Part shown: in pieces, positions 1 to 64,000 of the stretch | How positions within the stretch are numbered: position 1 is the first letter of the stretch | Layout of the letters: each line of letters begins with the position of its first letter | NCBI GenBank assembly: GCA_014762625.1 | Contig: JABURQ010000058.1 | Coordinates: 51,066 to 115,065, forward strand | Direction of reading: 5' to 3' | DNA: 64,000 nucleotides | Origin: Planctomycetaceae bacterium | GTDB lineage: Bacteria > Planctomycetota > Planctomycetia > Planctomycetales > Planctomycetaceae | Translations under genes and position numbers: made by a program | The notes under the pieces: generated by a model | Databases searched by the model: none | Seen by the model: only the letters and a program-made list of their open reading frames with translations | What the model was told of the DNA's origin: nothing

Positions 1-1
1 A

Positions 2-778
2 ATTATCGAACTGCTGCAGAATCAAAAGCAGAACGTTCTGATTCAGAAGTTTGTCGCCGAGAGTAAAGGCCGCGACATTCGAGCGTTCGTTGTGGGAGAC
101 CGAGTGGTCGCGGCGATGAGACGCGTGGCTCAGGGACAGGAATTTCGCAGTAACGTGCATCGAGGCGGCAAGACGGAACCGGTGCTCCTCGACGAGACCT
201 ATTGTGAGACGGCGGTCCGGGCCGCCCAGATCATGGGATTGAGAGTGGCGGGAGTCGATCTTCTGGAAGGGAAAGACGGGCCGCTGATTATGGAGGTCAA
301 TTCCTCGCCCGGTCTGGAAGGGATCGAATCCTGCACGCAACTCGATATCGCCGGAGCGATCATTGATTATATCGCGGCCCAGGTCGATTTCCCGGAGATC
401 GATATCCGGCAGCGACTAACAGTCAGTCGAGGCTACGGCGTGACCGAAATTTCGATTCCCGAGGGTTCGGATTACGTCGGGAAAACGATTGTCGAATCGG
501 GACTACGGGATAAAGACATCAATGTGTTGACGCTGTACCGGGACGCGAAAGTGATTCCGAACCCCCGTCCGGAACGCGAACTGAATCCAGGGGACCGATT
601 GCTGGCGTTTGGGAAACTCGAATCGATGCGGGGATTGGTACCCACGAAGTCGCGTCGCAAACGCCGACCCAACGTGCAGGAACTTCCCGAACCGCTTCCT
701 CCAGAAACGTTATCGCAGGATTTGGACGTCGACCATTCCGCCGGCGTCCAACCGGTTCCCCCTCCTCTCGAAGAGTAA
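2..778 (+). CDS. rimK: RimK-like ATP-grasp ligase (5' truncated by window) with C-terminal RCK_C/TrkA-C-like domain
   Basis: Frame is open from the window edge (IIELLQNQKQNVLIQKFVAESKGRDIRAFVVGDRVVAAMRR...EVNSSPGLEGIE); the tail YGVTEISIPEGSDYVGKTIVESGLRDKDINVLTLYRD..LNPGDRLLAFG resembles RCK_C. Confidence 0.85.
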   Translation: MIELLQNQKQNVLIQKFVAESKGRDIRAFVVGDRVVAAMRRVAQGQEFRSNVHRGGKTEPVLLDETYCETAVRAAQIMGLRVAGVDLLEGKDGPLIMEVNSSPGLEGIESCTQLDIAGAIIDYIAAQVDFPEIDIRQRLTVSRGYGVTEISIPEGSDYVGKTIVESGLRDKDINVLTLYRDAKVIPNPRPERELNPGDRLLAFGKLESMRGLVPTKSRRKRRPNVQELPEPLPPETLSQDLDVDHSAGVQPVPPPLEE

Positions 779-784
779 CTCCGC

Positions 785-1882
785 ATGACGACAGACGACC
801 GCGTTCGTAAACCGATCGACAATTGGCACGGAACCGAAATTCCTCCAGGTGCCTCTGTCGATGTGAAACTGGCGGTCAGCGAGAGTTACAGCAGCATGAC
901 GCTCCGGATCCCGATTCATATCCGTCGAGCTCCCGAAGAAGGGCCGGTCATATTCGTTACCGCCGCTTTGCACGGCGATGAAATCAACGGGACGGGGGCC
1001 ATCCGCCATTTGATTATGGATGAGGAGTTTCAACTGGATCGAGGTGCGCTGGTCCTGATCCCGGTTTTGAACTTGCTGGCGTTCGATCGCCACTCACGAT
1101 ATCTCCCCGACCGACGCGATCTGAATCGCTCGTTTCCTGGTTCGCAATCGGGCAGTCTTGCCCGACGTATGGCGAATAAAATCTTTACTGAAATCGTTTC
1201 CCGCTGTGATTTCGGTATCGACCTGCACACCGCCGCCGTCCGGAGAACCAATTACCCCACGATCCGAGCCGATCTTTCCAATCCCGATGTTAAAAAGCTG
1301 GCGGAAGCCTTCGGCTCGGAAATCCTGATGGACGGGAAGGGACCGCGCGGATCGTTTCGACGTGAAGCGTGCCTCGCGGGATGTCCGACGATTACCATGG
1401 AAGGGGGGGAAGTCTGGAAAGTGGAGCCGAGCATCGTCGATTCCACCGTGAAGGGGATCAAAAATGTTCTCAGTCATTTCGGGATGCTGGCTGAAACTGT
1501 CGAACTTCCCGAGTACCAGATCATCGTCGAGTATTCCAAATGGATTCGCGCGGACCGCGGCGGATTTCTCCACTTCCACGTGAAGCCGGGAGATGTGGTC
1601 GAGGCGGACGCTCCTCTCGCGACGACTTCTACCTTGCTGGGGAAAGAGCGGAGTGTGTTGAGAGCCCCCTTCGATGCGGTGGTGATCGGGATGACGACTC
1701 TACCGGCCGTGAGCCCCGGCGAGGCGGTCTGTCATCTGGGAGAACTCCCTGAATCGATGAAACCCTCCAAGCTACATAAGCTCCGCAAAAAATCGGATGT
1801 GCACGAAGAACAGATCGTCGAGGACCTGTCGACGAATCTGATCGTTACGGAGTGGGAGGACGAGGACTCCGATGAAGAATAA
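785..1882 (+). CDS. Succinylglutamate desuccinylase/aspartoacylase family protein
   Basis: 365 aa; LHGDEINGTGAIRHL, PDRRDLNRSFPG and DLHTAAVRRTNYP are AstE/AspA zinc-site motifs; 6 nt after rimK. Confidence 0.85.
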   Translation: MTTDDRVRKPIDNWHGTEIPPGASVDVKLAVSESYSSMTLRIPIHIRRAPEEGPVIFVTAALHGDEINGTGAIRHLIMDEEFQLDRGALVLIPVLNLLAFDRHSRYLPDRRDLNRSFPGSQSGSLARRMANKIFTEIVSRCDFGIDLHTAAVRRTNYPTIRADLSNPDVKKLAEAFGSEILMDGKGPRGSFRREACLAGCPTITMEGGEVWKVEPSIVDSTVKGIKNVLSHFGMLAETVELPEYQIIVEYSKWIRADRGGFLHFHVKPGDVVEADAPLATTSTLLGKERSVLRAPFDAVVIGMTTLPAVSPGEAVCHLGELPESMKPSKLHKLRKKSDVHEEQIVEDLSTNLIVTEWEDEDSDEE

Positions 1883-1958
1883 AACAGCCGATCGAAACCC
1901 TTCAGTTTTGACCGGCTGAGAATGATCGTTCGCAGAATCGCGAATTTCCTTCTTTTTT

Positions 1959-2348
1959 CTAACCACCTTTCACCGTTTTCAAAGCGGCATTCATCTTTTC
2001 GACGGCGGCCTTGAATTCGTCGTCGGAGCCGTCTGCTTTGGCGGCAACATCTTTCGCGGCAGCCACGAACGCATCGACATTGCTTTGACTGGCTCCGCCC
2101 AACTCGGAGGCGGAAGCGATTGCATCAACCTGAGAAGTAAATGTCTCGCTCTTAGCAGCTTCTTTGGCGGCATTGACGTCTCCCATTTCGAGCGGATAGG
2201 AAACAGCCATCAGGGCGTCGTTTTCAAAATCGGACAACTCATTAAATGATACGACTGGAGCCCCTTTGCTCATTTCCTTCACCGACTCGTTATTACAGCC
2301 GGTGAGTACAAGTAACGACAGGCACAATCCCAAACAATATTTCATCAT
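1959..2348 (-). CDS. Small lipoprotein, function unknown
   Basis: MMKYCLGLCLSLLVLTGCNNES: signal peptide plus lipobox; downstream of a DUF1559 gene. Confidence 0.7.
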   Translation of the reverse strand: MMKYCLGLCLSLLVLTGCNNESVKEMSKGAPVVSFNELSDFENDALMAVSYPLEMGDVNAAKEAAKSETFTSQVDAIASASELGGASQSNVDAFVAAAKDVAAKADGSDDEFKAAVEKMNAALKTVKGG

Positions 2349-2383
2349 TAATCCTCGTCTCTGAAGTGAATTCTGAATGTGTG

Positions 2384-2423
2384 GAAAAGCAAAGAGGGGA
2401 CCGGCCTGTTTGCCGATCCCCTC
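2384..2423 (-). terminator. Rho-independent terminator/attenuator between the DUF1559 gene and the lipoprotein gene
   Basis: Minus strand GAGGGGATCGGC-aaacag-GCCGGTCCCCTC followed by TTTGCTTTT. Confidence 0.6.
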
Positions 2424-2441
2424 GTCGATCGAAAAGATCAT

Positions 2442-3482
2442 TTAGAACTGAATAACGTTTGCTTCTTGACCGGCTGCGGTGAAGTTGTGGGCCCAACTCA
2501 CACCGTCGACGTTCTCACTCACGAATTTGACAGAGCCATCAGCCATCAAAGCGTGAGCTCCCCCTACATGAGTCGATGAGAGTGGTCGATAGCCGACGTT
2601 TCCACCATTGACCGGATCGGTCCAACTGACCACGTCAACCTGGGGATCGTTAATGCGGTGCATCAAGACGAACTTGTTCGGGTTGGCGGTGTTGTTGGGG
2701 AGGCTACCGTCAACTCGAACTCCCGCGTTGACCTGCCCGCGTGCGGTCGATTCATACCATTCGTACGAGCGACGTCCGGTCTCATTGTTACCATACCCGG
2801 AAGGGTCGATTGTTCCCGGTGAATAGGCGCCTGGCCAACCACTCATACGCGAGAAGCTCTTTCCGCGATAAACCTCACCGACCATCACGGTGTTACTGGT
2901 TCCATCCTGAAAACTGGCCATCGTGGTTCCGGGACGGGTGATCGCTCCCAGATCCTTGCCGCTGGTGGAGCCATGGCTGGCATCACCACGAGCACGAACC
3001 GCGGCACAGTAATTGGATCCAGAACGACTTCCAGATTGTGCCGGAGTCGGGTCACTCGGACAAATGTAGGTCGGAATCACGGTCTGACGCATTTGGTTCC
3101 AGTTCGGCTGCGTCGGGTTATTCATGCAGCCGTTCAGAGGACTTCCTGCAAACCGAAACTGGTTGTAGAGCGGTGCCTGATCCATATAGGGCAGAATCAT
3201 CACGCGCCAACTCCAACCTTGCCCACGAACCCACCCACTGCAATTTGGCATGGCAGGCCCCTGAAACACTCCCGTAGACGGAAAGCGAAAAAACGTGTCG
3301 TGATAGTTGTGTAGTGCCAACCCGTGTTGTTTCAGGTTGTTTTTGCAGGCCGAGCGACGGGCTGCTTCGCGCGCCTGCTGAACTGCCGGAAGCAGCAATG
3401 CCACCAGCACCGCGATGATCGCAATCACGACCAATAATTCAATCAACGTGAACGCACGCCGACGTAAAGAAAAGTGTCTCAT
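2442..3482 (-). CDS. DUF1559 domain protein with prepilin-type N-terminal cleavage/methylation motif
   Basis: MRHFSLRRRAFTLIELLVVIAIIAVLVALLLPAVQQAREAARRSACKNNLKQ...; SD AAAGGAGA upstream of this ATG, so the ORF-track start is too long. Confidence 0.9.
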   Translation of the reverse strand: MRHFSLRRRAFTLIELLVVIAIIAVLVALLLPAVQQAREAARRSACKNNLKQHGLALHNYHDTFFRFPSTGVFQGPAMPNCSGWVRGQGWSWRVMILPYMDQAPLYNQFRFAGSPLNGCMNNPTQPNWNQMRQTVIPTYICPSDPTPAQSGSRSGSNYCAAVRARGDASHGSTSGKDLGAITRPGTTMASFQDGTSNTVMVGEVYRGKSFSRMSGWPGAYSPGTIDPSGYGNNETGRRSYEWYESTARGQVNAGVRVDGSLPNNTANPNKFVLMHRINDPQVDVVSWTDPVNGGNVGYRPLSSTHVGGAHALMADGSVKFVSENVDGVSWAHNFTAAGQEANVIQF

Positions 3483-3664
3483 CAAGCGAATCTCCTTTGT
3501 GTGTGAAAAAACAAAATGTTTAAAACTTGTGGCCCAACGTATGATTTTAGATTGATGTGAAGAAACCGTCAATTTCATCAAGAGTGTACGGCTGAATTAA
3601 TAATGACGTTCTCCGAAGATCACACTTTTTGGAGGAGTTATGAGCGTTGAACAGCTGGCAGGGC

Positions 3665-5350
3665 TCAATGAAAAGAGAAACGAGTCTGTTGCAGTTCGTT
3701 CAGTTGTTCCAGAAATTCGGAGGAGCGACGATGCTGGTGGACTGACTTCAATCCCTCCAAAAGTTCACCCAGGATTTGAGCCATCGTCAGGTCGGCGAAG
3801 GCTTCACGACGAAACTCGGGGAGGTTCTGAAGAATGCCGCTGATCTTTGTAACGCATTGCTGTTGATGAGCTTCGAGATCGGCACACTCCCGAAAAGGTT
3901 CCGTCTCGTAAACTTGTAGAGTGATCGACCAGGCTCCCAGATCATCTTCGGGAAGATAGCCGACAATCGCCTTCATGCCTTCGATTTCTGGAACGACGTC
4001 CAGGTTCCAGGTGCTCATGAGAATTTTTTGTTGTATTGTCTGCGAAAACATTTTTGCCAGCTCAAAATGTCCTTCGAAGGTGTAGTGAACGTGCTCTAAA
4101 AAAAATCGATCACCCGGTCCGGCGGGGGAAGCAATTTGTTTGAGATTTTCCGCAACATCCACAAACGCGACATTTGGGGATTCATTCTCGACCAGTTCTT
4201 TGAATACAGTGTGAAATCGGGTCGGAGCGCGAAAGCGGCATCCATCCAGGTCGCGAGCAAGCTCATACTTCTGTCGCGCCAAATCGAACTGTTCGGTCGC
4301 TTCGTAATATTGCGCCAATCGATATTGAAGCAGCGCGTGTTGCTCACAAATCTGAGAGGCCTGATCGAGGAGTGCTTTCGCCTCTGCATAGCTGCGCGAT
4401 TCGAGATACGATTCGGCGACTCGCAACAGTTCATTCCATTCCTCTTCGCGAGATCGATTGCAATTCTCCGGCCAGAAAGCGCGCATGGGGCTGAGCCCAC
4501 GCAGTTTGGAGGCCACGCTGCTCAGGACAACCGGCACGTTCGCTGCCTGAGCGGTGGCGATTGCATGTTTCAGGTTGCGACGTAAATTGGATTCCGCTTT
4601 TTTTACGTAGGTACTTTGAAGCGGGATCTCGAATTCTTGCGGTAAAGCCGTCAGTAAATCCGCGTTGGTGTCTACCGATCTCTCGTTCGACGTAAAAACC
4701 TGGGCCAGCCGAAGCCTCCTCAAATCAAACACCGTTTCGGATAACGCCGAAGATCGCTCCTCGATTGTGGACGCCGAGCCGCCAGGGCCGTAAAACTCAT
4801 TATGCCCGGAATGGATCACAATCAGATCGGGATCGCACGCCAGGCATTGTTCGGTCAGATCCGACACGACAAAACTATTCATCGAGGTCACGCCGGCATT
4901 GAGAACTTCAAAATCGATATCGGGATTTTGAAGTTCCAGTAGGAATTCTATTTGTCGGGGGAAAGCCAGTTCCGAAGCATACGGGAACCCGATGACGGTC
5001 GAACCTCCCAAACAGACGATCCGAAAGACCCCTTTCGGCTTCGGCATTTGGAACGGACGCGGTTCAGGTCCCGAGACGTCCATATTGTCGTAGTAGGCAT
5101 AATCGATGCTGGGATTCAATCGATGCGTGAACGGAGGCAGAGGGGGCTTTAATTCCTGGACGAGTGTGAGATCCCGACCTACACCGAAAGCCCGCAACAC
5201 GATTTCCGTAAACACCAGCATTACAAAAGGAGCAACGACCACAATCGCCCGAAACAACCACAGTCGTTTACGCGAAATATGATGCCGCTTTTTGGAAGGA
5301 GCTTCGGACTTCGTTACATCGATGGGTGAGGGGAGTTTGGAGTCAGTCAT
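3665..5350 (-). CDS. SGNH/GDSL-type hydrolase with TPR-like region, N-terminal TM
   Basis: 561 aa; IVCLGGSTVIGF (block I), HSGHNEFYG (block III), LEHVHYTFEGH (block V); TPR-like YRLAQYYEATEQFDLARQKYELARD. Confidence 0.75.
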   Translation of the reverse strand: MTDSKLPSPIDVTKSEAPSKKRHHISRKRLWLFRAIVVVAPFVMLVFTEIVLRAFGVGRDLTLVQELKPPLPPFTHRLNPSIDYAYYDNMDVSGPEPRPFQMPKPKGVFRIVCLGGSTVIGFPYASELAFPRQIEFLLELQNPDIDFEVLNAGVTSMNSFVVSDLTEQCLACDPDLIVIHSGHNEFYGPGGSASTIEERSSALSETVFDLRRLRLAQVFTSNERSVDTNADLLTALPQEFEIPLQSTYVKKAESNLRRNLKHAIATAQAANVPVVLSSVASKLRGLSPMRAFWPENCNRSREEEWNELLRVAESYLESRSYAEAKALLDQASQICEQHALLQYRLAQYYEATEQFDLARQKYELARDLDGCRFRAPTRFHTVFKELVENESPNVAFVDVAENLKQIASPAGPGDRFFLEHVHYTFEGHFELAKMFSQTIQQKILMSTWNLDVVPEIEGMKAIVGYLPEDDLGAWSITLQVYETEPFRECADLEAHQQQCVTKISGILQNLPEFRREAFADLTMAQILGELLEGLKSVHQHRRSSEFLEQLNELQQTRFSFH

Positions 5351-6608
5351 CGTCCTCTCCCCCGATCGATTTTGAGGGTTGGGGACGAGCCTCGGTAGGA
5401 CTATCGTATTGGTCCCGACGGACGCGTATCCAATGGTCGTGAAACTGGAGTCCTTTCACGAGATCGATCGCCGGCATATGACATTCGATACAGTTACCGG
5501 CGGGTGATACCGGACAGTGAACCTGGTTCGCGTCTTGATGACACGATAGACACGTCTGAATTTGTTGTTCGTGCGAACGGGATTCAATACCTGTGTGAGA
5601 GTCGTGGCAGGTCGTGCAACTGAGGGCGCCATTCGACTTCAGAAAACAGGGGCTCTGTAACAGCCCGACCGGCTGGAAACGAACCAGCGAATTCGGGTAG
5701 CGCTTGAGGCGATCGGGCTCAATGGAATCAGGATTCCGGTGGCACTCGCCGCACATTTTGATTTGAGCCTCAGCCGACCAGCGACTCTTCAAAAACAGAT
5801 GGAGATCCTCGTCGCCACGCTCCGCAGCCGCAACGTGCAGACTTCCCGGACCGTGACACGCTTCGCATTGCACGTTGGCGTACAGGTTTTCCAGTTTTCG
5901 CCCCACGACATCCACAGTTGTCGTATGGCATCCGATGCAACGATCCACGTTGGGTTGTCGAAATGTATGGCCGAAATAATCTCCCGGTTGAGTGGGGAAA
6001 TCGTTTTCCTGTCCGGGGGTGATATCCCAGGTTTCGTCTTCGGCATACCACGTCAATCGGTGTTCAACATTGATCGTTTCCTGCTGTGCATCGAGCATCA
6101 ACGTGATCAATGTCGTCGCATGTTTTCCCGATCCCAAAGCGTAGTCGAGGGGGAAAAGTTTTCCGCCGAACTTTTCGGGAATCGAGACCGTCACCCCTGC
6201 CTCGTCACATTGATAATGATAAGTGCCGTAGACTTCATCGAGCTCGATCTGTTTTCTGCACAGGCGCTGGGCAACCTCGGATTCTTTTGTGGTTGCGAAG
6301 GTGTTCGCATGCGGCGAATTCAAATGCGTCTCAACGATGTCGGAGTGACACTCGGCACATTTCTGATGGCCGACGTACGTTGCCACCTGCTTCGAATTCT
6401 TTTTAGCTTTCGATTTCCTCTGAGACTGATCGTCTTCCTTTGTCTGGCAACCGAGAAAGGCTGCCGCAACAAAGCAAAACAGGATGATCGACAACAAAAA
6501 TCGCAACAAATCTCTCCCAGGTGGAAATCTCGCGGCAAATACTCGCTTTTCAATCAGTTTGAAAAGTCGGACACCCAATTCTATCCCTGACGACATCATA
6601 CTGTCCAA
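5343..6608 (-). CDS. Multiheme c-type cytochrome (7 CxxCH)
   Basis: CAECH, CIGCH, CEACH, CGECH, CTTCH, CLSCH, CIECH; hydrophobic N-terminus; 8-nt overlap with the next gene. Confidence 0.85.
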   Translation of the reverse strand: MDSMMSSGIELGVRLFKLIEKRVFAARFPPGRDLLRFLLSIILFCFVAAAFLGCQTKEDDQSQRKSKAKKNSKQVATYVGHQKCAECHSDIVETHLNSPHANTFATTKESEVAQRLCRKQIELDEVYGTYHYQCDEAGVTVSIPEKFGGKLFPLDYALGSGKHATTLITLMLDAQQETINVEHRLTWYAEDETWDITPGQENDFPTQPGDYFGHTFRQPNVDRCIGCHTTTVDVVGRKLENLYANVQCEACHGPGSLHVAAAERGDEDLHLFLKSRWSAEAQIKMCGECHRNPDSIEPDRLKRYPNSLVRFQPVGLLQSPCFLKSNGALSCTTCHDSHTGIESRSHEQQIQTCLSCHQDANQVHCPVSPAGNCIECHMPAIDLVKGLQFHDHWIRVRRDQYDSPTEARPQPSKSIGGEDDD

Positions 6609-6642
6609 TCGGGATGGGAGACGAGAAAGAGAGTCATTCCGA

Positions 6643-7656
6643 CTAAGGAGCCTCCAGTAAATGAGATAATTCTCTGGTCAGTTGTTCCGCAAGATCCTGA
6701 TCTCCTGAAAAGGCCGCCGCCCGCGCGTACATAGATAGAAACTTGCGGTTGGTTCGTTCTTGCTGATAAAGAGGTTTCAGTTCTTCGCGTGCGAGTTCGT
6801 ATTTTCCCTGTACCATCAGCAGTTCACAGTGGAGCAATCGAGCTTCCAGGAGTTCGGGATTTAACTTCAAAGCTCGATTCAGACTTTGTTCAGCCAGTTC
6901 CATCTCTCCCTGATCCTTGGCGAGCAACGCCTGTTCGAGCCAGAATTCGGGCCAGTTTCGTTTGTCTTCTGACATGGCCTCCAGAGTTTGCCCGGCTAGT
7001 TGCAGTTTTCCCGACTGGCGATAGGCCAGGGCCAGATTGAGTTGAGCCAGACGGTCGTCAGGATGTCTTCGGAGAGATTCCCGCAGAGGCGATATCATTT
7101 CGGGGAATCGATTGAAGCCCGCAAGCAGCAACGCTTTGAGCAGATACGCATCAGATAGTTCCGGATTTTCTTGCAACGCCAGATCAACCTGCGTCAGGGC
7201 GGAGAGGTTCTTACCCAATCGATCGTAAATTCGCGCCAGATGAAAATGCAACTCGCCGTCTGCTTGTCCGCGTTCGACAAGTTGTTCGATGAGCTGCTGC
7301 GCCTCGGACAGTTGCCCCAGTTCATCGTAAAGTTGCGCCTTCAGTTTTTGCGCTTCGAACCAATCACTTGTGTTCTCAGGAATTCGGGAGAGTTCCGCCA
7401 GAGCCCTTCGGCGATCAAATTCACTCAGAAACTGAGCGTACTCCAGTCGAACAGATGCGTCTTCGGGATGAACTCTCAGATATTCATGGTAGAATTCTTG
7501 GGCTTCGTCACGATTTTCCGCTTGTTGCGCATCACGTGCCTGTTGGAGCAGTGACTTTGATCCGGAACGCCAGAACAGGACGATGCCGGTCACCAGGACC
7601 ACTGCCACAATCGTGAGGCGGATCAAATCCCGGAATCCTTTGGAGGATGGTGTCAT
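6643..7656 (-). CDS. TPR repeat protein, membrane anchored
   Basis: 337 aa; N-terminal TM then multiple TPR units (e.g. GELHFHLARIYDRLGKNLSALTQVDLALQENPE). Confidence 0.8.
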   Translation of the reverse strand: MTPSSKGFRDLIRLTIVAVVLVTGIVLFWRSGSKSLLQQARDAQQAENRDEAQEFYHEYLRVHPEDASVRLEYAQFLSEFDRRRALAELSRIPENTSDWFEAQKLKAQLYDELGQLSEAQQLIEQLVERGQADGELHFHLARIYDRLGKNLSALTQVDLALQENPELSDAYLLKALLLAGFNRFPEMISPLRESLRRHPDDRLAQLNLALAYRQSGKLQLAGQTLEAMSEDKRNWPEFWLEQALLAKDQGEMELAEQSLNRALKLNPELLEARLLHCELLMVQGKYELAREELKPLYQQERTNRKFLSMYARAAAFSGDQDLAEQLTRELSHLLEAP

Positions 7657-7660
7657 GTAC

Positions 7661-9343
7661 TCACCTCAGCGATTCCGAGGTGAGGGTCCACAACCGTTCC
7701 CGCCCCTCGACGATGACGAACGATCGATCGGTGGGAACTTTGGAAAACGTTTGGGTGCCGCCGGCGGGCCAGTCGATTTTCAAATCAACTGTATTGCGGT
7801 CTGCTGCAAATCCCAGTAGGTATTGGTTCTCATTGCACGACAGGTATCCCGAACTGCCGCAGAGACTCCATTGATTATCGCTGGTTTTTATGGTGGCTCC
7901 GAAAGCACTTCGATTGCTGGTGGTTCCTATTAACTTCAAGCGTAAAAAGTGCCCTCGCGGAGTCGAATCGTTCCGCAGCAGGGCGGCTGCTGAATTGAGA
8001 TCCAGGACGGCGAGATCGGGGCGCCCATCACGGTTAAAATCGAGTCGAGCCGAACTTCTGCCCACTTTTGGGATATCAAACCATGATCCGCATTCTGTCG
8101 AGATGTCCTGAAAACGACCGCGAACATTTCGATAAAACTGGGGACGTTGCGCGAAAGGTTCCGGACGTCCTAACTCTTCCATCAGATCGTTGACGTGACC
8201 GTTGAGCACAAATAAATCTTTCCAGCCATCGAGATCAGCGTCCAGGACCGTTACGCCGAATGCCAGTTTGGGTCGGCTGGGAGCCCCCAAACCAATCACA
8301 TCGGTCGTATCTAAAAACAAGAGCGGTTGTTTTTGAGAGTAGAACGTGTTGGTCTCATTGAAATAATTCGCCACAAACAGATCGAGCCGGCCATCACGAT
8401 TGAGATCCCCGGAGACAACTCCCATACCGGCTTCCCGTGCCCCCGACTGGTTGATGGCGGTGCCGGAAAGGAGTCCCATCTCGGAGAAACGAAATTCTCC
8501 TTGATTGATCCAGAGCTGGTTGGGGACTGCATCGTTGGCGACATAGAAATCAAGATCGCGATCGCCGTCAAAATCTCTCACGACAACACCCAAACCCTGT
8601 CGTGGAGGTTGGTCGAGAATTCCAGACTTCTTCGTCACGTCTTCGAATTTGCCATCACGTGTATTTCGATACAAGGCATCGTACGCAGGAGGTTGGTATC
8701 TCGGTTGGCAAGTGATGGGGACTTCATTCGTTCCGTGAGTCGCGGTGCAGACTCGATAATGTCCCGGTTCGATTTTCAGATAATGTGAGACGATCAGATC
8801 GAGTTGATGATCGCCGTCCAGATCGGCCCACGAACAACTACTACCGAACCGATTATCGGAAAGGCCTGACGAGACGGCGATCTCCTGAAACGTGCCATCG
8901 CCTTGATTGAGATAGAGTCGATTCTCGCCGAACTCATTAATGAACAGATCGGGAAAACCGTCATTGTTCGAATCCCCGATAGCCAGTCCCATCGCGTAAT
9001 CGGATGGCGTGAATCCTGCCTGCGTCGTCACATCCTGAAACAGTTCTCCGCGAAGATTGCGATAGAGCCGATCGGGTTGGCGATTCCGATGTCGGAAGTT
9101 TTCCGCGTCCCAGGTTGCTCCCTGACCGCAAACGACATCGGGCCAACCGTCCAGATCGTAATCCCAGGCACCGATGCCCGATCCCATCATCAAATGGGTA
9201 TGCCGTTCTTTCGTCGGCGGGGAATGATGGACGAAATTGAATGCGAGTTCCTCGGCGACGTCTTCAAAATGAATGTGGTCCTGCGCGTAGAGCTGGCCGG
9301 ACAGGGGGCCGATCAAAAAAGAAAGCAGGAATACGCGAAACAT
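7661..9343 (-). CDS. CRTAC1-like FG-GAP/VCBS beta-propeller protein with ASPIC/UnbV C-terminus
   Basis: Signal peptide MFRVFLLSFLIGPLSGQLYAQ; repeated D.D.DGxxDLxV motifs; C-terminal GHFLRLKLIGTTSNRSAFGATI..DWPAGGTQTF. Confidence 0.85.
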   Translation of the reverse strand: MFRVFLLSFLIGPLSGQLYAQDHIHFEDVAEELAFNFVHHSPPTKERHTHLMMGSGIGAWDYDLDGWPDVVCGQGATWDAENFRHRNRQPDRLYRNLRGELFQDVTTQAGFTPSDYAMGLAIGDSNNDGFPDLFINEFGENRLYLNQGDGTFQEIAVSSGLSDNRFGSSCSWADLDGDHQLDLIVSHYLKIEPGHYRVCTATHGTNEVPITCQPRYQPPAYDALYRNTRDGKFEDVTKKSGILDQPPRQGLGVVVRDFDGDRDLDFYVANDAVPNQLWINQGEFRFSEMGLLSGTAINQSGAREAGMGVVSGDLNRDGRLDLFVANYFNETNTFYSQKQPLLFLDTTDVIGLGAPSRPKLAFGVTVLDADLDGWKDLFVLNGHVNDLMEELGRPEPFAQRPQFYRNVRGRFQDISTECGSWFDIPKVGRSSARLDFNRDGRPDLAVLDLNSAAALLRNDSTPRGHFLRLKLIGTTSNRSAFGATIKTSDNQWSLCGSSGYLSCNENQYLLGFAADRNTVDLKIDWPAGGTQTFSKVPTDRSFVIVEGRERLWTLTSESLR

Positions 9344-9471
9344 TTTAAGTACGATTTGATAGAGCTGATTCAGGCAACTCGGTCTGGAAGAAATCCCTTG
9401 GTCACTATTGATGATATCCGAATCGACCGATGGATTCACGAAGTTCTTAATCACCGGCTCAGGAGTCCACG

Positions 9472-9735
9472 ATGTCTGCAGATTTGTCACCCGAAGCTAA
9501 AAACGAAATCGCCGACGCCATTTTCAACCGCCAGAAAATCCACGCCATCAAGCTTTATCGCGAGGCGACCGGCCAAGGTCTCAAGGAAGCAAAGGACTTC
9601 ATCGAAACACTCACTGAGGAGTTACAGGAAAAGTCGCCCGAGAAATTCACCGTGGGAACGGAAAAGGCCGGATGCGGTTCGGCGGTTTTCTTTCTCATCA
9701 GCGGGGGCGGAGTGTTATCATGGTGGTTCGTCTGA
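9472..9735 (+). CDS. Orphan ribosomal L7/L12 C-terminal-domain-like protein with C-terminal TM
   Basis: RQKIHAIKLYREATGQGLKEAKDFIETL matches the L7/L12 CTD pattern; hydrophobic tail SAVFFLISGGGVLSWWFV. Confidence 0.7.
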   Translation: MSADLSPEAKNEIADAIFNRQKIHAIKLYREATGQGLKEAKDFIETLTEELQEKSPEKFTVGTEKAGCGSAVFFLISGGGVLSWWFV

Positions 9736-9751
9736 GAGTGAATGTTTCTCA

Positions 9752-9768
9752 GGCCGGTGGAACCGGCC
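9752..9768. repeat. REP-like palindrome candidate
   Basis: GGCCGGT-gga-ACCGGCC, perfect 7-bp inverted repeat in the intergenic region. Confidence 0.4.
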
Positions 9769-9804
9769 CTACTCTAACTGAGTCCCCCCCGTCGATGAGT
9801 TGAT

Positions 9805-12540
9805 ATGATCATGATGCGTTATTCGATCTGTTTGCTGACTGTGTTCGTGTGCCTTCCTGCGTTCGCTCAAGACGCCCCGCCTCGCTCACTCGATGACCGG
9901 CTTGAAATCACCCTCTTCGCCGAAGATCCGCTACTCAATACGCCGACTGGGATCGACGTCGATCACAAAGGGCGCGTATGGGTCATCGAAAGTAATACCC
10001 ACTTTCCACCCGAAGGATACGACGGACATCCGTCCGACCGCCTCCTGATTCTCGAAGACACCAACGGCGACGGCAAAGCGGAAGCGAAAATGTTTGTGGA
10101 CGGCTTCACCCATTCGATGTCCGTCGCCGCGCGACCGATCTGGCTCGATCCGATTTCGTTCTCAGAAGACGACAATCCGGACGAATTGAAACAACGCACG
10201 CAGGTCTTCCTCGCCACGCGGAGAGAAATCCTGCTGCTCGAAGATACCGATGGCGATGACCAATGCGACCAACAAACCCGCCTCGTCCACCTCGAAACCG
10301 AAGGCAACTATCCGCACAACGGCCTCGCAGGTTTTGCGTTTGATGGTCTCGGCAACATGTATTTCGGCTTCGGCGAAAACCTGGGAGCCGATTACAAAAT
10401 CATCGGACGCGACGGCACGACCTATTCCGGCGGAGGCGAAGGGGGCAATATTTACCAGATTCAACCAGACGGCACCAAACTGAAACACTGGGCAACCGGT
10501 TTCTGGAATCCACACGCCAATTGCGTTGATGCGTTTGGCAATTTGTTTTCAGTCGATAACGATCCCGATTCACTCCCTCCCTGCCGCTTATTGCACATCA
10601 TCGAAGGAGGAGATTACGGCTACCGCTTCCGCAATGGTCGCAAAGGCCTGCATCCTTTCACCGCATGGAATGGAGAAATCCCCGGCACATTACCAATGGT
10701 CGCGGGAACGGGGGAAGCTCCTTCGGGCATTCTCGCTTACGAGCACGACGCGTTCCCGGAAAAGTATCTTGGCAACCTGATCGTCACAAGCTGGGGCGAT
10801 CATCGCATCGACCGGTTTCAGTTGAAACAGAAAGGTACCTCATTTGAGTCAGTCGCCGAGCCGTTCATTGTGGGCGGCGAGAACTTCCGCCCGGTCGGCA
10901 TCGCACTGGCGCCCGATGGTGCGCTCTATCTGAGTGACTGGGTGCTGCGGGATTACAAACTTCACGGCAAAGGCCGCGTGTGGCGGATCCGGGCGAAGAA
11001 TTCTCAGGCGAAGGCGACAAAGCCCTCTGACATCCTTACCTGTGAATCTCCTGAAGTTCTCAACCAGTATCTTCATTCCAGCAGGCTGGTTGACAGACGT
11101 CTGGCCGCTCAAGCAATGGACGGTTCGTATGAAAGATATCGGACTTCGGACGAAGATAAAGAGCGGTCTGAGAGTCGTCGTCGAGCCGATGCAGAATGGA
11201 ATTTTGTAAAAAGTCGGGAGTGGAACCAGAACTCCAGTGGCGTTCTGCTACCGCAGCAACAATCGAAACTCTCTGTCTGGAAACGCGATGCTCAGATTCC
11301 CAATCGTCCATTCTTGGCAGCGGCCGCAAGAAATACCCTACAACTCAGCGACTTAGAGAAGCCGTTGTTGATTCAGGAGTTCCAGAATCCAAAGCCTGTG
11401 GGCGAGCCACAGTATCCCGCTTCAGTCCTGAAAGAACAGATCCGAATCCAAACACTTTTGGTGCTTCGAGACCATTTCCCAGAAGATCCTGAACTTCCTC
11501 AACTCGCAATCAACTCCAACAGCGCCAAGCTCAAGCGTCTCGCCGTCCAATGGATTGCCGAAGAAAATCTGACCAATTTGAAACCACAGGTCGAAGCGCT
11601 GTTCAACGATCCCGATTTGACGCCCGATCTCTTTCTCGCGACGCTCGCGGCGTTGGAAATGCTCGACGGCAAGCCGCCTCAGGAATTCGACAAGACACCT
11701 CCCGGCAAATACGTCCTGCCGATTCTGAAAGACGACTCGAAACCGGCCAACGTCCGGGCGATCGCCTTGCAACTGATCGATCCCGACGATGAAGAACTCC
11801 CCGCGGAGTTGGTCGCCGAGCTGATGAAGACTGAAAACGAACGTTTGAAGACGGAGGCAATCCGCACTGCGTCGATGTCTACAAAACCGGATTTGACCAA
11901 GCCGTTGGCGGAGATTGCGCTCGATGTCGGCCAACCCGACCAACTGCGTGCAGAGGCAACGGTCGGACTCGCCCGGCATCTCTCCATCGACCCCGACTTG
12001 AAAGGCATTCTGTATCTGATCGGGAAAAGCGACAAGCCGCTGATCGCCCGCGAAGCTTTGCGCTCTACGCGACAGGTCTCAAAAGAACGACCGACCGAGC
12101 CGTTCGAGCTCAAAGACAAGCCCAATGCCAATGCAGGGCGGCGACTGTTCTATCATCCCAACGGTCCCGGCTGCTTCAAATGCCATACGGTTCACGGACG
12201 GGGCGGCAAAATCGGCCCTAATCTCTCGACGATCGGCGCGGCGATGACTCGCGAGAAGTTGATCGAATCAATCCGCAAGCCGTCGCAGGAGGTCGCGCCG
12301 CAGTTCACCACCTGGACGATGATTTCGACCGAGGGAAAAGCCTACACCGGCATGATCGTGCATGAAAACCGAGGGGACACAGTGCTTGGGTTGCAGGACG
12401 GCACGACGATCGAGCTCAAAACTGCCGATGTGGAAGAGCGGATGCCTCAGAAAACCTCCGTCATGCCCGAGAAGCTGGAACAGCAGATGACCCAGCGCGA
12501 GTTTGAGGATCTCTTGAAGTATCTGAAGTCATTGAGGTGA
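9805..12540 (+). CDS. PVC-type heme-binding CxxCH protein (membrane-bound dehydrogenase/NHL-like)
   Basis: 911 aa, signal peptide, beta-propeller-like N-terminal half, C-terminal cytochrome motif CFKCHTVHGRGGKIGPNLS. Confidence 0.85.
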   Translation: MIMMRYSICLLTVFVCLPAFAQDAPPRSLDDRLEITLFAEDPLLNTPTGIDVDHKGRVWVIESNTHFPPEGYDGHPSDRLLILEDTNGDGKAEAKMFVDGFTHSMSVAARPIWLDPISFSEDDNPDELKQRTQVFLATRREILLLEDTDGDDQCDQQTRLVHLETEGNYPHNGLAGFAFDGLGNMYFGFGENLGADYKIIGRDGTTYSGGGEGGNIYQIQPDGTKLKHWATGFWNPHANCVDAFGNLFSVDNDPDSLPPCRLLHIIEGGDYGYRFRNGRKGLHPFTAWNGEIPGTLPMVAGTGEAPSGILAYEHDAFPEKYLGNLIVTSWGDHRIDRFQLKQKGTSFESVAEPFIVGGENFRPVGIALAPDGALYLSDWVLRDYKLHGKGRVWRIRAKNSQAKATKPSDILTCESPEVLNQYLHSSRLVDRRLAAQAMDGSYERYRTSDEDKERSESRRRADAEWNFVKSREWNQNSSGVLLPQQQSKLSVWKRDAQIPNRPFLAAAARNTLQLSDLEKPLLIQEFQNPKPVGEPQYPASVLKEQIRIQTLLVLRDHFPEDPELPQLAINSNSAKLKRLAVQWIAEENLTNLKPQVEALFNDPDLTPDLFLATLAALEMLDGKPPQEFDKTPPGKYVLPILKDDSKPANVRAIALQLIDPDDEELPAELVAELMKTENERLKTEAIRTASMSTKPDLTKPLAEIALDVGQPDQLRAEATVGLARHLSIDPDLKGILYLIGKSDKPLIAREALRSTRQVSKERPTEPFELKDKPNANAGRRLFYHPNGPGCFKCHTVHGRGGKIGPNLSTIGAAMTREKLIESIRKPSQEVAPQFTTWTMISTEGKAYTGMIVHENRGDTVLGLQDGTTIELKTADVEERMPQKTSVMPEKLEQQMTQREFEDLLKYLKSLR

Positions 12541-12791
12541 GCGGTGACCCAATTTGAAGCAACGTGAAGCGAGAGGGGTTGGAAACGGATTGTGGCGAGT
12601 CTTCGGGCGAACCGAGGCCGATTTCGGGTGTCGGAACGGACGGGAATCGCTCGAAAATGCCTGTTACGGTTGCTGAAACACGCGGAAAACGATAGATTCC
12701 CAGGTATCGCGTTGATAAGAAGAAGTCCCTGCGACGGCCCAATCGGGTTCGCCGTACGCACTTTTTTCTTAACTTGCGGTATCGGTTTGCC

Positions 12792-12819
12792 TTGCAGGAG
12801 GCAGGGTGGTTGATATAGT
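12792..12819 (+). promoter_or_regulatory. Candidate sigma70-type promoter for the tRNA-tuf operon
   Basis: TTGCAG-N16-TATAGT, 28 nt upstream of tRNA-Thr. Confidence 0.5.
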
Positions 12820-12846
12820 AAGCCACTTCGCGCCTTTTGTCCGGTC

Positions 12847-12919
12847 GCTAGTGTAGCTCAATTGGCAGAGCACCGGTTTTGTAAACCGGCGGTTGTGGGT
12901 TCAAGTCCCTCCACTAGCT
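12847..12919 (+). tRNA. tRNA-Thr(TGT)
   Basis: GCTAGTG/CACTAGC acceptor, anticodon loop TTTGTAA, T-arm GGTTCAAGTCC. Confidence 0.95.
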
Positions 12920-13032
12920 TACGAGAGCTTCAGGTTTGTCTGAGGCTGTAAGACACTCAGGTCGCAAGGAGTTACGGGTTTTCAGGCGACTGTTGGTGAG
13001 AGCCTTCAGGGATGTGGAAACTCGAAATACTG

Positions 13033-13115
13033 GGGAGGATTCCAGAGCGGCCAAATGGGCCAGACTGTAAATCTGGTGGCTTACGCCTTCGCAGGTTCGA
13101 ATCCTGCTCCTCCCA
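13033..13115 (+). tRNA. tRNA-Tyr(GTA)
   Basis: GGGAGGA/TCCTCCC acceptor, anticodon GTA (CTGTAAA), long variable arm, GGTTCGAATCC. Confidence 0.95.
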
Positions 13116-13203
13116 CTCACTTGAGATTTTTAGTCCTGAGTGCAACGATCGACGTTAGTCGGTCGGGAAAATAAGACAATTTGGAACTTCGTTCCTGCGA
13201 TAT

Positions 13204-13275
<72 letters not shown>

Positions 13276-13367
13276 TTTCGGTCAGACAATCAGGCGCAAT
13301 TGCCGTTACCCTAAAGTGCGGTGATTCGGGAGAGATGGCTGAAATTCGGGGGACGACCCGGTAGTCG

Positions 13368-13439
<72 letters not shown>

Positions 13440-13627
13440 CTGTCCTCAAATTGAGGATCGAGTAAGTTCGTATCCGTTAGGCGTTATCTCTCCTGATCGG
13501 CTACGAGAGACACGATCGTAGTCGGGGTTTTGCGGCTGTGTGGCCGCGAAGCATGGTTACGAAGAATTCACCACAGCGGCAGCCGTGTCGGCTTGCCCCA
13601 AATAACGGAATCGTTCGAGGAGAAGTA

Positions 13628-14824
13628 ATGGCGAAGGAAGTATTTGAACGGACAAAGCCTCACGTGAACGTGGGGACCATTGGCCACATCGACCACGGAA
13701 AAACTACTTTGACTGCGGCTTTGGTGGCGGTGCAAGCTACTAAAGGGCTGGCATCAGTGAAAAGTTATGCCGATATCGCCAAGGGCGGTACCGTGCGTGA
13801 CGAAACCAAGACAGTGACGATCGCTGCGTCTCACGTGGAGTACGAGAGCGAAACACGTCACTACGCTCACATCGACTGCCCAGGGCACGCGGACTACGTT
13901 AAAAACATGATTACCGGTGCGGCTCAGATGGATGGGGCGATCCTGGTGGTTTCCGCTGCGGACGGCCCGATGCCGCAAACTCGCGAGCACATCCTCCTGG
14001 CTCGTCAGGTGAACGTGCCGGCTCTGGTTGTGTTTCTCAACAAGTGTGACCTCGTCGATGACGAAGAGTTGCTGGAGTTGGTTGAAATGGAAGTTCGTGA
14101 GCTTCTGTCGAAGTACGACTTCCCCGGCGACGATATTCCGATCGTTCGCGGTAACGCCAAAGGGGCTCTCGATGCTCCCGGCGATGAATCTGCCAACAAA
14201 TGCATCGGCGAGCTGATGGATGCTCTTGACGAGCACATCCCCGAGCCGCAGCGTGATTCTGATAAGCCGTTCCTGATGGCCGTCGAAGACGTGTTCTCGA
14301 TCGAAGGTCGCGGAACCGTGGCGACGGGACGTATCGAATCCGGTACGATTAATGTGGGTGACAAAGTTGAGATCGTCGGCCTGGCCGATACCACAGAAAC
14401 GACCGTGACGGGCGTCGAAATGTTCCAGAAGACTCTGGATCAGGGGATCGCCGGTGACAACGTCGGGATTCTCTTGCGTGGTGTGAAGAAGGAAGACATC
14501 GGTCGCGGTCAGGTGCTGGCTGCCCCTGGAACGATCAATCCTCACACTAAGTTTGAAGGCGAAGTTTACGTCTTGAGTAAAGATGAAGGTGGACGTCATA
14601 CGCCGTTCTTCAGCGGGTATCGTCCTCAGTTCTACTTCCGGACCACCGACGTGACCGGAACGACCAATCTGTTGGGTGGTGCCGAGATGTGCATGCCCGG
14701 CGATAACGTGAAGGTCGAAGTGGAGCTGCAAAAGCCGATCGCTCTCGAAGAGGGAAGCCGCTTCGCGATTCGCGAAGGTGGTCGTACGGTCGGTTCCGGT
14801 GTTGTGACGAAGATTCTCGAGTAA
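13628..14824 (+). CDS. tuf: Translation elongation factor Tu
   Basis: [32 protein letters not shown]...; the ORF-track start 13538 is upstream of the real ATG. Confidence 0.97.
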
Positions 14825-14869
14825 TCGAGAGTTTCGAGACAGCAGTGAGGTGACAATTTTATCGGATTG

Positions 14870-14911
14870 CCTGCCCCGCATGATTCTTGCGGGGCAGGTT
14901 TCCGTTTTTTT
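14870..14911 (+). terminator. Rho-independent terminator after tuf
   Basis: CCTGCCCCGCA-tgattct-TGCGGGGCAGG then TTTCCGTTTTTTT. Confidence 0.85.
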
Positions 14912-14931
14912 CGCGGTGAAGGTTCGTTCTG

Positions 14932-15084
14932 ATGAGAGAATATGTCTGGTTAGAGTGCACAGACTGTGGGCAGCGGAATTATCGGGTCCAGAAAGAGACT
15001 CGGGGGACCGATCGCCTGGAGTTGAAAAAGTACTGTCCCAAAACTCGGAAACACACCGTTCATAAAGAGTCACGTAAGAAGTAG
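14932..15084 (+). CDS. rpmG: 50S ribosomal protein L33
   Basis: MREYVWLECTDCGQRNYRVQKETRGTDRLELKKYCPKTRKHTVHKESRKK*; below the ORF-track length cutoff. Confidence 0.93.
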   Translation: MREYVWLECTDCGQRNYRVQKETRGTDRLELKKYCPKTRKHTVHKESRKK

Positions 15085-15106
15085 CTCTCGGCGTTGGTCG
15101 AGAGGA

Positions 15107-15183
<77 letters not shown>

Positions 15184-15263
15184 GCAGGAAGCAGCGGTCG
15201 CGGAAAGCTTGGGCCTTCCCGGTCGTATTCCGAATTTCGCGGTTTTAGAGAGGCTGTCACAGG

Positions 15264-15707
15264 ATGGCGACAACAAAATCGAAAGGCAATCAGACTCTGC
15301 TGAGCGAGATGTTCAGTGCGGGGCTGTATAAACGCAATCAGGGACGCCGGGTTCGTCAGTGGACGGGGGTGGCCATTTCGGCCATTTTTGTGTTGGGAGC
15401 CTGGTCTCTCTATCGGACGTTGCAAGGCGATTTCAAGCTGGAAGATGCAGTCAGCACTGGAGTTGCTTTCGGTCTGGCTGCTGCGGGGACTTGGTTTGCC
15501 TATCGCGTGGTGAATTATCCTCGATTTGCCGATTTTCTCATTTCGGTGCAGGCCGAAATGGATAAGGTAAGCTGGGTTAGCTGGAAAGAGCTGGTGCGGT
15601 CCACGATTGTTGTGATCGTCTGTATGACGTTTATTGGCGTTCTTTTGTACGCCTACGATGCTGCCTGGGCCGCGATCTTTAAGTTCCTGAACGTGTTGAA
15701 AATCTGA
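15264..15707 (+). CDS. secE: Preprotein translocase subunit SecE
   Basis: Position before nusG; C-terminal VQAEMDKVSWVSWKELVRSTIVVIVCMTFIGVLLYAYD. Confidence 0.92.
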   Translation: MATTKSKGNQTLLSEMFSAGLYKRNQGRRVRQWTGVAISAIFVLGAWSLYRTLQGDFKLEDAVSTGVAFGLAAAGTWFAYRVVNYPRFADFLISVQAEMDKVSWVSWKELVRSTIVVIVCMTFIGVLLYAYDAAWAAIFKFLNVLKI

Positions 15708-15842
15708 ACTCGAGAAAAAATTACCCTCCTGCGGGGGGAATTTGTCTCTGATCATTGAAAATTTTGGTCTCAACGGCCATGATGAGCGGCCCTTTACTTT
15801 TTGCCGCAAGTCCCGTTGGGCTTAGGGAAGACGGTCTGGATT

Positions 15843-16409
15843 ATGGTAGCTCCACAAGATTCACTGGAATCCTCTGGGAAGCAGTGGTACGTGCTGAAAG
15901 TTCAGAGTAATCGCGAACGAACCATTCGCGATTCTTTGCTCAAGCGTATCCGTATGGAAGGGCTGTCGGAATATTTCGGTGAGATTATTATCCCGACCGA
16001 AAAGGTGGCTGAAAAGACAAAAGGCGGCAAGAAGCGAGTGGTTGAGCGTAAGCTCTATCCCGGTTACATCATGATCAATATGGAGTTGAATGATGAGACC
16101 TGGTACCTGATTCGGGACACGAGCGGTGTGGGGGACTTCACCGGCACGGCAGGCAAGCCGGTTCCGATGCAGGAAGAGGAAATCAACCGGATGCTCGGCA
16201 AAGAGGCCGAGAACGAGGTTGAGCCGGAAAAAGTCAAAATCGATTTTGCGACGGGAGATGTCGTCAAGATCAAAGAAGGTGCTTTTGAGGGATTTGAAGG
16301 CACCATCGACGTAATTGATGAGTCGAACGGTAAGGTGACTGTCCTGATTGAGATTTTCGGACGGTCGACTCAAGTCGAGCTCGATTACTGGCAGGCTGAG
16401 AGAGTTTAA
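15843..16409 (+). CDS. nusG: Transcription termination/antitermination protein NusG
   Basis: [18 protein letters not shown]..., [19 protein letters not shown]. Confidence 0.95.
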
Positions 16410-16497
16410 TTCAGTCCGGGCCGGATAACATTTGGGGGATTGGCTGGTAGAACGTACCGGCTCGGTTTACGAATCAGAGAAAAGAAAAGTTGCAGTC

Positions 16498-16923
16498 ATG
16501 GCCAAGCAGGTTGTCGCGGAAATCAAGGTTCAGGTCACGGGCGGTCAGGCAACGCCGGCGCCGCCGGTCGGTACCGCTCTCGGTCCTCACGGGGTGAATA
16601 TCGGCCAGTTTGTCTCGGCCTTCAACGATCAGACTCGCGACCAGATGGGGATGACTCTGCCGGTCGTGATCACGGTTTATAATGATCGGTCCTTCGAGTT
16701 CATTATTAAGAGTCCTCCGGCGGCGGTGCTGTTGAAGCAGGCGGCCAAGGTCGCCAAAGGGGCTGGGAACCCGCGAACCGACAAGGTTGGTACTGTGACT
16801 CAGGCCCAGCTGCTTGAGATCGCCCAGACAAAGTTCGAAGACATGAATGCCTCGACGGTGGAGCAGGCCGCCAGGACAATCGCCGGCACGGCCCGCAGCA
16901 TGGGGATCGCTGTTGAGGGGTGA
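16498..16923 (+). CDS. rplK: 50S ribosomal protein L11
   Basis: [39 protein letters not shown]. Confidence 0.96.
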
Positions 16924-16988
16924 CGGTCCCGGTGGTGTGAAACGGGATTATTACAGTCAATCGTTGTTGAGATTAAGAAGATAGACTC

Positions 16989-17693
16989 ATGGCCAAAAAA
17001 TCAAAGCGAGTCCAGTATCTGAGCAAGAAGGCTCTGGAAACCGGAACCGTTTCTCTGGAAGAAGCGGTTAAGGTGCTGAAGTCCTTTAACGAGGAGCTTC
17101 CGAAGGGTGTGAAGCCGGTGCAGTTCGATCAGTCCGTCGAAATTGCGTTGCGATTGGGTGTCGATCCGAAGCAGGCCGATCAGCTCGTAAGAGGTTCGAT
17201 CGTGCTACCTCACGGGATTGGTAAGTCGCAGCGAGTGATCGTGTTCGCTCAGGGTGATAACGTTAAAGTCGCTGAAGAGGCGGGTGCGGACGCCGTGGGT
17301 GGCAAGGAGTTGGCGGACAAAGTGTCGGGCGGTTGGCTCGATTTTGATGTGGCGATTGCGACGCCCGATATGATGGGTGTTGTTGGTCCGCTGGGTAAGG
17401 TGCTCGGTCCGCGAGGGTTGATGCCTTCGCCGCGTGCCGGGACGGTTACCCAGGATGTGGCCAGTGCAGTCGCTGATTATAAAGCAGGTAAAGTTGAGTT
17501 CCGGGTCGATGCGGGAAGTAACTTGCACACCGTGGTGGGTAAGCTCTCCTTCACACCCGAGCAACTCGTGGAAAATATTCAGGCGTTGTTGAATCTGGTT
17601 CGGTCGATGAAGCCGACATCCTCGAAAGGGATTTTCATGCGATCCGCGACGATTTCGGCGACGATGACCCCCGGTGTTTCAGTGGCTGTGTGA
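16989..17693 (+). CDS. rplA: 50S ribosomal protein L1
   Basis: [27 protein letters not shown]. Confidence 0.96.
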
Positions 17694-17744
17694 GGCCTGG
17701 GTTTACGACTGCAACGCAGGCCCTGTCGGGTGTTGCGGCTTTTT
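17694..17744 (+). promoter_or_regulatory. Candidate rplJ leader with alternative hairpins (L10-leader-like)
   Basis: GGCCTG(17694-17699)/CAGGCC(17717-17722) is mutually exclusive with GCAAC(17711-17715)/GTTGC(17732-17736) followed by a T run. Confidence 0.4.
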
Positions 17745-17793
17745 GTTTGATGGAGCCATCTTTCGGCGGACTTGCGATTGTTGGGATGAAGAC

Positions 17794-18315
17794 ATGAGTA
17801 AAAAAATTAAAAAAATGATGATGGCGGAAATCGAAGAGCAATTGGGGGACTCCCGCAATCTGCTCCTGGTGGACGCTTCAAAGCTCGATGCGAACTCCAC
17901 GAACTCGTGGCGGATTGCATTGCGTGAAAACAATATCAATGTTCTCACAGTGAAGAATACTTTGGCCCGACGCGTTCTGGCGGATCGAGGGATCGAGGGG
18001 CTTGAGGAGGCCTTCAGCGGTCCGACGACCTTGGTCTGGGGCGGCGAAGATGTGGTCGAGCTCTCCAAGTCGATCGCCAAATGGGCAAAAGAGTTGGAGG
18101 AACTGGAGATCAAGGGGGCCACGGTTGAGGGGAATGTCCTCGATGAAGCCGGTGTGGCCCAATTGAGCAAGTCTCCCGGACGGGCTGAGTTGCTTTCGGA
18201 AATTGCCGGCCTCATGCTGGCTCCGGCACGCCAAATCGCAGGAGCGTTGCTTGGTCCTGGAGGGCGTGTTGCGGGGGCTATCAAGGCGGCGTCCGAGCGA
18301 GAAGAAGAGTCCTGA
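17794..18315 (+). CDS. rplJ: 50S ribosomal protein L10
   Basis: MSKKIKKMMMAEIEEQLGDSRNLLLVDASKLDANSTNSWRIALREN...; position rplA-rplJ-rplL. Confidence 0.93.
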   Translation: MSKKIKKMMMAEIEEQLGDSRNLLLVDASKLDANSTNSWRIALRENNINVLTVKNTLARRVLADRGIEGLEEAFSGPTTLVWGGEDVVELSKSIAKWAKELEELEIKGATVEGNVLDEAGVAQLSKSPGRAELLSEIAGLMLAPARQIAGALLGPGGRVAGAIKAASEREEES

Positions 18316-18330
18316 GTTTTGGAATCATTA

Positions 18331-18373
18331 AGGCTGGCCGGGCCGTAAGCCGGCAGCCTCAAGTTTTTGTTTT
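18331..18373 (+). terminator. Terminator-like hairpin plus T tract between rplJ and rplL
   Basis: AGGCTG-g-CCGG-gccgtaag-CCGG-CAGCCT then TTTTTGTTTT; a second hairpin GACCGA/TCGGTC lies at 18387-18405. Confidence 0.6.
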
Positions 18374-18432
18374 AGAATCAAAATTCGACCGATGGAAGTT
18401 CGGTCTCCTGGGTGAAGAAAGGTTGAGAGACA

Positions 18433-18846
18433 ATGGCGACTGCAGAAGTCCAAGAGTTTGATGATGCTACTAAAGAGTTGGGCGACAAAATTGTCGGCCT
18501 GTCACTGCTGGAAGCCAAAGCTGTGGCTGATTACCTCAAAGAGGTTCACGGCATTGAGCCTGCCGGTGGCGGTGTTGTGATGGCAGGTCCTGGCGGCGGT
18601 GGAGCTGGTGGCGGTGAAGAAGCTGCTGCTGAGAAAGACTCCTTCGACGTCGTGTTGACCGGCTTCGGCGATGCCAAGATCAACGTGATCAAGGTGGTTC
18701 GTACCGTCACTGGTCTGGGGCTGAAAGAAGCCAAAGAACTGGTCGAAGGCGCTCCCAAGCCTCTGAAAGAGGGTTGCGAGAAAGAAGAAGCCGAAAAGAT
18801 CAAAGCCGACATCGAAGAGGCTGGCGGTACTGCCGAGCTGAAGTAA
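18433..18846 (+). CDS. rplL: 50S ribosomal protein L7/L12
   Basis: [44 protein letters not shown]. Confidence 0.97.
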
Positions 18847-18906
18847 TTCGAGGCGATTCCAGGTCGATTCGGGCAAAGTAGCGACTCCGGTCGTGAGATT
18901 GCCTTT

Positions 18907-18936
18907 CAGAAAACAGTCTGAAAAGGCTGTTTTCTG
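18907..18936 (+). promoter_or_regulatory. rplL-rpoB intergenic hairpin (attenuator/processing-site candidate)
   Basis: Perfect 10-bp inverted repeat CAGAAAACAG-tctgaaaagg-CTGTTTTCTG; no long T tract. Confidence 0.5.
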
Positions 18937-19189
18937 TCGACTTTTGGAGAGTTTTCGAGTTGTTTGGTGTTCGCGTGTCTGGTTAAACGGCGGAAGTCGT
19001 GGTTCATCAGGTATTGCGGCCACCTGAGTGTTGGCGGGACGAGATTTTCCAGTTTTTGCAGAACTGATTTGAAATCCTGCGCTTAGAGCGATAATCTGGT
19101 CTAAGGATCACACCTCTGCGCGCTACCCGCTATTCGCATCAACTGCCCCCGCCGTCCGATCTGAAGAATTCCACATCGGGAAGGAACGC

Positions 19190-22100
19190 ATGCCGATTTC
19201 ATCGACCCGCGTCATTGAAACGACTGAAGACAGAAACTTTGGAGAGCTTGAGAGTACTGCTGAACTTCCGGATTTGACATCCATTCAAACTGATTCTTAC
19301 GCGCATTTTTTGCAGCTCGGCGTCGATACTAAAAGCCGCAAGAATCAGGGAATTGAGTCGATTCTGCGCGAGATCTTTCCCATCGAAAGCTACGATGGGC
19401 AGTACAAGCTGGAATACGTCAAGTACGAGCTCGGCAAGCCTCGCTACACCCCCATGGAATGTCGTCAGTTGCGACTGACTTACGGACGACCGTTCCGTGT
19501 CTGGATGAGGTTGAACAAAGAGCAGCCTGTCGAAGAGGAAGTCTATCTCGGCGACATGCCCATCATGCTCGGCGGTGGTGAATTTATCATCAACGGTTCC
19601 GAGCGCGTTGTGGTGAGTCAGTTGCATCGTTCTCCGGGTGTCGACTTTATGCGTGTCGATGAGCCGGGTGAGCGTCGGTCTTACTCGTGCCGCATCATTC
19701 CCGAGCGCGGCAGTTGGATCGAACTGGCGATGGGGAAAAAGGATACCTTGTCGGTGCGGATCGACCAGAGCGGTAAGTTTCCCGCTGTGACCTTGCTTCG
19801 CGCTATGGACGAGAAGTTTTCGTCTGACGCCGAACTGCTCAAGCTGTTCTACGACGTCGAGTCGACCAAGGTTCCCAAGCCGGCCGATGCTTCCAAAGTG
19901 GTCGGAATGTACGCCGCGGACCACGTGATCTTTCCGACCGGTCACGATCGTGTCGGAGAGTTCATTCTCGAAGCGGGTCAAACCGTGACGGAGTTGGCTG
20001 TCGAAGAGATGAACGACGCCAAGATCAAAGCATTCGATGCAATCGCCGCGGATGAGGATGTTCTGATTTTGAATACGCTGTTGGAAGACGGCACGAACAG
20101 TCACGAAGAGGCTCTGCTGAGAATTTATCAGCGTTTGCGTCCCGGAAATCCGCCGCAGTTGGAGAAGGCGAAAGATCTCTTTATCGAGAAGTTTTTCGAC
20201 GTCAATCGCTATCGGCTGGGTCGCGTTGGTCGTTTCCGCATCAATCGGAAGTTCGATCAGGATGTCCCAGACAACGAGATGATTCTGCGGCCGGAAGACT
20301 TCATCAATTCGATCCGATATCTGGTGCTGTTGCGTAAAGGAAGCGACGAAGCATATGTGGACGATATCGATAACCTTGGTAACCGTCGTTTGCGGACCAT
20401 CGACGAGCTGGGCTGCGACGAAATCCGTAAAGGCTTCCTGAAACTGCGTCGTACCGTCCAGGAGCGGATGAGCCTCAAGGACGTGGAGGAAATGACTCCT
20501 CGGACCCTCGTGAATCCGAAGAGTGTCTCGGCGTCGATCGAGTTCTTCTTCGGTCGCAGTGAGTTGTCTCAGGTGGTGGACCAGACCAACCCGCTCTCCA
20601 TGTTGACTCACGAACGCCGTTTGAGTGCTTTGGGGCCGGGTGGATTGAATCGTAAGCGTGCGGGCTTTGAGGTTCGCGACGTCCATATTTCTCACTACGG
20701 GCGTATTTGTCCGATTGAGACGCCGGAAGGGACGAACATCGGTTTGATTTCGTCGCTCAGTATCTTATCGCGCGTCGATGATTACGGCTTCCTGATTACA
20801 CCTTATCGAAAAGTCAACAACGCCAAGCTGACCGATGAGATCGAATGGTTGCGTGCCGACGAAGAATCGAACGTGCATGTCGCGCCGGCCGATACGATGG
20901 TTGAAAAAGGGAAGCTGGTTGAAGATCGCGTGTTGTGCCGTTATCGCAACGACGTGTTGTGGGTGACCGCCGATACAATCGAGTATATCGACTTGATCCC
21001 TAATCAGATGGTCGGGATCTCGGCGAGTCTGATTCCGTTCCTCGAACACGACGACGCGAACCGTGCGTTGATGGGTTCGAACATGCAGCGGCAGGCGGTT
21101 CCTCTGTTGAACGCCGAGCGTCCGCTCGTTGGGACCGGGATGGAATCCGCTGTCGCCGCTAACTCGGGGATGGTGATTACCGCCGAGCGTGCCGGCAAAG
21201 TGAATTATGTCGATGCCGATCGAATCGAAGTCGATGGGAAAAAATATCCGCTCCGAAAATACATGGGCCTAAACGAGCGGACTTGTTTGAATCAGAAGCC
21301 GCTGGTTTCGGTCGGAGACCGTGTGAAGCGGGGGCAGGTGCTTTGCGACTCTGCCGCCACACACAACGGCCATCTGGCTCTCGGGCGTAACGTGCTGGTT
21401 TCGTTCATGTCGTGGGAAGGCTACAACTACGAAGACGCGATCATTCTCTCCGAGCGACTGGTGAAAGACGACGTCTACACCTCGATTCATATCGATGAGT
21501 TTGACGTCGAAATTCGTGAAACCAAACTCGGTCGCGAAGAGTTTACTCGCGACATTCCGAACGTCAGCGAGAAGGCGCTGCGTCATCTCGATGACGAAGG
21601 GATCGTGCAGATCGGAACGAGCGTCGAGCCGGGCGACATTCTGGTCGGTAAGGTCTCCCCGAAAGCCAAGACCGAATTGACGCCTGAAGAGAAACTGCTG
21701 CACGCAATCTTCGGTCGCGCGGGTGAAGACGTGAAGAACGAATCTCTGGAGGTTCCTTCGGGAGTCGAGGGGATTGTGATTCACACCGAGAAGTTCGCCC
21801 GTCGCATGAGTCTTTCCGAACTCGAACGCAAGGCGTTCGACAAGAAGCTGAAGGAAGCCGAGCAGGAAGGGAATAAACTGGTTGCCGAGAAATTCCTCGA
21901 GTTCCTGGCCGAATTCGAGAAAGTACTCGGGCGTAAAATGCAGGACGACGACGGTCGCAACATCAAAGAAATTGACGATCACAAATTCCTGTATGAGTAC
22001 GCCGAGCGGTTCCCGTCAACCGTCGAGGATCTGGAACTGCGATCGCCGCAGAAGCAGGCCGACTTGCGTAAGCTGATGAAGGATTCGTGGGAAACGGTCG

Positions 22101-22906
22101 ACGAAGCGATTGACGCCCGCGATCAGAAAATCAACAGCATGAAGCGGGGCGACGAACTCCCCAGCGGCGTGCTGCAAATGGTGAAAATTTACGTCGCCTC
22201 GAAACGTCAGATTTCGGTCGGTGACAAAATGGCCGGTCGCCACGGTAACAAAGGGGTGATTTCCAAAGTCCTCCCGGAAGAGGATATGCCTTTCCTGGAA
22301 GACGGAACTCCGGTCGACATCATTCTCAACCCGCTCGGCGTGCCGAGCCGTATGAATGTCGGTCAGATTCTGGAAACGCACCTCGGTTGGGCCGCGTCGA
22401 AACTCGGATTTTCCGCAATTTGTCCCGTCTTCGACGGAGCGTCTGAAGAAGCAATTCACAACGCTCTCGAAGAAGCCGGTCTGCCCCCGGAAGGCAAAAG
22501 CGTTCTGTACGACGGGCGTACTGGAGAACCGTTCGAGCAACGGGTAACAGTCGGCATGATTTACATGCTGAAACTGCACCACTTGGTCGATGACAAGGTT
22601 CACGCTCGTGCTACCGGACCTTACTCTCTCATCACGCAACAGCCGCTGGGTGGTAAGGCCCGCTTCGGTGGTCAGCGATTTGGAGAGATGGAAGTGTGGG
22701 CTCTCGAAGCGTACGGAGCCGCCTACATTCTGCAGGAATTGTTGACGGTGAAGAGTGACGACGTGGAAGGCCGAACCAAAATTTACGAATCAATGGTCAA
22801 AGGCGAAAATACACTCGAAGCGGGGACTCCCGCCAGCTTCGATGTGCTCATGAACGAAATTCGTGGGTTGTGCCTGAATATGCAGCTTGAAAAATCTGCG
22901 AACTGA
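19190..22906 (+). CDS. rpoB: DNA-directed RNA polymerase subunit beta
   Basis: 1238 aa; [65 protein letters not shown]. Confidence 0.98.
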
Positions 22907-22984
22907 TGACCCCTGTGCTTTGATGTGAAGAGCCCCGGCCCGACGGGTTGGAGAGTTCGACATCACCACAAAGGAGCGTGTGAA

Positions 22985-27295
<4,311 letters not shown>

Positions 27296-27369
27296 TCGCT
27301 CCCTCTGTTTGGAGTGGGTTCACAGATAGTTGAGGGCGGAATCGGTCGAAAATGGCCGGTTCCGGTCGC

Positions 27370-27398
27370 TTGACGTCCCGAAACTCAGCGGATACATT
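27370..27398 (+). promoter_or_regulatory. Candidate promoter for rpsL-rpsG
   Basis: TTGACG-N17-TACATT in the rpoC-rpsL gap. Confidence 0.55.
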
Positions 27399-27475
27399 GC
27401 TGAATTCCTTATTTTCCGTGTTTGGAACCGGAAAATCGACGGGGCAGAAATAGTTCCTACAAAGTCAACGATTCC

Positions 27476-27847
27476 ATGCCAACGATAAATCAACTGATTC
27501 GCAAACCGCGAAAAATTCAGAAATCCAAGACGAAAACTCCTCTGCTGGAAGGGTGCCCGCAGAAGCGCGGCGTCTGCCTGCAGGTGAAAACAGTCACACC
27601 GAAGAAGCCGAATTCGGCTCTGCGTAAGGTGGCTCGTGTTCGTCTTTCCAACGGGAAAGAGCTGACCGCTTATATTCCGGGTGAAGGACATAACCTGCAG
27701 GAACACAGTATTGTACTGGTTCGCGGCGGTCGTGTTCGCGACTTGCCGGGGGTTCGATACAAGATCGTTCGCGGTAAACTCGATACGCTGGGTGTCGACG
27801 GACGAAAACAGGCACGTAGCCGTTACGGTCAAAAACGAGCCAAGTAA
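27476..27847 (+). CDS. rpsL: 30S ribosomal protein S12
   Basis: [51 protein letters not shown]. Confidence 0.97.
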
Positions 27848-27911
27848 TTTTGAGAGGTATTGTTGATTTCCGTGAGGCGGGAATCTCTCTCTATTTTCAA
27901 TACAGACAAAT

Positions 27912-27925
27912 GGGGCCGCGGCCCC
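27912..27925 (+). promoter_or_regulatory. 14-nt hairpin upstream of rpsG (start-proximal hairpin series)
   Basis: GGGGC-CGCG-GCCCC, 18 nt before ATG. Confidence 0.5.
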
Positions 27926-27943
27926 GCCTGAGGATTTGCCGGA

Positions 27944-28417
27944 ATGGCTAAACGATTCACTGCCAGCCAGACTCAACTGATGCCGGACGCGCGGTTTGGC
28001 TCCAAATTGGCGTCCAAGTTTATCAACTGCCTGATGCTCGACGGTAAGAAGTCCGTTGCGGAACGCGTTTTCTACAACGCCCTCGAAATTCTCGATGAGA
28101 AAGTTCCCGACGAATCACCGATTGAGGTGTTCGAACAGGCCGTCGAAAACGTCAAACCGTCCATCGAAGTCCGGTCGAAGCGTGTGGGGGGGGCGACTTA
28201 TCAGGTTCCGATGCCCGTTCATTCCCGACGACAACAGTCGTTGTCCATTCGCTGGATTCTCGAAGCCTGTCGCAGCAAAAAGGGGCGACCGATGCACGAG
28301 CGTCTGGCGGAAGAGTTGTTGGCCGCCTACAAGCGAGAAGGGGCCTCAATGAGTAAGCGGGAACAGATTCACCGCATGGCCGAAGCGAACAAGGCGTTTG
28401 CTCACTTCGCTTGGTGA
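27944..28417 (+). CDS. rpsG: 30S ribosomal protein S7
   Basis: [47 protein letters not shown]. Confidence 0.97.
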
Positions 28418-28436
28418 TCTTAAAACAAATCACAAT

Positions 28437-28479
28437 AGACGCGGGAATGCCGGGAAGGTGTTTCGGCGTCTTTTTTTTT
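28437..28479 (+). terminator. Rho-independent terminator after rpsG
   Basis: AGACGC...GCGTCT followed by an uninterrupted T run. Confidence 0.75.
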
Positions 28480-28675
28480 AGAGTGGCGTTCATTCGTCTG
28501 TCACAGTTTTGAAGGGTTGCGAAGAATCTGCTCCGCGTCGAACTGCATCGACGAACCTTGAGGTTTGCCTGCTTCGTTTTCCTCGATCAGATGATTCTCA
28601 CGATTTCAAAACAGGGACATACCCACGAACACCACTCTTGTTTGAATTCCAAATTGAAAGAATTGAAACAACTCA

Positions 28676-30766
28676 ATGAGCCACGCTATCGAAGACATTC
28701 GAAACATCGGGATTGTTGCCCATATTGATGCCGGTAAAACAACGACGACCGAACGCATTCTGTTCTACAGCGGCGCGTCGCATCGCATGGGGAATGTGGA
28801 CGAGGGGAACACAATCACCGACTTCGATTCGGAAGAATCACAACGCGGCATCACGATCTATTCCGCTGCGATCACCTGTCGATGGAAAGGCAAAACGATC
28901 AACCTGATCGATACGCCGGGGCATGTGGACTTTACGGCGGAGGTCGAACGGTCGCTGCGGGTGCTCGACGGGGCGGTGGTTGTATTCTCTGCGGTGGAAG
29001 GCGTGGAGGCTCAGAGCGAAACGGTCTGGCGTCAGGCCGATCACTACGAAGTTCCGCGCATCTGTTTTATCAACAAAATGGATCGGGTGGGGGCTGACTT
29101 TCATCGGGTCCTGGATCAGATGCGGAAACGCCTGTCGGCGAAACCGCTCCCTTTGCAGATCCCGATCGGCGAAGGATCCACCGGAGCGAAACCCTTTGAG
29201 GGAATTATCGATCTCATCGAAATGAAAGCCCTGTACTTCGATCCGGAATCGAAGGGGCAGAACTATGACGTTCGCGAGATTCCCGAGGAGATGCGGGAGG
29301 ATGCCGTCCTCTGGAGAGGAAATCTTCTCGATGAGCTCGCTGTCCTCGACGACGACGTGGCGGTCGAGTATTTGGAAAATGAGGACTTGCCCACTGAGAC
29401 GATTCTCAAATTGCTTCGACAAGGCACCCTCTCGGGAGAAATTCGACCGACGTATTGCGGATCATCGCTCGATTACACGGGGATCCAGCCTCTTCTGAAC
29501 GGTGTCGCTGATTTCCTGCCGAGTCCCCTCGATCGTCCCGCCATTCAGGGGATCAATCCGAATCCGAAAAAGGGAGAAGATGCAAAACTGGAGCGTCATC
29601 CCGATCCTGAGGAGCCGTTCTGCGGCTTGATCTTCAAAATTGTCGCCGAACAGCATGCCGATTTCTACTTCTTGCGGGTGTACTCGGGAACGCTGAAATC
29701 GGGATCGCGGATGATCAATCCCCGGACCGGCAAGAAAGAGCTGATCAGTCAGCTCTGGAGAATTCAGGCGGGAACGCGGGAGAAACTGGAAACCGATTTC
29801 GTCGAAGCCGGGGATATCATCGGGCTGATCGGACCGAAAGATTCCGTCACCGGGGATACGCTTTGCGATCAGAAGCAGCAGATCATTCTGGAGACGATTA
29901 CGTTTCCGGAAACGGTGATTTCGATGGCTGTCGAGCCTGATTCTTCGGCGGAACGAAAGAAGCTGGAAGATGTGCTGTTACGGCTCGCCAGGCAAGACCC
30001 GACTTTTGATGCCCGGGTCAGTGAAGATACCGGCCAGACCATCATCAGCGGCATGGGCGAACTTCACCTGGAGGTGATTCGGCATCGGATGGAACGGGAT
30101 TTCGGCCTGAAGGTCAAGATTCATAAGCCCCGCGTCAGTTATCGTGAAAGCATCAAGAAGGCGGCGGAAGCGGAAGGGGTCTTCGAACGCCAGACGGCGG
30201 GAGAGACTCAATATGCCAAAGTGAAGGTCAAGGCCGAGCCTTACGACGGGGAAGAGCGGATTCACGTGGTGAACAAGTTAAAACCGGGGTATGTGTCTAA
30301 GGAATTGACGTCGCTGATCCTGCAATCGATCGAGGAAGAGGCGAATGCCGGCGGCAGCCTGGGGTATCCGTTGATGAAAGTTCAATTGACCCTGCTGGAC
30401 GTCGACTTTCGCGAGGGAGAAACGACCGATGTCGCGGCTCAAGCGGCCGCAAATCAGGGAGTTCGTAAGGCGTTAGAGGCAGGCGGTATGATGCTGCTGG
30501 AGCCGATTATGAAGCTCGAAGTCGTGACGCCTCAAGACTTTGTGGGAGGTGTCCAGGGAGACTTGAACACGAGGCAGGCTCAGATTCACAGCGCCGAAGC
30601 GGAAGGGGAACTCTACCGAATCACCGCCGAGGTTCCCCTCGCGCGCATGTTCGGCTATTCGACCGATATTCGCAGCATGTCGCAGGGACGCGCCAGTTAT
30701 TCGATGGAGCCGATGAAGTACGAGCCGGCGCCGCAGTCGGTCGTCGATCAGATGCTGGGGAATTAG
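28676..30766 (+). CDS. fusA: Elongation factor G, divergent domain IV
   Basis: [48 protein letters not shown]; domain IV has AGETQYAK where canonical EF-G has GGRGQYG. Confidence 0.93.
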
Positions 30767-30859
30767 GGAATTTGGGTTACGAATTCGGCGGATCTTGCGT
30801 CCTGGAAAAAAAAGCGAAAAAAGTGGTGGAAACTAGAGGCAAAAGAGGTTCCGCCTTTG

Positions 30860-30888
30860 TTGACAAATGGGGCAGAGCCTCGTAATCT
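30860..30888 (+). promoter_or_regulatory. Candidate S10-operon promoter
   Basis: TTGACA-N17-TAATCT, about 80 nt before rpsJ. Confidence 0.65.
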
Positions 30889-30970
30889 GTCTCGTTCCCC
30901 CGGAAGTTGAACGATCAACGTCTCGGGAATTATCTGTGTTTTAATACTCACTGCTGGAAGGAAAATCGGA

Positions 30971-31297
30971 GTGGCCACTGCTGTTCAGGAATGTATTCGC
31001 ATCCGTATGGAAGCCTACGATCATGTTGTGTTGGATCAGTCGGCTTCAAAGATTGTGGATACGGCCAAGCGCACTGGTTCCGTGGTTCACGGGCCCGTTC
31101 CGTTGCCGACCCGCATTGAGCGTTATACCGTGCTGAGAAGTCCGCACGTGAATAAAAAGTCGCGAGAACAGTTTGAGATCCGCACTCATAAGCGGCTCGT
31201 CGATATCGTGCAGCCGACTGGAAAAACCATCGATGCTTTGAATAAGCTTTCGTTGCCGGCGGGTGTTGATATTAAAATTAAAGCGACCGCGGGCTAA
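30971..31297 (+). CDS. rpsJ: 30S ribosomal protein S10 (GTG start)
   Basis: [70 protein letters not shown]. Confidence 0.97.
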
Positions 31298-31484
31298 GTA
31301 GCCGCGGTCAGGACTCGGGTTTGACGCTTCGGTGGTTGGTGCTCTCTTAGGAAGCCCGCTGCCGATCGGAATGTGTTCCGGATCAAGCGTTTCCGAGAAA
31401 ACTGTTTGAGCGAATGTGCCAGTCGCCGTTTGTGCGATCGGGTTATCGAAATATCGAGGGAACTCTGTTACTGGAGTTGCAGGC

Positions 31485-32177
31485 ATGCCTGTCGGATTAG
31501 TTGGTACAAAGGTCGGTATGACCCGCGTTTTCGATGAGGAAGGGAATACGGTTCCCGTCACCGTCGTGAAGGTGGATTCGTGTCGCGTGTTGCAGGTGAA
31601 GACTGTCGAATCCGACGGTTACGAGGCTGTGCAGCTCGGGTTCGGCGAGAAGCCGCGGCGGTTGGCCGCTCGTAGTGAGCGGGGGCATGTGGCGGCTCTC
31701 AGTAGTAAGCGGCAAAAAGCCCGGCAACAGGCTGGTGTCGATGTTGTGCCGAAGGCGGAATGCGAGCCGGCACGTGTGGTTAAAGAGTTTCGGACCGATG
31801 GTGAAGAGCACGGTCTCGAAGTCGGCCAGGAAGTTGGGGTGTCGGTGTTCGCCGATGTCGCCTTCGTCGATGTGGTTGGAGTGAGTAAAGGTCGCGGGAC
31901 GGCAGGTGTGATGAAGCGTCACAACTTTTCAGGTCAGCGGGCAACTCACGGTGTGAACAAGGTTCACCGCCACGGTGGTTCGATTGGTATGTCGGCCGAT
32001 CCTTCTCGCGTTCTGAAAGGGACGCGGATGGCGGGTCAGTACGGTAATGCGAAAGCAACGGTCCGTCATCTGAAACTTGTTAAGGTTGATGAGGAAAATA
32101 ATCTGTTGCTCGTGAAGGGCGGAGTGCCCGGCCCGAACGGCGCGGATGTTGTGGTTCGTCAGACAAACAAAACATAA
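31485..32177 (+). CDS. rplC: 50S ribosomal protein L3
   Basis: MPVGLVGTKVGMTRVFDEEG...GVMKRHNFSGQRATHGV..HRHGGSIGMSADPSRVLKGTRMAGQYGN. Confidence 0.96.
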   Translation: MPVGLVGTKVGMTRVFDEEGNTVPVTVVKVDSCRVLQVKTVESDGYEAVQLGFGEKPRRLAARSERGHVAALSSKRQKARQQAGVDVVPKAECEPARVVKEFRTDGEEHGLEVGQEVGVSVFADVAFVDVVGVSKGRGTAGVMKRHNFSGQRATHGVNKVHRHGGSIGMSADPSRVLKGTRMAGQYGNAKATVRHLKLVKVDEENNLLLVKGGVPGPNGADVVVRQTNKT

Positions 32178-32235
32178 GTCCCATAGAAGTCGCTGAAGCG
32201 TTCTTCTCAGGTCAGGAAATTGGAGAAACTGGATC

Positions 32236-32880
32236 ATGGCCTCCATTCCGGTTTACGATCAACAAGGAAAAGAAGTTGGCAGCCACGATGTGGATCCGGC
32301 GGATATTTCCAAAGATATCAATAAGCAGTTGCTGCATGACGCGGTTGTCATGTATCAGCGAAACAGGCGCCAGGGAACTGCCTCGACCAAGTCTCGCGGC
32401 ATGGTTTCCGGGACCAATAAAAAGCTTTACCGCCAGAAGGGGACGGGGAATGCCCGTGCCGGCGGGAAGCGGACGAATATTCGTCGCGGCGGTGGTCATA
32501 CCTTCGCCAAAACTGCGATCGACTTCAGCTATTCGATGCCGAAGAAGGCGGTTCGCCTGGCGACTCGTATGGCGTTGCGAAGCAAAGTGGAAGACGAACA
32601 GGTCAAGCTGCTGGATGGATTGACGCTGGCGGAGTTCAAGACCAAGCCGGTGGCTGATTTGTTGAAGGCGCTCGGGTTGAGCGGCTCTTCCGTCTTGCTC
32701 GTAGTTCCCGAGTATGATGCCGTCGTTTATCGTTCGTCGCGAAACATTGAAGGGCTGAAAGTTCTGCCGGTGGCGGAATTGAATGCCTACGACCTTCTTC
32801 GTCAACGCAATCTGCTGGTCGTGAAGTCGGCTCTCGAGTCGTTCGTCGGTCAGGCGGAAGCCGTTGGTGCGGAAGCGTAA
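32236..32880 (+). CDS. rplD: 50S ribosomal protein L4
   Basis: RQGTASTKSRGMVSGTNKKLYRQKGTGNARAGGKRTNIRRGGGHTF. Confidence 0.96.
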   Translation: MASIPVYDQQGKEVGSHDVDPADISKDINKQLLHDAVVMYQRNRRQGTASTKSRGMVSGTNKKLYRQKGTGNARAGGKRTNIRRGGGHTFAKTAIDFSYSMPKKAVRLATRMALRSKVEDEQVKLLDGLTLAEFKTKPVADLLKALGLSGSSVLLVVPEYDAVVYRSSRNIEGLKVLPVAELNAYDLLRQRNLLVVKSALESFVGQAEAVGAEA

Positions 32881-32960
32881 TTGAAATTGTTCAGAGATTG
32901 AGGCGGGTCGCTTGAGCGGCCTGCGAATTGAAACAGACACTGGCATTGAGGAGTCGGCTG

Positions 32961-33269
32961 ATGGCCGTCAATCGTCAACATGGAGTTCAACTTGAGCCTT
33001 ACCAGGTCATTCTGCGACCGCTGGTGACGGAGAAGGGGACTCACCTGTCAGAAAAATATAATTCCTACACCTTTCGCGTGCATCCGCTCGCCTCGAAAGA
33101 GGATATTCGGAAGGCCGTCGAGGAGTTGTGGGACGTGCGGGTGGTGAAAGTGAATACGCAAACCCGCAAAGGCAAGCCGCGTCGTCATCGGATGGCGTTT
33201 GGTTACACCAAAGACTGGAAAAAGGCAATTGTGACTCTGCATGACGACGATCGCATCTCGTTCTTCTAG
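32961..33269 (+). CDS. rplW: 50S ribosomal protein L23
   Basis: LEPYQVILRPLVTEKGTHLSEKYNSYTFRVHPLASKEDIRKAVEELW. Confidence 0.95.
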   Translation: MAVNRQHGVQLEPYQVILRPLVTEKGTHLSEKYNSYTFRVHPLASKEDIRKAVEELWDVRVVKVNTQTRKGKPRRHRMAFGYTKDWKKAIVTLHDDDRISFF

Positions 33270-33337
33270 AAGATCGGGCGGTTCCGTCGAGAGTTGGGTT
33301 CGTTGTTGCAGTAAATAAGACCACAGCAGGTTGAATC

Positions 33338-34192
33338 ATGGGTATTCGTTATTACAAGCCGACAAGCGCCGGACGACGCAATGCGTCGGTCAGCGACTTT
33401 GCGGAAATTACGGATCGTAAAAAGAAGCCCGAAAGAACGTTGCTCAAGCGATTGCGTCGCAGCGGCGGTCGAAACTTTCAGGGTAAGATTACGGTTCGTC
33501 ATCGAGGCGGCGGGCACAAGCGTCTGTACCGTATGATTGACTTCCGTCGTAACAAGGACGGAATCCCCGCCACGGTCAAGTCGGTCGAATACGATCCTAA
33601 TCGATCGGCACGGATTGCTCTGTTGCATTACGCCGACGGTGAAAAGCGATACATCCTGGCTCCACAGGGGCTGAAAGCGGGAGACAAGGTCGAAAGCGGC
33701 GAAAAGGTCGATGCCAACATCGGTAACGCCATGCCTCTCTCGGCAATTCCGCTGAGTACCAGTATTCATAATATTGAGTTGTATCCCGGTCGCGGCGGCC
33801 AATTGTGTCGTTCCGCCGGTTGTGAAGCGATTCTCAATGCCCGTGAAAAGGGTTGGGCTCAAATCACGCTGCCTTCCGGCGAAGTTCGTCGTGTGCCGGC
33901 ATCGTGTCGAGCTACTGTGGGAGTGATTGGCAATTCGGAGCACAGTTCGATTCGGATTGGGAAAGCTGGTCGTAAGCGTTGGTTGGGGCGTCGTCCTCAC
34001 GTGCGTGGTACGGTGATGAACCCGGTCGCTCACCCGATGGGTGGTGGTGAAGGTCGGACTGCGGGTGGTCGTCATCCTTGTAGTCCAACCGGAAAGCTGG
34101 CCAAGGGGGGCCGCACTCGCAAGAAGCGAAAAGCATCCTCGAAGGCAATTATTCGCCGACGTCGATCGCGTCGTTACGGCTTGTTGAAATAG
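33338..34192 (+). CDS. rplB: 50S ribosomal protein L2
   Basis: [25 protein letters not shown]...[37 protein letters not shown]. Confidence 0.97.
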
Positions 34193-34283
34193 ACTTCGCA
34201 GAGAACACATTCATTGGCCGGTAGGTTGAACATCCGGTCGATCGCAGATATTCGGATTTATCCAGCAAACACGAGGACACATC

Positions 34284-34553
34284 ATGGGGCGTTCATTAAA
34301 AAAGGGGCCGTTTGTTGACCCCAAGCTCCTGAAAAAAGTTGAAAAAGCGAATTCAACTGGAGACAAGCAGCCGATCAAAACCTGGGCGCGTGCATCGACG
34401 ATCACTCCCGAGTTTATCGGTCTGACGTTTCTGGTACATAACGGTCGTCAGCATCTGAACGTCTATGTGACGGAAGAGATGGTGGGTCACAAGTTGGGAG
34501 AGTTTGCTCCGACGCGAACTTTCAAGGGGCACGGGGCCAAGGGCGGTCGTTAA
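34284..34553 (+). CDS. rpsS: 30S ribosomal protein S19
   Basis: [74 protein letters not shown]. Confidence 0.97.
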
Positions 34554-34587
34554 GAGAAATCAAACGTTCGAAGGGTTCGAGTGTCGG

Positions 34588-34603
34588 ATTCTTCGGTGAG
34601 AAT
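34588..34603 (+). promoter_or_regulatory. Hairpin upstream of rplV (start-proximal hairpin series)
   Basis: ATTCT-tcggtg-AGAAT, 18 nt before ATG. Confidence 0.4.
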
Positions 34604-34621
34604 TGGCAGGAGTCAATCATC

Positions 34622-34963
34622 ATGGCAGTTGTTAAGGCAACCCACAAATTCGCTCGGATTTCACCGACCAAGGTGCGTCCGTTCGCGGATCTGATTCGAG
34701 GCAAAACGACCGAAGAGGCACTCGATGCCTTGAGGTTTCTGCCGAATCGTGGGGCTCGCATGTTGGAAAAAGTGTTGTCGTCGGCGATTGCCAATGCGGA
34801 AGATCGCGGAGCTCGTAACGTGATGAACTTGAAGGTTAAGCTGGCCCAGGTCGATGGTGGCCCTTCCTTTAAGCGGTTTCAACCACGGGCACGCGGGATG
34901 GCGACGCCAATCATCAAGCGGATGGCACACATTCACGTCGGTGTGGAAGCACCGGAACTGTAA
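34622..34963 (+). CDS. rplV: 50S ribosomal protein L22
   Basis: KFARISPTKVRPFADLIRGKTTEEALDALRFLPNRGARMLEKVLSSAIANAE. Confidence 0.96.
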   Translation: MAVVKATHKFARISPTKVRPFADLIRGKTTEEALDALRFLPNRGARMLEKVLSSAIANAEDRGARNVMNLKVKLAQVDGGPSFKRFQPRARGMATPIIKRMAHIHVGVEAPEL

Positions 34964-35015
34964 AAGAACAATTTCGCAATTTATTGCATCGCAGAATCGA
35001 TAAGGTCAGATAGAC

Positions 35016-35675
35016 ATGGGTCAGAAAATTAATCCCACAGGATTCCGGATCGGAGTCCACGAAGGCTGGCGCAGTCGCTGGTACGCTCCCAAACGTGAGT
35101 TCGGGGACCTGTTGGGCGAAGACTTCAAGATTCGCAACTTTATCAAAACGAAATACAAATTCGCCGAAATTCCCCGCGTGGAAATCGAGCGAACCCGGGA
35201 TCAGGTTGTGGTGCATCTGCAAACTGCACGACCGGGAATCATCATCGGGCGGAAAGGTCAGGAAGTCGATCGGCTCAAAGCGGAGCTGGAAGATTTGACC
35301 GGACGTCGGATGGAGTTGAAGATTGTTGAAATTAATAACCCGGGGCGCAACGCCGTCTTGGTTGCCGAAAAAATCGCACAGCAACTCGCCAAACGCGGAA
35401 GCTTTCGTCGTACGATCAAGCGGACGCTTGATGAAGTGATGGAAGCGGGTGCTGAAGGAGTGAAAGTGCAGTTGTCGGGTCGATTGGGTGGGGCCGAAAT
35501 GTGCCGTACCGAAAAGGCTGCCAGAGGATCGATTCCTCTCTCGACACTTCGGCGTCACATCGATTACGGCTTGGCGGAATCCAAAACCGCTCAAGGCATC
35601 ATCGGTGTGAAGGTTTGGATTGATTTAGGAAACTACCCAGAATTTGAGGAGTCGGCCAATGGCTCTGATGCCTAG
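35016..35675 (+). CDS. rpsC: 30S ribosomal protein S3
   Basis: MGQKINPTGFRIGVHEGWRSRWYA..IIIGRKGQEVDRLKAEL. Confidence 0.97.
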   Translation: MGQKINPTGFRIGVHEGWRSRWYAPKREFGDLLGEDFKIRNFIKTKYKFAEIPRVEIERTRDQVVVHLQTARPGIIIGRKGQEVDRLKAELEDLTGRRMELKIVEINNPGRNAVLVAEKIAQQLAKRGSFRRTIKRTLDEVMEAGAEGVKVQLSGRLGGAEMCRTEKAARGSIPLSTLRRHIDYGLAESKTAQGIIGVKVWIDLGNYPEFEESANGSDA

Positions 35676-36081
35676 GCGGGTTAAACACCGCAAAAGTCAA
35701 CGAGGCCGGATTAAAGGTCAAGCGACTCGTGGTAACACGGTTGCCTACGGCGAATGGGGTTTGCAATCACTCGAGCCCGGTCACGTGACCGCTCAGACGA
35801 TTGAAGCCTGCCGTATCGCTGCGAACCAGTACGTTCGTGGTGAGGGTCGGATCTACATTCGGATTTTCCCCACAAAATCGGTGACCGCTAGACCCCTGGA
35901 AACTCGAATGGGTAAGGGGAAAGGGGATCCGGATCACTGGGTCGCCGTCGTGAAGCCGGGCACAGTGTTGTTTGAGTTGACCGGCGTCTCCAAAGAAGCC
36001 GCACAACTTTGTTTCGCTCGTGTGGCTCATAAGTTGCCGGTCAGAGTGCGACTCATCGGTCGCCGTCCGACGGTGGGATAA
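35659..36081 (+). CDS. rplP: 50S ribosomal protein L16
   Basis: [41 protein letters not shown]; overlaps the rpsC 3' end. Confidence 0.97.
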   Translation: [140 protein letters not shown]

Positions 36082-36123
36082 TCCTTTCTGAGAAGCCTTA
36101 GTAAGAGGTTGTGAGAGACAACG

Positions 36124-36327
36124 ATGAAAGTTTCAGAAATTCGCGAAATGAGCGACGATCAGTTGGTTGCCGAGTTGAACGAAACTCGACGACAGTTATT
36201 CGATCTCCGTTTCCAGGCTGCCACCGAGCGACTGGATGTACCGAGCGAATTGAAGAAACTGCGTAAGAAGATCGCGCGAATCCTGACGGTTCAGTCGGAA
36301 CGTCAGAAAGCAGGCGCGGAAGCATAA
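36124..36327 (+). CDS. rpmC: 50S ribosomal protein L29
   Basis: MKVSEIREMSDDQLVAELNETRRQLFDLRFQAATERLDVPSELKKLRKKIARILTV. Confidence 0.95.
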   Translation: MKVSEIREMSDDQLVAELNETRRQLFDLRFQAATERLDVPSELKKLRKKIARILTVQSERQKAGAEA

Positions 36328-36345
36328 AACGGTTTCAGTATTAAC

Positions 36346-36357
36346 GCCTCGTCAGGC
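36346..36357 (+). promoter_or_regulatory. Short hairpin upstream of rpsQ (start-proximal hairpin series)
   Basis: GCCT-cgtc-AGGC, 18 nt before ATG. Confidence 0.35.
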
Positions 36358-36375
36358 ACCTGAGAGACAGAAGTT

Positions 36376-36678
36376 ATGAAGAGAACATTGATCGGAATTG
36401 TGGTGAGCGACAAATGCGACAAAACCCGTCGCGTCGATATCGAACGAAAGTTCGCTCACCCCATGTACGGAAAGATCGTCAGTCGTAAGACCGTCTGTCA
36501 CGTGCACGATGAAGAGAATGAGTCTCACGAAGGGGACCGGGTTCAGATCGTTGAATGTCGCCCCCGCTCGAAGCAAAAGCGATGGGAGCTGGTGAAAGTC
36601 CTCGAAACGGCATTGGATATCGCCACCCATCATCACGCCGACGAAGCGGAAGTTGAAGAAGCGGCGACCGAAGAGTAG
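36376..36678 (+). CDS. rpsQ: 30S ribosomal protein S17
   Basis: [73 protein letters not shown]. Confidence 0.95.
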
Positions 36679-36711
36679 ACAATCGTTGCAGTCAGAAGAG
36701 TTCACTGTTTT

Positions 36712-36725
36712 CGGACCGCGGTCCG
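36712..36725 (+). promoter_or_regulatory. 14-nt hairpin upstream of rplN (start-proximal hairpin series)
   Basis: CGGAC-CGCG-GTCCG, 22 nt before ATG. Confidence 0.5.
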
Positions 36726-36747
36726 GTGAGATAAGGATGAATCAGTC

Positions 36748-37116
36748 ATGATTCAAATGCAATCAGTACTGGATGTTGCCGACAATTCCGGCGCGAAAGT
36801 CGTGCGATGCATCAAGGTTCTTGGTGGAACTGGTAAGCGCACCGCCGGCCTTGGTGAGATCGTGGTGTTGTCGGTGACGAAGGCGTTGCCCGGTTCGACC
36901 GTCAAGCAGGGAACCGTCGTCAAGGGCGTGATCGTGCGTTGCAAAAAAGCGACTCGACGTCCCGACGGAAGTTACGTGCGATTCGATCGCAACGCAGTGG
37001 TGCTCGTCGATAACGACGGTAATCCTCGTGGCACTCGTATCTTCGGGGCTGTGGCCCGCGAGTTGCGAGATCGTCGATTTATGAAAATTGTCAGCCTCGC
37101 GAGTGAGGTAGTCTAA
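36748..37116 (+). CDS. rplN: 50S ribosomal protein L14
   Basis: [40 protein letters not shown]. Confidence 0.97.
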
Positions 37117-37118
37117 CT

Positions 37119-37472
37119 ATGAAAATTCAACGTGGCGATATGGTGGTCGTGACCGCCGGTAATCATAAGACTTCTACCCCTCACAAAGTGACCTCCATCT
37201 CGGCGGACGGTCGTAAGGTTGTGGTGGAAAACGTGAACAGTGCGATGCGACACGTTAAGCGCGGTCATCCCAAAAGCCCTCAGGGAGGACGTTTGGAAAT
37301 TGATCTGCCGCTGGACATTTCCAACATTCAGTTGCATTGTCCGTCCTGCAACCAGGGGACTCGTGTCGGGTTTCGCTATCAGGAAGACGGCAGCAAAGAA
37401 CGATACTGCAAGAAGTGTGACGCACGGATTTCTGAAGTGGCGCCCGCCAAACCGGCCTACGCCAAGTCCTGA
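37119..37472 (+). CDS. rplX: 50S ribosomal protein L24 with CxxC zinc ribbon
   Basis: MKIQRGDMVVVTAGNHK..; LHCPSCNQGTRVGFRYQEDGSKERYCKKCDARI. Confidence 0.95.
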   Translation: MKIQRGDMVVVTAGNHKTSTPHKVTSISADGRKVVVENVNSAMRHVKRGHPKSPQGGRLEIDLPLDISNIQLHCPSCNQGTRVGFRYQEDGSKERYCKKCDARISEVAPAKPAYAKS

Positions 37473-37506
37473 AACGGCATCAATAATTCATTCAACCATT
37501 TAGATT

Positions 37507-37520
37507 GGCCGGTTGCGGCC
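37507..37520 (+). promoter_or_regulatory. 14-nt hairpin upstream of rplE (start-proximal hairpin series)
   Basis: GGCCG-GTTG-CGGCC, 17 nt before ATG. Confidence 0.5.
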
Positions 37521-37537
37521 TCAAGGAAAACTGAGCG

Positions 37538-38080
37538 ATGACGAGATTGCTCAAACATTACAAAGAACAAGTGGTCCCGAACCTCAAGCAGCAATTGGGC
37601 GAAGAGAACGTCCACGCGCTTCCGAAGGTGGATAAGGTGATCATCAATATGGGCGTCGGTGCGGCTGTGGCCGATCGCAAGAAGCTCGACGAAGCCGTCG
37701 ATCACCTGACCCTACTGAGCGGCCAAAAGCCGCAGATCACGCGAGCGAAAAAAGCGATCGCCGCGTTTCGTCTGCGGGAAGGGATGCCGATCGGTTGTCG
37801 CGTGACGTTGCGAGGCCAACGCATGTACGAATTCCTCGATCGTCTGATCACGTTGGCGCTGCCGCGAGTGAGAGACTTCCGAGGAGTGAATCCGAAATCG
37901 TTCGACGGTAACGGAAACTACAGCCTCGGCTTGAACGAGCAGTTCGTTTTTCCGGAAATCTCCGCGGATAAAGCGACGCTCACTCAAGGAATGAACATCA
38001 CGATCGTGACGTCCGCCAGCAGCAACGACGAAGGTCGTGCGTTGTTGAAGGAAATCGGCATTCCGTTCCGAAACAAATAA
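37538..38080 (+). CDS. rplE: 50S ribosomal protein L5
   Basis: VDKVIINMGVGAAVADRKKLDEAVDHLTLLSGQKPQITRAKKAIAAFRLREGMPIGCRVTLRG. Confidence 0.97.
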   Translation: MTRLLKHYKEQVVPNLKQQLGEENVHALPKVDKVIINMGVGAAVADRKKLDEAVDHLTLLSGQKPQITRAKKAIAAFRLREGMPIGCRVTLRGQRMYEFLDRLITLALPRVRDFRGVNPKSFDGNGNYSLGLNEQFVFPEISADKATLTQGMNITIVTSASSNDEGRALLKEIGIPFRNK

Positions 38081-38124
38081 CCCACAAGTGACCTCAGTCT
38101 CCCATCACAGGAAACGAGAGAGCA

Positions 38125-38310
38125 ATGGCCAGTAAATCCAAGATTGCCAAAGCCAATAAAAAACCAAAGTTCAGTACGCGAAGCGAACGGCGTTGCCAGC
38201 TTTGCGGTCGTCCGCGAGCGGTCTATCGCAAGTTCAAGCTGTGTCGTATCTGCTTCCGCAAAATGTGCCACGAAGGCGTGATTCCCGGTGCTCGCAAGGC
38301 GAGTTGGTAA
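38125..38310 (+). CDS. rpsN: 30S ribosomal protein S14, zinc type
   Basis: [38 protein letters not shown]. Confidence 0.96.
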
Positions 38311-38347
38311 CCGATCGTTTCCGGCACAACACAAGGATTCCCGAACC

Positions 38348-38743
38348 ATGATGAATGATCCTGTAGCAGATATGCTCACCCGCATTCGGAATGCCGTCCA
38401 GGTGGAACGGCCTTTCGTCGATGTTCCGCAATCGAAACTGAAGACCGGCATTGCCGAAACCCTTCAGCGGGAAGGTTATATCTGGGACTTTGAAGTCATC
38501 GAACAACATCCGCAAAACACCTTGCGACTCAACCTCAAATACGGCCCGAACGGCGAACGAGTCATTCAGAAGATTCAACGCACCTCGAAGCCGGGGCGCC
38601 GAGTTTATACGAACGTTCGTGACATGCCCGAAATCCTCAACGGTATGGGGATCAGTATCCTGACGACGCCGCGCGGGATTTTAAGTAATCGCGAAGCGAA
38701 AAAAGAAGGCGTCGGCGGTGAAGTGGTTTGTGTGGTCTGGTAA
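38348..38743 (+). CDS. rpsH: 30S ribosomal protein S8
   Basis: MMNDPVADMLTRIRNAVQVERPFVDVPQSKLKTGIAETLQREGYI. Confidence 0.97.
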   Translation: MMNDPVADMLTRIRNAVQVERPFVDVPQSKLKTGIAETLQREGYIWDFEVIEQHPQNTLRLNLKYGPNGERVIQKIQRTSKPGRRVYTNVRDMPEILNGMGISILTTPRGILSNREAKKEGVGGEVVCVVW

Positions 38744-38776
38744 ACGCAGTATCGAGAAGAAGACTGGTTCAGAGAC

Positions 38777-39325
38777 ATGTCCAAAATTGGTAAAAAACCG
38801 ATCTCCGTTCCCGATGGCGTCGAAGTGACGCTCTCCAACGGAACCATTAAAACCAAAGGTCCCGCCGGCGAACTCTCCTTCGAGTATCATCCGAACATGA
38901 AGGTGGAGTTCGACTCCGAGTCCAAGGAAGTTTCGGTCACTCGTCCGAACGACGAACGACTGAATAAAGCCTTGCACGGGCTGACCCGCAGCCTCATCAA
39001 TAATATGGTGACCGGGGTCAAAGAGCCGTTCGTGAAGAAGCTCGAAATTAACGGCGTTGGTTACAACGCTCAACTGGCAGGCAACTCGTTACGGTTGCAG
39101 GTCGGTTTTGCAAACACGATCGAATTGGCGGTGCCTCCCGGCATTACTTGCGAAGTCCCCCAGCCCACAAATGTGGTCGTCAAAGGGGCCGATAAGCAAA
39201 TGGTCGGGCAATTCGCGGCCGAAATTCGACGCGTGCGTCCTCCCGAGCCTTACAAGCTCAAGGGAATTAAATACGAAGGGGAATATGTTCGCCGTAAGGC
39301 CGGTAAAGCCTTCGGTGCCAAGTAA
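38777..39325 (+). CDS. rplF: 50S ribosomal protein L6
   Basis: MSKIGKKPISVPDGVEVTLSNGTIKTKGPAGELS...RPPEPYKLKGIKYEGEYVRRKAGKAF. Confidence 0.97.
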   Translation: MSKIGKKPISVPDGVEVTLSNGTIKTKGPAGELSFEYHPNMKVEFDSESKEVSVTRPNDERLNKALHGLTRSLINNMVTGVKEPFVKKLEINGVGYNAQLAGNSLRLQVGFANTIELAVPPGITCEVPQPTNVVVKGADKQMVGQFAAEIRRVRPPEPYKLKGIKYEGEYVRRKAGKAFGAK

Positions 39326-39391
39326 AAAGCCACCGATCGGTAGTCCGGTTCGTTGGCATCCGGAAACCCGATCGAAGTTTTTGACAGGTTT

Positions 39392-39772
39392 ATGTCTGCG
39401 ATGAAAGCAAGCAAGAAACTCGCAAAGCGTCAAACTCGCCGCCGATTTCGCGTGCGAAATTCTGTTCGGAAATCCGCAAACGGGCGTCCTCGCCTGTCGG
39501 TTTTCCGCAGCAATAAGCATATGTACGCACAAATTATCGACGATGTGCAAGGGGTGACCCTGGCGTCCGCCAGCACCACCGAGAAGGATTTGGGAGGCAC
39601 GGGAGCCTACAACGGTAACCGCGACGCCGCCGCCCGAATTGGGAAAGCCATCGCTGAGCGGGCGATCGAAAAGGGAGTCAAGGAAGTGACCTTCGATCGT
39701 GGAGAGTATAAGTTTCACGGTCGCGTGAAGGCTCTGGCCGACGCGGCTCGCGACGGCGGCCTGGAATTTTAA
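39392..39772 (+). CDS. rplR: 50S ribosomal protein L18
   Basis: [45 protein letters not shown]; start choice uncertain. Confidence 0.93.
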
Positions 39773-39794
39773 TTCACTCAGACAATTATTTATG

Positions 39795-39817
39795 ATGGCG
39801 ATCCTCGCGGTCGTCAT
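39795..39817 (+). promoter_or_regulatory. Hairpin upstream of rpsE (start-proximal hairpin series)
   Basis: ATGGCGA-tcctcgcgg-TCGTCAT (7 bp, one G.U), 17 nt before GTG. Confidence 0.4.
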
Positions 39818-39834
39818 GGTTCGGAGAGAACATC

Positions 39835-40317
39835 GTGTCGAACGATAATCAGCAAACAAAAAATCCGGAAGAGGTCGTTCAGATCCGCCGTTGTGCCTGC
39901 GTGGTCAAAGGGGGCCGTCGCTTCAGTTTCACCGCCCTGGTGGTGGTCGGCGATAACGATGGATCGGTCGGCTGGGGATACGGCAAAGGAAACGAAGTTC
40001 CGATCGCCGTTGATAAAGCCGTCAAGAACGCGAATCAGTCGATGAAGAAATATCCCGCGCTGACGACCACCGTACCTCACGAAGTGATCGGCCGATACGG
40101 AGCTTCCAAAGTGGTTTTGATTCCGGCGTTGCCTGGTACCGGTATTATTGCCGGTGGTTGCGTGCGTGCGGTGGTGGAATCCGCCGGCGTGACCGACATC
40201 CTGACCAAAAGCTTCGGTTCCAATAATCCGGCCAACCTGGTGAAAGCCACATTTAATGCCCTCTCAAAACTGCGGACGAAAGAAGACATTCAGCGTCTGC
40301 GAGGCGTGGAGATCTGA
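39835..40317 (+). CDS. rpsE: 30S ribosomal protein S5 (GTG start)
   Basis: CVVKGGRRFSFTALVVVGDNDGSVGWGYGKGNEVPIAVDKAVKNA. Confidence 0.96.
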   Translation: MSNDNQQTKNPEEVVQIRRCACVVKGGRRFSFTALVVVGDNDGSVGWGYGKGNEVPIAVDKAVKNANQSMKKYPALTTTVPHEVIGRYGASKVVLIPALPGTGIIAGGCVRAVVESAGVTDILTKSFGSNNPANLVKATFNALSKLRTKEDIQRLRGVEI

Positions 40318-40320
40318 ATT

Positions 40321-40770
40321 ATGATTATCGATGACGTCAATCGCGGAATTAAAAAACATAAAGCTCGCAAACGAATCGGGCGCGGTCCCGGATCCGGTCA
40401 CGGGAAAACATCGACTCGCGGTCATAAAGGCGCGGGAAGTCGTTCGGGTAACAAACGTCGGCAAGGATTTGAAGGGGGGCAAACGCCGCTCTTCATGCGA
40501 GTCGCCAAGCGCGGGTTCAATAACAACGCCTTCGCTCCCAAAACGGTCATTTTCAATTTGTCGCAACTTGATGCGGCTTTTGAAGATGGTGCTGAGATTA
40601 CCCTGGAAACACTGGTCACGCGGGGCTTGCTCAAAGGCAAGTTTGACCGGGTGAAAATTCTCGGCGATGGCGACACCAAAAAGAAATTCACGGTCTCCGC
40701 TCACCGGTTCTCCAAATCCGCCGAAGAGAAGATTGTCGCCGCCGGCGGCAGCGTCTCTCGAGTCGCCTGA
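40321..40770 (+). CDS. rplO: 50S ribosomal protein L15
   Basis: KARKRIGRGPGSGHGKTSTRGHKGAGSRSGNKRRQGFEGGQTPLFMRVAKRGFNN; begins 3 nt after rpsE, so no rpmD between. Confidence 0.96.
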   Translation: MIIDDVNRGIKKHKARKRIGRGPGSGHGKTSTRGHKGAGSRSGNKRRQGFEGGQTPLFMRVAKRGFNNNAFAPKTVIFNLSQLDAAFEDGAEITLETLVTRGLLKGKFDRVKILGDGDTKKKFTVSAHRFSKSAEEKIVAAGGSVSRVA

Positions 40771-40900
40771 TCGAAAGAAACAGTATTTGGAACCTGAGTC
40801 CTCATCTGGACGAAAATCAGGTATTTTTGTATAACTTGGCAGTTCTCAGGAGCTTAATTCGCCTTCCCGGCGATATCCATCGACAAAGGAAGTCTATCCG

Positions 40901-42265
40901 ATGTTCGGCAAGCTGATCATGATCTTCCGGATTCCGGAACTGCGCAAGAAAATCTTTCTGACCCTCGCGCTGCTCGCAGTGTATCGCATGGGTTTTGCCA
41001 TCCCGTTGCCCTTTATCGATCAGGACGGCCTGGCTCGTGCGGTCGAAGACATCGAAGGGCAAGAGGGAGGCTTCGGACAGGTGATGCAGATCGTTGCGCT
41101 CTTCTCGGCCTCCAGTATCGGGAACAGTACGATCTTCGGTCTCGGCATCATGCCCTACATTTCCGCGTCGATTATCTTCCAACTGCTGGGAACGGTTTAT
41201 CCGCCTCTCGAAAAGTTGCAGAAGGAAGGGGAGTCGGGGCGTCGAAAGATTAATGAATATACGCGCTATGCGACCGTCGTGATCTGCCTGGGCCAATCTT
41301 TCTTCTGGATCAAGGGGCTCTCGGGGGGACAATTGATGGGAGAAAATCTGCTCATCGAGAAGTTCGACAGCTTTTATTATTACCTCATCGGAACAATTAC
41401 CATGACGGCGGGGACGGTCCTGCTGATGTGGATCGGCGAACAAATTGACGCGTACGGCATCGGAAACGGCATTTCGCTGTTGATTATGGCGGGAATTCTC
41501 GCCCGGATGCCGGCGGCGTTGATGGACATGCTGGCTCCCGCACTGACTCAAGGGGTTGCCATTGGAACCGATACCGGCGTCGATCGGCTGTTGCTGCTGT
41601 TGGCGTTGTTTGTGGGGATCATCATCTGGGTGATCGCGATTACTCAGGGACAGCGACGCATTCCAATTCAATCGGCGAAGCATCTGCGAGGTCGTCGCGT
41701 CGCCGGTGGTCAGCGTCAGTCGCTGCCATTGCGAGTCAATCAGGCGGGCGTGATGCCGATCATCTTCGCCTCCAGTCTGTTGTTATTCCCTTACTTCCTG
41801 TTCTCGCAACTGGCGAATTTCGCGATGTTCCGGGACGTCTACATCGTGCAGTTGCTCAATCGTGCGTTTGCGTCGCACGGTTACATTTACAATATGTTGT
41901 ACATTTTCCTGATCTACTTCTTCTGCTATTTCTGGACGACGATTACGTTCAATCCGAAGGACATTGCAGAAAACCTGAAAGATTACGGCAGTTTCATTCC
42001 CGGCTATCGTCCGGGAGCGAGAACGGCCGCCTATCTGGAACAGGTCATGACACGAATCACCTACGTCGGGGCTGCCTTCCTGGCCCTCGTGGCGGTGATT
42101 CCGACGGTTGTGGCCTCGATGATGAATATTCCTCCGATGGTGGCGAGCTTTTACGGGGGGACGGGACTACTGATCGTTGTGTCGGTCTGTCTCGACCTCG
42201 TGCAGAAGATCGACAGCCACCTGGTGATGCGAAACTATCCTGGTCTGCTGGATGCGGACGAGTAA
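40901..42265 (+). CDS. secY: Preprotein translocase subunit SecY
   Basis: 10-TM profile; GIMPYISASIIFQLL, INEYTRYATVVICLGQS, QAGVMPIIFASSLLLFP. Confidence 0.97.
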   Translation: MFGKLIMIFRIPELRKKIFLTLALLAVYRMGFAIPLPFIDQDGLARAVEDIEGQEGGFGQVMQIVALFSASSIGNSTIFGLGIMPYISASIIFQLLGTVYPPLEKLQKEGESGRRKINEYTRYATVVICLGQSFFWIKGLSGGQLMGENLLIEKFDSFYYYLIGTITMTAGTVLLMWIGEQIDAYGIGNGISLLIMAGILARMPAALMDMLAPALTQGVAIGTDTGVDRLLLLLALFVGIIIWVIAITQGQRRIPIQSAKHLRGRRVAGGQRQSLPLRVNQAGVMPIIFASSLLLFPYFLFSQLANFAMFRDVYIVQLLNRAFASHGYIYNMLYIFLIYFFCYFWTTITFNPKDIAENLKDYGSFIPGYRPGARTAAYLEQVMTRITYVGAAFLALVAVIPTVVASMMNIPPMVASFYGGTGLLIVVSVCLDLVQKIDSHLVMRNYPGLLDADE

Positions 42266-42429
42266 ATCCAGCCTGTGGCTGGGTTTGCAAACTCTCAAGA
42301 GCCGATGCCAAAACTCGGACGACCGTTTCAGGAAGAAGCTGTCGAGTTGAGATTGCGAATTGAGAACGATTTCCGGGTTTCAGACGATCGTTTGAGTCGG
42401 GAATCTTCGTTGAAAAGCGTCTCGTTCGC

Positions 42430-42459
42430 TTGAGAGTCAGCCCTGTGGGCGGTTATACT
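42430..42459 (+). promoter_or_regulatory. Candidate promoter for rpmJ-rpsM-rpsK-rpoA-rplQ
   Basis: TTGAGA-N18-TATACT in the secY-rpmJ gap. Confidence 0.5.
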
Positions 42460-42518
42460 GCTACGTTCCTGTTTTTGCGCCGAAAGTGCGTCTGTAAGAC
42501 GCTTTCACGCAAAGAGTT

Positions 42519-42533
42519 CGGGTGAAAAACCCG
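42519..42533 (+). promoter_or_regulatory. Hairpin upstream of rpmJ (start-proximal hairpin series)
   Basis: CGGGT-gaaaa-ACCCG, 16 nt before ATG. Confidence 0.45.
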
Positions 42534-42549
42534 TTGTGGAAAGAGAAAC

Positions 42550-42663
42550 ATGAAAGTCCGATCGAGCGTTAAACGAATCTGTGAGAACTGCAAGGTGGTT
42601 CGTCGCAAAGGCAAGGTTTACGTCATTTGTAGTAATCCTCGTCATAAGCAACGACAAGGGTAA
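42550..42663 (+). CDS. rpmJ: 50S ribosomal protein L36
   Basis: [37 protein letters not shown]; below the ORF-track cutoff. Confidence 0.95.
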
Positions 42664-42713
42664 TCCGCCGCCTCGTTCTCTATGAACAAATATTTTAAGC
42701 GAAAGAGTTGATC

Positions 42714-43100
42714 ATGCCGCGTTTACTCGGTGTCGACATTCCGAATGACAAGCCGGTTTATATCTCGCTGACCTACCTCTACGGAGTGGGGAATGCCCGG
42801 GCGATTGAGATCTGCAAAAAACTCTCGATCGATCCTCGCAAGCGAGCTTACGAACTGACCGACGACGAAGTCAGTATGTTGAACAACACCCTCGACAAGG
42901 AATACGAAGTCGAAGGTCAATTGCGTCGCATGGTGCAACAGGACATCGCGCGTCTGCGGGAGATTCAATCGTACCGCGGGTTGCGTCATCGTCGCAGCTT
43001 GCCGGTTCGCGGACAGCGCACCAAAACCAATGCCCGTACCCGGAAAGGTGTCAAGAAGACCGTGGCCGGTAAGAAGGGCGTGAAAGATATGCGACACTGA
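42714..43100 (+). CDS. rpsM: 30S ribosomal protein S13
   Basis: MPRLLGVDIPNDKPVYISLTYLYGVGNARAIEICKKL..YRGLRHRRSLPVRGQRTKTNARTRKG. Confidence 0.97.
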   Translation: MPRLLGVDIPNDKPVYISLTYLYGVGNARAIEICKKLSIDPRKRAYELTDDEVSMLNNTLDKEYEVEGQLRRMVQQDIARLREIQSYRGLRHRRSLPVRGQRTKTNARTRKGVKKTVAGKKGVKDMRH

Positions 43101-43192
43101 TTTCGACGGGAGCCGGATAACGGATCCCGCGGATGTTTCGCAACGCAGATTATTTCCCATCAACACAACAGACAAAAATTGAGGTTGCCGGA

Positions 43193-43573
43193 GTGGCCAA
43201 AACCAAGAAAAAACGAGTACGTCGTAACGTGACGCGAGGCATCGCCCATATCAAGGCGACCTTCAACAACACGATCGTCACCATGTCCGACATGAACGGC
43301 GAAGTCCTCGCTTGGGCGACGGCAGGAAGTGTCGGCTTCAAGGGGAGCCGTAAAAGCACTCCGTTTGCCGCTCAGCGTGCGGCGGAGACGGTTGCCGAAC
43401 GTTCCGCAAAAATGGGAATGAAGGAAGTCGAAGTGAAGGTGAACGGTCCCGGTTCGGGACGCGAGTCGGCCATCACGGGCTTGCAGTCATCCGGTATTTC
43501 CGTCCGTTCGATTGAAGACGTGACTCCTCTGCCTCACAACGGATGCCGACCTCGCAAGCGTCGTCGCGTCTGA
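43193..43573 (+). CDS. rpsK: 30S ribosomal protein S11 (probable GTG start)
   Basis: [65 protein letters not shown]. Confidence 0.95.
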
Positions 43574-43702
43574 TTTGAGTTTCAAGACACAACCGGTTCG
43601 CCGGTAAGAACGATGGCCGGACTCGTGTTCGGTCATCAGCTGATGATGGGTCCAGAAAGCCCTGGTAGCGAGCGACCTGATCATTTTTCGGAGAAGAAAA
43701 CC

Positions 43703-44707
43703 ATGCGTATTCGTTGGAGAGGCTTGGAGCTTCCGAGCCGGATTGTTCCCAATCAGGAACAAAATGACAATTACTTCGGTCGCTTTACGGCCGAACCGTT
43801 CGAACGCGGCTTCGGGGCCACCGTCGGCAACAGCCTGCGTCGTATTTTGTTGTCCAGCCTCGAAGGTTCCGCGGTCACCCGTGCGAAGATTCAGGGCGTA
43901 CAACACGAATTTTCGACCATTCCCGGCGTTGTGGAAGATGTGACTCACATCTGCCTCAACCTGAAGTCGATCGTCGTGAAAAATCACTCCTCATCCTCCA
44001 AGACGATTCGGATTGAAAAACACGAACGTGGTGTGGTGACGGGAGCCGATATCATCACCGACGATCAAATCGAAGTGATCAACAAAGATCTGGTGATCGC
44101 GACGTTGACAGATGATGTCCCGTTCATTGTCGAAATGACCGTCGAAAATGGTCGTGGCTTCGTCAAAGCCGACGATCATTCCGAAGGTGAGACCGAAGTC
44201 GGCATCATCCCGCTCGACGCCGCCTACAGTCCCGTTACGCGAGTTCGTTACGCGATTGAAGAAACACGCGTCGGTCAACGCACCAACTACGACAAACTGA
44301 ATCTCGACATCTGGACGAACGGCACGGTCAAGCCGGAGATGGCGCTCGTTGAAGCGGCCAAGATTCTCCGTAAACACCTCAACCCGTTCATCACTTATCG
44401 CGAGCCGGGTCCGGAAATGTCTCCGGAAGCGAGCCTCAAGCGATTGTCCGAGGAAACCGGTTACGCGCCGCTCGATGTTGAACTCGAAGAAAAACTCAAT
44501 CAATCACTGGCCGAGTTGAATCTTTCCGTCCGCGCGACGAACTGTCTCGAATCGGAAGGCATCAACACCGTTCGCGATCTCGTCGGACGGAGCGAAGACG
44601 CTTTGCTCCAGGTTCGCAACTTTGGTGAAACCACTCTCACCGAAGTCCAGGAGCGACTCGGTTCCATTGGATTGCGTCTCGGGATGAAAGTTTCGAGTCA
44701 GCAATAA
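43703..44707 (+). CDS. rpoA: DNA-directed RNA polymerase subunit alpha
   Basis: [44 protein letters not shown]; alpha-[41 protein letters not shown]. Confidence 0.97.
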
Positions 44708-44734
44708 AACCTGACAATCATTTTTGACAAGACG

Positions 44735-44748
44735 GGTGCTGCGGCACC
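44735..44748 (+). promoter_or_regulatory. 14-nt hairpin upstream of rplQ (start-proximal hairpin series)
   Basis: GGTGC-TGCG-GCACC, 18 nt before ATG. Confidence 0.5.
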
Positions 44749-44766
44749 TTATGTTGGACAAGAACA

Positions 44767-45507
44767 ATGCGACATCGTCTTAAAGGTAGAAAACTCGGAC
44801 GCAACGGTTCACACCGGAAAGCCATGTTCCAGAACATGGCTTGCAGTCTGATCAAATCATTGCGCGTCGATGAGGATGAACCGAACGTTCCTCGTAACCC
44901 TGGGCGAATCGTCACCACCGTGGCCAAAGCCAAAGAGTTGCGTCCGTTCGTCGAAAAACTGATCACGCTGGCGCGCAAGTCGCTCGCTCACGAGCAAAAC
45001 GCCGAGCAGTACGCCACTTCCGCCGAAAAGAACTCGTCGGAATGGAAGTCCTGGCGGGAATCGGATCAATGGCAGCAGTGGGCGCAGGCGATGGCTCCCG
45101 CCGTCAGCTTACGTCGTCGAGCATTCGCTCTGCTCCGAGACAATGAAGCCGTTGACATTCTGTTCGATGAACTTCGGGAACGATTCGCCGACCGTCCGGG
45201 TGGCTACACTCGCATCGTCAGGCTGGCGGAAGTTCGTTTGGGAGACGCCGGTCAGAAGGCGATGATCGAATTCGTAGGTGAGAATGACCGAGTGCAGACG
45301 ACTCGTCAGGCTCCCATGGTCGTCGAAGATGAGGCTCCCGAAGAAGAAGCCGTCGCCACCGAAGAGGAGACTACCGCAGAGGAAGCCGTTGAAGAGGCTG
45401 CGGCGGAAGCCTCTGAAGGCGATGCCGAAGAGACCGCCGAGGCTGCGGAAGCGGACGCTTCTGAGGAATCGGAAGAGGCCGAAGACGAAGAGAAGAAAGA
45501 GGAATAG
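44767..45507 (+). CDS. rplQ: 50S ribosomal protein L17 with internal insertion and long acidic C-terminal tail
   Basis: [29 protein letters not shown]..; 246 aa; tail [60 protein letters not shown]. Confidence 0.95.
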
Positions 45508-45564
45508 TTCTCCGGACATCTCGCGTCGGGAAAGGCCTTCCCGCATTACGCTACAACAACTATC

Positions 45565-45593
45565 ATGCTCTCCGTTCGCGGAGAGCATTTTTT
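45565..45593 (+). terminator. Rho-independent terminator ending the alpha operon
   Basis: ATGCTCTCCG-TTCG-CGGAGAGCAT followed by TTTTT. Confidence 0.9.
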
Positions 45594-45676
45594 ATGCGCT
45601 CCAGGCATCCCCTGTGTGCTCGCGCACGCGGTTCGAGAGAGTGTCCGACGTCAGGTCAACTGAAAGACATTCACGG

Positions 45677-46294
45677 ATGAATCCGTCCTTACCCCATCCT
45701 TCCCACAGTCCGGGACCGTTCGACTTCAGTCGTGCGATGTGGCTGTTATGTCACGACATTACGCAGAGGATGGAAGAGTTCTCCCACATTCGGATGCCGG
45801 AAGTCGCTGTGTCGTTCGCCCAGGCACGCCGAAAAGTGACCTGGGGGCTGCAAGCGAAGCTGACGCCGATGCGATTTGAAGCGGGCACGCTGACGACGCA
45901 TCGCGCGGGTCGCGAATGGACCGTCCAGCGTCTCTATCGCGGCGAGCACGAGATGCTTTACATACTGACGTTCTATCTGCCGCGTTTTCTCGAGACTCCG
46001 TTTGAGGAAAAACTGACGACCGTTTTTCACGAGTTGTATCACATCAGTCCATTGTTCGACGGCGACATCCGGCGATTGGAAGGTCGCTATCACGTCCACT
46101 CGCATTCCCAGGAAGAATACGATCGGGAGATGGCGGTCTTCGCTCGGCAATGGCTCAACAAAAAGCCCCCCAAAGAACTCTACAGCTTTCTGCGTTCGAG
46201 GTTTTCAACGCTCCATCGGAAGTATCGCGGGGTCATGGGATTACAGATTCCGATCCCGAAGTTGATCCCAGTGCCGAACTCCCGCCGGGCGTGA
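45677..46294 (+). CDS. Putative metallopeptidase (HExxH) domain protein
   Basis: 205 aa; TVFHELYHISPLFDGDIRRLEGRYHVHSHSQEEYD; the upstream ORF extension overlaps rplQ and is spurious. Confidence 0.65.
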   Translation: MNPSLPHPSHSPGPFDFSRAMWLLCHDITQRMEEFSHIRMPEVAVSFAQARRKVTWGLQAKLTPMRFEAGTLTTHRAGREWTVQRLYRGEHEMLYILTFYLPRFLETPFEEKLTTVFHELYHISPLFDGDIRRLEGRYHVHSHSQEEYDREMAVFARQWLNKKPPKELYSFLRSRFSTLHRKYRGVMGLQIPIPKLIPVPNSRRA

Positions 46295-46388
46295 ACCTTG
46301 TTCTTCTGGAGCCGAGGAAGAAAACTGCTTGGATTCCCACCTTCGCTTCGCGTTAGAATGTCGAGTGTTCGCTGATATTCTCAAAGGG

Positions 46389-47141
46389 ATGCTCACTATG
46401 TTGCGATTCATGACGTTTTTCGTTGTTGCTCTGATGACGATCACCATTCCACCGACGCTCTCCGCCGCAGAACCCGATCTGGTGTTTCTCCTGATCGGCC
46501 AATCGAATATGGCGGGCAGGGCACCGCTGGAAGCCGAAGACAAAACACCGATTGAGGGTGTGATGCTGTTGAATGCCGATGGGACCTGGGAAGCCGCGAA
46601 CAACCCCCTCAATCGTTATGCCACCGACCGCAAGAAGATCTCGATGCAACGTCTGGGCCCCGGTGACGGTTTTGCCAGAACCCTCCACGAAGCGATGCCG
46701 GACAAAACGATCGGCTTGATCGTGAACGCCCGCGGCGGAACGAAGATTGATGAATGGGTTCCCGGCAAACCGCTCTACGATCACACAATTGCACGCATCA
46801 ACAAGCTGGACAAGAAGCCCGATTTTGCCAGCGTCATCTGGCATCAGGGAGAAGGAAACGCCACCGATCCCGAGTATCTCCCCAAGCTCGTCGCACTGGT
46901 GAAGAATCTTCGTCGCGATCTGAAACAGCCCGATTTACTCTTTGTGGCGGGAGAAGTTTACGGCGAGAAACCGGTAAACGGTCGCATGCAGAAACTGCCG
47001 ACAAAACTCGACGGCACAGCCGTCGTCAGCGCGTCGGAATTGACGGTCTTTGACGGCGTCCATTTCGATCGCGACAGCCAGAAAACCCTCGGCAGTCGTT
47101 ATGCGAAAGCGTGGTTGAAGTTACACGCTCCCGCCAAATAA
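46389..47141 (+). CDS. Sialate O-acetylesterase (SASA/SGNH) family protein, secreted
   Basis: Signal peptide; DLVFLLIGQSNMAGR, VIWHQGEGNATDPE, FDGVHFDRDSQ. Confidence 0.85.
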   Translation: MLTMLRFMTFFVVALMTITIPPTLSAAEPDLVFLLIGQSNMAGRAPLEAEDKTPIEGVMLLNADGTWEAANNPLNRYATDRKKISMQRLGPGDGFARTLHEAMPDKTIGLIVNARGGTKIDEWVPGKPLYDHTIARINKLDKKPDFASVIWHQGEGNATDPEYLPKLVALVKNLRRDLKQPDLLFVAGEVYGEKPVNGRMQKLPTKLDGTAVVSASELTVFDGVHFDRDSQKTLGSRYAKAWLKLHAPAK

Positions 47142-47146
47142 TGAAT

Positions 47147-47917
47147 TCATTGTTGATGCATCTGCCGACAGATCAGCAGATGAAAGAGCGTGTGTCGACG
47201 GAGCGATTCCGGGGAATCGAATTGATAGTGGTTCAGTAGGCCGTGATTCGTGAAGGCGCGCGCAGCGGGAGTGAGATAAAGGTCGCGTGCTTGCGCGAGG
47301 ATATCATCGACGAACAGTCGAAAGTTGGCGGTCGCTGAGGTCGTTTTCCGATCTTCGAGGTAGGCGTAGTTCATCTCGTTCTGGTTGATGAGATAAACGC
47401 GAAACGGATTTTCGGCGATCAGATACGCTTCCGCTCCCATCATGGAAGGGAGATCCACTTTGGTCGTTCGCGGTCCGGCGGATGGATGAACGAGAGTCTG
47501 GTTTTCGACTTCGCGATGCGACTTTTCCGTGGGCAGCGCGCCGATACTGAGCAACTCCAGATCACCATACGGAATCGTAGTCTCGATGTTGCCCTGCAGG
47601 TCGAAAATCTCGAAGCCTTCATCCGCGCAAGCGGCGTGATGTAAGTGAATCGGTTTGGAGAGATTGGGAATCTCGTCGGCGGCGATTCGGATCGCGTAGC
47701 CTTCGACATCGTGGAGGCGTTGGCAAAGCTTCTCGGCCAGTTCCTGCGGGACCGCGTTCGGAATCAGCCCTGGCAGATTGTGTTGGAGAATCCGGGCGTC
47801 CACTTTGTTGAGGTCGAGCTCTTCCGTCAGGATCGTCGTCAGATCGGCGGGATCTTCCGGAACCGAGAGAATCAGGACGCGGTAGAGGGGGATCAGATTT
47901 TGGTTGCTGTCAGACAA
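47147..47917 (-). CDS. Hypothetical protein, probable TTG start
   Basis: SD AAGGAG then ACGACC-TTG-TCTGAC; protein MSDSNQNLIPLYRVLILSVPEDPADLTTILTEELDLNKVDARILQHNLPG... Confidence 0.6.
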   Translation of the reverse strand: MSDSNQNLIPLYRVLILSVPEDPADLTTILTEELDLNKVDARILQHNLPGLIPNAVPQELAEKLCQRLHDVEGYAIRIAADEIPNLSKPIHLHHAACADEGFEIFDLQGNIETTIPYGDLELLSIGALPTEKSHREVENQTLVHPSAGPRTTKVDLPSMMGAEAYLIAENPFRVYLINQNEMNYAYLEDRKTTSATANFRLFVDDILAQARDLYLTPAARAFTNHGLLNHYQFDSPESLRRHTLFHLLICRQMHQQ

Positions 47918-48318
47918 GGTCGTCTCCTTCCGGGGCGGCGATCTGGAACTCAAGTCATTTCATCATAGCGTGCGGACAGGCCGTGGGAAAATTCGGATAG
48001 TTGGAATTTGCAGCGACCGGTCCTAGGATTTGCCGACTTTCCCGTACTGTGCTTAGACGCCTTGTTCGAGGGCATTGCGATCCAGGTGAGAAGTGCCTCC
48101 CCCATGATGAGATCGTCTGACTCATTGCAGGAAACGTCGTAATTCCAGTCGAGTTCCGGCCGGAAACGGTCCCCTCGCTTGAATCTCGCGGGCATCCCGG
48201 TACCCTTGAGAAAATTTGCGCTTTGCGGAGCAGTTCCTCCGCCGATAACGGCGGGGATCGACCGCAATTCCGTCAACGGAAATCATAGCCAGGATTCAGG
48301 TTAGGGAGATCGGCCCAC

Positions 48319-51579
<3,261 letters not shown>

Positions 51580-51711
51580 GCGTTTTGGTGGTGAAAAACG
51601 CTTTGCTTTGGTCCGCAAAGTGAAAAAAAATAAATTGAGACAGAGTCTCAGTTTGCCAGAACCCCTAGGGAATGAACGTTTTGTGATCTTTCTGTGAAGA
51701 GACCGGCTCGG

Positions 51712-51761
51712 TAGGTCCTGAAATTCCGATTTTCCATCTTGCCGGGAAGCATCAGGACCTA
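51712..51761. promoter_or_regulatory. Long-loop perfect inverted repeat of unknown function
   Basis: TAGGTCCTGA (51712-51721) and TCAGGACCTA (51752-51761), 30-nt loop. Confidence 0.35.
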
Positions 51762-51920
51762 TACATTCCGAATTGTCGTTGCCCGCTGTATATCCAGTAG
51801 CTCACCGAGTTATGCCGATTCCGGCATTTTGGGACACCGTGACGCTCATCTCGGTTCGATTCGAACCATTCGGTCTTCCATCCACTCACTGACAATTCGT
51901 TTGACTCAGGAGATCGGGCC

Positions 51921-52484
51921 ATGACGACGCCTTCCGTCAGAGTTTCTATCTTGCGCATTATTTGTGTCGCTTCGGTGCTTAGCCTCGGCATGGGGTGGAT
52001 CGGCCACCGCATTCACGAATCGCTTCAGTCGGCAGAGATCGAGGTCAGGAACGACTGGCCGACCGCACTTCCCAAAGAGGCGAACCGCGTTCGCGCTTTC
52101 AACGGGATGTCGATGGTCGCTCCCGTCGGCTGGTTTTCCACCATTGCCGAAGATTCCATCGAAGTGGAAGCTCCGGGAACGGATCTTTGCCGCAGTAAGT
52201 TTCGAATTGAAGCAGTCAAAGATCCCTATAAACACCAGCGCCCCTTGCCGCGAACCAGCCTGTTTCAGGAGGGACACGCCTGCGTTAAAATTCTGCACGT
52301 CAAAACGACGCCGACGGATCCCTTCATCCACGAAGCAAAAGTCATTGTGGAGCGAGAAGGCTCTCTGTACGAGCTCACCTTCTCCACTTACAAACACTTT
52401 ACCGGTCATATCCCGGGACGCATCTGGAATTATTTCGAGACGTTCGAACAAGCCGACAAAACATTAACGGCCATGAGAGACTAG
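51921..52484 (+). CDS. Hypothetical membrane-anchored protein
   Basis: 187 aa; N-terminal TM (ILRIICVASVLSLGMGWIGHRI), soluble remainder. Confidence 0.6.
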   Translation: MTTPSVRVSILRIICVASVLSLGMGWIGHRIHESLQSAEIEVRNDWPTALPKEANRVRAFNGMSMVAPVGWFSTIAEDSIEVEAPGTDLCRSKFRIEAVKDPYKHQRPLPRTSLFQEGHACVKILHVKTTPTDPFIHEAKVIVEREGSLYELTFSTYKHFTGHIPGRIWNYFETFEQADKTLTAMRD

Positions 52485-52568
52485 ATCGCGTCCAGCGTAG
52501 ACGTAACGCCAATTTCTCGCCTGGGTCAACAGTCTGTGAGGAAGCCTTTTCGCGCTGAAAGTGCTTTC

Positions 52569-52910
52569 TTACGGACTGTGCGGCGAGCTCTGCCAATCTG
52601 GAGCTTTCAGTTCCCGTAAGACAGCATACAACAGTGCCCCCCAGGCCGCCGCGTTCGGCAGCGAAAACGTCAGGTACAGCGTTAGCATCCGCTGCTCGGC
52701 GGAGAGCGGAAACACTTCCAGGTACAGGCTAATCTCGGGAGCGTACAGTACCGCCGCGCGTCGAAACCCTGCCAGCAACATCGCCAGACCGATCCAGACC
52801 GCGGTCCCCGGCTTTCGGCTCGACCAGTAGAAGCAGATCACGCCGCCCACGCTCCAGACGAGAAATTCGGGAATCGACGCGAGCATGTTGTATGTCTGAA
52901 AGGTGTCCAT
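52569..52910 (-). CDS. Hypothetical small integral membrane protein
   Basis: 113 aa, about 3 hydrophobic segments. Confidence 0.55.
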   Translation of the reverse strand: MDTFQTYNMLASIPEFLVWSVGGVICFYWSSRKPGTAVWIGLAMLLAGFRRAAVLYAPEISLYLEVFPLSAEQRMLTLYLTFSLPNAAAWGALLYAVLRELKAPDWQSSPHSP

Positions 52911-53088
52911 CGGGCGGCCTGTGCAATTGGAATCTGAAATCGTTCGTCATTTCTCCATCATAGACGATTCCCGACCAGATTCCTCAAACGGGGGATGTTT
53001 CTTCGCAGGAGACACGGTCGAGTTTTTTCAAGATCCGATGAGCGCCAAACTGCGTTGACTCTTGGAACCACGTTTATTGAGAGTTTTG

Positions 53089-54510
53089 ATGCCGGACTGC
53101 AGCACCAACCATATCGAAACATTCCGGAAAACCTTTCTCCAGCGCTGGCTCGGTTGGCGGGGAGTGGTGCTGTTTTTTGTTCTCATGCTGATTTCCTTGC
53201 CGTTTCTGTATCGAGGTTATCGATTGGGACAAGTGCCAGTCCTCGATCCTCCTTTTGACGTCGAGGAGTTTACGCGGCCGATCCCCGACGACGAGAACGC
53301 CTATCACGGCTTCGAGCAGGCTTATGGCGAACTGGTCGATGTTCCCGACGCGGAGTACGAAGCTTACAACGCTCAACTCGAAACCGGCTGGGATTTGGGC
53401 ACGGATGTTCTCGAACGACATCTCGACAACAATCGGCGCGCCCTCAAAACCTGGCGGGAAACCTGCGAGTTGGATCAATATCAGCCCCATCCCTACCAAA
53501 CTCAAGATGATGGCCCTTTAATTCCCGTTATTGATTCGCGAGAATTATGTCGTCTCGCAGAAATTCAGATTCAGAAGTCTGCCAAACTCGGCACACCGAA
53601 GAAAGCTTTGCCCTGGATTCGTGCTTCCTTGAGACATGCCTATCTTATTCGTCAACGAGGCCCCATTAACAACTATCAGGTCGGTGTTGCGTACTTCAGC
53701 TCTTCTTCTTGCGTGATTAATGACTGGTCCTCTCATCCTCAGCTCACTCGTACCGAGTTAGATGAAGCAATTCAGGAATTAGTCACCGCGCGACAATTAA
53801 ACCCCGAATTCTCAGAAGTCCTCAAAGCCGAGTGCCTCGCGAATGCGTCATTATACGAACTGTGGTCGGTCGAGTTGGATCAGCATGTTCACGACACGAT
53901 TGGTTCTGGTGAAGTAAGGCTTGGCTCCAATTGGAGAGCATGGCTGGAAGGAGAACCCGCATACACAGTTCGTCTGTTTCCTCACATGGCTCAAAACCAT
54001 CTGCGATTCATTCATCGCGACCGACGCGACCGACCTGCCATCATTCACGGAAGCGTTTTTGATGCTACCGCCAGCTCTCCCTCCAAAAGTAGCCTTCTTA
54101 CCAGCCATGAACTGGATACACTGATTTCCCAATCACTCATTTCAGGTCAGTCCTGGCTTTCCTCAGGGCTCAGAGCCACTGATCGCGATGAAGCCCGCTA
54201 TCGTTGCCTGCTCGTCGCTCTCGCCGCCCAGGCCTATTTCCGCGATCACGGCGAGTTTCCGGCTGATGCAGCAGAACTCATCCCCGAGTACCTCGACGAA
54301 ATTCCCGATGACCTTTATTCGCCGACACCCGCGCCACTCATTTATCGCCGCGACGGAGAGGGAGCGGTCGTCTACAGTCGCTTTGAGAATGAAATCGACG
54401 ACGGCGGTCTAGAAGTTGACTATTCTGAACGATCGGTCAGTAACGAACTCCTCGAGCTCGGCTACCGCATTCGGTCTCCTTTGACGCAGCCGTTGTATGC
54501 ACCGAAATGA
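53089..54510 (+). CDS. Uncharacterised membrane-anchored protein, family A paralogue 1
   Basis: KTFLQRWLGWRGVVLFFVLMLISLPFLYRGYRLGQVP...; C-term ALAAQAYFRDHGEFPADAAELIPEYLDEIPDDLYSPTPAPLIYRRDGEGAVVYSRFENEIDDGG. Confidence 0.75.
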   Translation: MPDCSTNHIETFRKTFLQRWLGWRGVVLFFVLMLISLPFLYRGYRLGQVPVLDPPFDVEEFTRPIPDDENAYHGFEQAYGELVDVPDAEYEAYNAQLETGWDLGTDVLERHLDNNRRALKTWRETCELDQYQPHPYQTQDDGPLIPVIDSRELCRLAEIQIQKSAKLGTPKKALPWIRASLRHAYLIRQRGPINNYQVGVAYFSSSSCVINDWSSHPQLTRTELDEAIQELVTARQLNPEFSEVLKAECLANASLYELWSVELDQHVHDTIGSGEVRLGSNWRAWLEGEPAYTVRLFPHMAQNHLRFIHRDRRDRPAIIHGSVFDATASSPSKSSLLTSHELDTLISQSLISGQSWLSSGLRATDRDEARYRCLLVALAAQAYFRDHGEFPADAAELIPEYLDEIPDDLYSPTPAPLIYRRDGEGAVVYSRFENEIDDGGLEVDYSERSVSNELLELGYRIRSPLTQPLYAPK

Positions 54511-54567
54511 TTATTTAGCATTCATGATAACTATACATAAAAATATGCAGTCTTCGGAGAGAGAGTG

Positions 54568-55989
54568 ATGGGCACCAATGAAACGAACCCGGTTCAGAAA
54601 ACCTTACTCCAACGCTGGATCGGTTGGCGGGGAGTGGTCGTCTTACTTGTACTGACGCCGCTATTGACTCCGTTCCTGATTCGAGCATGGAAACTGCGCG
54701 GAGTTCCCGACTTTCCTGAGCCCTTTGATACGAAACCCATCCTCGAATATCGCGTGCCCGACGAAGAAAATGCTTTCACCGAATATCGCAAAGCGATCTC
54801 TCTCTATCAGCAGCCGTCCGAGACAGTCAAAGAATTACGAGGCCGAATTATTGAAGACGGATGGTACATCGATAACGTTCTCATCCGAGATTTTCTTACT
54901 GAGAATGATGAAACGCTAATGACTTGGAAGAAAGGGACCACCAGGGACCGCGCGCTCTTTTTGCCAGCAAGTGAATATGAACTGGATATGGATCTCGAAT
55001 TGATTCAGGAGATGCGCGAGCTCCACGGAACAGCCATGTTGCGATGCCTTCAGTTGGAGGCAGAAGGGAAACCTCAGGAAGCGTGGGAATGGTATCGGGC
55101 AGCGATCCGTGCCTCTCGACATCTCGGCACGCACGGCGGAATCATCGAACGCCTGGTCGGGATTACACTTTTCTCAAGCTCAGTCGATCGATTGGAAAGT
55201 TGGTCTTCTCATCCACAAATCGATTCTGAAAGTCTAAAGCTTGCTCTCGAACAATTGCAAACTGACTGGAATTTGACGGAATTGGATTCAAAAACTCTCA
55301 AAATTGGATATCTAACCTTCCAGCATTCGCTGGAAAGCTTTATCGAGGAATTCAATACTGAGAAAGGTTTGCCTGCCTTTGCTCCGAATATCTTTAACTT
55401 GGTCGGAGAACCTGAACTCTCTCGCCGATTGTCAAGAATCCACGTTCACAACCTATTAATGTTTTGTGACGATCTTCGCAGGAATCGCCCCGAAGTTTCT
55501 TCAACTTATTCGGTATTCGAAGACCCCGCAGGCTTTTCACTGGGAGATCACAAGTGCGATGCTGATAATTATGAGCAGGCAATGGATCGATCCATCGTCG
55601 CCAAAATGATGTTACCCTCGTTTGCCTCTATCATCGATTCCACGGATCGTGAAATAATGCGTTATCAATCGTTACGTATGGCTCTCGCTGCCCAAGCCTA
55701 TTTCCGCGATCATGGCAATTTCCCATTAGATGCAGCGGACCTCGTTCCCGAGTACCTTGACGAAATCCCTGATGATCTTTATTCGCCGACACCCGCGCCC
55801 CTCATCTACCGCCGCGACGGAGACGGGGCGGTCGTCTACAGTCGCTTTAGAAACGAAGTCGATGATGGCGGAACCAAAGTCACCTATCGGGAGGTTAAAG
55901 ATTCTGGAGATGGATTGACGGATTACGGCGTGCGCATCCGCCATCCGCTCGGCAAACCCCTCCGCGCTCCGAAACCGTTCTCAAACTGA
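54568..55989 (+). CDS. Uncharacterised membrane-anchored protein, family A paralogue 2
   Basis: KTLLQRWIGWRGVVVLLVLTPLLTPFLIRAWKLRGVP...; same C-terminal module as paralogue 1. Confidence 0.75.
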   Translation: MGTNETNPVQKTLLQRWIGWRGVVVLLVLTPLLTPFLIRAWKLRGVPDFPEPFDTKPILEYRVPDEENAFTEYRKAISLYQQPSETVKELRGRIIEDGWYIDNVLIRDFLTENDETLMTWKKGTTRDRALFLPASEYELDMDLELIQEMRELHGTAMLRCLQLEAEGKPQEAWEWYRAAIRASRHLGTHGGIIERLVGITLFSSSVDRLESWSSHPQIDSESLKLALEQLQTDWNLTELDSKTLKIGYLTFQHSLESFIEEFNTEKGLPAFAPNIFNLVGEPELSRRLSRIHVHNLLMFCDDLRRNRPEVSSTYSVFEDPAGFSLGDHKCDADNYEQAMDRSIVAKMMLPSFASIIDSTDREIMRYQSLRMALAAQAYFRDHGNFPLDAADLVPEYLDEIPDDLYSPTPAPLIYRRDGDGAVVYSRFRNEVDDGGTKVTYREVKDSGDGLTDYGVRIRHPLGKPLRAPKPFSN

Positions 55990-56037
55990 ATCCTGACTCC
56001 TGTTTCCCATCTCCTCGAATCCGTATCACACCCACCC

Positions 56038-57045
56038 TCACTTCACTCCCAGCATGCGATCGAGAGAGTCCGACGTCTGATGGATCAACGCTTCCGGAAA
56101 ATGCTGATACGGATGGAAGTATTCGAACGTGAGATAACCTCGGTAGCCGACCTCATCGAGAGCGTCGAGCACCGCCGGCCAGTTCGTCGTTCCGTCGAGT
56201 AACGGACGGAAGGATTCCAGCGAATGATCGGTTCCCTTTTTACTGTACTCCTTGAGATGGATATTTTTGATGCGATCACCCAACATCGGAATCCAGTGCT
56301 CGGGGAACTGGTACTCCATGATGTTGCCGGTGTCGAAATGCACGTTGACAAACTCGCTGTCGAAGCTGTCGACGAAGTCGATCATCTCGAAAGGCGATAA
56401 CAGGTAGCCGTTAAAGAAAATGTTTTCGATATTCAGGTGCACGCCCAGCTTCTCGGCGCCCGGCAGCAATTTGCCGATCGCTTCCCGCGCCCGCCGGTCG
56501 CAAACATCGTTCGGCGTTGGATCGTGATCGGATCGCCAGGGCATGTGGACGGCACCTGGGACGACCAGCAGATTGTCGGTCCCGAGATCGTGGGCCGCTT
56601 GCGTCATTTTGCCGGCCAGTTCCATTCCCCGCGCACGTTCCGCCGGATCGTTGCTCGTCAGTGGGTACGGCCAGAACAGAAACGAGCAGACGCCGCTGAT
56701 TTCGAGGCCGATCTTTTCGGCGGTGCGGCGGATGACGTGGAACTCTTTCGTTCCCGATTCCGGGGACAGGTCGCTCTCGAGATCGTAATTGAGTTCGATG
56801 CCGTCGAAGCCAGCGTCCTTGGCCAGTTGCAGACACTCGGTCAACGACATCTTATCGGGATAGGGAAACGCCCACAGGTTGATCGATTTTTTCATGTCGT
56901 ATTTTCGGGGCGTCGTTTCCTCGGCATTGGCCGTTTGCGACGCAGACGTCAAGCTCCCGGCCGCACCCAGAGCGGCCAGACTCATCCACTCGCGTCGATG
57001 CATGTGTGACGAATTGAAAAACGACTCGGGCATGGGACCTGTCAT
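56038..57045 (-). CDS. Sugar phosphate isomerase/epimerase (TIM barrel), secreted
   Basis: MHRREWMSLAALGAAGSLTSASQTANA leader; DAGFDGIELNYD, NVHFDTGNIMEY, YRGYLTFEYFHPYQ. Confidence 0.85.
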   Translation of the reverse strand: MTGPMPESFFNSSHMHRREWMSLAALGAAGSLTSASQTANAEETTPRKYDMKKSINLWAFPYPDKMSLTECLQLAKDAGFDGIELNYDLESDLSPESGTKEFHVIRRTAEKIGLEISGVCSFLFWPYPLTSNDPAERARGMELAGKMTQAAHDLGTDNLLVVPGAVHMPWRSDHDPTPNDVCDRRAREAIGKLLPGAEKLGVHLNIENIFFNGYLLSPFEMIDFVDSFDSEFVNVHFDTGNIMEYQFPEHWIPMLGDRIKNIHLKEYSKKGTDHSLESFRPLLDGTTNWPAVLDALDEVGYRGYLTFEYFHPYQHFPEALIHQTSDSLDRMLGVK

Positions 57046-57213
57046 ACGACCTGCTCCTGTGGGATGGGATAGTACAAATCCAAATTACTGACCGGCATCC
57101 AGACATGCCAGCAATTCTTTCCACAGGATGCATTTGCTCAAAGTTCAACGTGACTTACATGCCCACATTGACTGTAATGATAGCCACACACAAAACTTCC
57201 ACCGGAACAATTC

Positions 57214-58419
57214 ATGAGATCTATCCTCGGCTGTCTGCTGCTACTCAATAGTCTCTCACTCTTCGGCGAAGAACCGCTGGCGATCCTCAATCTTCCCAAC
57301 TCGGGAACCGATCCCGCCGCCATCAATTACGACCAGCTCCCCAGACTCTCCGGCGAACACGCGATCATCAATCAGGTTGCTTACTCTCCTGATTTCCAGC
57401 CGGGTGACAAGCTGGAAATGAACAGGATGCGGCTGCAGTTACACAATTATCTCGCCTGGTACGACGGGCGGTTCTGGTGTATCTGGAGCGATGGCCCAAG
57501 GATCGAAGACTGGCCAACGCAGGAAATCAAATACGCGACCAGCAAGGACGGCATGGCTTGGAGCGAGGCGAAATCGATCACAGGGACTCCCGATGAACCC
57601 TACGCCTATATTGCCCGCGGCTTGTGGATTCGAGACGGAGAGTTACTGGCACTCGGTGCACACTACAAAGGGAAGGGAGCGTTCGGCGTTGATAAGGAGC
57701 TGGAACTCCGCGCGTTCGTCTGGGACAAAGCGAATCAGCAATGGTCCCTCAAAGGAAAAGTCTACGACAACGCCATTAATAACTTTCCGCCTCAGAAACT
57801 CCCCAACGGGAACTGGATTCTCACTCGCCGTGACTCCCGGTTCAATGTGACTATGCTCATCGGCGGAAAGGAGCAACTGGACGACTGGCAGGCGTACCCT
57901 GTCGTACGAATGAACGAAGTAAAAGGTTTCCGCCCGGACGAACCGATTTTCTGGCAGCTACCGAACGAGAAACTCAACGCCCTCCTCCGGGACAACGGCG
58001 GGTCGCAACGTCTATTCCACGCCACCTCGACCGATTTCGGTAAGACCTGGACGACGCCCCGACTTACAAACTTTCCCAACTCGACCAGCAAGATTTTTTC
58101 CATTCCCACCAGTCGCGGCTATCGCGTCATGATTTCCAACGCCAACCCGGAGCTGGGACGACGGCAATTGCATCTCTCCATCAGTGAAGACGGCGTCCAC
58201 TTTAACCGCATGGCACAACTCGATGTCCCCGCGCCGGAAGCTCCGCCCGGCTTCGAGAGCATCTGGAAGAAGTTCAACAAAGGAATCGCCAGCTTGCAGT
58301 ATCCGCACGTCATCGAACACGACGGTCATTTATGGATTGCCCTTTCCCGCTGCAAACTGCAAACGGAGATTTTCCGCGTTTCACTCGATAAACTCGATCG
58401 ATTGCGAGGGGAAAAGTGA
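57214..58419 (+). CDS. Sialidase/glycosidase-like (BNR-type) secreted protein
   Basis: Signal peptide; IKYATSKDGMAWSEAKSI, ATSTDFGKTWTTPRL, LSISEDGVHF. Confidence 0.7.
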   Translation: MRSILGCLLLLNSLSLFGEEPLAILNLPNSGTDPAAINYDQLPRLSGEHAIINQVAYSPDFQPGDKLEMNRMRLQLHNYLAWYDGRFWCIWSDGPRIEDWPTQEIKYATSKDGMAWSEAKSITGTPDEPYAYIARGLWIRDGELLALGAHYKGKGAFGVDKELELRAFVWDKANQQWSLKGKVYDNAINNFPPQKLPNGNWILTRRDSRFNVTMLIGGKEQLDDWQAYPVVRMNEVKGFRPDEPIFWQLPNEKLNALLRDNGGSQRLFHATSTDFGKTWTTPRLTNFPNSTSKIFSIPTSRGYRVMISNANPELGRRQLHLSISEDGVHFNRMAQLDVPAPEAPPGFESIWKKFNKGIASLQYPHVIEHDGHLWIALSRCKLQTEIFRVSLDKLDRLRGEK

Positions 58420-58426
58420 GGCTTCC

Positions 58427-59842
58427 ATGAACACAGAGCTTGATCCAACCGGTAACAAGCCATCGTTCGTCGCAAAACTATTGCGACCGAAGGTGATGAT
58501 CCTGGCATTTCTTTTGTTTTTGATTCTGGTCTCTCCGTTGCTGATCCGAGGGTGGTTTTTGAGAGGCGTTCCGAATGTTCCTGAACCGTTTGATCGAGAG
58601 CCACTGTTGGAATACTCGGTCCCCGATAATGAGAATGCCTATGCCGACTATCAGTCGGCAAAATCACTATATGTGAATGCCTCTCAGGCTCTGAGCGAAC
58701 TGCGTGATCGAATCAACGAAGATGGCTGGCATCTGGCGAACGATGACATCCGGCAGCATCTGCACGACAACGAAGATGCACTCCTCGCCTGGAAAAATGG
58801 GACTGAGAAAGACAAAGCACTCTATATCGCTGCCAAAGACTACTCAATTGCCGTCTTGCTGGAAGTCACACAAGAACTGCGAGAGTTACATAGAACGGCG
58901 ATGTTGCGATGCAAAGAGCTCGAAGCCGAGGGTAAACCGCAGGAAGCGTGGGAGTGGTATCGAGCCTCGATCCGCGCCAGTCGGCATGCCGGGACGCATG
59001 GCGGATTGATGGAAAGACTGGTCGGAATCGCTCTTTTTCAGACAACGGCTGACCCACTGCAAACCTGGGCGGCTTATCCGGAATTGACGGCGGACGATTT
59101 GCGGAAGGCGATCGAACAATTGCAGTCTGACTGGCAACTGACCGAGAAGATATCGACCTCGCTGCAGATTGAATACCTCGCTCTGGATCAAGCGATCAAA
59201 AACTACAGTGAGGAAGGATTGGTTCCGATGGGCGAGTCGCTGCCGGGGACTCCAGGACTGCTGTATATTCTCGGCGAGCCGGAACTCTCCCGGCGAGTGA
59301 TGAGCATCTACTTTCGCAATCAACTGAAGTTTTGCGACTTACCTGTCTACGAACGTCCCCGCACAGTGAGCAGGAACGACCTGTACGACGATCCTCGAGG
59401 GTTCGAGCTGGGTGACGGCGACCACTGGGACGCCACGGGATTCGAGACGGCGTTTCAACGTGCCATTCTGGCAAGATTAGTATTACCGGCGACGAGTCAG
59501 ATTCAGCGCGCCTTAGATCGCGAAGAAGCCAAGTATCGCACTTTGCTGGTGATGCTCGCGGGGCAAGCTTATCGCCGAGACCACGGAGAGTTCCCCAACA
59601 CTCTCGACGAACTGGTCCCCGATTACCTCGACGCAATTCCGGTCGACAACTACGATGGCAAGCCGCTCAAATATCGTTTCGATCCGGAAGGTCCGGTGGT
59701 TTACAGCGTTTTCGAGAACGGCATCGACGACGGCGGGTTGGACTGGTCTCACCAACATCGGACTTCCGCTCGCGGTCCGGACGACTACGGCGTGCAACTG
59801 AAACTCTTCCGGCCGGACCCGCTCCGCGCAGAGAAACCCTGA
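58427..59842 (+). CDS. Uncharacterised membrane-anchored protein, family A paralogue 3
   Basis: LLLRPKVMILAFLLFLILVSPLLIRGWFLRGVPNVPEPFDREPLLEYSVPDNENAYADYQ-like N-terminus; C-term AGQAYRRDHGEFPNTLDELVPDYLDAIPVDNYDGKPLKYRFDPEGPVVYSVFENGIDDGG. Confidence 0.75.
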   Translation: MNTELDPTGNKPSFVAKLLRPKVMILAFLLFLILVSPLLIRGWFLRGVPNVPEPFDREPLLEYSVPDNENAYADYQSAKSLYVNASQALSELRDRINEDGWHLANDDIRQHLHDNEDALLAWKNGTEKDKALYIAAKDYSIAVLLEVTQELRELHRTAMLRCKELEAEGKPQEAWEWYRASIRASRHAGTHGGLMERLVGIALFQTTADPLQTWAAYPELTADDLRKAIEQLQSDWQLTEKISTSLQIEYLALDQAIKNYSEEGLVPMGESLPGTPGLLYILGEPELSRRVMSIYFRNQLKFCDLPVYERPRTVSRNDLYDDPRGFELGDGDHWDATGFETAFQRAILARLVLPATSQIQRALDREEAKYRTLLVMLAGQAYRRDHGEFPNTLDELVPDYLDAIPVDNYDGKPLKYRFDPEGPVVYSVFENGIDDGGLDWSHQHRTSARGPDDYGVQLKLFRPDPLRAEKP

Positions 59843-59934
59843 CTTTCGTCCCAAGTTCATGCTTCTTGTTGAGCGTGCGGTTTCTCTTTTGAACTCGGAT
59901 AGAACATCTGCGTTCTTTTTTTGCCGCTCCCGAT

Positions 59935-61506
59935 TCAGTTTCCGATCGCGTTTCTCTCGACGCGATCAATGTGGAGTTTCTGATTCTGGAACACCGATTT
60001 CAGTTCGGAGTGTGCTTCAAATTCTTCACTCGGTTGGCTGTACCAACCGATCACGTAATCGACCTGGTCTCGATGGTCGTACGTGAAAAAGTCGCCTCGT
60101 CCTCGTTCATAGCCGGGTTGAAATTGAATGAGAAAATGATCGACTTCCGCCTGGTAAAGATCGAGCGGCACGATCGACGACATGAAGCAGTAATAGCTGG
60201 TTCCGTTGGCGAGATACCCCTGGAATTCCGTCGCGGGATCGGAGTCTTCGCGATAGAGAACATCGCCGGGGCTGAAAACGTCCCGGCCGGAGAGAAAGAC
60301 GTCAATCTCCTCGTTCGCGGCGTTCGTGAAAAGAGTCACGCAAGCCAGATGCACAGCCACGAGGCCGTGGAGATAATAAATGACCACCGAACGGAGTTCG
60401 CCTTCCAACGGCACGCACAGGCACGCCGCTCCAAAAATGAAGACGTTGAGTGCAAACCGGATTTTCAAAAAGCCTCCATGCGCTCCCAGCATGTCGGGAA
60501 AGATCAGATACGCCAGCAGGGAAACCGCCCCGAAGATCAACGTGATGATTTGAGCCTTCTTAAGCCGAATTTCCGCAGAGAGGAGACGCTTCTTCTGAAA
60601 CCAGGCAGCCCCCAGAATCAGTCCGTACACACAGACGATCAACGTCCCGTAAGGCAGATAGTCGTAGCTATAAGGCACGTACCCTTCCGTCACCATCAGG
60701 ACGAGATCTTCGTAAACACCTGAAAAAGAAGGGCGAATCTCGGCGAGCGCTGCCAGGATCCCTTGCTGGTCCCCGGCGGGAGTTTCAGCGTGCGCCGTGC
60801 GGAAGAGGTAGTCCGCTGTCAACAGCAAGCCGGGTAACGCCGCGGCGATCAGAAGAATAAGCCGGCGGAACCGGAAGTGCCCCATGACCGCGAGAATGAA
60901 GACAGCACTCGCGACCGCCATCAGGAAGCCGAGCAAGTGACAAAAATAGGTAGCCGTTAACAGTCCTGAAAGAATCAGCCACTGCTGCCCTGTGGGCCGT
61001 TCGGCATATCGAAACAGGAAACCGAGAATCGTCAGATAGAGCGCCAGGCTGAAGTTGTAATTGTAAAACCCCATGTAGAAGGTGCCGTTAAAAATCAGCA
61101 AAAAGCCAATCGCTGAAACGGTTCGGGCCCCCTCTCCAAAACTGCGCAGGAAATAGAGAAACGCGAACGTCATCGCGACCACATACAGCGAGACCAGAAC
61201 TTTCTCCGCGATTAACGGCGGAAAAACCGCCATCAACCCCCTCAGCAGCCAGACGGTCGTCAGGTTCGGCACTTGCGTACGGCTGAACGTGAAGTATTCA
61301 GCGAAATTCGTTTGCGGCGAGTCGTAATTCCGTTCGATGAACCGACTCGCCAGATGCGCCGGCCCGTCGCGCGTCGGAATGTACGTAAAGCTCCAGATGA
61401 TTACCAGATGGGCAATCAGCCAGCCCCACCACAGAGCCCGCTCAAGGCGCGAGGATTTTTCGTCCGACCGTGGTTGGGAGGAGGTGGGATTATTCACGCA
61501 TCGCAC
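59935..61506 (-). CDS. Polytopic membrane protein, glycosyltransferase (GT-C/PMT)-like
   Basis: 523 aa, about 10 hydrophobic segments; TRDGPAHLASRFI early in the protein. Confidence 0.55.
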   Translation of the reverse strand: MRCVNNPTSSQPRSDEKSSRLERALWWGWLIAHLVIIWSFTYIPTRDGPAHLASRFIERNYDSPQTNFAEYFTFSRTQVPNLTTVWLLRGLMAVFPPLIAEKVLVSLYVVAMTFAFLYFLRSFGEGARTVSAIGFLLIFNGTFYMGFYNYNFSLALYLTILGFLFRYAERPTGQQWLILSGLLTATYFCHLLGFLMAVASAVFILAVMGHFRFRRLILLIAAALPGLLLTADYLFRTAHAETPAGDQQGILAALAEIRPSFSGVYEDLVLMVTEGYVPYSYDYLPYGTLIVCVYGLILGAAWFQKKRLLSAEIRLKKAQIITLIFGAVSLLAYLIFPDMLGAHGGFLKIRFALNVFIFGAACLCVPLEGELRSVVIYYLHGLVAVHLACVTLFTNAANEEIDVFLSGRDVFSPGDVLYREDSDPATEFQGYLANGTSYYCFMSSIVPLDLYQAEVDHFLIQFQPGYERGRGDFFTYDHRDQVDYVIGWYSQPSEEFEAHSELKSVFQNQKLHIDRVERNAIGN

Positions 61507-61552
61507 ACCTTTTGATGATCGAGGGAATCAGGAATCCCTCTTAATGTACGCG

Positions 61553-63601
61553 TTAATGCACGCGCTGTCCCGGAACCGCTCCGTCGTCGGGACTCAGCAG
61601 GAACACATCCGCGCCGCCGGGACCACTCGCACAGACCATTCCCTCGGAGAGGCCGAACTTCATCTGACGCGGCTTCAGGTTCGCCACGCAGACCACCAGC
61701 TTCCCGACCAGTTCGTCCGGCTCGTACGCTTTCTTGATCCCGGCGAAGACATTCTTTGTCACGCCACCACCTAGACTCAAAGTGAGTTGTAACAGCTTGT
61801 TCGCTTCGGGCACATGATTCGCTTCGACGATCCGCGCGACCCGCAGATCGACTTTCATGAAGTCCTCGATCGTACATTCCTCGGTCAGCGGCTCCGCTTC
61901 GAGCGCTTCCGGGCCGTCGTTCCACTGATCGGTGGCGGCGGGAGTGTCTTCGTTGGTCTGTTCGTCTTTGGATTCTTCCGTCATGGCGTCTACTTTCTTG
62001 GGGTCAATGCGTTGCAGCATATGTTCGAATTTGTTGACCGTCGTACCGGTCAAGGGTGTCTGGGAATCGTCCCAGTGAGTAATTGGTTGAGTCAGCAGAG
62101 CGTCCGTCTTCGCGGTCAACTCCGGCAACACTGGCGTGAGGTAGACGATAATCTGTCGGAACAGGTTCAGTCCCACCGTGCAGATGTCGCGCAGTTCGTC
62201 CGCTCGCTCCGGGTCTTTCCGCAGCGTCCAAGGCTCGCGTGTTTCGATGTACTGATTCGCCCGGTCCGCGAGCAGCATAATCTCTCTCATCGCGGCGGCG
62301 TAGTTACAGGCTTCGTAATACTCGGCGATCTTCTCCGCGACCTCCGCCCCCTGCTGGAAGAGTCCGCCGTCGTCCGGGTAAGTCTCAGACAGGTTCTGAT
62401 CGGCGACGAACTTCGCACACCGGCTGGCGATGTTGACCACCTTGCCGACGAGGTCCGAGTTGATCTTCTGCTGAAAGTCGTCGAGGTTCAGATCGATGTC
62501 GTCCACCCGCGGCCCGAGTTTACTGGCGAAATAGTACCGCAGATAACTCGGATCGAGATGATTCAGGTACGTCGACGCGAGCACGAACGTCCCTTTCGAC
62601 TTCGACATCTTCTCGCCGTCCACATTCAAAAATCCGTGAATGTGGATCTTCTCCGGGAGTGTGAACCCGGCGGTCTTCAGCATGCCGGGCCAGAACAACG
62701 TATGGAAATATGTGATGTCCTTGCCGATGAAGTGATGAATCTCGGTCTCCGGATTCTTCCACCAGTCGTCGAGATTCTGGCCGTTCTTCTGACACCACTC
62801 CCACGTCGAGGCGATGTAACCAATCGGCGCGTCGAACCAGACGTACCAGTAATTGCCGGGCGAGTCCGGAATCTCGAACCCGAAATACGGGGCCGGTCGC
62901 GAGATATCCCAGTCCCGAAGTTCCTCGTGCAGGAAGTGACCTTTGAGATAGTTGGCGATCTCCGATTGCAGGTGCTCGCCGCTCTGTGTCCATTCATCGA
63001 GGAACTCGTGTAACTGTTCCAACTCGATAAACAGATGCGTCGACTTCCGCAGTTCCGGCGTCGCCCCCGAGACCGTACTGACCGGGTCGATCAGTTCGGT
63101 CGGTGTGTACGTGTGCCCGTTATCGCAGTTGTCTCCCGGCTGATTCGTCAAATGACAATGCGGACACGTCCCGCGTACAAACCGGTCCGCGAGGAAGATC
63201 CCTTCTTCGGGATCAAACAACTGCTCGATCTCCTTCTCGATGACGAGACCCGCGTCGCGGATCGATTTCCAGATCTCCGCACACAGTTCTTTGTTCTCAT
63301 CGCTGTTTGTGCTGCCGTAATTGTCGAATTCGATCCCGAAGCCGGCGAAGTCCCGGACGTGGGCCTCCTTCATATCGGCGATCAACTCCGCTTCCGAGCG
63401 GCCTTCGTTCTTCGCGCGGATCATAATCGCCGTCCCGTGCGTGTCGTCGGCACAGAAAAACCGGCATTCTTGGCCGCGCAGCTTCTGAAACCGGACCCAG
63501 ATGTCGGTCTGCAGATATTCGACCAGGTGTCCGATATGAATGTGTCCGTTGGCGTACGGCAGGGCGGCGGTCACCAGAATTTTGCGAGCGGAATCTGACA
63601 G
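61553..63601 (-). CDS. metG: Methionyl-tRNA synthetase with C-terminal tRNA-binding domain; probable CTG start
   Basis: (M)[55 protein letters not shown] upstream of the CTG; the ORF-track start (GTG, 63574) removes the KIL residues of the first Rossmann strand. Confidence 0.93.
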
Positions 63602-63845
63602 AGGGGCACCTCGGATTCTTTAGAATGCGGTAAATGTTGATCAGTTCAGATGTTGCGTTGTGTCATCCACGGGAGGAAACACGACAGGTCGCCTCTCCGG
63701 GAAACGTCGCCACTATCTTAGGACAATTTGGATCCTGACGGGAGCGAGTGATGGCGAAATCCGCCAGAAACCGGACGATTGAGAGGGACACCGGTCGAAT
63801 TGAGGATGTTCCGAAAATTGCGGAAAAAAATTGTTGCCGGGCCGG

Positions 63846-63873
63846 TTGACGCACGGCTTGCCTGCGGTACAAT
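63846..63873 (+). promoter_or_regulatory. Strong sigma70-like (rrn-type) promoter
   Basis: TTGACG-N16-TACAAT with upstream A-rich stretch (gaaaattgcggaaaaaaattg) resembling an UP element. Confidence 0.75.
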
Positions 63874-63905
63874 GACTCTCCGCGATGTGCGAATCGCTCA
63901 AAGGT

Positions 63906-63921
63906 TCTTAAGCACTTAAGA
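63906..63921 (+). promoter_or_regulatory. boxB-like hairpin in rrn leader
   Basis: TCTTAA-GCAC-TTAAGA between the promoter and the boxA-like motif. Confidence 0.5.
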
Positions 63922-63945
63922 GTTTTCTGCGAAGAGCGTATCGCC

Positions 63946-63959
63946 TGATCTTTGACAAT
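63946..63959 (+). promoter_or_regulatory. boxA-like antitermination motif of an rRNA leader
   Basis: TGATCTTTGACAAT resembles the rrn boxA (E. coli TGCTCTTTAACA). Confidence 0.7.
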
Positions 63960-64000
63960 TTGGTTGGTGGATAGATGATTGTGTGGCCCTTGCAGGTCGG

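Follow-up and report, generated by a model that had tools for sequence, protein, structure and literature searches.

A recurrent planctomycete gene cluster combining a seven-heme cytochrome with TPR, CRTAC1-type, DUF1559 and SGNH proteins

A cluster of genes for exported proteins, the core of which consists of a seven-heme cytochrome, a TPR protein and a CRTAC1-type propeller, usually accompanied by a DUF1559 protein, recurs in Planctomycetota. We tentatively propose, with a probability of about 0.42, that the products of this locus form an oxidoreductase complex anchored in the envelope and typical of the phylum, in which the propeller and the TPR protein would form the scaffold, the DUF1559 protein and a small lipoprotein would be surface parts, and an SGNH hydrolase would be an accessory esterase. 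The constituent families are known but their combination is, to our knowledge, undescribed: we found no published account of the cluster in the literature searched, in agreement with the impression from the sequence alone that the gene set matched no recognised pathway.

Gene content and layout

The window analyzed here, a stretch of 64,000 nucleotides, comes from a Planctomycetaceae genome of 6.23 Mb (G000). The four minus-strand genes that had been picked out in an initial, sequence-only reading were all recovered as open reading frames with the same boundaries and spacing, namely a gap of 4 nt between genes A and B, a gap of 34 nt between B and C, and an overlap of 8 nt between C and D. The reading frame of gene A extends to 9490, instead of 9343, if a GTG start is taken, and the B/C gap of 34 nt is counted from the TTG start of C and becomes 43 nt if C starts at the ATG at 6599. 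Two more genes, E (with the start placed at M34 of a 379-aa ORF) and F (start at M32 of a 160-aa ORF), lie downstream of A-D on the same strand.

Gene A, 7661..9343, minus strand: CRTAC1-type FG-GAP beta-propeller with an ASPIC/UnbV domain and a signal peptide (MFRVFLLSFLIGPLSGQLYAQD)
Gene B, 6643..7656, minus strand: TPR protein with an N-terminal membrane anchor
Gene C, 5343..6608, minus strand: seven-CxxCH cytochrome c of the c554/OcwA/MccA lineage, in which a beta-rich domain separates hemes 1 and 2
Gene D, 3665..5350, minus strand: SGNH hydrolase, anchored in the membrane and carrying a TPR-like insertion; S117, G153, N184, E419 and H422 are the active-site residues
Gene E, 2442..3482, minus strand: DUF1559 (SBP_bac_10) prepilin-like protein with an H-X9-DG C-terminal domain
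Gene F, 1959..2348, minus strand: small lipoprotein with an LTGC lipobox

Pfam searches bore out the domains originally assigned to A-D. In A, the FG-GAP repeats (FG-GAP_3, 9.5e-45) and the UnbV domain (UnbV_ASPIC, 6.4e-8) pass the gathering score; B matches TPR_19 (1.2e-20); C, with its seven CxxCH motifs, matches Cytochrome_C554 (7e-9) and also C7/paired-CXXCH; and D matches Lipase_GDSL_2 (1.7e-5, under the gathering score of this family) and shows traces of TPRs. The predicted signal or TM at the N-terminus of each of the four proteins corresponds to a hydrophobic export or anchor segment in all of them. The E protein combines an N-methylation motif, the SBP_bac_10 domain and the H-X9-DG C-terminus, as expected of a DUF1559 prepilin-like protein; this very large family, with 68 members in P. 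limnophila (PMC10632474), was formerly termed solute-binding (PMC2754498). Divergent from gene A, at 9472-9735 on the plus strand, is a gene for an 87-aa ribosomal L12 C-terminal-like protein with a C-terminal hydrophobic tail.

Conservation, core genes and accessory genes

Among the 170 genomes of the family, close homologues of D (E <=1e-80) were identified in 20, including the window's own, along with one fragment, and close homologues of C (E 1e-50 or better) in 41. The cytochrome is present in 16 of the 21 genomes with D as against 25 of the 149 others (Fisher 8e-8, for genomes that share ancestry and are not phylogenetically independent), and the two genes lie within 10 kb of each other, mostly adjacent and overlapping, in about twelve other genomes of the family. 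Given this recurrence and the significant co-occurrence, a chance grouping of D with C is excluded. A scan of 84,980 species yielded 79 C loci, all of them labeled as Planctomycetota or clearly planctomycete by the company they keep, and the C subfamily thus appears to be restricted to this phylum.

In other Planctomycetota, six-gene blocks recur as circular permutations: the order is A-B-C-D-E-F in the window, C-D-E-F-A-B in L171 (also L151) and E-F-A-B-C-D in L240, with the further variants D-E-F-A-B accompanied by a convergent C (L153/L243) and C-D-A-B (L152). Orthologues of A scoring above 400 bits are found beside C in L071-L073, L151-L154, L167-L170 and L240, and in the same loci B comes after A; the E orthologue travels with D, F, A and B, and the F orthologue with E. 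The permuted loci come from Thalassoglobus, Planctomicrobium, Fuerstiella, Schlesneria, Pirellulaceae and Ca. Anammoximicrobium, not every gene being present in each locus. The neighborhood comparison that had been suggested as a check shows co-conservation beyond the strain, and the initial delineation holds as far as a conserved multi-gene unit of exported proteins is concerned but stops short at four genes, given that in relatives the DUF1559 gene E and the lipoprotein gene F belong to the unit as well.

The SGNH gene D is a recurrent accessory that was gained or lost at least five times. We assign D to the accessory genes and A, B and C to the core because on the C tree the linkage of D to C changes at least five times, and L071-L073, L167-L170 and other loci contain A-B-C but not D. 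Altogether, D lies beside 11 of the 84 close cytochromes, and in the C tree the window cytochrome belongs to a supported clade of five members, all with D. Of the gene set originally envisaged, the multiheme cytochrome with two scaffold proteins and an intact SGNH site (S117, G153, N184, H422) stands, whereas the SGNH protein itself is optional; as the defining partner of the cytochrome it was rejected. Since most of the cytochrome/TPR/CRTAC1 relatives have no SGNH gene nearby, the core function cannot be the coupling suggested at first, of electron transfer to the modification of an acylated or glycosylated substrate.

Core genes are also found fused: A and B form a single 891-aa protein in L224/L263, and the cytochrome and TPRs are joined in one protein in L081 (beside a CRTAC1 gene) and L165 (beside D). 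Two paralogous modules of the window genome itself (L256, L257) encode seven-heme proteins of the same long, cytochrome-TPR type (634-638 aa), accompanied by CRTAC1 and DUF1559 genes. In the Pirellulaceae loci, the gene after C, which often overlaps it by 4 nt, encodes an unrelated TPR lipoprotein of ~500 aa; DUF1559 and TPR-CRTAC1 fusion genes lie next to this pair. The extension of a 667-aa cytochrome (L214), in which no domain was found, is probably a read-through and was disregarded.

According to family searches, from which the genome-wide counts were derived, the window genome has about 55 DUF1559 genes and 12 UnbV (CRTAC1) matches. Each of its six seven-heme cytochromes (on contigs including C152, C181, C103, C119 and C57) has a DUF1559 gene no more than 2.3 kb away; for a distance of 2.5 kb, the same is true of 0 of 66 PSD1 genes (Fisher 6e-9) and of 5 of 82 sulfatase genes (Fisher 9e-7) (the six pairs are paralogous modules, so these p-values overstate independence). 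Of the close C loci, 59 have 3 kb or more of flank on both sides, and in 36 of these a DUF1559-type gene (>60 bits to E) lies within 3 kb; the relatedness of E varies between loci.

Several other genes were noted around the cytochromes. In a Schlesneria-like MAG (L070:11533-14187, the same locus as L236), genes for DUF5989 and a NodU/CmcH-type carbamoyltransferase are located directly upstream of the C-D pair; this being one D-C locus only, the link was rejected as a general feature. In the following loci, a gene immediately upstream of the cytochrome or in the vicinity of D encodes a strongly conserved, apparently multi-pass membrane protein of 356-425 aa that ends in INIHHFIVDGYIWKLGRGDNRRVVE and has no Pfam match.

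L069:3760-4887, L157:9671-10948, L159:5152-6222 and L155:7166-8287: conserved 356-425 aa membrane protein

Long multi-pass membrane proteins that by eye have a GT-C-type look directly adjoin paralogous cytochromes (L079:7661-9937, L088:10640-12790, L201:6295-9780, L217:6360-8594), some with weak C-terminal TPR matches and some with no Pfam match. In L069, L156, L157, L159, L167 and L170, two adjacent ORFs (~600 and 207 aa) take the place of a single CRTAC1-type gene, with the UnbV domain in the second (Pfam, shown for L157). Selenocysteine, considered because of an in-frame TGA flagged in some relatives, was rejected: in the two cases compared, the own-genome paralogue L078 and L224, the alignments run into the terminal stop codon.

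The cytochrome and the SGNH hydrolase

The C protein is a member of the c554/OcwA/MccA (NrfA superfamily) lineage. The top match of the C-family profile is MccA, the octaheme sulfite reductase (4rkm; 4.7e-12), followed by OcwA, the nonaheme cell-surface reductase of Thermincola potens (PDB 6i5b; 3.4e-9), and cytochrome c554 (1bvb; 2.2e-8). The region of hemes 1-4 aligns with the c554 core, to which C adds three hemes and a beta domain. In the AlphaFold model (pLDDT 81.9, pTM 0.72), this beta-rich domain of ~130 residues lies between hemes 1 and 2, the same position as in OcwA and that of the insertion in MccA; a beta-sheet domain is common to OcwA and MccA and missing in other NrfA-family proteins (PMC6703420). 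The best fold match is OcwA (Foldseek E 2.9e-7, probability 1.0), with TM-scores of just 0.41-0.44 and an identity of 15-16%, and MccA matched weakly. Nevertheless, C is neither of the two: unlike OcwA, it has seven hemes rather than nine and no C-terminal three-helix bundle, the model stopping shortly past heme 7, and its TPR, CRTAC1 and DUF1559 partners are unreported for OcwA; unlike MccA, it has no eighth, CX15CH heme and ends ~45 residues past heme 7. Two additional Cys (C321 and C365) are invariant in 44 sequences and might at most be candidates for the Cys pair of the heme-Cu(I) site of MccA, the position of the second not being equivalent in the profile alignment.

All seven CxxCH motifs are invariant in the 44 homologues, as are H100, H183, H258, H338 and H392 outside these motifs, with H390 present in 42 of the 44. 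Thus, there are six conserved candidate distal His for seven hemes, and one open, possibly catalytic heme is predicted. The open heme is probably heme 2, judging by its relatives: heme 2 is the open active site in c554, OcwA and MccA (PMC6703420). A Met or a non-conserved His could occupy the seventh distal site. The lineage and the predicted open heme suggest that C may be an enzyme itself rather than solely an electron carrier or wire.

The D protein retains the Ser, Gly, Asn and His of SGNH blocks I, II, III and V; S117 (GGST), G153, N184 (GHNE) and E419/H422 (EHVH) are invariant in 15 orthologues. Its model (pLDDT 78.6) matches GDSL, acetylxylan and mannan esterases and PatB, from which D differs by the GGST and ExxH variants, an N-terminal anchor, a TPR-like insertion and a helical C-terminal extension. 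The SGNH-TPR fusion perceived at first does contain a TPR-like stretch, but this stretch is inserted into the SGNH domain (approximately residues 299-370, between blocks III and V) rather than joined to it end to end. These features suggest that D is tethered to the membrane and probably active, as an ester hydrolase or acyl transferase. The neighbors of distant SGNH relatives are heterogeneous (sulfatase, symporter, MocA oxidoreductase, ceramidase-like) and share no theme.

Proposed function and alternatives

In the proposed oxidoreductase complex, C would be located outside the inner membrane and would perform or relay a redox reaction, the open heme, probably heme 2, being the site of electron exchange with a substrate that is either small or solid. 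We infer complex formation and the direction of electron flow; the natural A-B and B-C fusions suggest that the TPR protein and the propeller hold C as a scaffold. The prepilin-like E and the lipoprotein F would be co-encoded surface components that may place C, and D, where present, would be an accessory membrane-tethered esterase that probably deacylates (e.g., deacetylates) a polysaccharide, either one of the surface or an imported one.

An extracellular electron conduit associated with pseudopilins, in which DUF1559 proteins carry or organize the cytochrome at the surface, as in the case of OcwA in Thermincola, is compatible with the fold relationship and with the DUF1559 genes that accompany both the cytochromes of the window genome, far above two control families, and the majority of the close C loci with enough flank. 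However, DUF1559 is a very large family, the neighbors scanned with Pfam in annotated loci include no outer-membrane porin-cytochrome (Mtr-type) partner or MtrB-type porin, and we know of no metal reducers among the hosts of the cluster, so we consider this reading unlikely. A locus for polysaccharide modification or degradation, with the cytochrome feeding electrons to an unrecognized oxidative step and D removing acyl groups, in line with the coupling suggested initially, appears rather unlikely. The intact site and esterase fold of D, the carbamoyltransferase and DUF5989 genes next to one D-C locus, and a BNR/glucuronyl-esterase-like gene that adjoins a paralogous cytochrome fit this possibility, but SGNH genes are missing from most cytochrome-TPR-CRTAC1 loci, the neighbors scanned show no recurrent glycoside hydrolase, lyase or LPMO, and the surroundings of distant SGNH relatives are of no uniform kind.

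We regard it as quite improbable that C reduces nitrogen or sulfur oxyanions in respiration, or serves in detoxification as a relative of c554 or MccA, with A and B as assembly factors. Cytochrome c554 and MccA are among its best profile relatives, and OcwA acts on nitrite and hydroxylamine, which it reduces (PMC6703420); yet C has no CxxCK or P460-type signature, neither the CX15CH heme of MccA nor a matching second Cys is seen in it, and the several paralogues per genome suggest diverse substrates. The same reading could draw on the CRTAC1/FG-GAP genes that are flanked by hydrazine synthase-like (heme-protein) genes in some planctomycetes and other organisms (PMC12758564), the closest published observation that we came across, but C showed no homology to hydrazine synthase subunits in any search made and a relationship was rejected, the CRTAC1 neighbor alone being shared. 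Finally, the abundance of CRTAC1 and DUF1559 genes in the window genome and the rearranged gene order between genomes could point to a loose cluster of common planctomycete paralogues with no joint function. This is very improbable and disfavored, given that A, B, C and D orthologues recur in distant genera, with same-strand overlaps and natural fusions.

The DUF1559 and CRTAC1 families belong to the most expanded and least understood ones of planctomycetes. Conserved gene order and fusions tie them to a multiheme cytochrome in which one heme is probably catalytic, and this provides a directly testable functional hypothesis. The cluster hints at a respiratory or redox activity, so far undescribed, in a phylum that is abundant in the environment. 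It is doubtful that the locus represents a Planctomycetota-specific extracellular redox machine, i.e., a compact seven-heme enzyme with a free heme on a TPR/CRTAC1 scaffold, placed at the surface by a DUF1559 pseudopilin, duplicated to several copies per genome and combined with accessory enzymes that can be exchanged, the SGNH esterase being one of them; if true, this would be the first functional context for the DUF1559 family.
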